The position numbers and the translations under genes were made by a program. From Taylorella equigenitalis ATCC 35865 (GTDB lineage: Bacteria > Pseudomonadota > Gammaproteobacteria > Burkholderiales > Burkholderiaceae_B): a DNA stretch of 64,000 bases. The DNA is taken from assembly GCF_000276685.1 (NCBI RefSeq), contig NC_018108.1, positions 744,001 to 808,000 of the forward strand, in the 5' to 3' direction. Positions within the stretch are counted from its first letter, which is position 1. Each line of letters starts with the position of its first letter. The notes beneath the pieces are model-generated. The model had not been told where the DNA came from. It did not search any database and saw only the letters and a program-made list of their open reading frames with translations. Below are positions 1-64,000 of this stretch, one piece after another.

Positions 1-1
1 T

Positions 2-562
2 GAGAATCGTAGGGTTGTTCAATTTGAAAAAAAAATAACTAAAGGCTTCGAATTGTTGACTAGATTTGATGCTGGTACTGTTTTTGGTTCTTTAGGTTTA
101 AGTTATAGAACTAAGCAATTGATGTGTGACTCTAAGGTATCTCTTTTAATTAATATGCAAGGTAAAGTACCCGAATGTTTTGAAGGAGGTTTTGGTGCAA
201 CGAAATTCTATCAAGCATTGCAACCCAAATACTCATTAAATTTTGAAGTAGGAACTAGATTATTTAAAGAGAAACTTGAAATGGGTTTGCGTGGTATATA
301 TCACAGCAATGTTGACTTAAGAAAATATGACGATTTTGTCAAATCTACAGGTATAGATGTATATAACTGGAGTCAGAGACCATATCACTGGAAATCAGAA
401 TTAACAATGGATTTTTACGCTAAATACAAGCCAATTGAAAATTTAGAGTTGAATCTTGGTGTAACTAATATTACGGATAGATACTATTTGGATCCTATGT
501 CTACGGTTCCAGTACCTGGTCCTGGAAGAACATTTAAACTTGGCCTAAAAGCTAGGTTTTAA
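2..562 (+). CDS. TonB-dependent outer-membrane receptor, C-terminal part (5' end outside window)
   Basis: The frame is open from base 2 to the TAA at 560-562 with no credible start, so the gene enters from the left edge; about 186 residues are visible. They have the alternating polar/hydrophobic pattern of barrel strands. The penultimate segment LGVTNITDRYY and the last residues GLKARF, ending in phenylalanine, are typical of the closing strands of TonB-dependent receptors. Two cysteines about 20 residues apart (MCDSK, PECFEG) could pin an extracellular loop. The next genes encode a hemophilin/TbpB-like secreted protein and a Slam exporter, which suggests a heme or metal-carrier receptor. The ligand cannot be read from this fragment. 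The family call is firm and the substrate is inference. Confidence 0.85.
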   Translation, partial: ENRRVVQFEKKITKGFELLTRFDAGTVFGSLGLSYRTKQLMCDSKVSLLINMQGKVPECFEGGFGATKFYQALQPKYSLNFEVGTRLFKEKLEMGLRGIYHSNVDLRKYDDFVKSTGIDVYNWSQRPYHWKSELTMDFYAKYKPIENLELNLGVTNITDRYYLDPMSTVPVPGPGRTFKLGLKARF

Positions 563-607
563 TGTAGGGCGTTTTGCCAATTTTTGTTTTTTTATAAGGA
601 TATTTTT

Positions 608-1522
608 ATGAAAAATTTATTAAAATTTTTATTAGTAGCTTCTGCTACTTATTCTTCAATTACGTATGCAGGTGTATTAGGAAATTCCAATGATCGCAGT
701 AAAATTAAACCTGGACCTTCAACTGCAAAACCTTTTGGTGCTGGTAAACCTGGTATCCAAATAAAAGGAACCAACATATCAATTAATCTTGAGGATGGTC
801 CAATTAAACACATAGGCAAAAAATATAATCAAACACCTATAATTAGTGGTCCTAACGCTGCTACTACTGATGTTAAGCTTACGGCCTCTGATGTTATCCC
901 TGTAATAGGTTGGTTTATCAAGGATCCTTTAGGGCAAGTTTGGTTTGAAAAGCCAGCAGATAAAGATACTGAGTTTTACAGTGTACGTCAAATAGCTGAT
1001 CCTAAAGTGACATTTGCACCAAAATTTGGTGGTCTAGTAATAGGTAAGGTCCCAAATCTTCCAAGTGATACGAGTGTATATTTTGGCGAATGGGGTCCAC
1101 GTTCTGGTACACCTACTCAAGGTTCAAGTACAGACCTTAATCTTAATAATGAAGATCATACTGTATGGTATGTAGGTAAAGATGAAACAGGTAAAACTAC
1201 TGGTCTAGCAACTGCAAAATATGATGTCCTTGGGGTAAATCAACATACTCCTGGTAAAGATGATTTCTACAGAGGAGAGATAACCGCTAATTTTGGTAAT
1301 GGTTCCACTGGTTCAATGTCTGGAAAATTAACAAGGGCAGGATCGCCTGATGTTGATTTTACTGGAGTTCAAATCGATAATTCAAAAGGTACCTTCAATA
1401 ATGGAGTATCTAAAGTAGAAGGTCGCTTTTACGGCAAAGGTGCTTCTGCTATGGCTGGTTTTGCCACAATGAATACGACCACTAATGTAGATGACGTTGC
1501 GTTTGGTGGGACTAAAAAATAA
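608..1522 (+). CDS. Slam-dependent secreted hemophilin/TbpB-like protein (probable hemophore)
   Basis: About 304 residues from ATG 608, chosen because AAGGA at 596-600 sits 7 bases upstream; an in-frame TTG at 584 has no such site. Residues 1-22 form a signal peptide with a likely signal peptidase I site after ITYA. There is no lipobox cysteine, so the product is soluble rather than lipid-anchored. The C-terminal half is rich in Gly, Thr and Asn and ends with the motifs GRFYGKGASAMAG and AFGG, the pattern that closes the eight-stranded barrel of TbpB/hemophilin proteins. It lies between a TonB-dependent receptor and a Slam gene, the arrangement known for hemophilin (HphA) loci. The role in binding heme is inferred; another metal carrier remains possible. 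Confidence 0.72.
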   Translation: MKNLLKFLLVASATYSSITYAGVLGNSNDRSKIKPGPSTAKPFGAGKPGIQIKGTNISINLEDGPIKHIGKKYNQTPIISGPNAATTDVKLTASDVIPVIGWFIKDPLGQVWFEKPADKDTEFYSVRQIADPKVTFAPKFGGLVIGKVPNLPSDTSVYFGEWGPRSGTPTQGSSTDLNLNNEDHTVWYVGKDETGKTTGLATAKYDVLGVNQHTPGKDDFYRGEITANFGNGSTGSMSGKLTRAGSPDVDFTGVQIDNSKGTFNNGVSKVEGRFYGKGASAMAGFATMNTTTNVDDVAFGGTKK

Positions 1523-1541
1523 GTTAGTTAACCTATGATTG

Positions 1542-1569
1542 GTAGCATTCCATAGATTTGGGATGCTAC
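1542..1569 (+). terminator. Hairpin between hemophilin-like gene and slam, possible attenuator
   Basis: A 10-bp stem, GTAGCATTCC (1542-1551) with GGGATGCTAC (1560-1569), has one T-G wobble and an 8-base loop and is followed by TTTTATT. It lies 20 bases after the hemophilin-like stop and 23 bases before the slam start. A partial terminator here would make much more secreted protein than exporter. The U-run is short, so read-through is likely. Confidence 0.55.
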
Positions 1570-1591
1570 TTTTATTATGTGATTTGTTTCA

Positions 1592-3079
1592 ATGAAATCC
1601 AAGTTTTTTCTTTACTGTACTTTATATGTAATCAGTATAAATTGCCAATCAATTGAAACTCACAACGAGATTTCAAATGATTTTAACGTCCAAACTAAAA
1701 ACTTTATATCCAATACAAATGAAAATTCGCTTTTGGATACATCATTGATTTCTCAAACACAAAACGCAACCTATATAACAATTAATGGTTCTACTTACTT
1801 AGTTCCACATACCGAACATGATTTAAGATTAGCTATTTATCATGCGATTAATGCAAATCTTTGGGGCGATTTATCGGAATTAATAGAAATATATCAGACA
1901 TTGCCAAACCATCAGAAACAACTGGTTTATATGGCACAGGGGTTGTTGGAACGTAGCCGGGGATATATTAATAAAGCCTTAACTCATATGCAAAGGGCAT
2001 ATGATATTAATAAGGAGGATTTGAGGGTTCAACTTGAGTTAGCAAGACTTTATTTTGAAGACTACAACAATAGACAATCTAAGAAAATATTTAATTCATT
2101 AGCTCAAAGTTATGAATTACCGAATTATACGAAGGGGTTGATTAATGAATACCAATCAGCCATTAATTCCCAGTATAAATGGCAAGGTAATATTGGGTTG
2201 TCTATTGGTTATGATTCTAATATTAACCAAGGTAATGGTATAAGACAGTGTGTGTTTAATTTTATGGACACCTGTGTTATTTATAGAAATTTACCTCCCC
2301 CCATAGGTTCATCATATTTGGGTTTAAATTTTGACTTATCCAAAAGATATGCCTTGTCTGATAATAATGACTTGGAAATATCAGCAAGATTTCAGGGAGC
2401 TAAGTATTCTAAGACAGATTCTAAAGCCTTATTTTTAACGGACTATAGTAATTTCTCTTCCTCTGCAAAAATATCTTATATTTATAGGGACAGCGTTAAG
2501 AAAATAATGCTTTATCCAGAATTTGAAATATTGCACAAAAACAAATCTACTTATTATCAATCGCCAAGCATTAATTTAAATACTGAAATTCAATTATCAC
2601 GTCGTTTAAATCTGAACAGCAATTTCTCTTTTAAATGGATTAATTACGAGGGAGAAAACAAAAAGTATTTTGAAGATTATAAACAAGTTAATGTGGGATT
2701 AGGGCTTGTATTTGAACCTAGTAAAAATACATTTCTTTATACAAATTTTGATTTTTATCGTAATCTTTATTTAACTAATTATTCCAGCAGTAAAGAGCAA
2801 TCTATAAGAATCGGAGCTTATAAATACTTATCATCAGGTGTCTATTTGCATGCATTGGCTATGTATCGAGACACTAAAAATGATGTGGCAAATTTTCTGT
2901 CAATTGAACCAAGACATGATAATACTAAAATTGCAATCTTAAGTATAGGTTTGCCTAAAATTTCATTTAAAGGTGTAGTGCCAGAATTAAGGTTTAAATA
3001 CATACAAAATAAAAGCAATATTGATTTTTATATCTATACGCAAAGGGAAATTAGTTTAAATTTAAACTATAGTTTTTAA
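1592..3079 (+). CDS. Slam (surface lipoprotein assembly modifier) outer-membrane exporter
   Basis: 495 residues. After an N-terminal export signal, residues ~75-185 form TPR-like helices (MAQGLLERSRGYINKALTHM, then QLELARLYFEDYN). From about residue 195 the protein becomes a beta-barrel with the Slam-type entry segment GLSIGYDSNINQGNG, and it ends NYSF with a terminal aromatic. Slam proteins (DUF560) move TbpB-fold proteins across the outer membrane, so the gene just upstream is the obvious client. The start ATG 1592 has only a weak ribosome site. The length matches Slam proteins of 480-500 residues. Which client class it prefers cannot be told from sequence alone. Confidence 0.85.
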   Translation: MKSKFFLYCTLYVISINCQSIETHNEISNDFNVQTKNFISNTNENSLLDTSLISQTQNATYITINGSTYLVPHTEHDLRLAIYHAINANLWGDLSELIEIYQTLPNHQKQLVYMAQGLLERSRGYINKALTHMQRAYDINKEDLRVQLELARLYFEDYNNRQSKKIFNSLAQSYELPNYTKGLINEYQSAINSQYKWQGNIGLSIGYDSNINQGNGIRQCVFNFMDTCVIYRNLPPPIGSSYLGLNFDLSKRYALSDNNDLEISARFQGAKYSKTDSKALFLTDYSNFSSSAKISYIYRDSVKKIMLYPEFEILHKNKSTYYQSPSINLNTEIQLSRRLNLNSNFSFKWINYEGENKKYFEDYKQVNVGLGLVFEPSKNTFLYTNFDFYRNLYLTNYSSSKEQSIRIGAYKYLSSGVYLHALAMYRDTKNDVANFLSIEPRHDNTKIAILSIGLPKISFKGVVPELRFKYIQNKSNIDFYIYTQREISLNLNYSF

Positions 3080-3140
3080 ATAAAACTAAATAAATTAGTT
3101 ACATATATTTGTATGTTTAATACGTAAAAAGGAATATTTA

Positions 3141-3170
3141 AAAAATTGGGTGACATCATAATTCACCCAA
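3141..3170 (-). terminator. Rho-independent terminator of the ABC transporter operon
   Basis: A perfect 8-bp stem, TTGGGTGA (3146-3153) and TCACCCAA (3163-3170), with a 9-base loop. On the minus strand it is followed by a run of T (AAAAA at 3141-3145 on the plus strand). It lies just past the stop of the downstream ABC gene and would also separate the operon from the convergent slam gene. Confidence 0.8.
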
Positions 3171-3202
3171 TTCACACTACGTGTTTCACACATAAATAGT
3201 AT

Positions 3203-4924
3203 CTAGTAAACAAATTCTTCAGTCAATTTAGATTTAACTATAAGATTGTTATAGCTTGGCGATGAGGAAATTAAGTCATCATGTTTGCCTATACGTTCTA
3301 CATTGCCATCATTGATAACTACGATTTTGTCGACATTTTGTATGGATTTTAGTCTGTGTGAGATTATTAATACAGTCTTATTTTCTATAAGTTTATTTAG
3401 AGATTCTTGGATTTTCTTTTCATTGTCCACATCAAGACTTGATGCAATTTCATCTAAAAGCAATATAGGTGCATTTTTCAAAAATGCCCTTGCTATGGAT
3501 AGTCGTTGTCTTTCGCCTCCAGATAGTTCGGCACCATTTTCTCCAATTTTAGTGTTAAATCCATCTGGTAGTTTTTCAATAAAATCCATGCAATTAGCTA
3601 ATTGTGCTGCTTTTATAACTTCTTCATCACTAGCATCAATTTTGCCTATGCGAATATTGTCCATTACCGATAAATCAAATAAGGTAACGTCTTGAAATAC
3701 CATAGATATATAGTTAAATAATGACTGAGTAGAAATTTCTTTTATATTTACGCCACCTACAAGAATTTCGCCACTATTGTGGTCATAAAGTCTAGAAATG
3801 ATTCTAAATATACTGGTTTTACCTGATCCACTTGTACCTACAAGTGCGGTAACTTCGTTTTGTTTTGCGGTAAAGGATATGTTATCTAGAACTTTAGTAT
3901 CTTCACTATAGGAGAAGGAAACGTTTTTAAATTCAATATCAAACGTTTTTAATTCAATATCATTGCCAGTTTGATGAGGGATGTTTTGGATTTCTTTAAT
4001 CCTCTCAATAGAAGATGAAATATGAAAGGTTTCAAGTATTCCTTCTTTGGATACTGCAACTAAATCTCGCATTTTAATTGCAAGTAAAAGATAACCAAGT
4101 AGATATAGAATATTAATTTGACCGTTTATCAGATGATTAATACCTATTACTAATACAAGGCCAATAGAAGTTATAGAAAGAAAATCTGATAATGAAACAA
4201 TAAGAATGACTAGACTTTCATTTGAAAGTCGGATATTTTCACTGGATTCTAATAATCCATTAATCTTCCTTTTGTTTTCGTTTTGGAGATTAAAACTTGC
4301 GATTTCTTTTTGAAGTTCTATAGATTCTTGATAGGAGTCTGATATATCTCTTAATGTGCTAAATAGTAGTACGCTTCGTGTTTTGAAATTTTTCTTAGAG
4401 ATAAAAAGTAATATTACACTTAGGATTGTAGGAACCATAACAGCCAACCCTAATATAAGATTACCTAATATCGATAAAATTAAAATAATAGGGAAGAATA
4501 TAGTCATTGCAAGCATTTTAGGGATGGAATGACTTAAAGCATGTTCAATAGCTGCTACATCTGTCATGATTGTTTGAGCGAGATCCGATAGATTATGTTT
4601 AGAAAAATATGACAAAGGTAATTTTCTAAGGGTGTCCGCTATATTTAATCTCAGACTAGCACTTTCCTTGTATGTAGCATTAAATGATCGCGTATATTCT
4701 AGCTTTAACAAATACCACATCACTATAAGTGTAATTATGGATATAGATATATATAAGAGTGGGTTTTTAATATTTTGAAGTAACAGTTCATCCATCAAGA
4801 ACAATAAGAGAGTAGGGGGAACCATATTTATAAAATATACCCATAAACTTGAAAGGGTTGCTTTTATAGTGTCCCTAGCACCGTTATCTGTAAGGGCAAA
4901 TAGGTCTTTAACATAGTTTTTCAT
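3203..4924 (-). CDS. ABC transporter, fused membrane and ATPase domains (second subunit of Fur-controlled pair)
   Basis: 573 residues. The N-terminal ~310 residues are a six-helix type IV transporter domain. The C-terminal ~215 hold the ATPase with Walker A GTSGSGKTS (about residue 365), signature LSGGERQR, and Walker B ILLLDE followed by ASSLD. The catalytic Glu and the H-loop SHRL are present, so the site looks active. Its start overlaps the stop of the upstream ABC gene by one base, so the two are co-transcribed and probably form a heterodimer. The layout and the iron-responsive operator resemble the YbtPQ/IrtAB class that imports ferric siderophores despite an exporter fold. An export role or heme-related transport cannot be excluded. 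Confidence 0.8.
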   Translation of the reverse strand: MKNYVKDLFALTDNGARDTIKATLSSLWVYFINMVPPTLLLFLMDELLLQNIKNPLLYISISIITLIVMWYLLKLEYTRSFNATYKESASLRLNIADTLRKLPLSYFSKHNLSDLAQTIMTDVAAIEHALSHSIPKMLAMTIFFPIILILSILGNLILGLAVMVPTILSVILLFISKKNFKTRSVLLFSTLRDISDSYQESIELQKEIASFNLQNENKRKINGLLESSENIRLSNESLVILIVSLSDFLSITSIGLVLVIGINHLINGQINILYLLGYLLLAIKMRDLVAVSKEGILETFHISSSIERIKEIQNIPHQTGNDIELKTFDIEFKNVSFSYSEDTKVLDNISFTAKQNEVTALVGTSGSGKTSIFRIISRLYDHNSGEILVGGVNIKEISTQSLFNYISMVFQDVTLFDLSVMDNIRIGKIDASDEEVIKAAQLANCMDFIEKLPDGFNTKIGENGAELSGGERQRLSIARAFLKNAPILLLDEIASSLDVDNEKKIQESLNKLIENKTVLIISHRLKSIQNVDKIVVINDGNVERIGKHDDLISSSPSYNNLIVKSKLTEEFVY

Positions 4925-6663
4925 TATTTAACCCTCCATTTGTTCGCACTACTATATAGGTTTTGAAGGAAATTGTATTTACTATCTTTTTCTGAAAGTT
5001 TATTATGGTTTCCTGTTTCGATTATTTTTCCATTTTCTAAAACGATAATTTCATCAACAGATTTAATGCTTGAGAGTCTGTGGGCAATCATAATTACAGT
5101 TTTATCTTTCATAAGATTTTTATATGCTATCTGTAACTCGTGTTCGTTATCCGCATCAATACTTGCACAAGCTTCATCAAGTATGACGATTTTTGCTTTT
5201 TTAAGTATTGCACGTGCAATAGATATTCGTTGAATTTCTCCACCAGATAAATACACCCCTTTGGCCCCTATGATTGTGTTTTCTCTTTGGATGAATTTAT
5301 CGAGAATTACATCGCAACCTGCTTGGCTAAGGGCTTGCATTACTTCTTCATGTGATGCGTTTTTATCTGCAAGCGCCACGTTATCGTAAATTGAAATTTT
5401 AAAAAGCTTACTATTTTGAAATACAAAAGTGATAGCGTTAGCAATAGCTTCTTTTGTGTAGGATTCAAGAGGTTTTCCGCCTATTTTTATAACACCACTG
5501 TCGACTTTATAAAACCCTGACAGTAGTTTTGCTATCGTTGATTTACCAGAGCCAGAATGTCCAATTAATGCGTATTTTTTTCCTTCTTCAAATTTAAAAG
5601 ATAAATTTTCAATAACTTTATTTTCGTTATAAGAAAAACTTACGTCTTGCATTTCAATATCGTAATTTGAAAATTCGGTCTCTATACCGTAAGTAAGTTT
5701 GTCACTATTCATACCTACAAATAGATTTTCAAGAGAATCAAGGGCAAATTTTGCGTTGAACAGATGCATGTTCATCCACATGATTTTCATAAAAGAGACC
5801 ATGATCACACCACTTAGAAATGTGATCATTATTAAATCAACAGCAATTTGAAGAGGGTTTGAAATATCATCAATAAATATAGATATGGGAATAATTAAAA
5901 TTGCTACTAAACCCATTAATATAAGTTGATAGACTGTATAAGGAGTTTTGCAACTTTCTGAGTAGCTATATGCATAATTTGAATAATCAGTTATTGATTT
6001 ATGTAAATCCTTAAGTGTATCTAGTTGAACAGAAAATATTTTAATAACAGGTATACCACGAACGAATTCAGTGGTTTCAGCACTCATTTTTTGAAGGGAG
6101 TCTTGGTATAGTTTCATGAAATGTCCGTCACCCATCATAAATTTGAGTAATAATCCGATAGTAATAGTTAAACCTAGAATTACTAATCCAGTTTCAAGGC
6201 TTACATAAAAAGCCAAAACTATGCTTGATATAGGAATGAGTAAAGCTTGAGATGTGTCAGGAATTAGATGGGCAACAGCATTGTGAGTATTACTAGCGTT
6301 ATCGTCGATAGTTTTCCTAATTGTTCCAGATGGGTTCAAGTCAAAAAATCTAAAACTAGCATCAGTTAAATTTTCCAACCCCTTTTTGCGAAGATTGGAC
6401 TCAAGTCTAAACCCTAGTTTATGTGAATAAAAACCAGAACCAAAATACGTAAATCCAGCAATAACAAGGGCAATTAAAAAATAGATGGCATATGTTTGTG
6501 CAACACTATATTCTGAATGAATAATAACTGAGTCTAGGAATTTATAAATATATAAATATCCAATAACCGTTATACATGCAGAGAGAATAGATAAAAAGAT
6601 AGAGATATAGAGAAATAATTTATATTCTTGAACGTATCCAATCAGCCTTTTGTAAATACCCAT
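4924..6663 (-). CDS. ABC transporter, fused membrane and ATPase domains (first subunit of Fur-controlled pair)
   Basis: 579 residues. Six predicted membrane helices lie in residues ~15-310, followed by an ATPase domain with Walker A GHSGSGKST (about residue 370), signature LSGGEIQR, Walker B IVILDE and H-loop AHRL. Both halves of the heterodimer therefore have complete catalytic motifs. The ATG at 6661-6663 is followed downstream by the overlapping partner gene. A near-perfect Fur box lies 56 bases upstream of the start, so expression should rise when iron is scarce. By analogy with YbtPQ/IrtAB the pair may bring ferric siderophores across the inner membrane. No siderophore biosynthesis genes are in view, so the substrate is unproven. 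Confidence 0.8.
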   Translation of the reverse strand: MGIYKRLIGYVQEYKLFLYISIFLSILSACITVIGYLYIYKFLDSVIIHSEYSVAQTYAIYFLIALVIAGFTYFGSGFYSHKLGFRLESNLRKKGLENLTDASFRFFDLNPSGTIRKTIDDNASNTHNAVAHLIPDTSQALLIPISSIVLAFYVSLETGLVILGLTITIGLLLKFMMGDGHFMKLYQDSLQKMSAETTEFVRGIPVIKIFSVQLDTLKDLHKSITDYSNYAYSYSESCKTPYTVYQLILMGLVAILIIPISIFIDDISNPLQIAVDLIMITFLSGVIMVSFMKIMWMNMHLFNAKFALDSLENLFVGMNSDKLTYGIETEFSNYDIEMQDVSFSYNENKVIENLSFKFEEGKKYALIGHSGSGKSTIAKLLSGFYKVDSGVIKIGGKPLESYTKEAIANAITFVFQNSKLFKISIYDNVALADKNASHEEVMQALSQAGCDVILDKFIQRENTIIGAKGVYLSGGEIQRISIARAILKKAKIVILDEACASIDADNEHELQIAYKNLMKDKTVIMIAHRLSSIKSVDEIIVLENGKIIETGNHNKLSEKDSKYNFLQNLYSSANKWRVK

Positions 6664-6718
6664 TTTTGTCCTTTTAATCCATCCTGCTTTCTAAAAGTAG
6701 GGTAATAGTGATTTAAAT

Positions 6719-6737
6719 GAAAATGATAATCATTCTC
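6719..6737 (-). promoter_or_regulatory. Fur box upstream of the ABC transporter pair
   Basis: The 19 bases match the classical Fur consensus GATAATGATAATCATTATC at 17 positions (mismatches at 3 and 17). The site lies 56 bases upstream of the first ABC gene and within a normal promoter distance, so iron-loaded Fur should repress the operon. This is one of the clearest operators in the window. Confidence 0.85.
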
Positions 6738-6832
6738 ATTATAGCAAATAATTCAAATGTACATGACTTAAGTTATTGAGTTGTATATTTGATGCGTATT
6801 AACAGAGGGATAAATGAGAGCTTGAGATTGTA

Positions 6833-7078
6833 TTATTTCTTATTAATCGGTATGAGTAGGTTTTGGTGGATAAGTTTTAAATTTATATGCGACTGTAAAT
6901 AAGAGACTGTAAATAATTTTGTATTTTTTTTACTAACGCAATCCAAATTTTTCTTGATAATACTTAAATCAAATAAAGCTTCTTTAAGACTACTTTTCAT
7001 AACGTTAGTATTTGCGTGCTTTTCAAGATCGTTTTCAATTATGTGATATTCGTTTTCAAGAATTAAATTGATATTTTC
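6833..7078 (-). pseudogene. Open frame of unknown origin, probably a gene remnant
   Basis: On the minus strand a frame of 81 sense codons runs from just after a TGA at 7079-7081 to the TAA at 6833-6835. An ATG at 6998-7000 would give 55 residues starting MKSSLKEALFDL. The upstream part of the frame also reads like protein (NLILENEYHIIENDLEKH), and another frame further upstream (NFFRRFIINKLLSC) looks coding too, which suggests a frameshifted larger gene. The 585-base gap between the ABC genes and gltS holds only this frame, the Fur box and a tandem 12-base repeat (GACTGTAAATAA) inside the frame. I do not recognise the family. It may be a short real gene. Confidence 0.35.
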
Positions 7079-7248
7079 TCATCTATGCATGAGAGTAATT
7101 TATTAATGATAAATCTTCTAAAAAAGTTTAATTTTAAAAGAAAACAAGTCGTGTAAATTTGTCTAGTAAATTATCTAGGGAAATTACGAACTTAGTTTCC
7201 TGATTTGCTTTGATATCATTCCTCTATTAAAACTAAAGAGAAAATAAT

Positions 7249-8454
7249 ATGAACACATTAAATGTAGGGGTTTTTCAAACTTTAGCACTCGCTGTGATAA
7301 GTATTTATTTGGGTGAGTATCTACTTAAAAAATTTCCGATTTTTAGAAAATATTGTATTCCTGCGGCGGTGGTTGGTGGCACGATTATTGCCATCATTAC
7401 TACAATTTTGCACTCACTTAATATTGTAAATTTTAATTTTGATTACAAAGCTATGAATACGTTTTTTTACAATGTGTTCTTTGCAGCTATGGGTTTGGCT
7501 GCTAGTTTATCTTTACTCAAAAAGGGAGGGAAGCTTGTACTGATATTTGCCATCTTAGCTGCTGTTTTGGCTATTCTACAAAATGTGCTTGCCCTATACG
7601 TGGGTGATGCCATGGGTATGAACCCAATTGTCGCTCTTATGGCTGGATCGACACCGCTAACTGGCGGTCACGGTAACTCCGCTAGTTTCGGTCCTGTAGC
7701 TGAAAGCATGGGTGGAGTTGGTGCCGTTGAGGTTGCGGTAGCAGCAGCTACTTTTGGCTTGGTTGCTGGATGTATAATGGGAGGTCCTATTGGGCGTCGT
7801 TTAATTGAGAAGAACGGATTGAAATCTTCAGATACTGCGATTATTACTCATACAGAAGCAGTGCAAAATTTTGTAAATTCTAAGAGAGCACATACGGCAT
7901 TTTTTGCCCTTTTGATAGCCTGCGGTATTGGACAAACTTTGTTTTTTATATTTAAGGAATTATTGCCAGATGTAAAACTTCCTATTCACGTTATGTGTAT
8001 GTTTGGGGGGATTATCGTGCGTTTCGTGCTCGATGCTAGAAAAGGTGACCATCAAGCATTGTATGAGAGCATAGACATAGTTGGAGCTATTGCACTTTCT
8101 GTATTCGTTTCTCTTTCTATTATCACGATGAAGCTATGGCAACTCGCAGATCTTGCCATACCACTAATTACGATTTTGGCTCTGCAACTAGTTTTGATTT
8201 ATTTCTTTGTTATGTTTGTTACTTACAGAATGTGCGGTAAAAACTACGACAGTGCTATCATTTCCGTTGGGCATGTAGGTTTCGGTTTAGGTGCGGTTCC
8301 TGTATCTATGGCTACCATGACATCAGTCTGCTCTAAATATGGTAATTCTAAGATTGCTTATTTTATAGTTCCACTTATTGGTGGTTTTATTAGTAATATC
8401 ACAAACGCAATTGCGATTACATTCTTCCTTAATGTAGCTAAAGGCATGATGTAA
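7249..8454 (+). CDS. gltS: Sodium/glutamate symporter GltS
   Basis: 401 residues, almost entirely hydrophobic, with about ten membrane segments. It has the family's pseudo-repeat and glycine-rich re-entrant loop GSTPLTGGHGNSASFGP (about residues 130-146), plus a second loop near residues 340-350 (GHVGFGLGAVP). GltS imports glutamate with sodium across the inner membrane. Length matches the E. coli protein (401). The start ATG has AAAGAGAA upstream. It is transcribed alone and ends at a strong bidirectional terminator that begins 29 bases after the stop. Glutamate uptake fits an organism with a full 2-oxoglutarate dehydrogenase nearby and probably amino acids as carbon source, but the latter is inference. 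Confidence 0.93.
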   Translation: MNTLNVGVFQTLALAVISIYLGEYLLKKFPIFRKYCIPAAVVGGTIIAIITTILHSLNIVNFNFDYKAMNTFFYNVFFAAMGLAASLSLLKKGGKLVLIFAILAAVLAILQNVLALYVGDAMGMNPIVALMAGSTPLTGGHGNSASFGPVAESMGGVGAVEVAVAAATFGLVAGCIMGGPIGRRLIEKNGLKSSDTAIITHTEAVQNFVNSKRAHTAFFALLIACGIGQTLFFIFKELLPDVKLPIHVMCMFGGIIVRFVLDARKGDHQALYESIDIVGAIALSVFVSLSIITMKLWQLADLAIPLITILALQLVLIYFFVMFVTYRMCGKNYDSAIISVGHVGFGLGAVPVSMATMTSVCSKYGNSKIAYFIVPLIGGFISNITNAIAITFFLNVAKGMM

Positions 8455-8537
8455 AAGTGATATCAAAATAAGTACCAAAATAAAAACCCAGTTCTTTCGT
8501 AGAGCTGGGTTTTTTATCACTTGTTATGCGTTAAATT
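8453..8537. repeat. 85-bp direct repeat, left copy (duplicated terminator region)
   Basis: This segment matches 9562-9646 base for base, without gaps, at 81 of 85 positions. Three of the four differences are in the terminator loop. The repeat runs from the gltS stop codon to the stop codon of the tai4 gene; the right copy runs to the stop of maeB. The two copies bracket the tae4-tai4 cassette exactly. Confidence 0.95.
8483..8515. terminator. Bidirectional terminator after gltS and tai4
   Basis: A 13-bp stem, AAAACCCAGTTCT (8483-8495) with AGAGCTGGGTTTT (8501-8513), has one wobble pair and a 5-base loop TTCGT. It has T-runs on both strands. It serves gltS on the plus strand and tai4 on the minus strand. 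Confidence 0.92.
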
Positions 8538-9010
8538 TAAGGGTTTTGCTTTTTAGCTTCATCTAATAATGTATTTTCCTCTCTAAATGTTTTGTTTGGA
8601 TGTATAACAAATTTTTTAGTCATTTCTTCTAAATCATTGCTATGATAAAGGTCAAGACATTTGAAAAAATTCCACTCAATACCTGGGGATTCAGTATCTG
8701 CAAATAAATTTGAGTAGTCAAGTGCAAGATATTTTTCAACAAGCTTAGTAGTTTCGATGGGAGCTTTTTCTAGATCAAAATAAGTCCATTCTATTAACGC
8801 ATGATAACTACTAGCAATATCCCTTGTATATATAGGATTTTTTGGAAATGCTTTTACTAAACATTCAGCTAAAACCATATCTTTAAAATTTTGAGCATAT
8901 GTACGACTGCCAGCTTTTGGTCCAGTTTTAAGGGTTTCCTGTGAGAATCCATTAGGAATTAATGTCAATTGAAAAAGAAATAGAGTTACTATAGATTGAA
9001 TAGATTTCAT
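8537..9010 (-). CDS. tai4: T6SS amidase immunity protein, Tai4 family
   Basis: 157 residues. Residues 1-24 are a signal peptide ending NGFSQ, so the protein goes to the periplasm, where Tae4 would act. The mature part carries Tai4 family features: YAQNFKDMVLAECLV near the start, ALIEWTYFDLEKAP in the middle and FFKCLDLYHSNDLEE near the end, with the two cysteines that usually form a disulfide. Tai4 blocks the peptidoglycan amidase Tae4 and protects the cell from kin attack. The start overlaps the end of the effector frame by 4 bases (ATGA), the usual arrangement of effector-immunity pairs. This gene is intact while its effector carries a nonsense codon. No other T6SS gene is in the window. 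Confidence 0.82.
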   Translation of the reverse strand: MKSIQSIVTLFLFQLTLIPNGFSQETLKTGPKAGSRTYAQNFKDMVLAECLVKAFPKNPIYTRDIASSYHALIEWTYFDLEKAPIETTKLVEKYLALDYSNLFADTESPGIEWNFFKCLDLYHSNDLEEMTKKFVIHPNKTFREENTLLDEAKKQNP

Positions 9011-9522
9011 TCAAGTTCCCAAAAGTAAACATAATCAACTATTCGATTGCTTAATGGGTCATGAAAGTAACATTTGTCATAACATGTCTCTCCATCAAAG
9101 AGAGTAATGTGACCCCTAGCATCCACCTAATTAGATACAATGAATAAAATAATTCCTTTTTTATTTTTTAAATCCAAAGCAGAAAGTGAAGCTCCTTTAT
9201 AGGATTTAGGTGTACCAAGATTATCTTTCAAAAAATTATATAGATCGAGAATTCTAAAAAAATAATTGTTACCATCTGCTCCAGTTACTGTTTTACCAGC
9301 AACGGCTGGAATTTTCATTCCAGAATAGTTGATTATATAACTCATTCTAACTGCACAAGTATTTTTCCATCTATATTTTTCCTCAACCTTATTGATGTTG
9401 TAGTCAACTAGCCCTCCAATTAACATAGCAACAAATTTTTGAGGAAATACAGGGTTATAAATTATTTTTGAAAAAATAATAGCTTTACTAAAATCTAATT
9501 TTTTTTCATAAACGTCTCTCAA
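9007..9522 (-). pseudogene. tae4: T6SS amidase effector Tae4, interrupted by an in-frame TAG
   Basis: The frame from TTG 9522 reads a Tae4 amidase: IGGLVDYNIN, then the catalytic cysteine in WKNTCAVRMSY, NYSGMKIP, GADGNNYFFRILDLYNFL and KKGIILF. A TAG at 9127-9129 stops it after 131 residues. Past the TAG the same frame continues for 39 codons with the catalytic His motif DARGHITLFDG and a CYDKC pair, ending in TGA at 9007-9009. Family members have a tryptophan where the TAG falls, so TGG to TAG is the simplest history. Any product would lack the catalytic His. Tae4 cleaves the peptide stem of peptidoglycan in rival cells. No ATG or good ribosome site is seen; the 39 bases upstream run straight into the maeB terminator copy. 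Confidence 0.85.
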
Positions 9523-9561
9523 ATAACCAATATTATGAGTGATTAATATTAAACTGTAATG

Positions 9562-9646
9562 AAAAGTGATATCAAAATAAGTTCCAAAATAAAAACCCAG
9601 TTCTTAATTAGAGCTGGGTTTTTTATCACTTGTTATGCGTTAAATT
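9562..9646. repeat. 85-bp direct repeat, right copy (duplicated terminator region)
   Basis: Gap-free match to 8453-8537 with an offset of 1109 bases and four mismatches. It ends at the maeB stop codon. Because the stem is identical and only the loop has drifted, the copies have kept terminator function since duplication. Confidence 0.95.
9592..9624. terminator. Terminator of maeB (second copy)
   Basis: The same 13-bp stem as the left copy, at 9592-9604 and 9610-9622, with loop TAATT and flanking A and T runs. It ends maeB transcription on the minus strand and so lies directly upstream of the tae4 frame, which would need its own promoter or read-through. Confidence 0.9.
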
Positions 9647-11922
9647 CAACTAGCTTTTTGGGCATCAATAACTGCTAGTGCCGATAAATTCACAATCCTT
9701 CGTGTAGTTGAGCTAGTAGTCATAATATGTACGGGCTTGCGTGCACCTAAAAGAATAGGTCCCATAGTGATACCATTACCACTAGTCATTTTGAGCAGGT
9801 TATAAGAGATATTTCCCGATTCTAAATTTGGCATAATCAGCAGATTAGCTGAACCTTTCAAAGTACTTTCAGGGCAAGCTTCTAACCGTATTCGCTGGCT
9901 TAGTGCTGCATCAGCATGCATCTCGCCGTCAATCTCAAGGTCAGGATTTTTAGTACGGACAATCTCAAGAGCTTCAGCCATTTTGCGAGCATTTTTGTTT
10001 GTGCGGCTTCCGAAGTTAGAAGTAGCAAGAAGGGCGACTTTAGGCACAATCCCAAATCGACGCATTTCTTCTGAAGCCATCAATGTAATCTCAGCCACAG
10101 TCTCTGCATCAGGATCAACGTTTACCTGAGTGTCAGCAAGGAATAGGGTGTCGTTTGGCATGATAATCACGTTCATGGTCGCAAAATGCTTACATCCATC
10201 TCGCAAACCAATAATATCGCGTACGTATGCTAGCTGGTTATCCCATCGTGACGATATACCGCAAATCATAGCATCAACTACTCCGAGATCTAGTAATAGA
10301 GTGCCTAGCAACGTATTATGCTTGCGTACAATTGCCTTAGCTATAGCTGGAGTCACACCTTTGCGATTATTAAGTTCTAAATATTTTTTCCATGCATCTT
10401 CATAATATGGATGATCATCAGGATTCACGATATGGAAGTTTTTACCATCCTCTAGTCGCAATCCGAGCTTGTCTATCTGTTCTTGAATTTTGTGAGGACG
10501 ACCCACAATATATGGGATGGCAATGCCCTCATCAACAACAGTTTGAGCTGCACGAATCACTCTGTGATCTTCGCCGTCAGCATATACAATTTTTTTAGGT
10601 TCATCTTTTGCAAGTTTAAATAAAGGTTGCATTAAATGACCTGATCGATAAACATGCTCTAGCAATTTATCGCGATACTCTTCAAGATTGTCTATAGGCT
10701 TACGTGCAACGCCTGAATCCATGGCGGCCTTAGCTACAGCAGGGGCGACTTTAACAATAAGTCGTGGATCAAAGGGTTTAGGAATGATGTACTCGGGTCC
10801 GAAATTAAGATCCTGACCCTCGTAAGCAGTTGCAACCTCATCGCTTAGTTCAGCTTGTGCAAGGTCAGCAATTGCATGTACGCAGGCTAATTTCATCTCT
10901 TCGTTAATTGTAGTAGCCCCTACATCCAATGCACCGCGGAAAATAAATGGGAAACAAAGAACATTATTTACTTGATTGGGATAATCTGATCTACCTGTGG
11001 CAATAATCACATCTGATCGTGCTGCTTTAGCTTCTTCGGGAGTGATTTCAGGGTCTGGATTTGCTAATGCAAGTATTAGTGGGTTTTCAGCCATGGCTTT
11101 AACCATTTCAGGTTTGAGAACACCTTTAGCAGAACATCCCAAGAAGGCATCAGCACCTACAATTACATCCGCAAGAGTGCGTGCATCGGTAACTTGAGCA
11201 TACCGTTGTTTTGAAGGATCCATTTTTTCATCACGACCTTCATATATAACACCTTTAGAATCGCACACGAAAATGTTTTCGCGTGTTAGACCAAGATTTA
11301 CCATAAGGTCTAGACATGCTATGGCAGCAGCTCCAGCCCCAGAAACGACCATTTTAATTTTAGAAATGTCTTTGTTAACTAGTTTTAATCCATTAATAAG
11401 TGCAGCTGATGAAATAATGGCAGTACCATGTTGGTCATCGTGGAACACTGGTATCTTCATGCGTTCGCGGAGTTTCTTCTCTATGTAGAAACACTCTGGA
11501 GCTTTGATATCTTCTAGATTAACACCGCCTAGCGTAGGTTCTAGTGCCGCAATAATATCAACTAATTTATCAGGGTCATTTTCAGCAAGTTCAATGTCGA
11601 AAACATCAATATTAGCGAATTTCTTAAATAAACAACCTTTGCCTTCCATAACTGGTTTAGAAGCTAGAGGACCAATATTTCCCAAACCTAAAACAGCAGT
11701 CCCATTCGAAATTACACCAACTAAATTTGCTCTAGAAGTGTATTTTGCTGCAGCAGATTCCCCCTGATCAAATATCTCCATACATGCGTGTGCTACACCT
11801 GGAGAGTATGCAAGGGAAAGATCGTCCTGGTTGGCCATGCTTTTAGTAGGTACAACAGATATTTTTCCTGGGGTCGGAAATTCATGATAGAGTAGGGCTA
11901 ATTTTTTTGAATCGGTCGACAT
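9646..11922 (-). CDS. maeB: NADP-dependent malic enzyme with phosphotransacetylase-like domain (MaeB)
   Basis: 758 residues in the two-part MaeB layout. Residues ~1-430 are the malic enzyme, with [14 protein letters not shown] near the start, DDQHGTAII at about 165, the nucleotide loop [14 protein letters not shown] at about 195 and [14 protein letters not shown] at about 285. Residues ~430-758 are a phosphotransacetylase-like domain ([16 protein letters not shown] near the end), usually regulatory (acetyl-CoA sensing) rather than catalytic. The reaction is malate + NADP to pyruvate + CO2 + NADPH in the cytoplasm. The start ATG has AGGA about 9 bases upstream. It is transcribed alone, divergent from sucA across 167 bases, which puts malate use beside the 2-oxoglutarate dehydrogenase genes. 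Confidence 0.95.
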
Positions 11923-12089
11923 TAATGGATCCTATGAATTTAAATTTTCATTGTCATAAATTACATGTATTTTAATTCTAAAATTACGTTGTTATGTAAT
12001 TAGTAATATGTGTGAAGTATACTAATCGCAATTATTAGGGTTTTCCTTAGGGTATCCCTTCTTTTTAGTAACTAAATGTATGGTGTGAT

Positions 12090-14933
12090 ATGAAAACGAT
12101 GAGTGAAAAACGAGAAAACTCGTATTTATTCGGCGGGAATATGTCTTATGTAGAAGAGCAATATGAGATGTACCTCGAGGATCCTTCTTCAGTTGATGAA
12201 AGTTGGAAGCAATATTTTGACAAACTATCAAAAGAACCTGCGGTAGACGGCAGCACAAGTTCTAAAGATCAAAACCACACTGCAGTTATTGAAAATCTGG
12301 CTCTTATGGCTAGAAATAATACTTTATATTCTCCAGCTCCATCGACAGGAGCTTCAAATTCTAAGCAACACTTAGTTGAAAGATTGATTTCAGCTTATCG
12401 CAGGCTTGGTGCTCTTCATGCTCAAGTTGATCCACTTAAACTTCAAGAGCACATGGATGTCCCTGAATTAGATCCTAAATATCATGGTTTAACAGAAGCG
12501 GACATGAATCAGACATTCTCGACTGGTGATACTTCATTCGGCAAAGACACTATGACACTTAAGGAATTGATTGATTCACTTAAGGCTACTTACTCAGGAA
12601 CTGTTGGTGTTGAGTACATGTACATTGCCAACCATGAAGCTAAAAAATGGCTTCAAGATAAATTGGAATCAATTCAATCTAAACCAAGCTATAACAAAGC
12701 AGAAAAATTAAATATCCTACAACAACTCACAGAGGCGGAAGGATTAGAAAAATATCTTCATACAAAATATACAGGTCAAAAGCGTTTCTCACTTGAGGGA
12801 GGCGAAAGCTTTGTAGTTGGTATGGATGCTGTTGTTCAGCATGCAGCTAAGTTAGGCGTCAAGGAAGTTATAGTAGGCATGGCACACCGCGGTCGTCTAA
12901 ATATGTTGATCAATATTATGGGTAAATCCCCTGCGATTTTATTTGATGAATTCGAAGGAAAATATGCTACTGACTTAAAAGCAGGTGACGTTAAATACCA
13001 CAATGGTTTTAATTCTACTATTGATACTGAACACGGTCCTATATTTATCGATTTAGCATACAACCCTTCACACCTCGAAGTGGTAAACCCTGTAGTTGCA
13101 GGTACAGCATATGCTCGTCAAGTTCGCTACAACAGCAAAGCTGAAATATTGCCAGTGCTAGTTCATGGTGATGCTGCTGTTATCGGTCAGGGTGTAGTTC
13201 AAGAAACACTTAACCTATCACTAGCAAAACACTATAGTAATGCTGGTACTGTTCATATCATTATTAATAACCAGATTGGTTTCACAACTTCACTTAAAGA
13301 GGAAGCACGTTCTTCACAATTTTGTACTGATATTGCGAAGATGGTTGATTGTCCTATATTTCACGTAAATGCAGATGATCCAGAGGGCGTAGCATTTGTA
13401 TGCCAATTAGCGGTAGATTACAGAGCAAAATTTGGCAATGATGTTTTTGTGGACATCGTGTGCTATCGTAAGCTTGGACACAATGAACAAGATACTCCTG
13501 CACTAACACAACCTGAAATGTATCGTGCGGTAGCTGCTCATCCTGGTTCTCGCAAAGTTTACGCTGATGCTCTTGCGGCTGAAGGTACATTTACCGCTCA
13601 AGAAAGTGACGAATTAGTTGCTAAGTATCGTGCCCTAATGGATAAGGGTGAAAATAATGAAAAAGTTAACAAAGATTATGAAATTGAAAATGCTCCTGAT
13701 TGGAGTGCATATCAAGGTAATCCGTATATAGATTCTGCTGACACTAAAGTTTCTGCGGAAATTGTTAAAGAGCTAGCACAAAAAATCACTACATTGCCAA
13801 AAGATTTCCAACCTCATAAATTAGTTGAAAAACTCATGGCAGACCGCTCTGCTATGGGTAAAGGTGAAATGAACCTAGACTGGGGTATGGGTGAACATCT
13901 AGCTTATGCAACACTTGTAAATGAGGGCTATCCAGTTCGTCTAACAGGTGAGGATGCAGGTCGTGGTACATTTACGCACAGACATGCAATTCTACATGAC
14001 CAAAATCCTGAAAAACATAACGAAGTTTATGTGCCTCTTAATAATCTATCTGATAAGCAAGCAAGATTTGAGGCTAATAACTCAGTGTTATCAGAAGAAG
14101 GTGCTTTGGGTTTTGAATACGGTTATGCAAGTTCTGAACCTAACGGTTTAACTCTATGGGAAGGTCAATTCGGAGACTTTGTAAATGGAGCCCAAGTCAT
14201 TATCGACCAATTTATAGCATCTGGTGAAGCTAAGTGGGGCGTGCAGTGTGGTTTAGTTATGCTTTTACCACATGGCCAAGAAGGTCAAGGACCTGAACAC
14301 TCATCAGCACGTATAGAGCGCTTTTTACAATTATGTGCTGATGAAAATATGGAGTGCATTCAACCTACAAATGGTGGTCAAATGTTCCATGCTTTACGTC
14401 GCCAAGTTTTACGTAATATACGTAAACCTCTAATTGTATTTACACCTAAATCTTTATTACGTAACAAGGATGCATCATTCCCACTATCTGATTTATCTGA
14501 AGGCTCATTTAAAACAGTAATTGGTGAAGTTGATCCTGAAATTAAAGCTGAAAATGTTAAACGTGTTTTAGTTTGCTCGGGTAAGGTTTACTATGACTTA
14601 GTAAATGGACGCAAAGAGCATAATAGAAAAGATGTAGCAATTCTACGTGTTGAGCAGTTATACCCATTCCCTAACGATGCATTCGCTGCTGAAATGGATA
14701 AGTATTCAAGTGCACCAGAAGTTGTTTGGGTTCAAGATGAGCCTCAAAACCAAGGTCCTTGGAATTATATTCTTCACCATGTTATCGATAATATGACTGA
14801 GAACCAAACTCTTTCTTATGCTGGTCGTGAGGCTTCTTCATCTCCAGCTACTGGTTATGCAGGTGTACACAAAGCTCAGCAAAAAGCTCTTGTTGAACAA
14901 GCATTTGCTGAAAAACTTGAAAACGTATTTTAA
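12090..14933 (+). CDS. sucA: 2-oxoglutarate dehydrogenase E1 component
   Basis: 947 residues, thiamine-diphosphate enzyme that decarboxylates 2-oxoglutarate in the TCA cycle. The N-terminal E2-binding stretch SYVEEQYEMYLEDPSSVDESW is followed by the active-site HRGRLNML near residue 265, the ThDP/Mg motif HGDAAVIGQGVVQE near 360 and GHNEQDTPA near 465. The C-terminal transketolase-like part has GQFGDFVNGAQVIIDQF. Length fits the family (930-950). ATG 12090 or ATG 12099 could both serve as start; no strong ribosome site decides. It leads the sucA-sucB-lpdA operon, with 27 bases to sucB, and so makes the E1 part of a complete complex. Confidence 0.97.
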   Translation: MKTMSEKRENSYLFGGNMSYVEEQYEMYLEDPSSVDESWKQYFDKLSKEPAVDGSTSSKDQNHTAVIENLALMARNNTLYSPAPSTGASNSKQHLVERLISAYRRLGALHAQVDPLKLQEHMDVPELDPKYHGLTEADMNQTFSTGDTSFGKDTMTLKELIDSLKATYSGTVGVEYMYIANHEAKKWLQDKLESIQSKPSYNKAEKLNILQQLTEAEGLEKYLHTKYTGQKRFSLEGGESFVVGMDAVVQHAAKLGVKEVIVGMAHRGRLNMLINIMGKSPAILFDEFEGKYATDLKAGDVKYHNGFNSTIDTEHGPIFIDLAYNPSHLEVVNPVVAGTAYARQVRYNSKAEILPVLVHGDAAVIGQGVVQETLNLSLAKHYSNAGTVHIIINNQIGFTTSLKEEARSSQFCTDIAKMVDCPIFHVNADDPEGVAFVCQLAVDYRAKFGNDVFVDIVCYRKLGHNEQDTPALTQPEMYRAVAAHPGSRKVYADALAAEGTFTAQESDELVAKYRALMDKGENNEKVNKDYEIENAPDWSAYQGNPYIDSADTKVSAEIVKELAQKITTLPKDFQPHKLVEKLMADRSAMGKGEMNLDWGMGEHLAYATLVNEGYPVRLTGEDAGRGTFTHRHAILHDQNPEKHNEVYVPLNNLSDKQARFEANNSVLSEEGALGFEYGYASSEPNGLTLWEGQFGDFVNGAQVIIDQFIASGEAKWGVQCGLVMLLPHGQEGQGPEHSSARIERFLQLCADENMECIQPTNGGQMFHALRRQVLRNIRKPLIVFTPKSLLRNKDASFPLSDLSEGSFKTVIGEVDPEIKAENVKRVLVCSGKVYYDLVNGRKEHNRKDVAILRVEQLYPFPNDAFAAEMDKYSSAPEVVWVQDEPQNQGPWNYILHHVIDNMTENQTLSYAGREASSSPATGYAGVHKAQQKALVEQAFAEKLENVF

Positions 14934-14960
14934 GATTTAAAAAATTATTAGGAGATTTAA

Positions 14961-16205
14961 ATGTCAATTGTTAATGTTGTAGTACCTCAGCTTTCTGAGT
15001 CAGTGTCAGAGGGCACTCTTATTGAATGGAAATTTAAAGTAGGTGATCAAGTTTCTGTTGATGAAATTTTGGTTGAGATTGAAACTGATAAAGTTCTTCT
15101 TGAAGTTCCATCTCCATCTGCAGGTGTAATTACTGAGATTTTAGAGCAAGACGGTGCAACCGTAACTCCTGATCAAGTTTTAGCGAAAATTGATACTGAA
15201 GCTAAAGCTGAGGCTAAAGCTGAGGATACATCAAAACAATCAGAACCTAAGGAAGTTGCTCAATCTTCTAAAGAAACTACTGTAGAATCTGCTAAATCAG
15301 ATAATTCATTAGCTCAAAAATCTGGTTCAAAAGGTGATGTAGCTTCTCCAGCTGCTCGTAATATTCTTGCTGAAAAAGATATGAAAGCCTCTGATGTTGC
15401 CGGTTCAGGTCGCGATGGTCGCGTAACTAAAGCTGATGCTCAAAAAGCATCTAAAGGCTCTTCTGTTTCTAAACCATCTGCACCTATGGCTACTAACACT
15501 GAAGGTCGTATCGAAGAACGTATTCCTATGACTCGTTTACGTGCTCGTGTCGCAGAAAGATTAATTCAATCACAACAACAAAACGCAATACTTACTACAT
15601 TTAACGAAGTGAACATGAAACCTGTTATGGACCTTCGTAATAAGTACAAGGAGTCATTCGAAAAAGAACATGGAATTAAATTAGGCTTTATGTCTTTCTT
15701 TGTGAAAGCTGCTGTTCATGGACTTAAAAAATATCCAATTCTTAATGCTTCTGTTGATGGCAATGATATCGTTTACCACGGTTATTTTGATATTGGTGTT
15801 GCGGTTTCAAGCCCACGTGGTCTAGTAGTTCCTGTAATCCGTAATGCTGATCAACTAAGCTTTGCTGATATTGAAAAAACAATTGCTGAATTTGGTCAAA
15901 AAGCTAAAGAGGGTAAATTAGGTTTGGACGAATTAACAGGTGGTACTTTCACAGTTTCTAACGGTGGTGTATTCGGTTCTATGATGTCTACCCCAATCAT
16001 CAATCCTCCACAATCAGCAATACTAGGTATCCATGCAACTCGCGAACGTGCAGTAGTTGAAAACGGTGAAATCGTTATTCGTCCTATGAACTACTTTGCA
16101 CTTTCTTATGATCATAGAATTATCGACGGACGTGAGGCTGTACTTGGATTAGTTGCTATGAAAGAAGCACTTGAAGATCCACAACGTCTTCTTTTAAATC
16201 TGTAA
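14961..16205 (+). CDS. sucB: Dihydrolipoamide succinyltransferase (2-oxoglutarate dehydrogenase E2)
   Basis: 414 residues. One lipoyl domain occupies residues 1-78 with the lipoylated lysine in EIETDKVLLEV (K44). An Ala/Lys/Glu/Ser-rich linker follows. The peripheral-subunit binding domain lies at ~125-160 (SPAARNILAEKDM, then GSGRDGRVTKAD), and the catalytic acyltransferase domain ends with SYDHRIIDGREAV, holding the active His and Asp. It transfers the succinyl group to CoA and forms the cubic core of the complex. AGGAG lies 7 bases before the ATG. It sits between sucA and lpdA, so all three subunits are made from one mRNA. Confidence 0.97.
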   Translation: MSIVNVVVPQLSESVSEGTLIEWKFKVGDQVSVDEILVEIETDKVLLEVPSPSAGVITEILEQDGATVTPDQVLAKIDTEAKAEAKAEDTSKQSEPKEVAQSSKETTVESAKSDNSLAQKSGSKGDVASPAARNILAEKDMKASDVAGSGRDGRVTKADAQKASKGSSVSKPSAPMATNTEGRIEERIPMTRLRARVAERLIQSQQQNAILTTFNEVNMKPVMDLRNKYKESFEKEHGIKLGFMSFFVKAAVHGLKKYPILNASVDGNDIVYHGYFDIGVAVSSPRGLVVPVIRNADQLSFADIEKTIAEFGQKAKEGKLGLDELTGGTFTVSNGGVFGSMMSTPIINPPQSAILGIHATRERAVVENGEIVIRPMNYFALSYDHRIIDGREAVLGLVAMKEALEDPQRLLLNL

Positions 16206-16223
16206 TAATCTTGGATAAAAATT

Positions 16224-17651
16224 ATGGAAAATAAATTTGATGTTGTAGTTATCGGTGCTGGTCCTGGAGGCTATATCGCAGCGATTCGTGCTGCACAACT
16301 TGGTAAAAAAGTTGCCTGCGTTGATATGTGGACTGATGATGTAGGAAAACCAAAACCAGGTGGTACTTGCACTAATGTTGGATGCATACCTTCCAAAGCC
16401 CTTCTTCAGTCATCCGAACACTTTGAACAAGCTAACCATCATTTTGCTGAACATGGTATTTCTGTGTCAGACGTTAAGATGGATGTATCTAAAATGCTTT
16501 CTCGTAAAGAGACAGTTGTTAAGCAAAACAATGAAGGCATTCTTTTCTTATTTAAGAAAAATAAAGTCTCTTTCTTTTCTGGAAAAGCATCCTTTGCTGA
16601 TAAGTCCGATAAAGGTTTCAAGATTAAAGTCGAAGGAAAAGATGCTACTGAACTTTTAGGTGACCAAGTAATTATCGCTACAGGTTCTGATCCTAGACCA
16701 TTGCCAAACTTAGAATTTGATGAGAAAGTTGTCTTATCTAATGATGGGGCTTTAAGCATAGCTGAGGTACCAGCAAAATTAGGTGTAATAGGTGCAGGTG
16801 TTATCGGACTTGAAATGGGTAGCGTTTGGAGAAGACTAGGCTCAGAAGTAACTATCTTAGAAGCTGCTTCTGAATTCTTAGCCGCTGCAGACGAATCTAT
16901 TGCCAAAGAAGCAAAAAAAGTTTTCGATAAACAGGGCCTTAAAATTGAAGTTGGAGTAAAAATTACTCAAACCACAAATAAGGGCGACTCTGTTCAAATT
17001 TCCTATGAAAATTCAAAAGGCGAGAAGCAAGAGCTAACGGTTGATAAATTAATCGTATCAATTGGTCGAGTTCCATTTACTAAGGGCCTTAATCTTGAAG
17101 CTGTTGGTGTTAAAGTTACTGATCGTGGCTTTATCGAAGTGGATGATGAATGCAAAACTTCTGTACCAAATATTTGGGCAATAGGTGATGTAGTTCGTGG
17201 TCCTATGCTTGCTCACAAGGCTGAAGAAGAGGGCGTTGCGGTTGCTGAAAGAATCGCTGGTATGCACGGGCATGTAGATTTTGCTACCATTCCATATGTA
17301 ATTTATACCAGCCCAGAAATCTCATGGGTTGGCAAAACTGAAAAACAACTTAAAGACGAAGGTCGTAAAGTTAAAACAGGGCAATTCCCGTTTATGGCAA
17401 ATGGTCGTGCACGTGCTATGGGTGATACTACTGGATTTGCAAAAATTATCGCTGATGCAGAAACCGATGAAGTGTTAGGTGCTCATATTATTGGACCTAT
17501 GGCTTCTGAGCTTATATCTGAATTAGTGACTATTATGGAATTCAAAGGGGCGGCCGAGGATATAGCTCGTATCTGCCATGCACATCCTACATTATCAGAA
17601 ACTGTAAAAGAAGCAGCTCTTGCAGTAGATAAGCGCACACTTAATCTATAA
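16224..17651 (+). CDS. lpdA: Dihydrolipoamide dehydrogenase (E3)
   Basis: 475 residues, FAD flavoprotein that reoxidises the lipoyl arm with NAD. It shows the FAD-binding GAGPGGYIAA at 11-20, the redox disulfide GGTCTNVGC (C49 and C54), the NAD-binding GAGVIGLEMGSVW near 190, AIGDVVRGPMLAHKA near 315 and the C-terminal catalytic HAHPTLSE near 452. Eighteen bases separate it from sucB. A strong terminator follows the stop, so it closes the operon. It may also serve pyruvate dehydrogenase or glycine cleavage if these have no E3 of their own; that cannot be judged here. Confidence 0.97.
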   Translation: MENKFDVVVIGAGPGGYIAAIRAAQLGKKVACVDMWTDDVGKPKPGGTCTNVGCIPSKALLQSSEHFEQANHHFAEHGISVSDVKMDVSKMLSRKETVVKQNNEGILFLFKKNKVSFFSGKASFADKSDKGFKIKVEGKDATELLGDQVIIATGSDPRPLPNLEFDEKVVLSNDGALSIAEVPAKLGVIGAGVIGLEMGSVWRRLGSEVTILEAASEFLAAADESIAKEAKKVFDKQGLKIEVGVKITQTTNKGDSVQISYENSKGEKQELTVDKLIVSIGRVPFTKGLNLEAVGVKVTDRGFIEVDDECKTSVPNIWAIGDVVRGPMLAHKAEEEGVAVAERIAGMHGHVDFATIPYVIYTSPEISWVGKTEKQLKDEGRKVKTGQFPFMANGRARAMGDTTGFAKIIADAETDEVLGAHIIGPMASELISELVTIMEFKGAAEDIARICHAHPTLSETVKEAALAVDKRTLNL

Positions 17652-17673
17652 TTAACAGTCATTTTGATTTGAT

Positions 17674-17700
17674 GGCGGGCTAGAAGCCCGCCTATTTTTT
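17674..17700 (+). terminator. Rho-independent terminator of sucA-sucB-lpdA
   Basis: A perfect 8-bp G+C stem, GGCGGGCT (17674-17681) and AGCCCGCC (17685-17692), with a 3-base loop is followed by a run rich in T up to 17700. The end of the T-run lies only two bases before the zapE start codon. Confidence 0.93.
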
Positions 17701-17702
17701 GT

Positions 17703-18824
17703 ATGAACGTAAAAGAACACTACATAAATGCTCTTGCAAAAAAAGGTTATAAAGCTGATGCATCTCAATTAAATGCCATCAGTAAACTTCAAAATTTAGC
17801 CGTGCAATTAAATTCCTACAGTATCAAAGAACCTAATGTATCCAGTGGTTTATTTTCGGGATTGCTTAAATCCTTTAAGACTAAACCTGTTAAGCCTACG
17901 CCAAAAGGACTATATATGTGGGGTGGGGTTGGTCGTGGCAAAAGCTTTGTTATGGATTCATTTTATGCCTGCATAAATATGGAAAATAAAACTCGTGTTC
18001 ATTTTCATGAATTTATGCGAAGTATTCATAATAGGCTTCAGGAGATTAGTAAACAGGCCGATCCGTTAGATATTATTGCCACGAACATTGCCAATAAATA
18101 TACGCTTATTTGCTTTGATGAATTTCATGTGTCCGATATCGCCGATGCCATGATACTTTATAGATTACTAAATAAATTTTTTGAAAAAGGTGTTGTTTTT
18201 GTTATGACTTCTAATTATGAACCTACAACACTATATCCAGATGGGTTACATAGGGATAGGTTGATACCAGCCATAAATCTTATTCTTGAGAGGATGGAAG
18301 TTATAAATGTGGATGTGGGAGTTGATTATAGGCTTCGTGAATTAGAGCAACTTGAGACTTATTACACACCTATCGACAGTGATACAAACTCTAAACTTCA
18401 AAATTGTTTTAGTAGGCTTAGTAGTGGGCAAGTAGATAAGGATTCTATTTCTGTACAAAATCGTGAACTAAAAGTTGTATGCAAGTCGGCTAATGTGTTG
18501 TGGGTGGACTTTTACGATATGTGTGTACTGCCTAGATCGCAAATTGATTACCTAGAAATAGCAAACGAATATCACACAATAATTCTTTCAAATGTCCCTA
18601 AAATGACCCCTCAAGATGCCTCTGCCGCTCGAAGATTTACGTGGATGGTAGATGTGTTTTATGACCATAAAGTAAAACTTGTAATTTCCGCACAAGTGCC
18701 TGCCGAAGAATTATTTATGGAAGGCATATTTGCAAACGAATTTTCTCGCACTGTATCTCGAATGATTGAAATGCGTTCTACTGAGTATATGCAGGATAAA
18801 ACTAGAAAATCAGTTGATGTTTAA
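17703..18824 (+). CDS. zapE: ZapE/AFG1-family ATPase
   Basis: 373 residues. Walker A GGVGRGKSFVMDSF starts near residue 73 and Walker B LICFDEFHVSDIADAM follows near 137, both typical of AFG1/ZapE. The C-terminal third has the family segment SAARRFTWMVDVFYD. ZapE is a cytoplasmic ATPase that binds the FtsZ ring during late division, and mitochondrial relatives assist protein quality control. ATG 17703 fits the usual N-terminus (MNVKEHYINAL), but it follows the lpdA terminator so closely that no ribosome binding site is possible. Translation may be leaderless or depend on read-through RNA. The next gene, comM, starts 76 bases downstream. Confidence 0.9.
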   Translation: MNVKEHYINALAKKGYKADASQLNAISKLQNLAVQLNSYSIKEPNVSSGLFSGLLKSFKTKPVKPTPKGLYMWGGVGRGKSFVMDSFYACINMENKTRVHFHEFMRSIHNRLQEISKQADPLDIIATNIANKYTLICFDEFHVSDIADAMILYRLLNKFFEKGVVFVMTSNYEPTTLYPDGLHRDRLIPAINLILERMEVINVDVGVDYRLRELEQLETYYTPIDSDTNSKLQNCFSRLSSGQVDKDSISVQNRELKVVCKSANVLWVDFYDMCVLPRSQIDYLEIANEYHTIILSNVPKMTPQDASAARRFTWMVDVFYDHKVKLVISAQVPAEELFMEGIFANEFSRTVSRMIEMRSTEYMQDKTRKSVDV

Positions 18825-18900
18825 GTAGGATTAATTTATCCACCCCCGTTTAAAATTCTTTCTGATTTTGCCATACTAAATAAAATTATTTGGATTAAGT

Positions 18901-20382
18901 ATGGCTATAACAATTACAAAAACCCTTTCAATTATTGCTCTTGAAGCTTATGAAGTTAACATTGAAGTTCATTCAAGCAAGGGCTTACCAACCTTTAAGG
19001 TAGTGGGTGTTCAGGATTCACTTGCACGTGAGAGCAGAGAGCGTGTTAGGTCGGCATTGCTAAATCAGGGATTTAAGTTTTCAGCCAGTAGATATACTGT
19101 GAACTTAGGTTTAAGTATGCAAAATAAGATAGAGGGTAATTATGATTTGGGAATAGCGATTGGATTGCTATTTAGTACTTCGCAAATAAACTTACATCCA
19201 AATTTAAAACTTCAAAATATTTATTTTGTTTCTGATTTGTCTCTTTCAGGAGAGTTAAATTCTATTAATCACTTAGAAGTTTTAGCCCTAAAAATTCATA
19301 GTATTAATCCAAATCCTACGTTAGTTATTTCTGCATCCCTTTCATGGATAGTAGAGTATGCACCGAATATAAATTTTGTTTTTGCGAAAAACCTTAAGCA
19401 AGTAGTTGAATATCTACAAACTGGTGAGCCTCCTAACTATGAAAAAAATATATCTTCGTATTTTTGTATACCTTCAAATGCAAATTGTCTTTCAGAAGTG
19501 GAGGGATTGCATGAGGCTTGTTACGCCCTAGAGGTTGCTTCTTCGGGTGGTCATAATATGGTCGTTGGAGGGGCAACTGGTATAGGAAAGACTATGTTAT
19601 GTAGGCGAGCTACGGGAATATTGCCCCCATTTAATAATAGGGAGTTTTTGGAAGTTTTGTCTATTTATAAGCTTGCCCAAGTTAATCCACCTAATGATAT
19701 ACCATATAGAAATCCATTATCTACTATGAGTGTTTCTGTTTTAAGTGGTAATAATCAACAAAATTATGTGGGAGAATTTTCTCTTGCACATAATGGTGTC
19801 CTGCATATTGATGATCTTCAAAATGCAAATCTTGAATTTATGGAAACTATAAGGATGGCAACGATGCATAGGATAGTAAATCAATTCAGATCTAAGCAAA
19901 AAGTGGTGTTGCCAGCTAATTTTTTATTTCTCGGAACCTATCAGCCATGTGATTGTTCTTATCTTTACTCAAATAAATGTAGATGCACAAAAACTATCTT
20001 GATGAAATATGAAAAAAAGATGGAGACTCTTTTTAGGGAAGTTTTTGATATTCACGTAAGAATTAATGGTGGACTTGAAAGCATAATCCAACCGAACAAT
20101 ACTTCTGAAGAGGTGCGAAAAAGGGTGATTAAAGCTAGAGAGAGTCAAATTCAAAGGCAGGGTAGGTTAAATGCACATCTAGATGAAGAGGAATTACCTA
20201 AATATGCATATATCGATTCCAATTCTAATGAACTTATATTAAAACTAAAACAGGGTCGCAATATTTCTCAAAAATCCCTAATGCGAATTTTAAGAGTTGC
20301 CCGAACAATTGCCGATTTAGAAGAAAATAGACACATTAGCCCTTCAAATTTAAGCAAGGCAATTTATTTATATGGATATTAG
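18901..20382 (+). CDS. comM: ComM/YifB-like AAA+ protein, divergent
   Basis: 493 residues, close to the usual ~500. The N-terminal Lon-like domain (KGLPTFKVVGVQDSLARESRE) and the central Mg-chelatase-type AAA+ domain are clear, with Walker A GGATGIGKTML near residue 225 and zinc-like cysteines in PCDC and CRC. ComM is a hexameric helicase that extends branch migration when transformed DNA is integrated. Several motifs are altered: Walker B reads LHIDDLQ where relatives have FLDELP, the sensor-1 segment is YQPC instead of NPC, and the arginine of LLDRIDLHV is missing in the matching VFDIHV. The ATPase may be weakened. Family membership is clear; full activity is doubtful. Confidence 0.85.
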   Translation: MAITITKTLSIIALEAYEVNIEVHSSKGLPTFKVVGVQDSLARESRERVRSALLNQGFKFSASRYTVNLGLSMQNKIEGNYDLGIAIGLLFSTSQINLHPNLKLQNIYFVSDLSLSGELNSINHLEVLALKIHSINPNPTLVISASLSWIVEYAPNINFVFAKNLKQVVEYLQTGEPPNYEKNISSYFCIPSNANCLSEVEGLHEACYALEVASSGGHNMVVGGATGIGKTMLCRRATGILPPFNNREFLEVLSIYKLAQVNPPNDIPYRNPLSTMSVSVLSGNNQQNYVGEFSLAHNGVLHIDDLQNANLEFMETIRMATMHRIVNQFRSKQKVVLPANFLFLGTYQPCDCSYLYSNKCRCTKTILMKYEKKMETLFREVFDIHVRINGGLESIIQPNNTSEEVRKRVIKARESQIQRQGRLNAHLDEEELPKYAYIDSNSNELILKLKQGRNISQKSLMRILRVARTIADLEENRHISPSNLSKAIYLYGY

Positions 20383-20507
20383 TTATCGATTTAAATAACT
20401 GGCAGTTATAAAGAAATAAATATTTTGTATTGTTTCAGTATATGCAATATGTTCCTTCTTTGCTAATATTATTTAAACAAACATTTAAACAAAAGTGAGG
20501 ATTCATT

Positions 20508-21299
20508 ATGAAAAAATTTATAACTTCTACAGCTTTTGCTTTGGTCGCATCTGTTGCGAGCATTGCATCTGCAGAAAATTTAAAACTTTCGGTTGCGGCT
20601 ACTCCAGTTCCTGCCGCAGAAGTATTAGAATTTATGAAACCTGCACTTGCTAAAAAAGGTGTTGATTTAACGGTTCATGTGTTTACTGACTATATCCAGC
20701 CTAATCAGCAAGTAGCTGATGGTGACATTGATATGAACTGTTTTCAGCACGTTCCACATTTAGATTCTTTTAATAAACGTAAAAATACTAATCTTGTACC
20801 AGTTGGTGGTATGTACCTTCCTCCTATGGCCGCTTACTCTAAAAAGATTAAAAACCTATCTGAATTAAAAGATGGGGCTAGAGTTTCTATACCAAATGAC
20901 ACTACCAACAGTACTCGTGCTCTTCTGATTCTTCAACAAGCAGGATTAATCAAGCTTAAAGACCCTAAAAATTTATTTTCAACAGCTAAAGATATAGCCG
21001 AGAATCCTAAAAAACTAAAATTTATAGAATTGGAAGCAGCTGGAGTGCCACGTTCATTGCCAGATGTGGACCTAGCGGTTATTAATACTAATTATGCACT
21101 TGAGGTTGGATTAAATCCTAAGTCAGACTCTATAATTCTAGAAGACGTTAATTCTCCATACGCTAATGTATGTGCCGCTCCTGAAAGTTTTAAAGATAAT
21201 AAAGCACTTAAAATCTTAGTAGCTGAGTGGGGTAGTGAAGAAACTAAGAAATTCATTTTAGATAAGTACAAAGGAACCGTAATTCCACGTAAAGACTAA
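20508..21299 (+). CDS. metQ: MetQ/NlpA-family substrate-binding protein
   Basis: 263 residues. A signal peptide (residues 1-22) ends SIASA before ENLKLSVAATPVP. The family motifs VFTDYIQPNQQVADGDIDMNCFQHVPHLD and ISIPNDTTNSTRAL-like RVSIPNDTTNSTRALLILQ are shortened here; both are typical of D/L-methionine binding proteins. Relatives are usually lipoproteins, but no lipobox cysteine is visible, so this one is probably free in the periplasm. It is a single gene with a good ribosome site (AAAGTGAGG) and no metN or metI beside it, so it must work with an ABC transporter encoded elsewhere. The methionine ligand is inferred from family; related amino acids or peptides are possible. Confidence 0.88.
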   Translation: MKKFITSTAFALVASVASIASAENLKLSVAATPVPAAEVLEFMKPALAKKGVDLTVHVFTDYIQPNQQVADGDIDMNCFQHVPHLDSFNKRKNTNLVPVGGMYLPPMAAYSKKIKNLSELKDGARVSIPNDTTNSTRALLILQQAGLIKLKDPKNLFSTAKDIAENPKKLKFIELEAAGVPRSLPDVDLAVINTNYALEVGLNPKSDSIILEDVNSPYANVCAAPESFKDNKALKILVAEWGSEETKKFILDKYKGTVIPRKD

Positions 21300-21392
21300 G
21301 CTTTATTTTGCATGTAACCTCTTTGAAACATATATTTTTTTGTAAAATTGTAAAATTGTTAGATTGTCATTTAAAGACGCAAGGGGGTTTAC

Positions 21393-22844
21393 ATGCGACT
21401 AGGACTTTTAGCATCCACTACAAATTTTAAAACAGCTACTTGGACATTAGTCGAAGGGCTAAGCAGTGGGGCTAATTATTTTGAGATTCCACAAGAATTT
21501 CTAACAGCACTTCCTCCTTCAGATTCTCCCGATACTTTTGATAACCCTATTATTTGTTTATCTAGAGAAAAACAAAAGTCCAATACAGACCATAAAACTA
21601 GGTATTCTATTGGTCTAACTTTGTATGTTTCTACTAGACAAATCGATAGTAACAAAAGCGGGATGTATTATGGAGCATTTTGGGAGGGACAGGAAGAGCA
21701 ATTTTTTAGTCCTAAAAGATTGCCCATAGCTATAGAAACCCTTAAATCGATGGCAGCATATGTAAGAGATGCATATGTAGAATCTAACTCAAATAGTTTT
21801 TCAGAAAAACCATTTATCAAAGAGTTTCCTGATGAAATAGGAGATGATCTCAAGACCATGGATTCTAGGTTTCTTGAGTCCATTAAGTTTAGCGAATCTA
21901 TATCTCCTAAAGATGCAGACCGCACATGTGTTATCGGATGCTCGAAAAAATCAAACATACCTGATGCTATTGAAACCATCATAGACTACAAGATGCTTGC
22001 TTTGTATAAAAGAATTTATTTTGTATCTAATCAGATTTTCGATAGATTTAAAAGAATTCAAAATTATTTCGAAAGTAAAAATTTTGAAGCAACTGTTGGT
22101 ACGAATTTAACTTTACTTAGATATGAGGATCTAAAAGCAGTTAAAAATATTTACTTAGATAGCATAGGGTCAGTAGAGGCGGTTATAAGTACTTATACAA
22201 AAAGACTTCGTCAAAAAGATGAAGCATACCAGCTTCTTAAAAACAACCAAACTCAGCAGATTTCAAACCTTACTTCAGAATATGAATCCAAAATTAAGAA
22301 TTTGGAATCTGACCTTGAAGCTTCAAAACAGGCTTTAGCAGACTCAGTTCCAGCCACTTCCAGCTCTAATATATCAGAAGATTCAGCTTGTGAGCTTACT
22401 TCTAATACGTCAGAAGATTCAGCTTGTGAATTAACTTCAAACATAAGCTCAACTGATTATTCTACTGGGGATTCAACCGTATCGGTACCAGATATTCATT
22501 CAGATACAGTTAGGGGACGGGAGCTTGAAGAGCATTTGTCCAGTGAGCAATGGAATCAATTGAGAAATTTATTTGGTTTAGAGCCGACGGATTCTTGTCA
22601 GGTACTTCATCAAAAGCTTATTAACTTTTCAAATGAATCAAATAAACATATTGATGAAATGGATGTAAAAATGTCAGAACTGTCTACAAAACTAGCAGAC
22701 AGAGAATCTAGACTTCTTGAATTGGAAAATGCTCCCGCACCAGATCATATAGTTCAATCAGCACGTAGAGGATTTAATATATCAACGTTTTTACTAATGC
22801 TTTTAGTAATTGCATTAGTGGCTTATATTTTGATTAATCGCTAG
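21393..22844 (+). CDS. Unknown tail-anchored protein with coiled-coil segments
   Basis: 483 residues; family not recognised. No N-terminal signal is present. Residues 1-250 look globular (YYGAFWEGQEEQ, a Cys pair in TCVIGC). Residues ~265-310 form a coiled coil (YTKRLRQKDEAYQLL, then EYESKIKNLESDLEASKQAL). A low-complexity Ser/Thr/Asp stretch at ~315-370 contains two tandem copies of a 12-residue unit (SEDSACELTSN plus one). A second coiled coil lies at ~415-445. The last 20 residues are one membrane helix (FLLMLLVIALVAYILI) followed by NR, so the bulk should face the cytoplasm. AAGGGGG lies before the ATG. Its 3' end overlaps spoT by 11 bases in convergent orientation. Confidence 0.75.
   Translation: MRLGLLASTTNFKTATWTLVEGLSSGANYFEIPQEFLTALPPSDSPDTFDNPIICLSREKQKSNTDHKTRYSIGLTLYVSTRQIDSNKSGMYYGAFWEGQEEQFFSPKRLPIAIETLKSMAAYVRDAYVESNSNSFSEKPFIKEFPDEIGDDLKTMDSRFLESIKFSESISPKDADRTCVIGCSKKSNIPDAIETIIDYKMLALYKRIYFVSNQIFDRFKRIQNYFESKNFEATVGTNLTLLRYEDLKAVKNIYLDSIGSVEAVISTYTKRLRQKDEAYQLLKNNQTQQISNLTSEYESKIKNLESDLEASKQALADSVPATSSSNISEDSACELTSNTSEDSACELTSNISSTDYSTGDSTVSVPDIHSDTVRGRELEEHLSSEQWNQLRNLFGLEPTDSCQVLHQKLINFSNESNKHIDEMDVKMSELSTKLADRESRLLELENAPAPDHIVQSARRGFNISTFLLMLLVIALVAYILINR
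22374..22445 (+). repeat. Two tandem 36-bp units inside the tail-anchored gene
   Basis: Units 22374-22409 and 22410-22445 both start TCAGAAGATTCAGCTTGTGA and encode SEDSACELTSN plus one residue. The period of 36 keeps the reading frame, so copy number could vary between strains without breaking the gene. Confidence 0.85.
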
Positions 22845-25089
22845 ATTGGGTGAGGTTAGGTCTAGTAACTGACATAACCTCAGGTATTCTTCTTATATCC
22901 GACATGATGGCTCTTAATTGAGCCAGGTCTTCAAGCTGAAGCGTTATATTGATATTAGCTGAATCACTATCTTCATCAATCATTGATAAATTCGAGATAT
23001 TGGAATCATGTTTTGAAGCTTCGAGGGCTATAGAACCTAATACACCTTTGCTGTTCATAACTGAAATTAAAACTTTAGCTTTAAAACTTGCTTCTGAAGT
23101 GCTGTCCCAAACAACATTTACATATTTACTTTGATCTTTAGTTTTATAGGCTTCAAGTGTTGTGCAATTTTTGTGGTGAACAATTAAACCTGACCCAGGC
23201 TGAAGAACTCCAACTATAGGGTCTCCGTGTAATGGAGTACAACATCTAGCATACTGTATTGCCTGACCTTCATTTCCTCTAATAATCAAGTCAGTACGTT
23301 TCGCAGACACTAAGGTGTCGTAATCATTTGCACTTGTGTGGATAATAGGATTTTCTGCCATAAACCTTCTAGCTACTACAGAGGCGATGCGATTTCCAAT
23401 TCCAATATCCATAAGAATCTCTTCAATTGAGTTCGCTCCAGATTCTAAAAGAATTTTTTGCCATTTAGGATCATTTGGCTCTGGCAATGTTAACTCCAAC
23501 TCATCCAAAGACTGTACGAGTAATTTACGCCCCAAGTCTGTGGACTCCTTGCTTTTAACATTTTTAAGGTAGTGTCTAATGGCCGCCCTAGATCTACCTG
23601 TGCGTGCATAGTTAAGCCAACTTACATTAGGTTCAGTATTTGGATTAGAAACAATATCAACTGTATCTCCGCTAGAAATCACATGATTCATAGGAACAGC
23701 AACACCGTTTATTGTCGCACTAACTGCATGTAGACCAATATCAGTGTGTATCGCAAATGCAAAATCCAAAGCCGTAGCTTTACTAGGAAGAGAAATAATT
23801 TTTCCTTTTGGTGTAAGTGCATATACAGAATCTGGGAAAAGGTCAATCTTAATATCATCTATAAACTCTTCGGAATTTTTATTTATAGATTGAATTTCAA
23901 CCAAGGATTGAAGCCAGTTGTGGGATTGCTCATCGAAATTAACAACACCAATATCCTGATCACGATTTCTCCAATGAGCAATAATCCCATATTCGTTATA
24001 GGCTTTCATAGATTCTGTATAGATGGCAACGTCGATATGGGTTCCAACAGGTCCTACCATTATCGTGTGCAAAGCACGGTACCCATTTACTTTAGGAATA
24101 GCGATGTAATCTGCAAAAGTCCCAGGAACTGGTCTGTAAATTTGATGTAAAGCACCAAGGACAATGTACGCATCTTTTAAAGTAGGTACTGTAATGTCGA
24201 TATATTTCGTATCGTTAAAATTTGAAAAACTCTTTTTTTGAGCTTTCATCATCTCATGTACTTTGTAGGTACTAAAGACGGTCCAATTAAATTTAGCTTC
24301 CGAAGGAATAGCTTTAACTATATTGTTATGGATTGTTTTTTCAATTTTGCGATTAGATTTGCGCTCAGTTTCAATAGAATTTTTAAGCACACTATATCTA
24401 TGTGGATAATTGATACTAAATGCTAAATCCTCAAATTCAGCTACTAGCTTAGTAAATCCCAGTCTATTTGCTATCGCTGCGTAAATTTCAAGTGTCTCTT
24501 TGGCAATGCGTCTAGCCTTCGATGCTTCAAGCCCTTCAAGAGTACGCATATTGTGCAATCGATCGGCTAGTTTAATCAAGATCACCCGAACATCCTTAGT
24601 TGTAGCAAGCAACATCTTTCTAAAACTCTCTGCTTGTTGCTGTGCTTTACTAGCAAATTGAATCCTCTCTAATTTAGTTAGCCCATCAACTAATTCTGCA
24701 ACTGTAGGATTTATTTCGGTGGCAATTGTTTCTTTTGAAACTTGTTGATCCTCAATCACATCATGCAACAATGCAGCCATAATGGCATCGCAGTCAAGCT
24801 TCCAATCAGCACAAATAATTGCCGCTTCCACTGGATGGGTAATATAAGGATCACCACTTGATCTCATCTGACCATAATGTGCATTATCTGCAAAGGAATA
24901 AGCCACTTTAACCATATGTAGCTCAGATGGATTTAGATACTTAAGTTTGCTTAAAAGGGAAGGTAGATACTTTGGGTGAGGTGAAGACTTAATATCAGGT
25001 AATTCTGAATTATGAGGTTCAGCAACCCTTTTTTTTGAAGGAAAAGGATTTAAGTTAGAAAAGAGAGAGGATAAATTACTGAACCTCAT
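22834..25089 (-). CDS. spoT: RelA/SpoT-homologue (RSH), hydrolase intact, synthetase site degenerate
   Basis: 751 residues in full RSH layout. The HD hydrolase domain (~45-200) keeps HYGQMRSSGDPYITHP, LLHDVIED and ADRLHNMRTLEG, so it should degrade (p)ppGpp. The synthetase domain (~250-370) keeps DYIAIPKVNGYRALHT but has lost other active-site signatures: the RxKxxYSI segment reads FSTYKVHE, the DxxxxR segment reads DTKYID, and EVQIRT reads DVAIYT. TGS (~400-460) and C-terminal ACT (~675-745) domains are present. It is the last gene of a six-gene minus-strand operon after rpoZ. The protein is probably a hydrolase with regulatory domains. Whether any synthesis remains needs testing. Confidence 0.92.
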   Translation of the reverse strand: MRFSNLSSLFSNLNPFPSKKRVAEPHNSELPDIKSSPHPKYLPSLLSKLKYLNPSELHMVKVAYSFADNAHYGQMRSSGDPYITHPVEAAIICADWKLDCDAIMAALLHDVIEDQQVSKETIATEINPTVAELVDGLTKLERIQFASKAQQQAESFRKMLLATTKDVRVILIKLADRLHNMRTLEGLEASKARRIAKETLEIYAAIANRLGFTKLVAEFEDLAFSINYPHRYSVLKNSIETERKSNRKIEKTIHNNIVKAIPSEAKFNWTVFSTYKVHEMMKAQKKSFSNFNDTKYIDITVPTLKDAYIVLGALHQIYRPVPGTFADYIAIPKVNGYRALHTIMVGPVGTHIDVAIYTESMKAYNEYGIIAHWRNRDQDIGVVNFDEQSHNWLQSLVEIQSINKNSEEFIDDIKIDLFPDSVYALTPKGKIISLPSKATALDFAFAIHTDIGLHAVSATINGVAVPMNHVISSGDTVDIVSNPNTEPNVSWLNYARTGRSRAAIRHYLKNVKSKESTDLGRKLLVQSLDELELTLPEPNDPKWQKILLESGANSIEEILMDIGIGNRIASVVARRFMAENPIIHTSANDYDTLVSAKRTDLIIRGNEGQAIQYARCCTPLHGDPIVGVLQPGSGLIVHHKNCTTLEAYKTKDQSKYVNVVWDSTSEASFKAKVLISVMNSKGVLGSIALEASKHDSNISNLSMIDEDSDSANINITLQLEDLAQLRAIMSDIRRIPEVMSVTRPNLTQSSD

Positions 25090-25104
25090 AAAATCGCAAG
25101 AAAA

Positions 25105-25311
25105 CTATGAAGGGATTTTTTTAAGCATCTCAATGCCAGTTTTGCCCTCTGCAATTTCACGTAAAGCTAATACTGTAGGCTTGTCGTTTTGAAGATCCAC
25201 TTTAGGTGTATGACCAGTAGCAATTTCACGTGCTCTATAAGTAGCAACCAAAGTTAAATCAAAACGATTAGGGATATATTCTAAACAATCATCTATGGTA
25301 ATACGAGCCAT
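25105..25311 (-). CDS. rpoZ: RNA polymerase omega subunit
   Basis: 68 residues with the omega N-terminus [28 protein letters not shown] shortened here to its key parts: [19 protein letters not shown] and ALREIAEG. Omega helps fold the beta-prime subunit and forms part of the site where ppGpp binds RNA polymerase. It lies 15 bases after gmk and 15 bases before spoT, the conserved gmk-rpoZ-spoT order of proteobacteria, so guanylate supply, the ppGpp target and ppGpp turnover are expressed together. The length is slightly short for the family but complete. Confidence 0.95.
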
Positions 25312-25326
25312 AAGTAACCTATATTT

Positions 25327-25959
25327 TTATTTTGGTAAGTACGAAATACCTAGATCTGCAAACAATGCTTGATGCTTATTTGCTTGACTTGCATACTTAA
25401 GTTTAGCGGCTTTTACTAAGGTATCAAGTTGATCTAAAGCACTCTCAAAGCAATCATTTATTATAACATAAGAGTACTCATCAGCATGACCAATTTCACT
25501 GCTAACTGTAAGCATTCTTTTGCGAATTACATCAGCTGTATCTTGACCTCGTTTTATAAGCCTTTTTTCTAATTCTTCTATAGAGGGTGGCAATATAAAA
25601 ATATCTATGATTTCAGGAAATTTTTTGCGAATTTGACGGGCTCCTTGATAGTCAATTTCAAGCAATACATCCTGACCAGTTTCTATAACTGCTTCAACTT
25701 GAGACTTAGCAGTGCCATAGAAATTACCGTAAACTTCAGCCCATTCAAGCATATTTCCCTGTTCACGCCATTGAGAAAATTGCTCTTTTGAGATGAAATG
25801 ATACTCGCGACCATCAATTTCTCCCTCACGAGGAGCTCTAGTCGTGTATGAAATAGATAAGTTTATAAATGGATTTTTTTCAATAAGAGCACTTACTAAA
25901 CTCGATTTTCCTGCACCAGTAGGGGCGGAAACTAAAAAAACATTTCCAGGGAATTCCAT
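25327..25959 (-). CDS. gmk: Guanylate kinase
   Basis: 210 residues. P-loop SAPTGAGKSSLV at ~9-20, the GMP-binding segment YTTRAPREGEIDGREYHF at ~38-55, and LEIDYQGARQIRKKFP at ~98-113 are all standard. It phosphorylates GMP to GDP with ATP in the cytoplasm. Ten bases separate it from the upstream phoH-like gene and 15 from rpoZ. All visible catalytic residues are conserved and the length is normal. Confidence 0.97.
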   Translation of the reverse strand: MEFPGNVFLVSAPTGAGKSSLVSALIEKNPFINLSISYTTRAPREGEIDGREYHFISKEQFSQWREQGNMLEWAEVYGNFYGTAKSQVEAVIETGQDVLLEIDYQGARQIRKKFPEIIDIFILPPSIEELEKRLIKRGQDTADVIRKRMLTVSSEIGHADEYSYVIINDCFESALDQLDTLVKAAKLKYASQANKHQALFADLGISYLPK

Positions 25960-25968
25960 ATTTAAATA

Positions 25969-27606
25969 TTACAAAGCATCACTTGCGTAATCTGATAATC
26001 TAGAGCGCTCGCCTTTTTGTAAAGTTACATGTCCTGAGTGTGGCCAACCCTTAAACCTGTCCACGACATATGTTAGACCAGAACTGCCCTCAGTCAAATA
26101 AGGAGTGTCTATTTGGGCAATATTCCCCAAACACACGATTTTAGTACCAGGACCTGCACGTGTAACCAATGTCTTCATTTGTTTTGGTGTAAGGTTTTGA
26201 GCTTCATCAATAATGATAAATTTATTCAAAAAAGTTCGACCGCGCATAAAGTTTAAGGATTTTACCTTAATGTGAGACTGAATTATCTCTTTACTTAAAC
26301 TTCGCTCCCATTGAGCTCCACTATCTTGACGTGCCTTAGTGTTTAAAAACTCAAGATTATCTTCTAAGGCACCCATCCAAGGTTGCATTTTTTCTTCCTC
26401 TGTCCCTGGTAGAAATCCGATATCTTCACCTACAGGCACAGTTACACGGGTCATTATGATTTCTGTATATCTCTTTGTTTCAAGTACCTGCGTTAGACCA
26501 GAGGCTAGGGCTAGCAATGTTTTACCTGTACCAGCTTGCCCAAGTAATGACACAAAGTCTATTTCTGGATTCATTAAAAGGTTAAGTGCAAAATTTTGTT
26601 CACGATTTCTAGCTGTCACACCCCAAACATTATTTTTGGGGTGCGTGTAGTCACGTATGGTTGCTAGTACGGCATATTTACCAGAAACTTCTTTAACTTG
26701 AGCAAATAATGGTGAGTCTCCCTCTAAGTAAACGAATTCATTTACTAAGAATTCATTTACTAATGGACCGCGAACTTTATAATACGTGGTCCCTGCTTGT
26801 GTCCAAGATTCCATATCTTTTGAGTGTCTTTCCCAGAAATTATCGGGAAGTTGGATATTTCCGTCATATATTAAATCGGAATCCTCGACAGAATGGTCAT
26901 TTAGATAATCTTCAGCGGCAAGACCTAAAGCCCTAGCTTTTAAGCGCATGTTTATATCTTTGGAAACAAGAACAACTTCGCGGTCAGGGTAGAGGTTAAC
27001 CAAAGATTGAACCACACTTAATATTTGATTATCAGCCTTAAGGGTAGGGAGTTGTATTTTTAGTTCCGCATTTAACTCTTTAGTTTGAAAATACAAAATG
27101 CCAGTAGCTTCTTTGTTACCCAAACTATTAAGTGGCATGCCCTGAAGTAGATCTGGAGATTCTGCACAAAGATCATCTAAAGATCTACTTACTTGACGTG
27201 CATGTCGAGCAACTTCTGTAAGTCCCTTTTTATGGTGGTCAAGCTCTTCCAAAGTCATCATGGGTAAGAAAATATCGTGCTCTTCAAACCTAAATAAGCA
27301 TGTAGGGTCGTGCAACATTACGTTAGTGTCTAGAACAAAGAGCTTACTTTTGCCAGTTGATTCTTTGGTTTTGTTTGTTATTGTTGATTCCTTACCTTGA
27401 ACTTTTTTAGTAGCTTTAGATCTCTGCGTTTTCGATGTGGCTTGAGCATCTCTAGTTTCAATGGTCTGAGTAGATTTAGCCTCAAAAGATATCCCAGATT
27501 GTGTATTCTGTTCTTGATGAGTAATTTTTTTAGGAGCCCTTGGTTTGGGAGCAGTGTCCATATCAAGAAGATTTGCACGTTTAGTGGGAAGTTTAGGAAG
27601 AGGCAT
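25969..27606 (-). CDS. PhoH-family ATPase with N-terminal PIN domain
   Basis: 545 residues. A charged, Thr/Lys-rich N-terminal tail of ~90 residues is followed by a PIN-type nuclease fold (KLFVLDTNVMLHDP, then TLEELDHHKKG) and then the PhoH ATPase with Walker A LLGQAGTGKTLLALA near residue 360, GFLPGTEEEKMQPW, and Walker B FIIIDEAQNLTPKQMK. PIN-PhoH proteins act on RNA as combined ribonuclease and helicase in the cases studied; the cellular target is unknown. It is third in the six-gene operon, between bcp and gmk, a position seen in other betaproteobacteria as far as I recall. Confidence 0.92.
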   Translation of the reverse strand: MPLPKLPTKRANLLDMDTAPKPRAPKKITHQEQNTQSGISFEAKSTQTIETRDAQATSKTQRSKATKKVQGKESTITNKTKESTGKSKLFVLDTNVMLHDPTCLFRFEEHDIFLPMMTLEELDHHKKGLTEVARHARQVSRSLDDLCAESPDLLQGMPLNSLGNKEATGILYFQTKELNAELKIQLPTLKADNQILSVVQSLVNLYPDREVVLVSKDINMRLKARALGLAAEDYLNDHSVEDSDLIYDGNIQLPDNFWERHSKDMESWTQAGTTYYKVRGPLVNEFLVNEFVYLEGDSPLFAQVKEVSGKYAVLATIRDYTHPKNNVWGVTARNREQNFALNLLMNPEIDFVSLLGQAGTGKTLLALASGLTQVLETKRYTEIIMTRVTVPVGEDIGFLPGTEEEKMQPWMGALEDNLEFLNTKARQDSGAQWERSLSKEIIQSHIKVKSLNFMRGRTFLNKFIIIDEAQNLTPKQMKTLVTRAGPGTKIVCLGNIAQIDTPYLTEGSSGLTYVVDRFKGWPHSGHVTLQKGERSRLSDYASDAL

Positions 27607-27626
27607 AAAAACTCCGTTTTGGTTAA

Positions 27627-28121
27627 TTAATTTTGTGATTCAATAACATTAAGAACTTCTTCGATGTGGCCAGGAACTTTAACTCCTCTCCACTCTTTTA
27701 TAAGTTTCCCTTTATCATCGAATATAAATGTTGATCTTTCGATACCATGAACTTGCTTTCCGTACATCATTTTTTGTTTCATAACTCCGAATAAGTTGCA
27801 GATTTCTTCTTCAGGGTCGGCAATAAGAGGGAAATTAAGTTCTTGTTTATCGATAAATTTTTTGTGCGAGTTAATGGTATCTCTGGAAATGCCTATGACT
27901 ACGGCTTCTTGAGATTCAAACCTATCAAGTGCATCTCTAAAATCTTGTGATTCTGTAGTGCAACCTGGGGTGTTATCGCGTGGGTAAAAATAAAGTACAA
28001 ATGATTTACCTTTTAGGTCAGAGGGGAATTTAAGGTTTTTTTCTATAAATTCATCACCTTCTTTATAAACTAAGTTTGCTGTAAATGCAGGACATTTTTT
28101 TAATTCAAGATTTTCTGCCAT
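27627..28121 (-). CDS. bcp: Bcp-type thiol peroxidase (peroxiredoxin Q)
   Basis: 164 residues with the thioredoxin fold. The peroxidatic cysteine lies in DNTPGCTTESQDFRD (about residue 54). In the common E. coli type a resolving cysteine follows five residues later; here that position is Gln. Two other cysteines (KKCPAF near the start, EEEICNLFGV near 110) are possible partners, or the enzyme works as a 1-Cys type. It reduces hydrogen peroxide and organic hydroperoxides in the cytoplasm. The start shares one base with the stop of the upstream gene, so both are translated from one mRNA. Confidence 0.93.
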   Translation of the reverse strand: MAENLELKKCPAFTANLVYKEGDEFIEKNLKFPSDLKGKSFVLYFYPRDNTPGCTTESQDFRDALDRFESQEAVVIGISRDTINSHKKFIDKQELNFPLIADPEEEICNLFGVMKQKMMYGKQVHGIERSTFIFDDKGKLIKEWRGVKVPGHIEEVLNVIESQN

Positions 28122-28564
28122 TAGGACTCCTTAAATTCTAAAATTAAACCTAATGCAACTTTACGACCTTCGGCCATTAATACATTATATGTACGAGCAG
28201 CTGCATCAGTTTTCATAAATTCAACTCCAATATTTGCTTTAATCAGAGGAGTTATTAAGGAAGGGTCAGGTAAATGTTGCTTTAAACCTGTTCCGATAAT
28301 TATAAGTTCAGGTGCATTTTTATAGTTACAAGAGGAACTGTTAAGAAAGTCAATTGCGGAACTAGCTGCTTTTTCCAACATGCCTACAAGTTCCAATTGA
28401 TTGATATCAATATCTTCAAATGATTTGATATCCCATGTGTGGATAGGACTTTCTGGCGTAAAGTAAACCGATTGAAAATATCTCTCTTTATTGATTTCGA
28501 TGTAGGATTCATCGTAAGCAGTTACTGTGTTTAGTGTAGAGGTATTTTGTAAGTGTAATTTCAC
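28121..28564 (-). CDS. Mth938/Xcc1710-like protein (DUF498)
   Basis: 147 residues. The family signature is the central LIIIGTGLKQHLPDPSLITPL (here given in parts: LIIIGTG, then HLPDPSL) followed by GVEFMKTDAAARTYNVLMAEGR and VALGLIL near the C-terminus. Proteins of this fold are small and cytoplasmic; the human relative NDUFAF3 is a complex I assembly factor, but the bacterial role is not settled. It is the first gene of the minus-strand operon running to spoT and is divergent from hom across 115 bases, where both promoters must lie. Confidence 0.85.
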   Translation of the reverse strand: MKLHLQNTSTLNTVTAYDESYIEINKERYFQSVYFTPESPIHTWDIKSFEDIDINQLELVGMLEKAASSAIDFLNSSSCNYKNAPELIIIGTGLKQHLPDPSLITPLIKANIGVEFMKTDAAARTYNVLMAEGRKVALGLILEFKES

Positions 28565-28679
28565 AATTACTCCGAAAACTTTGTTTATATTAAGTCAAAT
28601 ATATTACAAGTTCGTGATTTTAAAAAAGGTAAAATTGTGAATACTTATAACAATTTCTAAAGTTTTTTGTGGGTTTTAA

Positions 28680-29993
28680 ATGAGTCAATTACAAGCTTTG
28701 AGAGTAGGATTGCTTGGTTTTGGTGTTGTTGGTAGTGGCACTTGGAATGTACTTAAGAGGAATTCCAACGAAATTGCTCGTCGAGCTGGGAGGCGTATTG
28801 AGATTGTGCGTATTGCCACCCGTACTATTTCTAAAGCTACTGATATAGTCGGGGATGCCGTTCCTGTTACTGCTAATCTTATGGATGTAGTTGACGATCC
28901 GTCTATAGATATTGTTGTAGAGCTTATTGGAGGCACAACTTTAGCTAAAGAGGTGGTTATTAGAGCCTTGAATAATGGGAAGCATGTAGTAACCGCTAAT
29001 AAGGCTTTGCTTGCACATCATGGAAACGAAATTTTTAAAATTGCAAGTGATCATAAAGTTATGGTCGCCTTTGAAGCAGCTGTGGCTGGTGGAATTCCTA
29101 TAATTAAATCTGTCCGAGAAGGGCTAACCGCAAATCGAATTCAAAGTTTGGCAGGAATTATTAATGGAACTAGTAATTTCATTCTCTCTGAGATGCGTAG
29201 CAAGGCACTTACATTTGATGTTGTTTTAAAAGATGCACAGAAACTAGGTTATGCAGAAGCAGATCCTACATTTGATATCGAGGGTGTGGATGTTGCTCAC
29301 AAACTTACAATCTTAGCTTCCACTGCGTTTGGTATACCGATTCAATTTGACCGTGTCTACTCTGAGGGTATTACCAAAATAGAACAAGAAGATGTTGTTC
29401 AAGCCGAGAGATTGGGCTATAGGTTGAAATTATTAGGTATTGCCACTCGTAGAGATGAGGGGATTGAGTTACGCGTACATCCCACTTTGATACCAGCTAC
29501 TAAGATGTTGGCAAATGTTGAAGGTGCTATGAATGCAGTGATGGTCAGAGGAGATGCTGTAGGAGAAACTTTGTTTTATGGTCCTGGAGCAGGTTCTGAA
29601 CCTACGGCATCTGCAGTTGTTGCTGATTTGGTAGATGTTACACGTCTGCATACAGCAGATCCTGAACATCGTGTTCCGCACCTAGCATTTCAGGCTGATG
29701 CTCTAGAGGATTATCGCATTCTGCCTATCGATGAGGCGAGGACTGGGTACTATCTACGTATGACAGTGAGAGACCAAAAAGGTGTGCTGGCAGATGTTTC
29801 TCGAATTTTTGCAAATCATGAGATTTCAATTAATTCAATGATTCAGGATAATAAGGGAAATAATCTTGCATCTTTAATTTTCTTAATTCATCAAACCATT
29901 GAGTCCTCTATGCAAAAAGCCATTAAAGAGATTGAAGCACTTGATTCCGTGCAGTCAGATATTAAACTTATTAGATTGGAAAATCTTTGTTAA
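28680..29993 (+). CDS. hom: Homoserine dehydrogenase
   Basis: 437 residues. Nucleotide-binding GLLGFGVVGSGTW at ~8-20, catalytic-domain motifs NKALLAHHG near 103 and AGIINGTSNFIL near 158, and KLGYAEADPTFDIEGVDVAHK near 190 are all present. A C-terminal ACT domain (~350-430, DQKGVLADVSRIF) suggests feedback control by threonine. The enzyme reduces aspartate semialdehyde to homoserine. Fifteen bases separate it from thrC, so the two form a threonine operon. thrB is absent from this cluster. Length and motifs are normal. Confidence 0.96.
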   Translation: MSQLQALRVGLLGFGVVGSGTWNVLKRNSNEIARRAGRRIEIVRIATRTISKATDIVGDAVPVTANLMDVVDDPSIDIVVELIGGTTLAKEVVIRALNNGKHVVTANKALLAHHGNEIFKIASDHKVMVAFEAAVAGGIPIIKSVREGLTANRIQSLAGIINGTSNFILSEMRSKALTFDVVLKDAQKLGYAEADPTFDIEGVDVAHKLTILASTAFGIPIQFDRVYSEGITKIEQEDVVQAERLGYRLKLLGIATRRDEGIELRVHPTLIPATKMLANVEGAMNAVMVRGDAVGETLFYGPGAGSEPTASAVVADLVDVTRLHTADPEHRVPHLAFQADALEDYRILPIDEARTGYYLRMTVRDQKGVLADVSRIFANHEISINSMIQDNKGNNLASLIFLIHQTIESSMQKAIKEIEALDSVQSDIKLIRLENLC

Positions 29994-30008
29994 TTTAGGG
30001 ACAAGTTT

Positions 30009-31499
30009 ATGAAGTATGTATCAACCAGAGGTGGAGTCGAACCAGCTGAATTTTGCGATATTTTAATTGAAGGTTTGGCTGCAGATGGTGGATTATATGT
30101 GCCAGAGTCTATTCCATATATAGATATAGAAGTGCTTGAAGGTTGGAGAAATCTTACATATAAGCAAGTAGCTCTACAGGTTTTAAGTTTATTAATAACT
30201 GATATTCCATATAACGACCTTAAAAACATTATCGATAAAACATACACATTAGATAATTTTGAAAGTAGTGAAATAGTTCCTCTTAAAAAATTTAAATTCG
30301 GACATGCAAAAGAATTTTATCTATTAGGATTGTCAGAGGGGCCGACTTTAGCTTTCAAGGATCTTCCTTTGCAGTTTTTGGGAAACCTTTATGAATATGT
30401 CCTAAATAAGAACCAAACATATGTAAATGTTTTGGGATCTACATCAGGAGATACTGGGTCTGCAGCTGAATATGCATTAAAAGGAAAAAAAGGCGTAAAT
30501 GTCTTTATGCTCTCACCGCATGGTCGTATGAGTGATTTTCAGAAAGCCCAGATGTACACTTTAGATAATCCAAACATTCACAATTTAGCAGTCAAAGGTG
30601 TATTTGATGAATGTCAGGATATAGTAAAGGCTATTAATGGCGATTTAGAGTTTAAGAGAAAGCATCATATAGCGGCAGTGAATTCAATTAATTTTGCACG
30701 CATTGCAGCACAAGTTGTGTACTACTTTTGGGCTTGGTTACAGGTTAGTAAGCCAGTTGAGTCAAAATATAGAGATAGCAAAATTAATGATAATTTGAAG
30801 CACAAAAACATTGCCACTTACAAAGCTGAAGTTATAGACGTAACCGTACCTACAGGTAATTTTGGCAATATTCTGGCAGCCTTAATTGCATCTATGATGG
30901 GATGTCCTTTGGGTGATTTGATTGTAGCTACAAATGAAAATAACGTACTTGAAGAATTTTTTAAAACTGGCGTCTATAAACCACGTATTCCTGCTGAAAC
31001 CATTGCCACATCAAGTCCATCTATGGATATTTCTAAGGCCTCAAATTTTGAGCGTTTCGTATATTTCTTATATGATTGTGATGCCTCTAAGGTTAAAGAT
31101 CTTTGGAGCCGTTTAGCTGAAGATGGAAGTTTTGATCTTTCTGAGAGACTAAGTGAAATTGAGGGAACTGATCACTTCTTTACTTTTAAAGCGGGTCGTA
31201 GTACTCATGAAGATCGAATTAAAACAATCAAAGATTTCTACGATAAAACCGAATATATCCTAGATCCACATACTGCTGACGGTGTAAAAGTTTCATCTGA
31301 ATTTCAATCAGAAAATAAGATTATGGTAGTCGCAGAAACAGCTCTATCTACTAAGTTTGCTATTACAGTTAAAGAATCTTTAGGATTTGAGCCTAAAGTT
31401 CCTGAGCGATTTAATGAAATGCTCAATAAACCTCGTCATGAAGTAGTTACGGAAAACTCAGTGGAAGAGGTGAAGGACTATATCCAAAAGCATTCATAA
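30009..31499 (+). CDS. thrC: Threonine synthase
   Basis: 496 residues, PLP enzyme of the long (E. coli/yeast type) class. The N-terminus MKYVSTRGG and the PLP lysine in GPTLAFKDLPLQFLG (K117) are diagnostic, followed by GSTSGDTGSAAEYAL near 150 and VPTGNFGNILA near 280. It converts O-phosphohomoserine to threonine. It directly follows hom. Its last 6 bases overlap the end of the convergent squalene-synthase-like gene, so no room remains for a conventional terminator between the two. Confidence 0.97.
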   Translation: MKYVSTRGGVEPAEFCDILIEGLAADGGLYVPESIPYIDIEVLEGWRNLTYKQVALQVLSLLITDIPYNDLKNIIDKTYTLDNFESSEIVPLKKFKFGHAKEFYLLGLSEGPTLAFKDLPLQFLGNLYEYVLNKNQTYVNVLGSTSGDTGSAAEYALKGKKGVNVFMLSPHGRMSDFQKAQMYTLDNPNIHNLAVKGVFDECQDIVKAINGDLEFKRKHHIAAVNSINFARIAAQVVYYFWAWLQVSKPVESKYRDSKINDNLKHKNIATYKAEVIDVTVPTGNFGNILAALIASMMGCPLGDLIVATNENNVLEEFFKTGVYKPRIPAETIATSSPSMDISKASNFERFVYFLYDCDASKVKDLWSRLAEDGSFDLSERLSEIEGTDHFFTFKAGRSTHEDRIKTIKDFYDKTEYILDPHTADGVKVSSEFQSENKIMVVAETALSTKFAITVKESLGFEPKVPERFNEMLNKPRHEVVTENSVEEVKDYIQKHS

Positions 31500-32354
31500 C
31501 CATACACGGCTTGAAATCATAAGCATATGTAGTGGTGTCAGGGCGATTTCATTTTTAAATGGGTCGCCTTTTTTTATTTTTTTAAGTTTCGCTTCCCCCA
31601 TTAATCTTAATGCCTTAAGAGGTCTTAAGTTTTTTTTCTCTTCTGGTGGCAATGCTTCATAAAGCTTTAAAACTTCATTTGATTTTGCACTGGCTTCTAA
31701 AATTAAAAAATCTTTTAATGGACTGTTAATAACTTTTGGTGTCGCTTTAAGAAAATCGCTGGCAGTAATTTCATGTTTTCTTAGGTATTCCATGGGTACA
31801 TATATGCGACCTTGAGAAGCATCTATGCCCATCTCAGAAATCATATCCACGAAATGAAGAAATTCTCCTAAATTTTGAGCATGCTTAATAACATCTGGTT
31901 TAGTTGATCCTAATATTTGTGAAACGGCTGAGAAAATAGATCCGCTTTGTAAGGCATGAAATTTATTTAAACTTCTGAATTCTAGATAACGGTTATGTGT
32001 TAAATCCATCTCAACAGATTCAATAACATTAAGTAGAAATTGTAGATTGATGTTGTGTTTATTCTTAATAGAATTAAATGCGAAAAGTAATGGATGGTTA
32101 ACTGAATTTGATTTTTCTAGATATAGCTTTTCAATCGCATCCTTCCACCAGGATAGTTTTATCCTAGCTATGTTGCTATCGGATTGCGTATAGAGTATGT
32201 TTTTTATATCGTTAAAAAGTGCATATAAAGTTCGAACTGAATTTTTTTTATCCTCAGCTAAATAAAGATAAGCAAAATGTTCGGGGCTTGAGGTGCTATA
32301 AGTCTTTTCATTTATGACTTGTTCAGAAGGCGTAAGACTAGGGTTTTTAGCCAT
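31494..32354 (-). CDS. Squalene/phytoene synthase-family protein with altered aspartate motifs
   Basis: 286 residues. The fold is recognisable from LYLAEDKKNSVRTLYALFNDI, KLSWWKDAIEKLY, the central MDLTHNRYLEF and ASQGRIYVPMEYLRKHEI. Active synthases bind diphosphate through two Asp-rich motifs, commonly DDIVDE and RDVGEDARRGRIYLP. Here these read NDIKNI and SEMGIDASQGRIYVP, so several metal-binding acids are missing. No hopanoid or carotenoid genes are near. The protein may be an inactive relative or have another job, as does the human homologue NDUFAF6, a complex I assembly factor. It overlaps thrC by 6 bases tail to tail. Confidence 0.75.
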   Translation of the reverse strand: MAKNPSLTPSEQVINEKTYSTSSPEHFAYLYLAEDKKNSVRTLYALFNDIKNILYTQSDSNIARIKLSWWKDAIEKLYLEKSNSVNHPLLFAFNSIKNKHNINLQFLLNVIESVEMDLTHNRYLEFRSLNKFHALQSGSIFSAVSQILGSTKPDVIKHAQNLGEFLHFVDMISEMGIDASQGRIYVPMEYLRKHEITASDFLKATPKVINSPLKDFLILEASAKSNEVLKLYEALPPEEKKNLRPLKALRLMGEAKLKKIKKGDPFKNEIALTPLHMLMISSRVWL

Positions 32355-32417
32355 TATTAGCGATTTAGTAAGATATATAATTATTAATTTTAAAGTTTAA
32401 TATTAAAGGATTAAATC

Positions 32418-33599
32418 TTGGGACGTCCAATCAAAGCCATTTTACACACTAATAATTTGGCTAGTAATCTACATCAAATCACTTCAAGTGTTAGAAATTA
32501 TCCAAAAAACACTAATAAAACTATAAAAACTCTTGCAGTAGTAAAGGCTAATGCATATGGTCATGGTTTAGGTGCGGCGATAGAAGGGTTCGCAGATGCT
32601 GATGGACTGGGTTTAATTGACTTAGTAGATGCAGAAGTATTAAGAAAAAAAGGAAATACTCAAGAAATTTTGTTGCTAGAGGGTTTTTTTCATAAGCAGG
32701 ATATAGATGTATTGCTTGAAGGGGGTATATCTACTGCTTTGCATAGTCCCTATCAGATTGCCTACTTAAAGGAAAGATTGTCTGAAGTGGCAAAAGAAAG
32801 CATTGCCAAAGATTTAAAGAAAATAAATCTTTTTATTAAGTTTAATACTGGCATGAACCGACTAGGATTTAAACCATCTGAAGCTCACGAAATTTATGAT
32901 CAGATAAAAACTTTGAAATCTACAGGATTGATTGGTACTGTCGGTACTATGATGCATTTTGCAAATGCAGATAGTGATGATCACGAAGTTCAAGTTCATA
33001 CGATAGTAGATGATTTCAAAAAGAATTGTCTTGAATTTGAGGGACGTAAAGTTCCAGTAAGCATTTGTAATTCAGCGGCCTGCATGAGATTTCCAGAGTT
33101 AGCATCCATATCAGGAACTAACTGGATAAGACCTGGTTGCGTGTTATATGGTAGTCAATACTTTGACTACAGGGATTCAGAATTTACTAAGCTAGATTTG
33201 AAGCCTGGAATGTCTTTAGTTGCGGATGTTATTGCTATTCAAAATCTTAAAGTAGGCGATTCTGTAGGATATGGTTCTAAGTTTACTGCTACTAAACCTA
33301 GCAAAATCGCGATAATTGCCTGTGGTTATGCGGACGGATACCCTAGAAGTGCTGATAATAATACTGAGGTAGGCGTATTGGGAAAAAGGGCGAAACTTGC
33401 AGGTAGGGTGTCTATGGATATGATTGCCATTGATGTAACGCACATTCCTGAGGTTAATATTGGCACACCTGTTGTTTTGTGGGGCGAGGGAGGTCCATCT
33501 ATAGATGAGGTCGCAAAGATGAGTGGTCGAATTGCATATGAGCTTATGTGCGGAATTGCACCTCGTGTCCCTAAGGGTATAGCAAATGGCCAAGCCTAA
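32418..33599 (+). CDS. alr: Alanine racemase
   Basis: 393 residues. The PLP lysine is in AVVKANAYGHG (K43) and the catalytic tyrosine in GYGSKFTA (about 284). Other family motifs are NTGMNRLGF, GTMMHFANAD and SMDMIAIDVT. It makes D-alanine for peptidoglycan. The start is TTG 32418 (GRPIKAILHTN), supported by AAAGGA at 32405-32410, 7 bases upstream; no ATG fits. The 3' end overlaps radA by 14 bases, so the two are translated from one mRNA. Confidence 0.95.
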   Translation: MGRPIKAILHTNNLASNLHQITSSVRNYPKNTNKTIKTLAVVKANAYGHGLGAAIEGFADADGLGLIDLVDAEVLRKKGNTQEILLLEGFFHKQDIDVLLEGGISTALHSPYQIAYLKERLSEVAKESIAKDLKKINLFIKFNTGMNRLGFKPSEAHEIYDQIKTLKSTGLIGTVGTMMHFANADSDDHEVQVHTIVDDFKKNCLEFEGRKVPVSICNSAACMRFPELASISGTNWIRPGCVLYGSQYFDYRDSEFTKLDLKPGMSLVADVIAIQNLKVGDSVGYGSKFTATKPSKIAIIACGYADGYPRSADNNTEVGVLGKRAKLAGRVSMDMIAIDVTHIPEVNIGTPVVLWGEGGPSIDEVAKMSGRIAYELMCGIAPRVPKGIANGQA

Positions 33600-34953
33600 G
33601 ACTCAGTATGTATGCCAGGAGTGTGGTGGAACCAGTATTCGTTGGCAGGGGCAGTGTCCGCATTGCCACATGTGGAATACGATGGTGGAATTTAAAGAGT
33701 CACCTGTTTCAAATTCATCTAACAGATACACTCATCTTGCCGGATTTGATGGTGTATCCAAAGTGCAGAATTTATCTGAAGTTGCTACTACTGATATTGT
33801 TCGTTATTCAACTGGAATATCTGAGTTTGATCGTGTTCTAGGCGGGGGGTTGGTGCCTGGTGGAGTTGTGTTGTTGGGCGGTGACCCTGGGATAGGTAAA
33901 TCTACGCTTCTTATTCAAGCCGTTGCTAATTTATCAAGTAAGCAAAATGTTCTATATGTAAGCGGAGAGGAGTCCGCAGAGCAAGTTGCAATGCGGGCAA
34001 ACAGACTTGAGTTACCTACGGAAAATATATCATTACTACCTGAAATTCAGCTTGAGCGTATAGTTGGAACTATAGAAAATAACAAGCCCACAGTTGTTGT
34101 TATAGATTCAATTCAGACTATTTTTTCCGCTGAACTAAATTCAGCTCCAGGGTCCGTTTCGCAAGTTAGAGAGTGTGCTGCTCAATTAACTAGGGTAGCA
34201 AAACAGGCGGGCATTGCTATGGTTCTTATTGGGCACGTTACAAAGGATGGCACATTAGCTGGTCCTAGAGTGCTTGAGCATATTGTTGATTCCGTTCTAT
34301 ATTTTGAAGGTGAGGCTGACTCTACTCATCGTTTGATTAGGGCTTTTAAAAATCGTTATGGTGCCGTCAATGAATTGGGTGTATTTGCTATGACGGATAA
34401 GGGGTTACGTGGTATATCCAATCCATCAGCTATATTTTTATCTCAACATAGTTCTGATGTGCCTGGATCGTGCGTTATGGTGACCCAAGAAGGTACGAGA
34501 CCACTTTTAGTTGAAATTCAATCTCTTGTTAATACTGCTCATATTCCAAATCCGAGAAGACTTACGATTGGGTTAGATAGCAATCGCATTGCCATGTTAT
34601 TGGCTATCTTAGCTCGTCATGCAAATATACCGACATACGACCAAGATGTATTTGTAAATGTTGTGGGGGGAGTTCGAATCAAGGAGACAGCTTCAGATTT
34701 GGCTGTAGTACTAGCGATAATTTCCTCAATGCGTAATAAGTCACTGCCAGAGGGCTTGGTCACATTCGGAGAAATTGGACTTGGTGGCGAGATTCGACCC
34801 GCTTCAAGAGGTCAGGAACGTCTAAAAGAAGCGGCTAAGCTTGGGTTTAGGGTGGCCATAATTCCTAAACATAATGAGCCCAAAAAAGAGATAAAAGGTA
34901 TCAAAGTGTATCCTATGTCCCGACTATCTGAAGTGCTGGAATTTATTCGGTAA
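33586..34953 (+). CDS. radA: DNA repair protein RadA (Sms)
   Basis: 455 residues. A zinc finger at the N-terminus (C10, C13, C24, C27), a RecA-type ATPase with Walker A GGDPGIGKSTLL near residue 100, the RadA motif KNRYGAVNELGVF (commonly KNRFG) near 250, and a Lon-like C-terminal domain (FGEIGLGGEIRP). RadA is a hexameric helicase that drives branch migration in recombination and, in naturally transformable bacteria, spreads incoming DNA. It overlaps alr at its 5' end. A 184-base gap follows before potF. Confidence 0.96.
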   Translation: MAKPKTQYVCQECGGTSIRWQGQCPHCHMWNTMVEFKESPVSNSSNRYTHLAGFDGVSKVQNLSEVATTDIVRYSTGISEFDRVLGGGLVPGGVVLLGGDPGIGKSTLLIQAVANLSSKQNVLYVSGEESAEQVAMRANRLELPTENISLLPEIQLERIVGTIENNKPTVVVIDSIQTIFSAELNSAPGSVSQVRECAAQLTRVAKQAGIAMVLIGHVTKDGTLAGPRVLEHIVDSVLYFEGEADSTHRLIRAFKNRYGAVNELGVFAMTDKGLRGISNPSAIFLSQHSSDVPGSCVMVTQEGTRPLLVEIQSLVNTAHIPNPRRLTIGLDSNRIAMLLAILARHANIPTYDQDVFVNVVGGVRIKETASDLAVVLAIISSMRNKSLPEGLVTFGEIGLGGEIRPASRGQERLKEAAKLGFRVAIIPKHNEPKKEIKGIKVYPMSRLSEVLEFIR

Positions 34954-35137
34954 TCGTTGATTTTTGTATACCCTAATTCCCTCAAGATATTGTAGGCATG
35001 CATATTAGAAAGAAATGTCTATTTGTGGTAAAAAAGACTAAAAAGGGCAATTAATTCAAAAAAAGGGTAGGGATTTCAGGTATTTGCCTTATTATTATGT
35101 TTCTTTTTACTAATCACTATTTTGGAGGGGTCACCCA

Positions 35138-36241
35138 ATGAAAAAGAATTTCCTTGGCAAAATAGCGGTATCAGCGGCACTAGTAGTAGGTGCAATTGCT
35201 CCAGTCGCTGCGCAAAATAAAGTCGTAAACGTATATAACTGGGCTGAGTATTTGGCTGAAGATACATTACCTGGATTTGAGCGTACTACAGGTATTAAAG
35301 TTAGATACGACACCTTTGATACAAATGATATTGTTCAGGCTAAACTACTAGCAGGTAATTCTGGATACGACGTAGTTACTCCTTCAACTCACTATGCAGC
35401 TCGATATATTGAGGGTAAGCTATTACAACCATTTGATAAATCTAAAATCCCTAATTTTAAGCATTTAGATCCAGATATTATGGCTGTTGTTGCTCAAGTT
35501 GACCCTGGTAACAATTATTTGATTCCATGGGGCTTCGGCACAAATGGATTAGGTTATAACGTTACTAAGGTTAAAGAAATATTTGGTGCAGATGCGGATA
35601 TTGCTAACTGGGACATGTTATTTAAACCAGAAAATGCTTCTAAGTTAAAAGAATGTGGTATTTCTTTACTAGATGAGCCTGCACAAGTATTGCCAGCTGT
35701 ACTTCACTATATTGGGAAAGATCCAAATAGTAGTGATGAAAAAGATATTCGTGCAGCCTTTGATGTACTTAAAAAAATACGACCTTTTATTCGCCAATTT
35801 AGCTCTTCTGGATATATCAATGAGCTAGCAGCTGGGGACCTATGCATGGTGTATGGTTTCAATGGGGATGTGATGATTGCAGCTGACCGTGCAAAAGAAG
35901 CAAAAAAATCTTTCGAAGTAAATTACTTTATCCCTAAAGGTGGTGCTCCCGTATGGTTTGACACTATGGCTATACCAGCGGATGCTAAAAATGTAGATGA
36001 AGCTCATGCATTTATCAACTATATAGAAATGCCTGAAGTTCATGCGGCCATTACAAATAAAATGTTCTATCCAAATGCAAATAAATCAGCTAGGGAGTTT
36101 GTAAAAAAAGAAATTGCCGAAAATAAACAACTTTATCCTGATGAAGCTGTAAGCAAAACTTTATTTGTAATTAAACCTCAACCCCTAAAAATTCTTAGAC
36201 TTGAAACTAGGTTGTGGGCTGATCTTAAAGCTGGTAAATAA
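35138..36241 (+). CDS. potF: Periplasmic polyamine-binding protein (PotF/PotD family)
   Basis: 367 residues. Signal peptide 1-25 ends VAAQ. The mature protein starts NKVVNVYNWAEYLAEDTLPGFE, the typical beginning of PotF/PotD, and continues with VTPSTHYAARYIEGKLLQPFD, LIPWGFGTNGLGYN and ELAAGDLCMVYGFNGDV. It captures putrescine or spermidine in the periplasm for the ABC transporter encoded next. GGAGGGG lies 12 bases before ATG 35138. The order potF-potG-potH-potI is that of the E. coli putrescine system, so putrescine is the likeliest ligand, though spermidine or agmatine is possible. Confidence 0.94.
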   Translation: MKKNFLGKIAVSAALVVGAIAPVAAQNKVVNVYNWAEYLAEDTLPGFERTTGIKVRYDTFDTNDIVQAKLLAGNSGYDVVTPSTHYAARYIEGKLLQPFDKSKIPNFKHLDPDIMAVVAQVDPGNNYLIPWGFGTNGLGYNVTKVKEIFGADADIANWDMLFKPENASKLKECGISLLDEPAQVLPAVLHYIGKDPNSSDEKDIRAAFDVLKKIRPFIRQFSSSGYINELAAGDLCMVYGFNGDVMIAADRAKEAKKSFEVNYFIPKGGAPVWFDTMAIPADAKNVDEAHAFINYIEMPEVHAAITNKMFYPNANKSAREFVKKEIAENKQLYPDEAVSKTLFVIKPQPLKILRLETRLWADLKAGK

Positions 36242-36278
36242 TCCTAAATAATTGTTTTTATAGGAGTTGGAACATTAT

Positions 36279-37397
36279 ATGGAAGATGGGCGTAATGTAC
36301 CCGTTGATCAGGATGAGTTTGTAAAACTTGTAGATGTAGTAAAAATTTTTGGTGAAACTGTTGCCGTTCAATCTGTAAATCTTTCGGTCAAACGTCAAGA
36401 AATTTTTGCACTCTTAGGAAGTTCTGGAAGCGGAAAATCTACAATTCTTAGAATGCTTGCAGGATTTGAGCAGCCAACATCAGGTCAAATATATGTTGAT
36501 GGGGTGGACATTTCTAATGTCCCACCTTATAAGCGTCCAGTTAATATGATGTTTCAATCATATGCATTGTTCCCGCATATGACAGTTGAGCAAAATGTTG
36601 CTTTTGGTTTGAAACAAGAAAAAGTCCCTAGAAATGAAATTCATGATAGAGTTTTTGAGGCTTTAGATTTGGTTCAAATGGCTAGTTTTGCTAGACGTAA
36701 ACCAGCTCAACTTTCTGGTGGTCAGCAACAGAGGGTTGCTCTTGCTAGAAGTCTAGTAAAAAGACCTAAGCTTCTACTATTAGATGAGCCTATGTCTGCA
36801 CTAGATAAAAAGATCCGCGAAAAGACTCAAATTGAATTAGTAAAAATTCTTGAAGAAGTGGGTGTGACTTGTATTATGGTTACTCACGATCAAGAAGAAG
36901 CTATGACTATGGCTCACAGAATTGCTGTGATGACTGATGGTTATATAGTTCAATCTGGAACACCACACGATGTTTATACATTCCCTAACTCTCAATTCGT
37001 AGCTAGCTTTATTGGATCTACAAATATATTTACAGGCGTGATTACAGTTGATGAACCAGATCATGTGGTTATAGAGTCTGAAGATTTGATGAAACCTATG
37101 TACGTTAGTCATGGTATTTCAGAGCCATTGGGTATGGAAGTTTTTGTGTCGGTTCGCCCAGAAAATATTCGCATCTTAGTTGAACATCCAGAAGATGACG
37201 TTAATGTGGGTCATGGAATTGTTAATCACGTAGCTTGGATGGGTTCATACTTACGGTATCAAATTCGATTAGACACAGGAAAAATGATTGACGTTAATAT
37301 GCCTAATTCTCGTATTGGCAATGAGGAGCCACCAGGCATAGATGATGAGGTGTATGTTACTTGGGGACCAGATAGCGGTACGGTACTTCCATCATGA
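36279..37397 (+). CDS. potG: Polyamine ABC transporter ATPase
   Basis: 372 residues from ATG 36279. An in-frame TTG at 36267 directly follows the AGGAG at 36262-36266 and is too close to it, so the ATG is preferred. Walker A GSSGSGKSTILRML near 53, signature LSGGQQQRVALARSL near 147, Walker B LLLLDEPMSALDKKIRE and the switch His VTHDQEEAMTM are all intact. The C-terminal TOBE-type domain (ENIRILVEHPED) is typical of PotA/PotG. It powers the PotH-PotI pore. The stop overlaps the potH start by 4 bases (ATGA). Confidence 0.95.
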   Translation: MEDGRNVPVDQDEFVKLVDVVKIFGETVAVQSVNLSVKRQEIFALLGSSGSGKSTILRMLAGFEQPTSGQIYVDGVDISNVPPYKRPVNMMFQSYALFPHMTVEQNVAFGLKQEKVPRNEIHDRVFEALDLVQMASFARRKPAQLSGGQQQRVALARSLVKRPKLLLLDEPMSALDKKIREKTQIELVKILEEVGVTCIMVTHDQEEAMTMAHRIAVMTDGYIVQSGTPHDVYTFPNSQFVASFIGSTNIFTGVITVDEPDHVVIESEDLMKPMYVSHGISEPLGMEVFVSVRPENIRILVEHPEDDVNVGHGIVNHVAWMGSYLRYQIRLDTGKMIDVNMPNSRIGNEEPPGIDDEVYVTWGPDSGTVLPS

Positions 37398-38305
37398 AAA
37401 AGAAATCTAAATATTCTATAAGTAAGCCTAAAAAGGACTACATTGCCATCATACCTCCATATGCTTGGCTTATTCTTTTTTTGCTTGTGCCATTTTTTAT
37501 AGTGTTAAAGATTTCCTTTGCGGAATCGTTATTTGGACAGCCCCCATATTCTCCATTAATTAAATTTGAAGATTGGATATTAAATTTAACTCTCCATCTT
37601 GAGAGTTATAAAACTATTTTCACCGACAGTTTGTTTATAAGGGCTTATCTTAGTTCCTTAAAAATGGCTGCTATTACAACTGTTTTGTGTGTGTTGATTG
37701 GCTATCCTATGGCCTATTACATCGCACGCTCAAAAGAAAGTGTACGCAATGTTCTGATGCTACTTGTTATATTGCCATTTTGGACTTCGCTATTATTGCG
37801 AGTATATGCGTGGATTGGTATTTTGCGAAATGAAGGGCTACTAAATAATTTTTTAATTTGGTTGGGCGTTATTGATACTCCTTTGGAGATATATAGAACA
37901 GACATAGCGGTATATGTTGGTTTGGTTTATACGTATTTGCCTTTCTTTATTTTGCCTTTGTACACTAATTTATTAAAGCTTGATCAGAATCTTCTCGATG
38001 CTGCTTCAGATCTTGGTGCAAAACCATTTAATACGTTTTTAAATGTTACATTGCCTCTGTCCATGCCAGGAGTTATCTCAGGGGCGATGCTTGTGTTCAT
38101 ACCAACAGTAGGTGAATATGTAATACCAGAGCTTCTAGGTGGTACTGATACTTATATGATAGGTCGGGTTATGTGGGATCAGTACTTTACAGATGCAAAT
38201 TGGCCAGCGGCCGCAGCGATTGCTGTAGTTATGATTTTGATACTTTTGATTCCTCTAGTTATTTATCAAATGAATCAAAACAAACTCTTTAAGGAGGCAA
38301 ATTAA
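37394..38305 (+). CDS. potH: Polyamine ABC transporter permease PotH
   Basis: 303 residues with six membrane helices. The coupling motif EAA-like DAASDLGAKPFNTFLNVTLPLSMPG is shown here by its core DAASDLGA and LPLSMPG, near residue 205-225. The periplasmic loop GQPPYSPLIKFEDW is typical of PotH/PotB. It overlaps potG by 4 bases and potI by 1 base, so the operon is translationally coupled. Confidence 0.94.
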   Translation: MKKKSKYSISKPKKDYIAIIPPYAWLILFLLVPFFIVLKISFAESLFGQPPYSPLIKFEDWILNLTLHLESYKTIFTDSLFIRAYLSSLKMAAITTVLCVLIGYPMAYYIARSKESVRNVLMLLVILPFWTSLLLRVYAWIGILRNEGLLNNFLIWLGVIDTPLEIYRTDIAVYVGLVYTYLPFFILPLYTNLLKLDQNLLDAASDLGAKPFNTFLNVTLPLSMPGVISGAMLVFIPTVGEYVIPELLGGTDTYMIGRVMWDQYFTDANWPAAAAIAVVMILILLIPLVIYQMNQNKLFKEAN

Positions 38306-39111
38306 TGTTTCCTTATAGATTATTTAAATGGATAGCTTTGGGATTAGGATTTGCTTTTTTGTATATCCCAATTGTTAGCCTAATTGTTTATTCGTTTAAT
38401 GATTCAGCTTTAACTTCATCATGGGTGGGTTTTTCTCTTAGATGGTATAAAGACTTATATCACGATGAAGCATTACTAAGAGCTGCATGGTTATCAATAA
38501 AAATAGCTGTTTTTTCTGCAACCATGGCTACTTTGATAGGTACATGGGCAGGATATGTATTAGTACGCAAAGGTCCTTTTAAAGGTTTTGCACTTTATAT
38601 TGGCATGCTTAATTTGCCGTTAGTTATACCTGATGTTATTTTGGGTATATCTGTATTGTTGATGGTTATAGAGTTGCGTAACTTAGTTGGCTTTCCAGAA
38701 GCAAATGGAGTATTTACAATATGGCTTGGTCACGTGACACTGTGTATAGCCTATGTTTCTGTGGTTATTTCTACTAGGGTGCGTGAGCTCGATACGTCTA
38801 TAGAATATGCGGCTTTGGATTTAGGTGCGACTCCATTAAAAGTATTTTTTACTATTACATTACCTATGATTGCACCAGCGGTAGTGTCGGCATGGCTTTT
38901 GGCTTTTACACTTTCTCTTGATGATGTTGTGATTGCCTCATTCCTAAATGGACCAGGATATACAACTTTGCCTATTGAAATTTTTTCACGTGTGAGACTT
39001 GGTGTTAAACCTGAGGTTAATGCCTTAGCTACAATTTTAGTAGTTGGAATCGGGGCTATAGTAATTATTGCCAACCGAATTCAAATTAAAAAATCCTCTG
39101 CATTGGAGTAG
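38305..39111 (+). CDS. potI: Polyamine ABC transporter permease PotI
   Basis: 268 residues with six membrane helices, starting MFPYRLFKWIALGLGFAFLY and carrying the EAA-type loop AALDLGATPLKVFFTITLP near residue 170 and SFLNGPGYTTLPIEIFSR after it. It pairs with PotH to form the membrane channel. AAGGAGG precedes its start. It ends one base before the rpiA ATG, so rpiA is probably co-transcribed. Confidence 0.94.
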   Translation: MFPYRLFKWIALGLGFAFLYIPIVSLIVYSFNDSALTSSWVGFSLRWYKDLYHDEALLRAAWLSIKIAVFSATMATLIGTWAGYVLVRKGPFKGFALYIGMLNLPLVIPDVILGISVLLMVIELRNLVGFPEANGVFTIWLGHVTLCIAYVSVVISTRVRELDTSIEYAALDLGATPLKVFFTITLPMIAPAVVSAWLLAFTLSLDDVVIASFLNGPGYTTLPIEIFSRVRLGVKPEVNALATILVVGIGAIVIIANRIQIKKSSALE

Positions 39112-39795
39112 ATGATGGTAAAAACCCAAGACGAGTTAAAAAAAGAAGTTGCTACTGAGGCTATTAAGTATGTTTTAGAAATGGTGGGACCTAATGATAC
39201 GATTGGTGTCGGTACGGGTTCTACGGCAAATTTTTTTATTGAATTATTATCTAATCATAAAGATAAATTTCGTGATACTGTTGCTAGTTCTGTAAAAAGC
39301 GAGGAGCTACTTACTAAATTCGGCATACCTGTAGTTGATTTAAATATGCGTGAAACAATAAAAGTGTATGTTGATGGTGCTGATGAAATTAATCCGAACT
39401 TACATCTTATTAAGGGTGGTGGTGGAGCTTTGCTACGTGAAAAAGTCGTGGCTTCAGCTTCAGATTATTTTATCTGCATAGCTGATGAGTCTAAATTAGT
39501 AGAAAAGCTTGGGGCTTTTAAATTACCCATAGAGGTAATTCCTATGGCAGTCTCTGTTGTATCTCGTAAGATTAAAGAGCTTGGAGGAGATGCTTTTTTA
39601 CGTGAAGGCTTTTTAACTGATAATGGTAACCAAATTATCGATGTAGCTGGTTTTTCTGTATCTGATGCACGTGAGCTAGAAACTCAAATAAATCAGATAC
39701 CAGGGGTAGTCTGTTGCGGTTTTTTTGCACTGAGACCACCAGAGTTGGCACTTGTTTCTAGTCAAAATGGTGTCCGAACTATAAAACTTAAATAA
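39112..39795 (+). CDS. rpiA: Ribose-5-phosphate isomerase A
   Basis: 227 residues. The diagnostic motifs GVGTGSTANFFIELL (~32-46), VDGADEINPNLHLIKGGG (~85-102) and LLREKVVAS are present, holding the catalytic Asp, Glu and Lys. It interconverts ribose-5-phosphate and ribulose-5-phosphate in the pentose phosphate pathway. ATG 39112 and ATG 39115 overlap; GGAG seven bases upstream of 39112 allows either. It starts immediately at the end of potI, an arrangement with no clear functional link. Confidence 0.96.
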   Translation: MMVKTQDELKKEVATEAIKYVLEMVGPNDTIGVGTGSTANFFIELLSNHKDKFRDTVASSVKSEELLTKFGIPVVDLNMRETIKVYVDGADEINPNLHLIKGGGGALLREKVVASASDYFICIADESKLVEKLGAFKLPIEVIPMAVSVVSRKIKELGGDAFLREGFLTDNGNQIIDVAGFSVSDARELETQINQIPGVVCCGFFALRPPELALVSSQNGVRTIKLK

Positions 39796-39814
39796 GTTTA
39801 CTTAGGAGTTAAAT

Positions 39815-40528
39815 ATGACTGAGCATACTCTCAAAAAATTCGATCAAGACATCGAATCAATCCGTACTGGTTTTATCCGTATGGGCGGAATAGTTGAATC
39901 CATCGTCAAAGATGCATTAGTAGTAATTGATTCTGGAGATTTAGAAACTATTGAGCGCGTTTTACAATCAGAAAAAGAAGTTAACGCTCTTGAAAAACAA
40001 TTAGACAAACAAATTGCAGAGGGCATTGCTGTTCATCAGCCTACAGCAATCGATTTACGTTTTATGGTTTCAAATCTTAAGATGATTACTGACTTAGAAC
40101 GTATCGGAGATGAGGGCGAAAAAATCGTAAAAATTGCCCGCAAACTTCATGAAAGTGGTGTGAGATATGAACCGCTTGTAGATATGCGTCACATGGGAAT
40201 ACTAGTTCTTCAGATGATAGACAATGCATTTGAAGCATACTCTCGTAGTGATGTAGTTAAAGCTGCAGAAGTAGTACGTGCAGACAAAATGGTAGATAAA
40301 GAGTGGAAGAACTTACTTCGTACATTAAGTAGTTTCTTAATTGAAGACCCTCGTCGCACGACTGAGTTTATAGACCATATCTTTATTGCTCGTTCTCTTG
40401 AAAGAATTGGTGATCACGTTAAAAATATCGCTGAAAGAGTAATTTATCTAGTTCAAGGCGAAGACGTTCGTCATGAAGGTGCAAAATACGCAGAACTAGT
40501 AGCTAAAGGCGAAGCAGAGCAAGAGTAA
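39815..40528 (+). CDS. phoU: Phosphate-system regulator PhoU
   Basis: 237 residues, all-helical, with the two PhoU repeats: residues ~15-105 (LRFMVSNLKMITDLERIGDEGEKI in its core NLKMITDLERIGDE) and ~115-210 (HIFIARSLERIGDHVKNIAERV in its core SLERIGDHVKNIAE). These bind metal clusters. PhoU restrains the PhoR-PhoB response when phosphate is plentiful, acting with the Pst transporter, whose genes are not here. TTAGGAG precedes the ATG. Confidence 0.95.
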   Translation: MTEHTLKKFDQDIESIRTGFIRMGGIVESIVKDALVVIDSGDLETIERVLQSEKEVNALEKQLDKQIAEGIAVHQPTAIDLRFMVSNLKMITDLERIGDEGEKIVKIARKLHESGVRYEPLVDMRHMGILVLQMIDNAFEAYSRSDVVKAAEVVRADKMVDKEWKNLLRTLSSFLIEDPRRTTEFIDHIFIARSLERIGDHVKNIAERVIYLVQGEDVRHEGAKYAELVAKGEAEQE

Positions 40529-40560
40529 TTCTTTGCTTAGGCTTTTAATTTATATATTTG

Positions 40561-40590
40561 GGCTCATAATTGTGATTGCAATTGTGAGCC
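40561..40590. terminator. Hairpin between phoU and yggX
   Basis: A 12-bp stem, GGCTCATAATTG (40561-40572) with CAATTGTGAGCC (40579-40590), one wobble pair and a 6-base loop. It lies between two convergent genes. T-runs on either side are poor, so it is a strong hairpin but only a likely terminator. Confidence 0.7.
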
Positions 40591-40609
40591 TACAATTTAT
40601 ATATCCAGC

Positions 40610-40882
40610 TTAAATGGGTGGAGCCACATATCCTTGTGCTTCTACATCAGCATCTTCAAATAAGTAACTTTCCATTTGAGCTTGTAGATATTTGCGAGCC
40701 CTAGCATCCGCTAGGTTTAGCCGGTTTTCGTTTACCAATCTAGTTTGAACATCCATCCAAGACTTCCAAGCATCAACAGATATCTCTTTATAAATACGTT
40801 TGCCAATTTCACCAGGATACGGTGGATAATCAAGTCCAGGGAGTTCCTGCTTTAATTTCACGCAATAAACAGTTCTACTCAT
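40610..40882 (-). CDS. yggX: YggX-type iron-trafficking / oxidative damage protection protein
   Basis: 90 residues with the family's [10 protein letters not shown] start (conserved Cys7), [23 protein letters not shown]-like [14 protein letters not shown] and the C-terminal GYVAPPI-type tail. YggX limits damage to iron-sulfur proteins and influences iron availability in the cytoplasm. It is a single gene, convergent to phoU and divergent from hrpA across 55 bases. The length is normal (about 90). Confidence 0.95.
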
Positions 40883-40937
40883 ATCGAAACCTCTATAATC
40901 TCTTATGAAAGAAACATTTTAATTCATATAGTTTTTA

Positions 40938-43900
40938 ATGGATAATTCCCCTCAAGATATTGTGCTTAATGGGATTAAATTTAATTCCTCATTGCCAGTT
41001 AATCAAAAGCTAGAAGAACTATCAAAGCTTATAAAAAATCATCAAGTAATAATTGTTAGCGGAGAAACTGGGTCTGGTAAAACTACTCAATTACCAAAAC
41101 TATGTTTAGCATTAGGACGTGGACGTAAGGGATTAATTGGGCATACGCAACCTAGGAGAATTGCAGCAATTTCTGTAGCTAAGCGAATATCCGAGGAGCT
41201 TGGACCTCAAAGAGCACCAGAGGTTGCATATCAAGTAAGGTTTCAAGATAAAAGTACTTCCAATACAAAAATAAAGTTAATGACCGATGGAATTTTGCTA
41301 GCCGAAACTCAATCGGACAAACTCCTTAAAAAATACGACACAATCATAATAGATGAGGCTCATGAGAGAAGCTTAAATATAGATTTTCTTCTAGGTTTAT
41401 TAAAATCAATACTTCCAAAAAGACCTAATTTAAAGGTAATAATTACTTCTGCGACCATAGATGCAGTTAAATTTTCTGAGCACTTTAAAGCATTAAACGG
41501 AGTACCTGCACCAGTAATAGAAGTGTCAGGAAGGCTTTTCCCTGTTGAGATTAGATATAAACCATTAGGGGCAGATGAGGAAAATAATTCACAATTAGAT
41601 TCATTGACAGATGGTGTAGTTAAGGCAGTTCACGATTTTACGTTTGAGGGAAGTGGAGATGTTTTAGTTTTCCTTCCTGGAGAGCGTGAAATTCGTGAAT
41701 GTTCTGATGCATTATTAGATGCCGTAACACGTCGAGAAGTTGAAAGACTTGAAGTGCTTCCACTTTTCTCTAGACTGTCTCAGAATGATCAGGAGAAAAT
41801 ATTTAAACCTTCATCTTCATTAAGACGCGTAATATTAGCTACGAATGTTGCTGAAACATCATTAACTGTTCCAGGTATTAGATATGTTGTGGATTCTGGA
41901 CTAGCACGTGTTAAACGATATTCTTGGCGCAATAAGGTTGAACAGTTACACATAGAGAAAATTTCTAAAGCATCTGCAAATCAAAGGGCTGGACGTTGTG
42001 GACGTGTTGCCTCTGGTGTATGTGTTAGGCTATATGATGAGGAGGATTTTGCACGACGTTCTGAATATACAGACCCCGAAATCTTGCGTTCATCGTTAGC
42101 CTCTGTGATATTGCAGATGAAGTCTTTGCGTATTGGAGATGTGGCAGCATTTCCTTTTCTAGAAAGTCCAACCTCCCGTGCAATAGCAGACGGATATCAA
42201 ATACTACATGAATTAGGTGCGATTTCTGGTCAATACTCAGATAAAACTCATCTAACACGCATAGGTCAATCTCTCGCTCAGCTACCTCTTGATCCTAAAA
42301 TTGCAAGAATAATATTGGCTGGTCATCAAAATAACTGCTTAAAAGAAATTTTAATTATCGCATCAGCGTTGAGTGTGGCTGATCCAAGAGAAAGGCCATT
42401 TGACCAAAAAAACAAAAGCGATCAGCTTCACGCAAAATTCAAAGATGAAAAATCTGAGTTCATATCTTATTTAAAACTGTGGCAATGGTACTGGGAGCTC
42501 TACTCTAAAAAAGTATCCAATCGTAAGTTTAACGATGAACTTAAGAAAAATATGATTTCTGTTCTTCGCATGAGAGAGTGGATTGATATTCATAATCAAC
42601 TCACTTCAATTGTGAATGAAAAAAAATGGTCAATTCTTGAATCAGAAGCTACATATGAGCAAATACATAAATCATTACTTACTGGGCTTCTTGGTAATGT
42701 GGGTTCTAAAAGTGAGACAGAGCCTAATTTCTATCAAGGTACAAGAAATATTAAATTTTTGATTCATCCGCTTTCTGGTATGCAAAAGAAGGCAGGTAGA
42801 TGGGTGATGGCGGCAGAGCTTGTTAATACAAGCAAGATATATGCGAGAGTGGTTGCACAAATTGATCCAAGATGGATTGAGAGCATTGCCACCCATTTAA
42901 TTCAAAAAAATTGGAGTGATCCACGATGGGATGTTAAACGAGGTCAGGTCGTAGCAAATGAAAGAGCTACTTTGTATGGGCTACAAATTTATCAGGGACG
43001 GAAGGTGCATTATGGTCCAATAAATCCTGAGCATTCACGGGAGATTTTTATAAGAGAAGCCTTGGTATCCGGCGATTTAAATGTGGATCTGCCTTTTGTA
43101 GATCATAATTTGAAATTAATTGAGCAAATTGAACACATGGAACATAAATCTCGTAGAAGAGATATTCTAGTTGACGATGCCTTAATCTTTGCATTTTATT
43201 CGTCATTAATTCCTAATGACATTTGCCAAACCGCAAGCTTAGAAGCTTGGTATAAGAGGCTTTCTGAAGAAGTACGAAAAAAATTGCTTCTAAATAAAGA
43301 TGGCTTAATGAAGCATAGTGCAGAAGGGATTACTACGGACTATTTTCCTAGAAAGGTACATAATTCAGGGCTTGAACTTGTTGCTTCTTATCATTTTGAA
43401 CCTGGCTCTCCAAAGGATGGTGTTACTGTAACTGTTCCTGATTATGCACTAAGTCAAATCAATCCCTGCACGGTACAGTGGCTGGTACCTGGAATGTTAA
43501 AAGAGAAGGTTCAAGCACTTGTAAGGTCATTGCCACAGAAAATTAGGAGGCATTTAGTACCGATTCCTGATTATGCACGTGAATTTTATTTGGATCACGA
43601 GGCTGATTTAAAAGAGCCTAAAAAGGATTTAATTGAAGCCATTATCGATCATGCTTATAGTAGTCACAATGTAAAAATTGCTCGTGAAGATTTTAAAACG
43701 GAAAATCTTCCAGTCCATATGAGTATGATTTTTAAGGTGGTGGATTCTTATGGACGTATGCTATCTGCAGGTCGTAATTTAGCTCAATTGAAAGCAGAGC
43801 ATGCGGATCAGTCTTTACATAGTTTTCAGAAATTGGCTCAACAGAATTTGTCTAAAATCAGCTTAAATACTGAGGATAAAATAACCGACTGGTCGTTTGG

Positions 43901-44759
43901 AGAACTTCCTGAAATAATGGAGATTCGTAAAAGTAACCAATCCTTAGTGGGTTATCCAGCTTTAGTTGATTCAAATACGTATTGTTCTATAGATGTTTTT
44001 GATACACCTGAGATGGCCTTAGATGTACATAGAAAAGGGCTTATGCGCCTATTTTATTTGGGCTTAAATGAGCAAATTAAGTATTGGAAAAAAAATATAC
44101 CTGGCATTGAAAAATTAGGTCTTATGTATATGAATTTGGGTACACAGACCGAGTTAATTGAACAACTGATTGAGGGGGCTATAAATCAAAGTGCGATGCA
44201 GGAACCATTGCCACAGAATAAGGAAGAGTTTGAGGTTAGAAAGAATCAAGCAAAAGAGAAGTTGGGACTTATTATTAATGAAATAGTGCAATTGTCTTTA
44301 CAGATTTTGGATTTGTACAAACAGCTTGATAAAAAACTTCAAGGACTTAAAAGTTCTATTAAAAAAAGTGTGAGCAATAATGATCAAAGGTATATTGATG
44401 AAGCATATTCTGATCTAAAGAATAACTTGGAATTTTTAATTCCTCCTAAATTTATAACTAAGCATAGTTTTAAAAATTTACAGAATTTTCCTCGCTACAT
44501 TAAGTCGTCCATAGCTAGGATTGATAAGCTTCTTAGAGATATTGGTCGTGATGAAAAAAACTTAAATGAAATCCGAAAATTTCAGACTAAAATTAATAAA
44601 AAGTTGACCGAACTTCGTGGGCAACCTGATCCAAAACTAGATGAATTTATCTGGATGGTACAGGAGCTTCGAGTTGCATTGTTTTCTCAGGAACTCAAAA
44701 CTCCGTATCCAGTATCTTCAAAACGCCTTGAAAAATCTTGGTCACAATTTAATTTATAA
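40938..44759 (+). CDS. hrpA: ATP-dependent RNA helicase HrpA
   Basis: 1273 residues, close to the E. coli protein (1300). DEAH-box helicase motifs occur in order: GETGSGKTTQLPK (~42-54), TQPRRIAAISVA, IIDEAHERSLNIDFL (~137-151), TSATIDAVKFSEHF, FLPGEREIREC, VAETSLTVPGIRYVVDSG, and QRAGRCGRVASG. The long C-terminal part (OB fold and HrpA-specific region) is also present. DEAH helicases of this type act on structured RNA; in E. coli HrpA resolves stalled ribosomes. The next gene, dnaE, starts 3 bases after its stop, so the two are co-transcribed, although no functional link is known. Confidence 0.95.
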   Translation: MDNSPQDIVLNGIKFNSSLPVNQKLEELSKLIKNHQVIIVSGETGSGKTTQLPKLCLALGRGRKGLIGHTQPRRIAAISVAKRISEELGPQRAPEVAYQVRFQDKSTSNTKIKLMTDGILLAETQSDKLLKKYDTIIIDEAHERSLNIDFLLGLLKSILPKRPNLKVIITSATIDAVKFSEHFKALNGVPAPVIEVSGRLFPVEIRYKPLGADEENNSQLDSLTDGVVKAVHDFTFEGSGDVLVFLPGEREIRECSDALLDAVTRREVERLEVLPLFSRLSQNDQEKIFKPSSSLRRVILATNVAETSLTVPGIRYVVDSGLARVKRYSWRNKVEQLHIEKISKASANQRAGRCGRVASGVCVRLYDEEDFARRSEYTDPEILRSSLASVILQMKSLRIGDVAAFPFLESPTSRAIADGYQILHELGAISGQYSDKTHLTRIGQSLAQLPLDPKIARIILAGHQNNCLKEILIIASALSVADPRERPFDQKNKSDQLHAKFKDEKSEFISYLKLWQWYWELYSKKVSNRKFNDELKKNMISVLRMREWIDIHNQLTSIVNEKKWSILESEATYEQIHKSLLTGLLGNVGSKSETEPNFYQGTRNIKFLIHPLSGMQKKAGRWVMAAELVNTSKIYARVVAQIDPRWIESIATHLIQKNWSDPRWDVKRGQVVANERATLYGLQIYQGRKVHYGPINPEHSREIFIREALVSGDLNVDLPFVDHNLKLIEQIEHMEHKSRRRDILVDDALIFAFYSSLIPNDICQTASLEAWYKRLSEEVRKKLLLNKDGLMKHSAEGITTDYFPRKVHNSGLELVASYHFEPGSPKDGVTVTVPDYALSQINPCTVQWLVPGMLKEKVQALVRSLPQKIRRHLVPIPDYAREFYLDHEADLKEPKKDLIEAIIDHAYSSHNVKIAREDFKTENLPVHMSMIFKVVDSYGRMLSAGRNLAQLKAEHADQSLHSFQKLAQQNLSKISLNTEDKITDWSFGELPEIMEIRKSNQSLVGYPALVDSNTYCSIDVFDTPEMALDVHRKGLMRLFYLGLNEQIKYWKKNIPGIEKLGLMYMNLGTQTELIEQLIEGAINQSAMQEPLPQNKEEFEVRKNQAKEKLGLIINEIVQLSLQILDLYKQLDKKLQGLKSSIKKSVSNNDQRYIDEAYSDLKNNLEFLIPPKFITKHSFKNLQNFPRYIKSSIARIDKLLRDIGRDEKNLNEIRKFQTKINKKLTELRGQPDPKLDEFIWMVQELRVALFSQELKTPYPVSSKRLEKSWSQFNL

Positions 44760-44762
44760 GCA

Positions 44763-47700
44763 ATGACTACACTTAATCCTAAACAATTTGTACACCTAAG
44801 ATGTCATACAGAGTTTTCTGTGTTTGACGGAACTATAAGAATCGAAGAGTTAATCAGCAAAGTGCAATCTGTTGGCATGCCAGCCATTGCTATTTCTGAC
44901 TTAGCTAATCTTTTTGGCTTTGTTAAATTTTATAAGGGTGCACGTAAATTAGGTATTAAACCCATAGCTGCATGTGATTTTGTGCTTGATACACAGGGTG
45001 TCTCGGGAGAGGCACATAGAATAGAGATTATTGCTACAAACAATAAGGGCTATCTTAGATTGTGTGAGATTATCTCCAAAGTTTGGCTTGAAAATGAAGG
45101 ATTAGATGTTGCTCGACTAAAAAAAGAGTGGCTAACTGACACTAGCGGATTGATCGCTTTATCAGGTGGTATCTACGGAGATATAGGACAAGCACTTTTT
45201 AATAAGCCCATTGAAGCTCCAAAATTACTTGAGGATTGGGTTGAGCGATTCCCCGATGGATTTTATATAGAACTTCAACGCGAACTACCTGACCAACATG
45301 GTAGGTATTCAAAATTTGGTCAACTGAGTAATGAATATTCTGAGATGGCTGTTCAATTAGCAGCCAAATTTGGTGTGCCTGTAGTTGCTACACATCCAAT
45401 TCAGTTTTTGGAATCTGATGGTTTTGATTCACACGATGTACGTGTGTGCATTGCCGAAGGAGAGTTTTTAAGTGATCCTAAGCGAAAGCAGAGATTCTCT
45501 CGTGAGCAGTATTTTTATTCTCCTGAGCAAATGTGCAAATTGTTTGAGGATATACCATCTGCCATAACAAATACTTTTGAAATCGCTAAGCGATGCAATA
45601 TAACTTTAAAGCTAGGAAAGCCTCAGCTTCCTATTTTTCCTACACCTGAGGGGGTTTCCGTAGATGAATATTTCGCTTATTTAGCAAAAGAAGGATTAGC
45701 AAAACGATTAGAATTTCTATTTCCTGATGAAGCTATCCGAAAGGAGAAGGCTCCCATTTATCAGGCTAGGCTCAATAAGGAGATTGAAGTCATTGAGTCT
45801 ATGGGGTTTACAGGTTATTTCCTAATAGTCCAAGACTTTATTAACTGGGGTAAAAATAATGGTGTTCCTGTCGGTCCTGGTAGGGGATCGGGTGCAGGTT
45901 CCTTAGTGGCGTACTCGCTTGGTATTACTGGCTTAGACCCACTACAGTATGATTTGCTATTTGAGAGGTTCTTAAATCCTGAAAGGGTATCAATGCCCGA
46001 TTTTGATGTTGACTTCTGTCAGGACAATCGTGAAAAAGTTATTGATTACGTTATCGATAAGTACGGCGAAGATTCAGTTAGTCAAATTGTGACCTTTGGT
46101 ACATTGGGTGCTAGGGCTGTTGTAAAAGATGTGGGACGTGTTATGCAAGTTCCATATGCTGTATGCGATGAGCTATCAAAATTAATTCCAAACTCTCCAG
46201 TAGATCCCTATACCTTACAAAGGGCTTTAAATGAAATTAAAGATATTCAGGACCTTTATAACAACTCAGAAGGTGATAGTTCTGATATCAAGACCGTAGT
46301 TGACTACTCTTTAAAAATTGAGGGACTAACTAGAAACACAGGCACCCATGCAGGAGGCGTACTTATTGCCCCTGGAAAATTAACCGATTTTACACCTCTA
46401 CATCGTCTGCCAGGTAGTACTACTGCGGTTTCACAATATGATAAAAATGATATTGAAGACGTAGGTTTAGTTAAGTTTGACTTTTTGGGTCTTCGAAATT
46501 TAACTATTTTGGATTGGACTGTGAGATATGTTAAGGAATTTAATGAGGCACAAAAAGATTTTGATTTAGATAGATTGCCATTAGACGATAAAGCCACTTA
46601 CAAACTTCTTTCTGATGGCAATACCACCGCAGTTTTTCAACTCGAATCGGATGGTATGAAAAATCTTCTTATGAAACTTAAGCCTAGTACATTTGAAGAC
46701 ATTGTGGCTGTTCTTGCCTTGTATCGACCAGGTCCATTGAACTCTGGGATGGTTGATGATTTTGTAGATAGAAAGCACGGAAGGGCTAAAGTGGATTATT
46801 TCCACAAAGATCTTGAGTCTGTTCTTAAACCTACGTATGGCGTTATTGTTTATCAAGAACAGGTTATGCTTATCTCGCAAATTATAGGGGGATATTCATT
46901 AGGTGGAGCAGACATCTTACGTCGTGCCATGGGTAAGAAAAAATTAGAAGAGATGGCTAGACAGAGGGAGATTTTTCAAAAGGGTGCTATGGAGCGGGGT
47001 TATGATCCTAACTTAGCTACGAATTTATTTGATTTAATGGAGATGTTTGCTAGCTATGGATTTAATAAATCTCACTCTGTAGCGTACGCACTCATTGCCT
47101 ATCAGACAGCATGGCTTAAGGCGTATCATCCAGCTGAATTTATGGCAGCGACTATGACTTCAGATATGAATGATACAGATAAAGTTCAGATATTTTGGGA
47201 GGACTGTATACATAACGGTCTTAAGCTTTTAGCACCAAATATCAACACATCATATTACAGATTCGAACCCGTAAAAGATGAGCAGTCGAATCTGGGATTG
47301 CCACCAAAAACAATTGGTTATGGACTAGGAGCTATTAAGGGTGTAGGGCAAAATGTTGTTGAAGAAATTGTTAAAGCACGTAACGAGGGTGGAGACTTTA
47401 TTAGTCTTCAGGATTTAATTAAACGCGTAGATAGGACAATTGTCACTAAAAGATCTATTGAAGCACTTATTAAATCTGGTGCAATGGATGTACTAGATAA
47501 GAATAGAGCCTTACTTATGGCAATGGTAGACGATTGTTATATTGCTGCAAATCAAGCTGAAGAGAGTAAGGATCAATGGGATTTGTTTGCTGATGATGAG
47601 GGTGGTGCTATTGAGGTTTCAGTCCCTGAGGGAATTGAAGCATGGACTTTAAAAGAAGTGCTCGATGCTGAAAGGGAATCTATAGGTTTTTATTTTAGTA

Positions 47701-48299
47701 ATGATTTGTTTGGTGTTTGGAGATCTGAAGTTAGGAAATTTATAAAAACTCCTATCAAAAATTTAGGTAGCAACCAGGGAGCACTTTCTATTGCAGGAGT
47801 TTTGACTAACTTAAGGATTAATATAAGTAAAAATTCAGATAAGGGAGATAACCGTTTAATCTTTTTAACTCTAGATGATGGTTCTGAAACTGTAGAAGTT
47901 TTTTGCCCCCCATCTATTTACGAAAGATATAAATCAAGGATAAAAAAAGACTCACTATTAGTAGTTCAGGTTCAAGCCAAATTTAACTCTTATATGAATA
48001 AAATGAGGTACACAGCTGAATGTTTATACGATTATCAAACAGCACGAGAAAGATGGGCTAGAACTTTCGAAGTTGATATTTCAAAAGACATTAATTTTGA
48101 TGTTTTTAAATCTATATTTGCCCCATATAGGGGTGCCCCAGAAAATAATCTTCCAGGAGTAAGTGTTCAGTTAAATCTTTCACATGATGAAGATTACACC
48201 TGCAGTTTTAGGCTTGGAGATGACTGGTCTGTCCGTTTGGATGATGCACTATTTAAAAAATTAGAACAGGCTCAACTAAATTATAAAATTGTTTATTAA
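44763..48299 (+). CDS. dnaE: DNA polymerase III alpha subunit
   Basis: 1178 residues. The N-terminal PHP domain has HLRCHTEFSVFDG. The polymerase palm carries PVGPGRGSGAGSLVAY near residue 372 and the catalytic aspartates in PDFDVDFCQDNRE near 410, with GTHAGGVLIAPG near 525 and YGFNKSHSVAYALIAYQTAWLK in its core FNKSHSVAYALIAYQ near 770. Helix-hairpin-helix and OB domains follow. It is the replicative polymerase. Length is typical (1150-1180). It follows hrpA after 3 bases. A convergent heptosyltransferase gene begins 10 bases past its stop. Confidence 0.97.
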   Translation: MTTLNPKQFVHLRCHTEFSVFDGTIRIEELISKVQSVGMPAIAISDLANLFGFVKFYKGARKLGIKPIAACDFVLDTQGVSGEAHRIEIIATNNKGYLRLCEIISKVWLENEGLDVARLKKEWLTDTSGLIALSGGIYGDIGQALFNKPIEAPKLLEDWVERFPDGFYIELQRELPDQHGRYSKFGQLSNEYSEMAVQLAAKFGVPVVATHPIQFLESDGFDSHDVRVCIAEGEFLSDPKRKQRFSREQYFYSPEQMCKLFEDIPSAITNTFEIAKRCNITLKLGKPQLPIFPTPEGVSVDEYFAYLAKEGLAKRLEFLFPDEAIRKEKAPIYQARLNKEIEVIESMGFTGYFLIVQDFINWGKNNGVPVGPGRGSGAGSLVAYSLGITGLDPLQYDLLFERFLNPERVSMPDFDVDFCQDNREKVIDYVIDKYGEDSVSQIVTFGTLGARAVVKDVGRVMQVPYAVCDELSKLIPNSPVDPYTLQRALNEIKDIQDLYNNSEGDSSDIKTVVDYSLKIEGLTRNTGTHAGGVLIAPGKLTDFTPLHRLPGSTTAVSQYDKNDIEDVGLVKFDFLGLRNLTILDWTVRYVKEFNEAQKDFDLDRLPLDDKATYKLLSDGNTTAVFQLESDGMKNLLMKLKPSTFEDIVAVLALYRPGPLNSGMVDDFVDRKHGRAKVDYFHKDLESVLKPTYGVIVYQEQVMLISQIIGGYSLGGADILRRAMGKKKLEEMARQREIFQKGAMERGYDPNLATNLFDLMEMFASYGFNKSHSVAYALIAYQTAWLKAYHPAEFMAATMTSDMNDTDKVQIFWEDCIHNGLKLLAPNINTSYYRFEPVKDEQSNLGLPPKTIGYGLGAIKGVGQNVVEEIVKARNEGGDFISLQDLIKRVDRTIVTKRSIEALIKSGAMDVLDKNRALLMAMVDDCYIAANQAEESKDQWDLFADDEGGAIEVSVPEGIEAWTLKEVLDAERESIGFYFSNDLFGVWRSEVRKFIKTPIKNLGSNQGALSIAGVLTNLRINISKNSDKGDNRLIFLTLDDGSETVEVFCPPSIYERYKSRIKKDSLLVVQVQAKFNSYMNKMRYTAECLYDYQTARERWARTFEVDISKDINFDVFKSIFAPYRGAPENNLPGVSVQLNLSHDEDYTCSFRLGDDWSVRLDDALFKKLEQAQLNYKIVY

Positions 48300-48309
48300 T
48301 ATGCAATTG

Positions 48310-49263
48310 TTAAGTACATAACTTGTCAACTGCACTTCTAACTTGCATAATTGATGGCCATTGACCTACTGTACCAAGTTTTATGGCTTCTTCAGACCAA
48401 GGACCTCCAACTGCTGGGTCCGTTACACCAAATAAAGAAATTTGTTTGTTAGTAGCTAAACTTGCAAGATGGGATGAGCCTGAATCGTTTGCGATTACAC
48501 AATCTACCATTGAGCATAAAGCTACATATTCTGAAAGTTTGAGAGGTTCTAAAATTTCAGCAGAAGGTGCTGATTCGATAGCCTGATTTTTTTCAGATTC
48601 GGGAGGAGTCATAACTACTCTAAAGCCCAATTTTTGTAGTTCTTTAGTTAACTCTTCATAATGTGGCCAAACCTTTGGTTTACCGTTTATAAGACCAACT
48701 GCAGTAGGAGAAATTAAAATTACCTTTTGATTTTTGGCTCCCAAAACATCGCATGCTTTAGAAAGAGAAGAATCAGGTATTGAATAACTGATTTTGCTTG
48801 GAGGGTTTTTACAATCCGAAGTTAACCCCCATTTTCTGAGTGCATCTACAGTTAGATACCACCATTTCTGTACAAAATGAACATGGTGCGGATTTGGATG
48901 AAATTTCCACTTAAGTAATAGACTACGAGCATCGCCTGTATATCCTGCACTCCTAATTCCAGCCAACGAGAATGAAAGAGCACTACTTATCGACCTAGGA
49001 TAAATCAAACCATAAATTTGTTTATGCTTAAACTGTTTTTTATGCTCGTTTACCTTTTTAGATTCGTCCTGCCATTTGCCTTCATAATCGATAAAATCAA
49101 AAATATCATATCCCTGCAACAAATCTTTTGCCCAAGGTCTTGCACATATAACTACCTGACATCCAGTACTAAGAAGCAAATCTAATGATGGTAGACACAT
49201 GCATACATCGCCTACCCAATTTGGTAGACGCACATAAATAACTTCAGGTGGCAATGCCTTCAT
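48310..49263 (-). CDS. Glycosyltransferase family 9, LPS heptosyltransferase-like
   Basis: 317 residues. Family features are RLPNWVGDVCMCLPSLDLL at the N-terminus, ISPTAVGLINGKPKVWPHYEEL in its core KVWPHYEELTKEL near 195, and ANDSGSSHLASL near 260 with LFGVTDPAVGGPW after it. Such enzymes (WaaC, WaaF) add heptose from an ADP-heptose donor to the LPS inner core at the inner membrane. Which linkage it makes is not clear. It is divergent from msbA across 54 bases, so LPS core assembly and LPS export may share a promoter region. No other LPS gene is near. Confidence 0.85.
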   Translation of the reverse strand: MKALPPEVIYVRLPNWVGDVCMCLPSLDLLLSTGCQVVICARPWAKDLLQGYDIFDFIDYEGKWQDESKKVNEHKKQFKHKQIYGLIYPRSISSALSFSLAGIRSAGYTGDARSLLLKWKFHPNPHHVHFVQKWWYLTVDALRKWGLTSDCKNPPSKISYSIPDSSLSKACDVLGAKNQKVILISPTAVGLINGKPKVWPHYEELTKELQKLGFRVVMTPPESEKNQAIESAPSAEILEPLKLSEYVALCSMVDCVIANDSGSSHLASLATNKQISLFGVTDPAVGGPWSEEAIKLGTVGQWPSIMQVRSAVDKLCT

Positions 49264-49317
49264 ATTTCAACAGCTAAGAATATAATAAGGAAATATTTTA
49301 TATTTGCGAGTAGGCTA

Positions 49318-51105
49318 TTGGCATTTTTTAACAATAAAAAAGATATAAAAGATGGCTCACAAGCCGTAGACAAAACTCTCTGGGTGCGTTTATATAAGAG
49401 AGTGGGATTGTATTGGGGCTATTGGGTCACTGGTTTGATACTAATGCTCATAGGTTCAGGTACTCAACCCGTAATGGCTTACCTTATGAAACCACTTCTT
49501 GACGAAGGCTTTCTTGGGCACGAAGATGACTACATGGTTTTGATACCAGTTGCAGTAGTTGTATTAATGCTAATTCGAGGTGTAGCTAATTTCGGTGGTG
49601 GATATCTGATGGCTTATGTTGCAAACAAAGTCCTATTTAAACTCAGAAAAGATATGTTTAGTAGTCTGGTTTTATTGCCAGACACAGAGTTTAATAAGGG
49701 TGATACGGGACGGCTATTAAATAGATTCACAGTAGATGCGACACAAGTCACTCAGAATGCTACCGAGGTAATCACAACTTTTGTAAAAGAAATTTCTGTA
49801 ATCGTAGGTATACTTTTCCTTCTTTTATTTCTATCTTGGAAGCTTACATTAATTATTATCGTGGTTTTTCCTCCATCAGTGCTTGTTGGTAGGTTTTTTG
49901 CTAGACGATTACGAAAAATCAACAGGCAAAATATTGATATCAATGCGGTGTTGACTCAAATTATCAGAGAGGGCATAGACGGTTCGCGTGTAATCAAGCT
50001 TTTTAATGGAGTTAAATCAGAAAATGAAAGGTTTGATCGTGTTAATTCAAGTCTTAGGCACCAGGCTATGAAGATAGCAACTGCTGAGGTTGCTATGTCT
50101 CCCTTAACGCAGTGGATACTTTCTATATCTGTTGCGTTTGTTATTGCCTTAGCCTTAAGTCAAAGTAAGGAGGGTAGTCTTACAGTTGGCACGTTTATCG
50201 CCTACATAACTGCCCTGGCTCAGGTTTTCGACCCAATTAAAAGGCTTACGCATATAACCGCAAAAGCACAACGCATGATGATGGCTACTGAAAGTGTGTT
50301 TAAGCTTATCGATTCACCTAAAGAGGTTTCAAATTCAAATAGGGAACTAATATTTACTCCTAATTCTAAAATTCAATTTCAAGATGTTAGCTTTAAATTC
50401 CCAGACTCAGAAAACAACACACTTGATGGTATAAATTTTGAAGTGAAATCAGGCCAAACAGTAGCTTTTGTAGGTCGCTCAGGGGCTGGCAAAACCACCT
50501 TGATGAATCTTATTCCACGTTTTATTGAACCTTCTAAAGGGCACGTAAAAATCGATGACATAGAACTGCCTGACTACAGTATTGAAAGTCTTCGTAGTCA
50601 AATGGCATTGGTAGGGCAGAACGTATTTTTGTTTGATGGAACCTTGGCTGAAAATATTGCCTACGGTAGTAATTCCAACGCTTCGATTGAAGATATTGAG
50701 AGAGTAGTAAAAGCTGCAAATTTAGATACCTTTGTTTCAAGCTTGCCCGTCGGATTACATACTATGATAGGGGAGAACGGTGCGTGGATTTCTGGGGGGC
50801 AACGACAACGCATTGCCATAGCAAGAGCCTTACTGAAAAATGTACCGATTTTACTTTTGGATGAAGCGACTTCCGCTTTAGATAATGAGTCTGAAAAACT
50901 TGTGCAAGCATCACTCGATTCGTTAATGCATGGGCGTACAACTTTAGTTATTGCTCATAGGCTATCTACAATAAAAAATGCGGATATTATTTACGTAATG
51001 GACAAGGGTCGCATAGTAGAATCAGGTACACATGAAGAGCTAATGGTCGCAGGCGGGGTGTATTCAAGTTTGGCTTCTCATGCTATGCTTACAAGCCCTA
51101 ACTAG
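49318..51105 (+). CDS. msbA: Lipid A export ABC transporter MsbA
   Basis: 595 residues with six N-terminal helices and an ATPase domain: Walker A FVGRSGAGKTTLMNL near 380, signature WISGGQRQRIAIARALL, Walker B ILLLDEATSALD and H-loop AHRL. MsbA flips the lipid A core from the inner to the outer leaflet of the inner membrane. The start is TTG 49318 (AFFNNKKD); GAGTAGG lies just upstream and no ATG is near. It is divergent from the heptosyltransferase and overlaps the convergent rng gene by 4 bases. Confidence 0.94.
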   Translation: MAFFNNKKDIKDGSQAVDKTLWVRLYKRVGLYWGYWVTGLILMLIGSGTQPVMAYLMKPLLDEGFLGHEDDYMVLIPVAVVVLMLIRGVANFGGGYLMAYVANKVLFKLRKDMFSSLVLLPDTEFNKGDTGRLLNRFTVDATQVTQNATEVITTFVKEISVIVGILFLLLFLSWKLTLIIIVVFPPSVLVGRFFARRLRKINRQNIDINAVLTQIIREGIDGSRVIKLFNGVKSENERFDRVNSSLRHQAMKIATAEVAMSPLTQWILSISVAFVIALALSQSKEGSLTVGTFIAYITALAQVFDPIKRLTHITAKAQRMMMATESVFKLIDSPKEVSNSNRELIFTPNSKIQFQDVSFKFPDSENNTLDGINFEVKSGQTVAFVGRSGAGKTTLMNLIPRFIEPSKGHVKIDDIELPDYSIESLRSQMALVGQNVFLFDGTLAENIAYGSNSNASIEDIERVVKAANLDTFVSSLPVGLHTMIGENGAWISGGQRQRIAIARALLKNVPILLLDEATSALDNESEKLVQASLDSLMHGRTTLVIAHRLSTIKNADIIYVMDKGRIVESGTHEELMVAGGVYSSLASHAMLTSPN

Positions 51106-52565
51106 CACAGTATGATATCGTACATTTCTTGAGAATAGTGGTCATCAACTTCTAGTGATATTGGTTTACCTATTGCATCGCTTAGAGCTGTGAAGTATTG
51201 AGATTCCTCATCGAGAAACAAGTCTAAAACTTGAGAAGATAAGATTAAACGAAATTCCGTTGGGTTAAATAATTTCGCTTCTCTTTGAATTTCTCTCATA
51301 ATTTGGTAGACGATAGTTTTTGCTGTTTTAACAGAGCCACGACCTTCGCAGGTAGGGCATTTTTCCATAAGCATGGAAGCAAGCGAACTATGAGCTCTTT
51401 TGCGAGTCATTTCAACTAGACCAAAACATGAAAAATCATTAACCGTAGTGCGAACACGGTCTCGAGAAAGAGCGTTTTTCAATGAGCACATTACCTGCTC
51501 TTTGTGTCCATTATCTACCATATCAATAAAATCAATAATAATTATTCCGCCAACATTTCTAAGCCTAAGTTGGCGGGCTATTTCTAATGAAGCCTCCAAA
51601 TTTGTCTTCAGAATTGTGTCATTAAAATTTCTAGAACCTAGAAAACTTCCAGTGTTTACGTCAATCGATGTCAAGGCTTCAGTAGAATCAAATATCAGAT
51701 ACCCACCCGATGGTAGATTAACTCTTTGCGATAGAGCAATTTCAATATCCTCTTCAATATTATTAAGATCAAAAATAGGTCGGCTTGCTTTATATAAATT
51801 TAGTTTTTCCGTAACGGCTGGTGTATATTCAGTAGACCATGCCTTCATTCGCTCTAATTCTGGTTCCGAGTCAATTTCTATGTTTGTTGTGTTTGCATTT
51901 GCAAAATCCCTTAAAACTCTATGTGTTAGGCTTAATTCTTCATAAACAAGTTTAGGGGCTTTGGAATTTTTGGCACGCTTTTGTATTGCCTCCCATTGCA
52001 AGCGTAAATAATCCATATCCCGCTTTAGGTCGGACTCTTCGCAGGTTTCCGCAAAGGTCCTAATAATATATCCACCTACGTCATCAGAACCTCTCAAATT
52101 TTGAACCCAATCTCTTAACTTTTCACGTTCCTCTTCAATCTCAATACGCTGAGATATACCAATATGCTCATTAAACGGCATATATACCATAATCCTTCCA
52201 GCAATATTAATTTGATTGCTTAATCGAGCCCCTTTGTCATTTACTGGGTTCTTTATAACTTGAACGAGAAGCGTTTGCCCTTCGAAGAAAAGCTTTTCTA
52301 TTTTTGGCAATGCTTCCGAATTCTGCCTTGCTACTCGACTTTCATACAAATCACCAACATGCATGAAGGCGTTTCTTTCTAGTCCAATATTGATAAACGC
52401 ACTTTGAAGGTTTGGAAGTATGCGAGTAATTTTGCCTAGGTAAATATTGCCAACGACCCCTTTTTGGCTGTCGCGTTCTATATGCAACTCCTGCAAAACA
52501 CCTTGATCAACCAGGGCTACTCGAGTTTCGAAATCGCTAGTATTGATAAAAATCTGTTCACTCAT
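51102..52565 (-). CDS. rng: Ribonuclease G
   Basis: 487 residues. An N-terminal S1-type RNA-binding domain (GVVGNIYLGKITRILPNLQSA in its core NIYLGKITRILP), then the RNase E/G catalytic core with EALTSIDVNTGSF near 300, the catalytic aspartate in IIIIDFIDMVD near 345, and the zinc-link CPTCEGRGSV near 405. RNase G trims the 5' end of 16S rRNA and degrades some mRNAs. The short length without a scaffold tail separates it from RNase E. It is divergent from folE and overlaps msbA by 4 bases tail to tail. Confidence 0.95.
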   Translation of the reverse strand: MSEQIFINTSDFETRVALVDQGVLQELHIERDSQKGVVGNIYLGKITRILPNLQSAFINIGLERNAFMHVGDLYESRVARQNSEALPKIEKLFFEGQTLLVQVIKNPVNDKGARLSNQINIAGRIMVYMPFNEHIGISQRIEIEEEREKLRDWVQNLRGSDDVGGYIIRTFAETCEESDLKRDMDYLRLQWEAIQKRAKNSKAPKLVYEELSLTHRVLRDFANANTTNIEIDSEPELERMKAWSTEYTPAVTEKLNLYKASRPIFDLNNIEEDIEIALSQRVNLPSGGYLIFDSTEALTSIDVNTGSFLGSRNFNDTILKTNLEASLEIARQLRLRNVGGIIIIDFIDMVDNGHKEQVMCSLKNALSRDRVRTTVNDFSCFGLVEMTRKRAHSSLASMLMEKCPTCEGRGSVKTAKTIVYQIMREIQREAKLFNPTEFRLILSSQVLDLFLDEESQYFTALSDAIGKPISLEVDDHYSQEMYDIILC

Positions 52566-52621
52566 GGGGATGTATTAGTTCATAGCGTACAATTAATCAA
52601 TTATAAGCATAAGGTCAAACA

Positions 52622-53302
52622 ATGAGCGAAGAAAGCAAATACATTTCTGCAGTAATAAAAAAGCGTATACAGGCTGCAGGACAGCGTTTTCACGCCAATG
52701 ACAATATTTCAGAATTTATTCTTGATGGAGAATTGGATTTGCTTCAGAAAGAAGTTGAGTCAAAGTTGAAAGAGGTTCTTGAAAGCCTTGTTATAGATAT
52801 AGATTCTGACCACAATACGCTTGAGACGGCCAAACGTGTTTCTAAGATGTATATTCGAGAGATATTTTCAGGACGCTATGAGCCTATTCCTGATGTTACT
52901 GAGTTTCCAAATATAGAAAGCGTAAATGAACTTATTGTCGTAGGTCCAATTACTATTAGGAGTGCGTGTTCTCATCATTTGTGTCCAATTATGGGGCATT
53001 GTTATATTGGAGTTATGCCACATAAGGAATCTAATTTAATTGGGCTTTCTAAGTATGCGCGCATTGCACATTGGATTATGCAACGACCGCAAATTCAGGA
53101 AGAGGCTATTATGCAATTGGCAAATATTCTTGAGCAGAAATTAAAACCAAAGGGTATTGCAGTTATTATGAAAGCCGATCACTACTGCATGAAGTGGCGC
53201 GGCGTAAAAGACAACGACAGCAAGATGATAAATAGTGTTATGCGAGGTTGTTTTTTGACTGATTCAGATTTACGTAGAGAGTTTCTAGCTTTGATTTCTT
53301 AG
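52622..53302 (+). CDS. folE: GTP cyclohydrolase I
   Basis: 226 residues. Zinc ligands are seen in RSACSHHLCPIMG (Cys and His near 117-119) and in ADHYCMKWRGV (Cys near 190), with the family segments GLSKYARIAHWIMQRPQIQEE in its core GLSKYARIA and HNTLETAKRVSKMY. It opens GTP to dihydroneopterin triphosphate, the first step of folate synthesis. It is the last gene before the rRNA operon and is divergent from rng across 56 bases. Several positions vary from the commonest FolE sequence (WIMQRP for FARRP), but the active site is complete. Confidence 0.93.
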   Translation: MSEESKYISAVIKKRIQAAGQRFHANDNISEFILDGELDLLQKEVESKLKEVLESLVIDIDSDHNTLETAKRVSKMYIREIFSGRYEPIPDVTEFPNIESVNELIVVGPITIRSACSHHLCPIMGHCYIGVMPHKESNLIGLSKYARIAHWIMQRPQIQEEAIMQLANILEQKLKPKGIAVIMKADHYCMKWRGVKDNDSKMINSVMRGCFLTDSDLRREFLALIS

Positions 53303-53376
53303 TTCTGAAATTCGTCTAAAAAAAACTACAAATTATCTCGATTTTGGGGTGGCAATATTTCTTTTTTATTTTCTTA

Positions 53377-53406
53377 TTGACAGGGTATAAATTTTTTTGC
53401 AATAAT
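53377..53406 (+). promoter_or_regulatory. Ribosomal RNA operon promoter
   Basis: A perfect -35 box TTGACA (53377-53382), an 18-base spacer and a -10 box AATAAT (53401-53406, 5 of 6). The upstream stretch 53357-53376 is almost pure A/T and could be an UP element. The 390-base gap between folE and 16S holds this promoter, a boxA at 53453, the left arm of the 16S processing stem and leader RNA. I see no gene in it. Confidence 0.85.
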
Positions 53407-53452
53407 AGCAATCTTTCAGTTTTGCAGTGAAATTTACTGATTAAATTGAAAT

Positions 53453-53462
53453 TGTTCTTTAA
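53453..53462 (+). promoter_or_regulatory. boxA antitermination site in the rRNA leader
   Basis: TGTTCTTTAA agrees with the boxA consensus (TGCTCTTTAACA). It lies about 50 bases after the promoter -10 box, where NusB and S10 would load to protect the rRNA transcript from Rho. Confidence 0.7.
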
Positions 53463-53474
53463 AAATATATACAG

Positions 53475-53491
53475 CCGATAAGTGTGGGTAC
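53475..53491 (+). other. Left arm of 16S rRNA processing stem
   Basis: These 17 bases pair with 55273-55289 (two G-U wobbles), closing the precursor 16S into a long stem of the kind cut by RNase III. The right arm lies 33 bases after the 16S end. Confidence 0.8.
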
Positions 53492-53693
53492 TTGATGTAG
53501 TCTAAATGGGATTCACATTAAGTCTTACACTTATTTAGAAAGTGAAGTTTAAGTACAAGTAGATATGGTTTTTAAGTATTACGAAAGTGGTGTAATAAGA
53601 AATACAAAAGCGCTATTTGAGTAAGAGTGAAAAAACAGTGCATATCAGTAGTTAATTTACTTTGAATATATGTAAGCGATTTATTAAGCAGGA

Positions 53694-55240
<1,547 letters not shown>

Positions 55241-55272
55241 AAGAGAAATAATCCTATATTTAACTTCGTTAC

Positions 55273-55289
55273 GTATCCACGCTTATCGG
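55273..55289 (+). other. Right arm of 16S rRNA processing stem
   Basis: GTATCCACGCTTATCGG pairs with the leader segment 53475-53491, giving the double-stranded site for RNase III maturation of 16S. Confidence 0.8.
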
Positions 55290-55309
55290 TTGTTGAACAG
55301 TTTCCATTA

Positions 55310-55386
55310 GGGTCAGTAGCTCAGTCGGTTAGAGCACCGTCTTGATAAGGCGGGGGTCGCTGGTTCGATTCCAGCTTGACCCACCA
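55310..55386 (+). tRNA. ileT: tRNA-Ile (GAT anticodon)
   Basis: 77 bases with an intact cloverleaf: acceptor GGGTCAG pairing near the 3' end, anticodon loop CTTGATAAGG with GAT, T-loop GGTTCGATTCC, and an encoded CCA. It is the first of the two tRNAs in the 16S-23S spacer, the common bacterial arrangement. Confidence 0.97.
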
Positions 55387-55415
55387 TGAGATGACTTTGA
55401 TCAATTAAGTATATG

Positions 55416-55491
55416 GGGGGATTAGCTCAGTTGGGAGAGCGCCTGCTTTGCACGCAGGAGGCCGTCGGTTCGATCCCGTCATCCTCCACCA
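55416..55491 (+). tRNA. alaT: tRNA-Ala (TGC anticodon)
   Basis: 76 bases. The start at 55416 gives a full acceptor stem GGGGGAT with ATCCTCC (one G-U pair). Anticodon loop CTTTGCACG holds TGC, T-loop GGTTCGATCCC, encoded CCA. Second tRNA of the rRNA spacer. Confidence 0.97.
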
Positions 55492-56067
55492 ACACTTTAA
55501 ACTGATAGGACTCTGAAGGGTGTTTTATTAATCGTTCTCTTTAACTTAAAAGAGAGTGATTTAATAAAGTATCTTTAAGATGCTTTAAGGCTGTTCTTTA
55601 ACAATTTGGAAGAAGCACAACAAGTAAAACAACGAAAAAGAGGTTGTGTAAGTGTGTGAAAGTGCCACTATATGGTGCTTGATAGTACTTACAATTACCC
55701 TTTTAAATTTTATGGGTTGTGATTGCATAATTAAGAAAACACAAACGAAAAATAAGCTTTTAATAAAAAGCTTAAGTGAGTTTTTTTAAGAAAGAAGAAA
55801 GTTCTCAAGTTTTAGAAATATTCTAAAAAGTGATGAGCGGCGTAAAAAAATAAATAAGACGCGATACTCAAAAAGAAGAAGATTACTGGAGAAGCTCTTG
55901 CTTTAATAAAAAGGTAGGGTGAGGGTTTTAAAGAAGGTAGTCGGTGTATCAGTTTTTTTGATAAAGCTGATATAAAGCGATAGTCAAATGAAAGAGGCTA
56001 TAAGTAGTAGTTCGGTGTACATAAAGAGGTAGAGATACTTAATGAAAGAGACACTGATGAAGTTATA
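55492..56067 (+). other. tRNA-Ala to 23S spacer with boxA
   Basis: This 576-base stretch holds no gene that I can support. It contains a boxA copy (TGTTCTTTAACA, 55592-55603) and the left arm of the 23S processing stem at 56051-56075. The rest is A/G-rich spacer RNA. Confidence 0.8.

Positions 56068-56075
<8 letters not shown>
56051..56075 (+). other. Left arm of 23S rRNA processing stem
   Basis: These 25 bases pair with 59001-59025 with one G-U wobble. The stem joins the two ends of 23S and is the expected RNase III cutting site. Confidence 0.85.
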
Positions 56076-59000
<2,925 letters not shown>

Positions 59001-59009
<9 letters not shown>

Positions 59010-59025
59010 ATAACTTTATCAGTGT
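59001..59025 (+). other. Right arm of 23S rRNA processing stem
   Basis: This is the complement of 56051-56075 (24 Watson-Crick pairs and one G-U). It begins in the last bases of 23S and extends into the 23S-5S spacer. Confidence 0.85.
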
Positions 59026-59186
59026 TATAGACTAAAGTGACTAAAACAATAATACAATGCTCATTTCACTAAAATGAGAACTTGTTAATTCAATCAACAA
59101 CCCCTCTAAATAATAACCCACACACAAAACCTTGTAGTGCTTCTTCCAAATGGCTAAAGATATACTAAGCCATAACAAGTCAGTCA

Positions 59187-59301
59187 GCTTGATGAACATA
59201 GCAAGGTGGTCCCACTCCTTCCCATCCCGAACAGGACAGTGAAACACCTTAGCGCCGATGATAGTGGGTGGACACCTGTGAAAGTAGGTCATCGTCAAGC
59301 T
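59187..59301 (+). rRNA. rrf: 5S ribosomal RNA
   Basis: About 115 bases from GCTTGATGAACATAGC to CATCGTCAAGC, whose ends pair. Internal segments TCCCATCCCGAACAGGAC and GCCGATGATAGTG are typical of betaproteobacterial 5S. It closes the operon. The ends are estimates. Confidence 0.93.
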
Positions 59302-59342
59302 CTTTTTTTTCTTACTCATATATAACCCTCCTAAAAAAACAA

Positions 59343-59379
59343 CCCTCACAGATCCTTTTTACTCTGTGAGGGCTTTTTT
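59343..59379 (+). terminator. Rho-independent terminator of the rRNA operon
   Basis: A perfect 10-bp stem, CCCTCACAGA (59343-59352) and TCTGTGAGGG (59363-59372), with a 10-base loop, then CTTTTTT. It lies 42 bases after 5S. An earlier T-run at 59303-59310 may help. Confidence 0.92.
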
Positions 59380-59429
59380 GTTGTATTTTGATAAATCTTT
59401 TACCCACATTTGTAATATTCATATTTTGA

Positions 59430-59786
59430 TGCTATGAATGTAGCACAATAAAAGTTGTATATTCTACTGGTAATACAAATATGAATATTATTGCTACCAA
59501 CACTAAAAATATAAGCAATAATATTAATCAGATTGCAGAAGATACATAGAATATTAGTAATGTTAAAATTAAAGAAGATTATAACGAAGGTAGAATCTAT
59601 AGGTTAGATGGAACTATGCATAAATACTTAGCACATAGGCTTGGCTGAAACTAATTTCCAACAATCATACGTGGCTGTTGGGTTTTTACTATCCCTGATG
59701 GAGGAAAGTAGGTCATAAAAGGAAATGTCTCTGGCAGTATTCGTGGAGATATCGGAGCTGGTATTAGTGCGGGATACTTTTGGTAA
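59430..59786 (+). pseudogene. Remnant of a YadA-like trimeric autotransporter adhesin
   Basis: One frame reads a stalk-like heptad stretch (NTKNISNNINQIAEDT) up to a TAG at 59547, continues NISNVKIKEDYNEGRIYRL to a TGA, and after a short frameshifted segment ends with DGGK, a TAG at 59709, then VIKGNVSGSIRGDIGAG and ISAGYFW before TAA. The last part matches the closing strands of the YadA membrane anchor, which typically read GKW.vKG...RGD.GAGVGVGYQW; the TAG again falls where Trp is expected. Stops, a frameshift and missing middle parts show that the gene is dead. The 500-base gap between 5S and the nuclease gene holds this remnant and a terminator, nothing else that I can support. Confidence 0.65.
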
Positions 59787-59807
59787 TTGCGAATTCATAT
59801 GTTAAAA

Positions 59808-59831
59808 GGGAGTTTAGCTCCCGTTTTTTTT
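59808..59831 (+). terminator. Terminator after the adhesin remnant
   Basis: A 5-bp stem GGGAG (59808-59812) and CTCCC (59818-59822) with loop TTTAG, followed by GTTTTTTTT. It is short but has a strong T-run, and it was probably the terminator of the lost adhesin gene. Confidence 0.75.
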
Positions 59832-59903
59832 ATATGATAAAAATGTCCACCCTCATTGCCATCATTTAAAATTTAATCTACATTCTCGATAAGGAGAATG
59901 TTT

Positions 59904-60374
59904 ATGCAAAAAATTTTATGGATTTTCTTATTTTTTACTCCCTTCGTAGCTCAAGCCGAAACTATTGTCTGCAATGTGGTTGGGGTTTTTGATGGAGATA
60001 CTTTTAAATGCTTGACTAAAAATAAAGTAGAGGAAGTTATAAGATTAAAAGGTATAGATGCTCCTGAAAAAAAGCAACCATTTGGCAATAAAGCTAAGAA
60101 ACAATTATCTGATTTAATATTTGGTAAAGATGTACTTGTTAACTATAGTGAAGAGGATATTTATAAACGGCTTGTAGGAGATGTTCTTTTTGAGGGCAGG
60201 CTTATTAATCAGGATATGGTAGCTTCAGGATATGCTTGGGTTTTCCGAAAATATAATAGGGATAAGAAATATTTAGAAATAGAAGCTGAGGCTAGGAAGA
60301 ATCATCTAGGTATTTGGTCACAAAAAAATCCAACTTATCCAAGTAAATTTAGAAGATCTACTAGAAAATATTAA
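59904..60374 (+). CDS. Secreted thermonuclease-like protein (SNase family)
   Basis: 156 residues from ATG 59904, chosen because AAGGAG at 59891-59896 lies 7 bases upstream; ATG 59898 is too close. Signal peptide 1-18 ends FVAQA. The staphylococcal nuclease fold shows VVGVFDGDTFKC, RLKGIDAPEKKQPFGNKAK in its core RLKGIDAPE, YKRLVGDVLFEG and RKNHLGIWS, with the catalytic Arg, Asp and Glu in place. It should cleave DNA or RNA with calcium in the periplasm or outside the cell. It is a single gene; the nitroreductase gene follows after 47 bases. Confidence 0.9.
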   Translation: MQKILWIFLFFTPFVAQAETIVCNVVGVFDGDTFKCLTKNKVEEVIRLKGIDAPEKKQPFGNKAKKQLSDLIFGKDVLVNYSEEDIYKRLVGDVLFEGRLINQDMVASGYAWVFRKYNRDKKYLEIEAEARKNHLGIWSQKNPTYPSKFRRSTRKY

Positions 60375-60421
60375 TTTAACAACTGTTTTATATAATTAAC
60401 GTTTTAATTTTAGGTGAACTT

Positions 60422-61036
60422 ATGAATTTTCTTGAAATTGCTCAAACTAGATATACCACGAAAGTCTATGATCCAACTAAAAAAGTTTCCGATTCGGATA
60501 TCGAGACTTTAAAGGAAATTTTAAGACTCACTCCATCATCTATTAATAGCCAGCCTTGGCATTTTACCTTTATTTCAAATGAAGAGATAAAAAAAGAACT
60601 TTCTCCTAGATCGTATCACAATGATCAGAAAGTTTTAGATTGTAGCCATGTATTGGTTATGTCTGTATATAAAAACATTGAAGATCTAGAAAGTAAGATG
60701 CCAGAGTATTTATCGCCAACTGCGATTGAATATTATGAAAAAAGGGGAAAACCTAGAGGTAAGCAATTGCTTGAGTTATGGATGGCTTCACAGGCATATA
60801 TTGCGTTGGGTTTTATATTGCCAGCTATAGCATCTTTAGGTATTGATAGTACGGCTATAGAAGGAATAGAGCACGAAGCTTATAAAGTTATTCTCGATAA
60901 GCATTTGGGTACAGATAAATTTGTACCTGTAGTTGCCGTTTTGCTAGGATATAGAGCAGAGAACGATTTCAATCAATTGTCTTTAAAACCAAAATCTCGT
61001 TTACCATTAGAACAAATTATCACTGAGCTTAAATAA
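60422..61036 (+). CDS. Nitroreductase-family oxidoreductase (NfsB-like)
   Basis: 204 residues. RYTTKVYDPTKKVSD near the start, LTPSSINSQPWHFTFIS at ~35-51 (FMN contacts), LWMASQAYIALGFILPAIASLGID in its core ASQAYIALG near 120, and the C-terminal VAVLLGYRA are typical of the NfsB branch. These FMN dimers reduce nitro groups or quinones with NAD(P)H. The physiological substrate is unknown. The gene lies just upstream of the Fur-controlled tonB promoter but seems a separate unit. Confidence 0.9.
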   Translation: MNFLEIAQTRYTTKVYDPTKKVSDSDIETLKEILRLTPSSINSQPWHFTFISNEEIKKELSPRSYHNDQKVLDCSHVLVMSVYKNIEDLESKMPEYLSPTAIEYYEKRGKPRGKQLLELWMASQAYIALGFILPAIASLGIDSTAIEGIEHEAYKVILDKHLGTDKFVPVVAVLLGYRAENDFNQLSLKPKSRLPLEQIITELK

Positions 61037-61045
61037 TTTATATTT

Positions 61046-61076
61046 TTGTACAAAGCTCTAAAAATTCTGATAGAAT
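61046..61076 (+). promoter_or_regulatory. Possible tonB promoter
   Basis: A -35-like TTGTAC (61046-61051) and a -10-like TAGAAT (61071-61076, 5 of 6) are separated by 19 bases, slightly long. The Fur-like site at 61089-61103 lies just past the -10 box, where a bound repressor would block RNA polymerase. Confidence 0.45.
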
Positions 61077-61088
61077 TGCAAACGTTAA

Positions 61089-61103
61089 TGGGAATTATTA
61101 TCA
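61089..61103 (+). promoter_or_regulatory. Fur-like operator before tonB
   Basis: TGGGAATTATTATCA matches the 15-base Fur core TGATAATNATTATCA at 13 positions counting the free centre. It lies 26 bases before the tonB ATG. Iron control of tonB-exbBD is common, which supports the reading. Confidence 0.7.
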
Positions 61104-61128
61104 TTAACGGGATATTGATAATTTAATA

Positions 61129-62058
61129 ATGAAAAAATATAAAAAAAATAATTTATTAACTGGTGTGGTCGCTGGTTTAGTTACGGCGACTCACATAGCT
61201 GGATTCTCAGGGTTTTTAAGCATATCTCCCCCTAAATTAGATTTAAGTGTAGACAGTTTGGCATATGTGGACTTGTCAGGTATGTCTATGGAAGGAGCTT
61301 CTTCAGGGGCAGATGAGAGTGCTGATTTGCCTGAGGTTAAGGGTGAGATTAATGAACCAGAACCAGAACCTGAGCCAGAACCAGAACCAGAACCTGAGCC
61401 AGAACCTATTCCAGATCCTGTCGAAATTCCACCATTGCCTGAGCCTATTCCTGACCCTGCGGTAATACCACCATTGCCACAGCCAGAGCCAATTAAGGAA
61501 GAAGTAAAGCCTGACATTGTCGAGCAGCCAAAAGTGGAACCGAAGCCAGAGCCAAAACCTGAGCCCAAGCCCAAACCGAAACCCAAACCTAAACCGAAGC
61601 CAAAACCAAAAGTTGAGCCCAAACCGAAACCTACTCAACCAGTTAGTTCAATTAAGAAAACAATTGGTGATTCAACATCTCAAAATACTGGAGCAAAAGG
61701 TGCTTCAGATAAAGGCGAGGGTTCTGGTGTAGGCACTGCACAAAAAGAGGGCGGAAATTCTGAAGGGGCAGTAGTTCCTGCTACTCATATTGGTGGTCAT
61801 CTAAATAATCCTAAACCTCCTTATCCTCAACAATCAAAAATGAGAGGTGAAGAGGGTTCCGTAGGGTTAAGAGTTAAGGTAACAGCCGACGGACGAGCAG
61901 CAAGTGTAGAGGTTGTTAAAAGTAGTGGATATTCTAGGTTAGATAACTCTGCTAAAAAAGCAGTTGAAAACTATAGGTTCTCTCCTGCAAGACAAGGTGG
62001 AAGGGCTATACCTTTTACTTATACATTTTCAATTAATTTTAAGCTTAATAAAAGATAA
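61129..62058 (+). CDS. tonB: Energy-transducing protein TonB
   Basis: 309 residues. One N-terminal helix near residues 8-30 anchors it in the inner membrane. Residues ~75-175 are a long Pro-rich spacer with alternating Glu-Pro first and Lys-Pro later, able to span the periplasm. The C-terminal domain (~220-309) has [21 protein letters not shown] in its core [31 protein letters not shown] and [13 protein letters not shown], the TonB fold. It hands proton-motive energy to outer-membrane receptors such as the one at 1-562. It leads the tonB-exbB-exbD operon behind a Fur-like site. Confidence 0.95.
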
Positions 62059-62076
62059 TTTTTAGAGGAAGATATT

Positions 62077-62796
62077 ATGGATTTATCATTGGTTTTTAAA
62101 CAAGGAGACCCAGTTCTTATTGCGGTTTTCCTGATTCTTATTCTCATGAGTGTAATAACATGGACTGTTATTATCGTGAGAGCTCTAAAATTATTTGTTG
62201 TAAAAGGAAAGAACAAAAAGGCACTTTCTCGCATTTGGGCTTCTAAGGATATGAGCGAGGTTGAAGCATTTGTACGAAAAGACACTTCAACCATCTCTAA
62301 TGTAGCTGAGGACGGTATAGATGCGATGAAAAAGCACACAAGTACGGATGGAAACTTCTTGGGTCGTGAGATTTCACTAGATGAATTCGTAGGTCGTGGG
62401 CTTAGAAATAGTATTAAGCAAACTATGCGCAGGTTTGAGGGTGGTCTCACAGCATTGGCTTCCATAGGTGCTACAGCTCCTTTTATTGGGCTTTTTGGTA
62501 CAGTTTGGGGAATCTATCACGCACTAATAAATATCAGTGCTGAGGGTCAAATGAGCATTGCCGCAGTAGCTGGTCCAATCGGTGAGGCTTTGGTAGCAAC
62601 AGCTGCAGGTCTATTTGTGGCGATACCAGCCGTTTTAGTTTATAACGCACTAGTTAGATCAAACAAAACACTGCAACAGGATTTAGATGCATTTGCTCAT
62701 GATTTTTATCCACAAATAATATCTAGTGCACCAAAACATTGCCATCCTAATGAAGTGGTATATGCATCAGAAGTAGCAAATAATCAGGAGAATTGA
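62077..62796 (+). CDS. exbB: Biopolymer transport protein ExbB
   Basis: 239 residues with three membrane helices (~15-38, ~130-150, ~170-195). The conserved ExbB/TolQ block GGLTALASIGATAPFIGLFG is followed by TVWGIYHAL and later by AGPIGEALVATAAGLFVAIPA. It forms the pentameric proton channel with ExbD. GAGGAAG precedes the ATG, and 18 bases separate it from tonB. The pairing with tonB and exbD distinguishes it from TolQ. Confidence 0.96.
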   Translation: MDLSLVFKQGDPVLIAVFLILILMSVITWTVIIVRALKLFVVKGKNKKALSRIWASKDMSEVEAFVRKDTSTISNVAEDGIDAMKKHTSTDGNFLGREISLDEFVGRGLRNSIKQTMRRFEGGLTALASIGATAPFIGLFGTVWGIYHALINISAEGQMSIAAVAGPIGEALVATAAGLFVAIPAVLVYNALVRSNKTLQQDLDAFAHDFYPQIISSAPKHCHPNEVVYASEVANNQEN

Positions 62797-62797
62797 T

Positions 62798-63259
62798 ATG
62801 GCTTTTGGATCTATGGGCTCAGGAGATGGAGACGATTCAGCTCCTTTAGCGGATATTAATGTAACTCCGTTGGTGGACGTTATGTTAGTTTTGTTGATTG
62901 TTTTTATGATTACAATGCCAGTACTAACGCATTCAATTCCACTTCAGCTACCAGTTGTTTCTTCTAAATCTGATGTGCAACCTAAGGACCCATTACGTCT
63001 TTCAATTGATAAAGATGGTAATTACGCTTTAGGTGAAACGACTTTGAATTCAAAGGAAGAGCTGGAATCTAAGCTACTAGAAGCAAAACAAGACAACCCA
63101 GAAGTGATTCTAGCTATAGCGGCTGATAAAGAGGTTCCTTATGAGCATGTAGCTATAGCTTTAAGTATTGCGAAAGATGCAGGTTTATCAAAAGTTGGAT
63201 TTGTAACTCAACAGGAAGATAGAAAACCTGCAACACCTAACGAAAACAAAACAAATTAA
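62798..63259 (+). CDS. exbD: Biopolymer transport protein ExbD
   Basis: 153 residues. The cytoplasmic N-terminus ADINVTPLVDVMLVLLIVFMI includes the key aspartate of the channel (VDVMLVLL) and one membrane helix; the rest is periplasmic and binds TonB or peptidoglycan. AGGAGAA precedes the ATG, which comes one base after the exbB stop. It overlaps the convergent TM2 gene by 4 bases. Confidence 0.96.
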   Translation: MAFGSMGSGDGDDSAPLADINVTPLVDVMLVLLIVFMITMPVLTHSIPLQLPVVSSKSDVQPKDPLRLSIDKDGNYALGETTLNSKEELESKLLEAKQDNPEVILAIAADKEVPYEHVAIALSIAKDAGLSKVGFVTQQEDRKPATPNENKTN

Positions 63260-63744
63260 TGGGCAGGGTATTTTTTATCAAATTCTACTTCACTCATTAG
63301 ACCGAATCTGAAAGCATCTATAAGGCTTATAATTACGGTAAATGGGGCAAAGATAATAGTACATACCAAATATAAAACACCATAACCGGCTTGGCGTAGA
63401 TAAAACCTATGTGCTCCAAGCCATCCAATTAATATCGCTAAAATTATAGCCATACGCTTGCGGTTTACTCTTGTAGAAAAATTAGAATTAGGATATCTTG
63501 AACTAGATTGTCTTCGTACAATCCACAATGTACCAAATACTGCGATTAAGCCAGCTATCAATAACTTCCATGGGTTATCTGCAATAAAGTTGTAAAGTGC
63601 TCTGTAGTAGTGCTCTAGAAAATCTACGAGTCCACCAAATAGATAATCAAATAGATTAACAATATCAGCTAATAGCTCCTCCCCGCGATAAAGTGCAAGA
63701 ATGGCTGCTATGAATAAAATAATCCCAATAAAAATAGCTGGCAT
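63256..63744 (-). CDS. TM2-domain membrane protein
   Basis: 162 residues. An N-terminal helix (~1-20), a second near 65-80, and a C-terminal TM2 pair starting near residue 95: KRMAIILAILIGWLGAHRFYL with its core WLGAHRFYLRQAG, then VLYLVCTIIFAPFTVIISLIDAFR in its core IISLIDAFRFGLM. The Asp between the helices and the HRFYLG-like motif are typical of TM2 proteins. Their role is not known in bacteria. Its last 4 bases overlap exbD, and it begins 8 bases after the stop of the next minus-strand gene, so those two are co-transcribed. Confidence 0.85.
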   Translation of the reverse strand: MPAIFIGIILFIAAILALYRGEELLADIVNLFDYLFGGLVDFLEHYYRALYNFIADNPWKLLIAGLIAVFGTLWIVRRQSSSRYPNSNFSTRVNRKRMAIILAILIGWLGAHRFYLRQAGYGVLYLVCTIIFAPFTVIISLIDAFRFGLMSEVEFDKKYPAH

Positions 63745-63752
63745 AATAACTC

Positions 63753-64000
63753 CTAATTATTCAACCAATTCAAAGTGGCTTCTGTAAAACCTGCATCCTT
63801 ACGACCATTAATATTAAATGGACCCTTAGGTTTTTTCATGCCATAAGTATCCAGAAGCTTTTTATAAGTTTCTAAAGGGTCTAACCCTTCAACCTCGCAA
63901 GCATAATTAAACCACTTTGTACCGAATCTAACATGCCCAATTTCATCTCTCAAAATAATTTCTAAAATCTCTACAGCTTTGATGTCTCCCGCTTGTTTTA
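63753..64000 (-). CDS. Ferritin-like DUF455-type protein, C-terminal part (5' end outside window)
   Basis: The minus-strand frame is open from the right edge to the TAA at 63753-63755, about 82 codons. The visible part has ILRDEIGHVRFGTKWFNYACE, shown by its core DEIGHVRFG, which carries the Glu and His of a di-iron ferritin-like helix, and ends GRKDAGFTEATLNWL. This resembles the C-terminus of DUF455 proteins. The start lies outside the window; the TTG near 63953 is internal. Function unknown, perhaps an oxygen-dependent modification enzyme. Confidence 0.7.
   Translation of the reverse strand, partial: KQAGDIKAVEILEIILRDEIGHVRFGTKWFNYACEVEGLDPLETYKKLLDTYGMKKPKGPFNINGRKDAGFTEATLNWLNN

What the first reader, a model, noticed from the sequence alone, without database searches (positions are those of the whole stretch)
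22834..25089. SpoT with an intact hydrolase but apparently ruined (p)ppGpp synthetase site
The HD motifs are complete, but in the synthetase domain the RxKxxYSI, DxxxxR and EVQIRT segments read FSTYKVHE, DTKYID and DVAIYT. Several residues that bind or transfer pyrophosphate are therefore gone, while DYIAIPK and NGYRALHT remain. This would be a hydrolase-only long RSH, so alarmone production would depend on another gene or have been lost.
Basis: partly seen in the sequence, partly recalled or inferred. Interest (0 to 1): 0.5.

Follow-up and report, generated by a model that had tools for sequence, protein, structure and literature searches.

The report
SpoT that lost its alarmone-making site
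A bacterial enzyme that normally both makes and destroys the starvation signal ppGpp appears to have kept only the destroying half, leaving its sister enzyme RelA as the only likely maker, and the same loss seems to have happened several separate times in related bacteria.

Summary
Window 22834-25089 (-) is the spoT of a gmk-rpoZ-spoT cluster. All 12 HD positions checked are intact. The synthetase domain has lost the residues equivalent to RelTt R249, K251, R277, E345, Q347 and R349, but keeps D272, Y329 and most of the G-loop. Of near-invariant columns, 19 of 47 are lost in the synthetase domain against 3 of 58 in HD. The sister species (87% identical) has the same losses. Its nearest kin, which include a Pelistega MAG, are intact.

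Alarmone production is probably not lost: a separate RelA in the same genome has every catalytic position tested. The pseudo-domain is still under purifying selection, so it is probably kept as structure or regulator.

Hydrolase-only SpoT ("SpoT[Hs]") is already known, from Moraxellaceae. This is an independent origin in Betaproteobacteria and not the only one. I found degenerate SpoT synthetase domains in five lineages of the order (28 genomes). RelA is intact in all 25 of those where it could be read, and six genomes in which only SpoT was found have an intact SpoT. Two of the five lineages (g365, g83) are less certain losses. No biochemistry was possible.

The parts
22834..25089 (-). spoT, 751 aa long RSH (HD, pseudo-SYNTH, Core, TGS, helical, ZFD/RIS, ACT)
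24475..24942 (-). HD hydrolase domain, residues about 50-205, active-site residues intact
23962..24303 (-). pseudo-synthetase domain, residues about 263-376; 19 of 47 near-invariant columns lost
24262..24282 (-). former ATP motif, residues 270-276 (R249 to T270, K251 to F272, S255 to K276 in RelTt register)
24196..24213 (-). DTKYID, residues 293-298; D272 kept (D293), R277 replaced (D298)
24049..24111 (-). G-loop block, residues 327-347, largely retained (12 of 15 near-invariant columns)
24016..24033 (-). DVAIYT, residues 353-358; E345 to D353, Q347 to A355, R349 to Y357
23824..23961 (-). Core region, residues about 377-422, strongly diverged on the lineage stem
23638..23823 (-). TGS domain, residues about 423-484
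22852..23637 (-). helical, ZFD/RIS and ACT domains, residues about 485-746; CC and HxxxC of the ZFD kept
25105..25311 (-). rpoZ (omega), 68 aa, begins MAR; upstream neighbour that marks the spoT locus
25327..25959 (-). gmk, guanylate kinase

Best explanation
This SpoT is a (p)ppGpp hydrolase whose synthetase domain no longer makes alarmone and is kept as a structural or regulatory pseudo-domain. RelA, encoded elsewhere in the genome, is the only likely (p)ppGpp synthetase, so synthesis and hydrolysis are fully split between two proteins. Shown here by sequence: loss of ATP-binding and catalytic residues, intact HD, intact RelA, purifying selection on the pseudo-domain, loss before the two genomes' lineages split but after they parted from their nearest kin. 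Inferred: absence of synthetase activity, presence of hydrolase activity, and the scaffold role (by analogy with A. baumannii SpoT, where activities were measured).
For: Residue losses against 192 SpoTs. Same losses in the sister genome G001, none in G002-G006 of the same genus. RelA catalytic set intact. Saturated synonymous change (pS 0.72) with pN 0.075 and 88.6% identity in the pseudo-SYNTH, close to RelA's pseudo-HD at 87.1%; SpoT HD 93.6% and RelA SYNTH 94.8% mirror each other. Identity to four same-genus kin falls to 48% in SYNTH (91% among the kin) but only to 71% in HD (80%); RelA SYNTH stays at 80% (89%). The same split recurs in four other lineages, with intact RelA in all 25 genomes where both proteins could be read. 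Known precedent with biochemistry: PMC9974481.
Against: No activity was measured. D272, Y329 and the K/N/H of the G-loop are kept, and A. baumannii SpoT lost the first two, so some residual nucleotide binding or weak activity is not excluded. Core, ZFD and ACT also changed fast on the stem, which could mean broad relaxation rather than specialisation. The structure model is of middling quality (pTM 0.49) and gives no evidence for or against catalysis.
Confidence: 0.85

Rival explanations
1. The synthetase domain is catalytically dead but still binds guanine nucleotides through its retained G-loop and uses them to tune the hydrolase (a nucleotide-sensing pseudoenzyme).
For: G-loop block keeps 12 of 15 near-invariant columns against 17 of 34 in the rest of SYNTH (Fisher 0.064); the separate g8 lineage shows 13-14 of 15 against 20-23 of 34 (Fisher 0.019 to 0.17). 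D293, K333, N335, Y337, H341 all kept.
Against: The split was chosen after seeing the data and no single test is strong. K326 of kin is A here and E in the sister. Lineage g80 has a gap in place of the G-loop, so it is not generally needed. A. baumannii SpoT does not bind GDP (PMC9974481).
Confidence: 0.15
2. SpoT still has a weak or altered synthetase activity in spite of the substitutions.
For: The Asp of DxxxxR and the Tyr of NGY remain. In lineage g83 an altered but uniform set (K298, Q353, H355) is kept in 14 of 14 genomes readable through the motif, which could mean an altered activity there.
Against: Here both ATP-side arginines, the lysine, and the E/Q/R of the last strand are replaced (T, D, F, D, A, Y), and they stay replaced in both genomes.
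Confidence: 0.08
3. The whole spoT gene is decaying and neither domain matters much.
For: Stem divergence is high in Core, ZFD and ACT too. The genome also carries a small HD protein resembling alarmone hydrolases.
Against: Open frame with pN/pS of about 0.12 over the whole gene and 93.6% identity in HD while synonymous sites are saturated.
Confidence: 0.03
4. Sequencing or alignment artefact.
For: None found.
Against: Separate genome G001 shows the same residues; motifs align without shift against 192 rows.
Confidence: 0.01

Closest known systems
Moraxellaceae SpoT[Hs], e.g. Acinetobacter baumannii SpoT (PDB 7qpr; PMC3153485, PMC9974481, PMC12742793)
   Same: SpoT-type long RSH with functional HD, pseudo-SYNTH kept in place, separate RelA; PMC9974481 measured hydrolase yes, synthetase no. 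The top Foldseek hit of the full-length model is 7qpr, though with TM only 0.40. Both genomes also carry a small alarmone-hydrolase-like protein (SahA in PMC12742793; L020 here).
   Different: Independent origin: the window's gene sits among intact Alcaligenaceae SpoTs. Different residues: per PMC9974481 A. baumannii lost D272 (S263) and Y329 (N304), which are kept here; Q347 is T there and A here; R277 is E there and D here; R249 is K there and T here.
Bifunctional SpoT[HS], e.g. E. coli SpoT
   Same: gmk-rpoZ-spoT order and the same domain order.
   Different: E. coli SpoT has all 13 SYNTH positions tested; this protein has lost six of the strongly conserved ones and the variable S255.
RelA[hS]
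   Same: Mirror image: one catalytic domain dead but kept as a constrained pseudo-domain.
   Different: The opposite domain is dead; the RelA here lacks the HD residues and has intact SYNTH.

Membership tests
SpoT[Hs] as a functional class (hydrolase-only SpoT) | SpoT orthologue with long-RSH domain order | tested here: met
   gmk-rpoZ upstream
SpoT[Hs] as a functional class (hydrolase-only SpoT) | intact HD active site | tested here: met
   12 of 12 positions
SpoT[Hs] as a functional class (hydrolase-only SpoT) | loss of residues critical for synthesis | tested here: met
   R249, K251, R277, E345, Q347, R349 replaced; D272 and Y329 kept
SpoT[Hs] as a functional class (hydrolase-only SpoT) | separate synthetase-competent RelA in the genome | tested here: met
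   by residues only
SpoT[Hs] as a functional class (hydrolase-only SpoT) | measured hydrolase activity and no synthetase activity | not testable with these tools
   needs bench work
SpoT[Hs] as a functional class (hydrolase-only SpoT) | compact tau-shaped state with folded Core | tested here: inconclusive
   model pTM 0.49, residues 381-418 under pLDDT 50; 7qpr is the top Foldseek hit but TM only 0.40
Moraxellaceae SpoT[Hs] lineage | shared descent with Moraxellaceae SpoT | tested here: not met
   placed with same-genus SpoTs that have intact SYNTH, inside Alcaligenaceae (94/87, 97/84); no Moraxellaceae row was in the trees
Bifunctional SpoT[HS] | catalytic SYNTH residues present | tested here: not met
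NCBIfam TIGR00691 RelA/SpoT family | score above curated cut-off 499.2 | tested here: met
   615.8 bits; NF008303 (bifunctional SpoT equivalog) 655.7 is under its cut-off of 947, but intact betaproteobacterial SpoTs were not scored against it

The most novel reading that the evidence does not exclude
Losing SpoT's synthetase is a recurrent specialisation allowed wherever RelA is kept: about five separate times in this one order, with the dead domain seen at several stages, from point losses (g365, g83), through a constrained pseudo-domain with a retained guanine loop that may act as a nucleotide sensor (this lineage and g8), to near-total erosion (g80). The sensor part of this reading is the boldest and least supported.
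Probability: 0.15. Interest if true: 0.65.

Novelty: new variant of a known kind. Interest (0 to 1): 0.45.

Why it matters
PMC9974481 (passage) places hydrolase-only SpoT in Moraxellaceae and calls SpoT in other Beta- and Gammaproteobacteria bifunctional; PMC3153485 (passage) says more loosely that SpoT is largely bifunctional with some monofunctional hydrolases, with Moraxellaceae as its worked example. Repeated independent loss in Betaproteobacteria would turn one example into a rule that can be tested. It would mean that in these bacteria RelA alone raises ppGpp, and that starvation signals usually credited to SpoT (recalled: carbon, fatty acid, iron) could act only by slowing hydrolysis. 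It also gives natural material for asking what a dead synthetase domain does for the hydrolase.

Tried and rejected
Pseudogene or assembly error: rejected, since G001 shows the same state and pS is saturated with low pN. Shared loss with g8 (about 0.8 Mb genomes): not favoured. The tree puts the two apart, AU test p 0.0173 against joining them (the group was named after the tree was seen and long branches are in play), and replaced residues differ; intact same-genus kin G002-G006 point the same way. The branch that joins this lineage to its genus is 94/87 (not starred) and, for the five-row set, 97/84. Class-wide screen with a degenerate DNA pattern for the DxYGFR motif: useless, only 159 of 370 genomes matched, so absence says nothing. 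Rfam scan of 20000-30000: nothing at gathering threshold. My first residue table had key positions off by one to two; one search replaces it, while the invariant-column counts do not depend on it.

Paper searches, seen as titles and starts of abstracts only: (3 papers), Taylorella with ppGpp (0), SpoT with pseudo-synthetase (2), (2,828 papers, 10 listed), Kinetoplastibacterium with ppGpp (0), SpoT with hydrolase-only (3), (12), SpoT with Pelistega (3), (4). None of the listed ones shows a hydrolase-only SpoT in Betaproteobacteria; this covers an open-access library only.

Rows left out: for the AF2 alignment L042 and L063 were dropped after one search failed on a stop codon in L042's reference; 28 rows were used, of 80 named loci plus the window. 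The family sample had 141 genomes: 137 SpoTs read, 4 not (G027, 75% complete, best match only 1.2e-64; G187, SpoT over three frames; G152 and G189, no match). In the family of G112, G587 is cut just after the R277 position, where it still has R; the other six unread genomes gave only SpoT pieces without the motif or were not fetched. G018 had one PF04607 match but two matches to SpoT, so I did not count it as lacking RelA; its SpoT (L229) is intact.
Full report
What is there. Window 22834-25089 on the minus strand is one open frame of 751 codons. It matches HD_4, RelA_SpoT, TGS, RelA_AH_RIS and ACT_4 in the order of long RSHs, and TIGR00691 above its cut-off. Upstream on the same strand lie rpoZ (25105-25311, 68 aa, starting MAR) and gmk (25327-25959), the gene order of E. 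coli gmk-rpoZ-spoT. So it is the spoT orthologue.

Source. The genome held is one contig of 1,732,123 bases; window G+C is 37.3%. Its genus in the collection also holds a 1.6 Mb genome with an 87% identical SpoT (G001) and five of 2.2-2.9 Mb, one of which (G005) is identical over 4,041 bases to a MAG titled Pelistega sp. (L022). Passages of PMC3250509 and PMC4028982 give Taylorella two species with genomes of 1.5-1.7 Mb and 37-38% G+C, and name Taylorella and Pelistega together as near kin of the isolate described there. I infer Taylorella, probably T. equigenitalis; no call names the window's organism.

The synthetase site. RelTt numbers and the roles of R249, D272, R277, Y329 and Q347 are from PMC9974481 (results section, parts 1 and 2 of 4 read); K251, S255, E345 and R349 are my extension of that register. 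In the window R249 is T270, K251 F272, S255 K276, R277 D298, E345 D353, Q347 A355 and R349 Y357; D272 (D293), Y329 (Y337) and the K, N, G, H of the G-loop stay. Each lost position is held by 188-191 of 192 others, except S255, which varies (S 99, G 82, A 11). Of columns at least 97% invariant, 19 of 47 are lost in SYNTH and 3 of 58 in HD (Fisher 1.6e-5). The 19 are also lost in the sister. E. coli SpoT differs at 5 of the 47 and 5 of the 58. The 12 HD positions tested are all kept.

Is it maintained. Between the window and G001 synonymous sites are saturated (pS 0.73 over the gene), while pN is 0.062 in HD and 0.075 in the pseudo-SYNTH, with overlapping bootstrap ranges of dN. Amino-acid identity is 93.6% in HD and 88.6% in pseudo-SYNTH; in RelA it is 94.8% in SYNTH and 87.1% in the dead HD. 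The two proteins mirror each other: of the two catalytic domains, the live one is more conserved and the dead one is still well constrained. Against four same-genus kin (G002, G004-G006), identity is HD 70.8 (79.7 among the kin), SYNTH 48.2 (90.6), Core 47.3 (88.0), TGS 59.7 (80.1), ZFD 35.5 (76.9), ACT 34.0 (71.1); RelA SYNTH 80.1 (88.8). So there was a burst on the stem in the synthetase and regulatory parts, with constraint afterwards.

Who makes the alarmone. PF04607 finds two places in the genome, SpoT and a 753-codon RelA at G000:C1:524,285-526,543. That RelA has all 12 catalytic positions tested and a degenerate HD. DksA, a Ppx/GppA protein and a 143-aa HD_4 protein most like a (p)ppApp hydrolase (PDB 7smg, 4.8e-24) are also present. 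So the alarmone system looks intact, with RelA as the only long synthetase.

How special is it. The 80 named loci have the catalytic set (one, L062, has NSY for NGY), and so do 131 of 137 family genomes read. The six exceptions are this lineage's two and four genomes of about 0.8 Mb in genus g8, which lost a different set (R249 N/S, K251 D in three, D272 N in three, R277 T/S/N/I, E345 K). In a sample of one genome from each of 48 other families of the order, 45 are intact, one has a single change (H341Q), and two are degenerate: G112 and G109. In both, an open frame that reads as rpoZ lies directly upstream, and in G112 one that reads as gmk before it (by eye). Their families were then sampled. 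In the family of G109 (21 genomes), 5 of 5 of genus g80 have a gap in place of the G-loop and have lost nearly every catalytic position (the alignment there is loose) while keeping 12 of 12 HD positions; 3 of 3 of genus g365 have D272 to E, R277 to L and E345 to D; the other 13 are intact, one of them (G562) read without its HD part. In the family of G112 (21 genomes, one genus, g83), 14 of 14 readable through the motif have R277 to K, E345 to Q and Q347 to H; a fifteenth, G587, is cut after the R277 position and has R there. On a tree from HD, hinge and TGS columns these states need five changes. g80 has long branches and odd composition, so its place is unsure, and g365 and g83 are less certain losses of function.

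The link with RelA. Of 28 genomes with a degenerate SpoT SYNTH (2 + 4 + 5 + 3 + 14), RelA could be fully read in 25, and all 25 have the full catalytic set. The other three: G568 cut by a contig end (the three positions before the cut intact), G593 not fetched, G594 with no RelA in the stretch fetched. Conversely, in six genomes (G044, G073, G086, G089, G097, G107; 93-100% complete) both searches found a single long RSH, SpoT, and it is intact in all six. Genomes are not independent, so no p-value is given, and a missing RelA in an incomplete genome is weak evidence.

Structure. AlphaFold2 on 28 rows gave mean pLDDT 74.6, pTM 0.49, with Core and part of the G-loop under 50. The N-terminal half matches Rel catalytic halves (8acu, Z 37.0, 1.6 A over 329 residues). 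Foldseek's first full-length hit is A. baumannii SpoT 7qpr, with TM 0.40. The synthetase fold is therefore predicted to persist; the tau-shape is not shown.

Mechanism. Shown: residue losses, intact HD, intact RelA, constraint. Inferred from PMC9974481 by analogy: the protein hydrolyses (p)ppGpp, does not make it, and the dead domain with Core, TGS and the C-terminal parts holds HD in a hydrolysing state. The retained G-loop (12 of 15 columns here, 13-14 of 15 in g8, against 17 of 34 and 20-23 of 34 in the rest; Fisher 0.064 here, 0.019-0.17 in g8) hints at retained guanine binding; the split was chosen after seeing the data, and g80 shows it is no general need.

Known or new. SpoT[Hs] was described for Moraxellaceae in 2011 (PMC3153485, passages seen), solved and assayed in PMC9974481, and taken up in A. 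baumannii genetics in PMC12742793 (passages). PMC9974481 states that SpoT in other Beta- and Gammaproteobacteria is bifunctional (passage). This is the same kind reached independently, with different residues lost, and it recurs in the order.

Noticed in passing
L254, L255, L247 (G013, G130, G171) and L245, L246, L256: In three genomes of about 0.8 Mb (genus g8; probably trypanosomatid endosymbionts, recalled from size only) the RelA frame is cut to 308-345 codons with intact SYNTH and no C-terminal sensor half, and SpoT ends after TGS (525-528 codons). Two further g8 genomes gave no RSH match.
   Followed up: partly
L320-L324 (genus g80: G109, G556, G563, G569, G574): SpoT loci with perfect HD residues but a synthetase domain with the G-loop missing; in G109 it is below Pfam recognition (the only one scanned). 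Three of five frames are only 472-484 codons.
   Followed up: partly
L344-L357 (genus g83, family f41): SpoT with a uniform altered catalytic set (R277K, E345Q, Q347H) in 14 of 14 genomes readable through the motif; such uniformity could mean altered rather than lost activity.
   Followed up: partly
L337-L339 (genus g365): SpoT with D272E, R277L and E345D in 3 of 3 genomes while 13 genomes of other genera of the family are intact.
   Followed up: partly
L020:1465-1896 (-), G000:C1:1251500-1251883: Small 143-aa HD_4 protein close to a solved (p)ppApp hydrolase; nearby, by eye, tRNA-like sequence and an integrase-like open frame. A SpoT query finds it in the window's genome but not in G001.
   Followed up: partly
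21393-22844 (+): 483-aa protein without Pfam or NCBIfam match at E 0.001; by eye a Ser/Thr/Glu repeat-like stretch and a likely C-terminal membrane helix. Its 3' end overlaps that of spoT by 11 bases, convergent.
   Followed up: no
G187:C4:355273-357208: spoT-like matches spread over three frames in a 94% complete genome; frameshifts, real or from assembly.
   Followed up: no
G044:C1:269548-271644 (L221): 0.9 Mb genome (93% complete) in which only SpoT was found, with all catalytic synthetase residues, and no RelA: the opposite choice to g8.
   Followed up: yes
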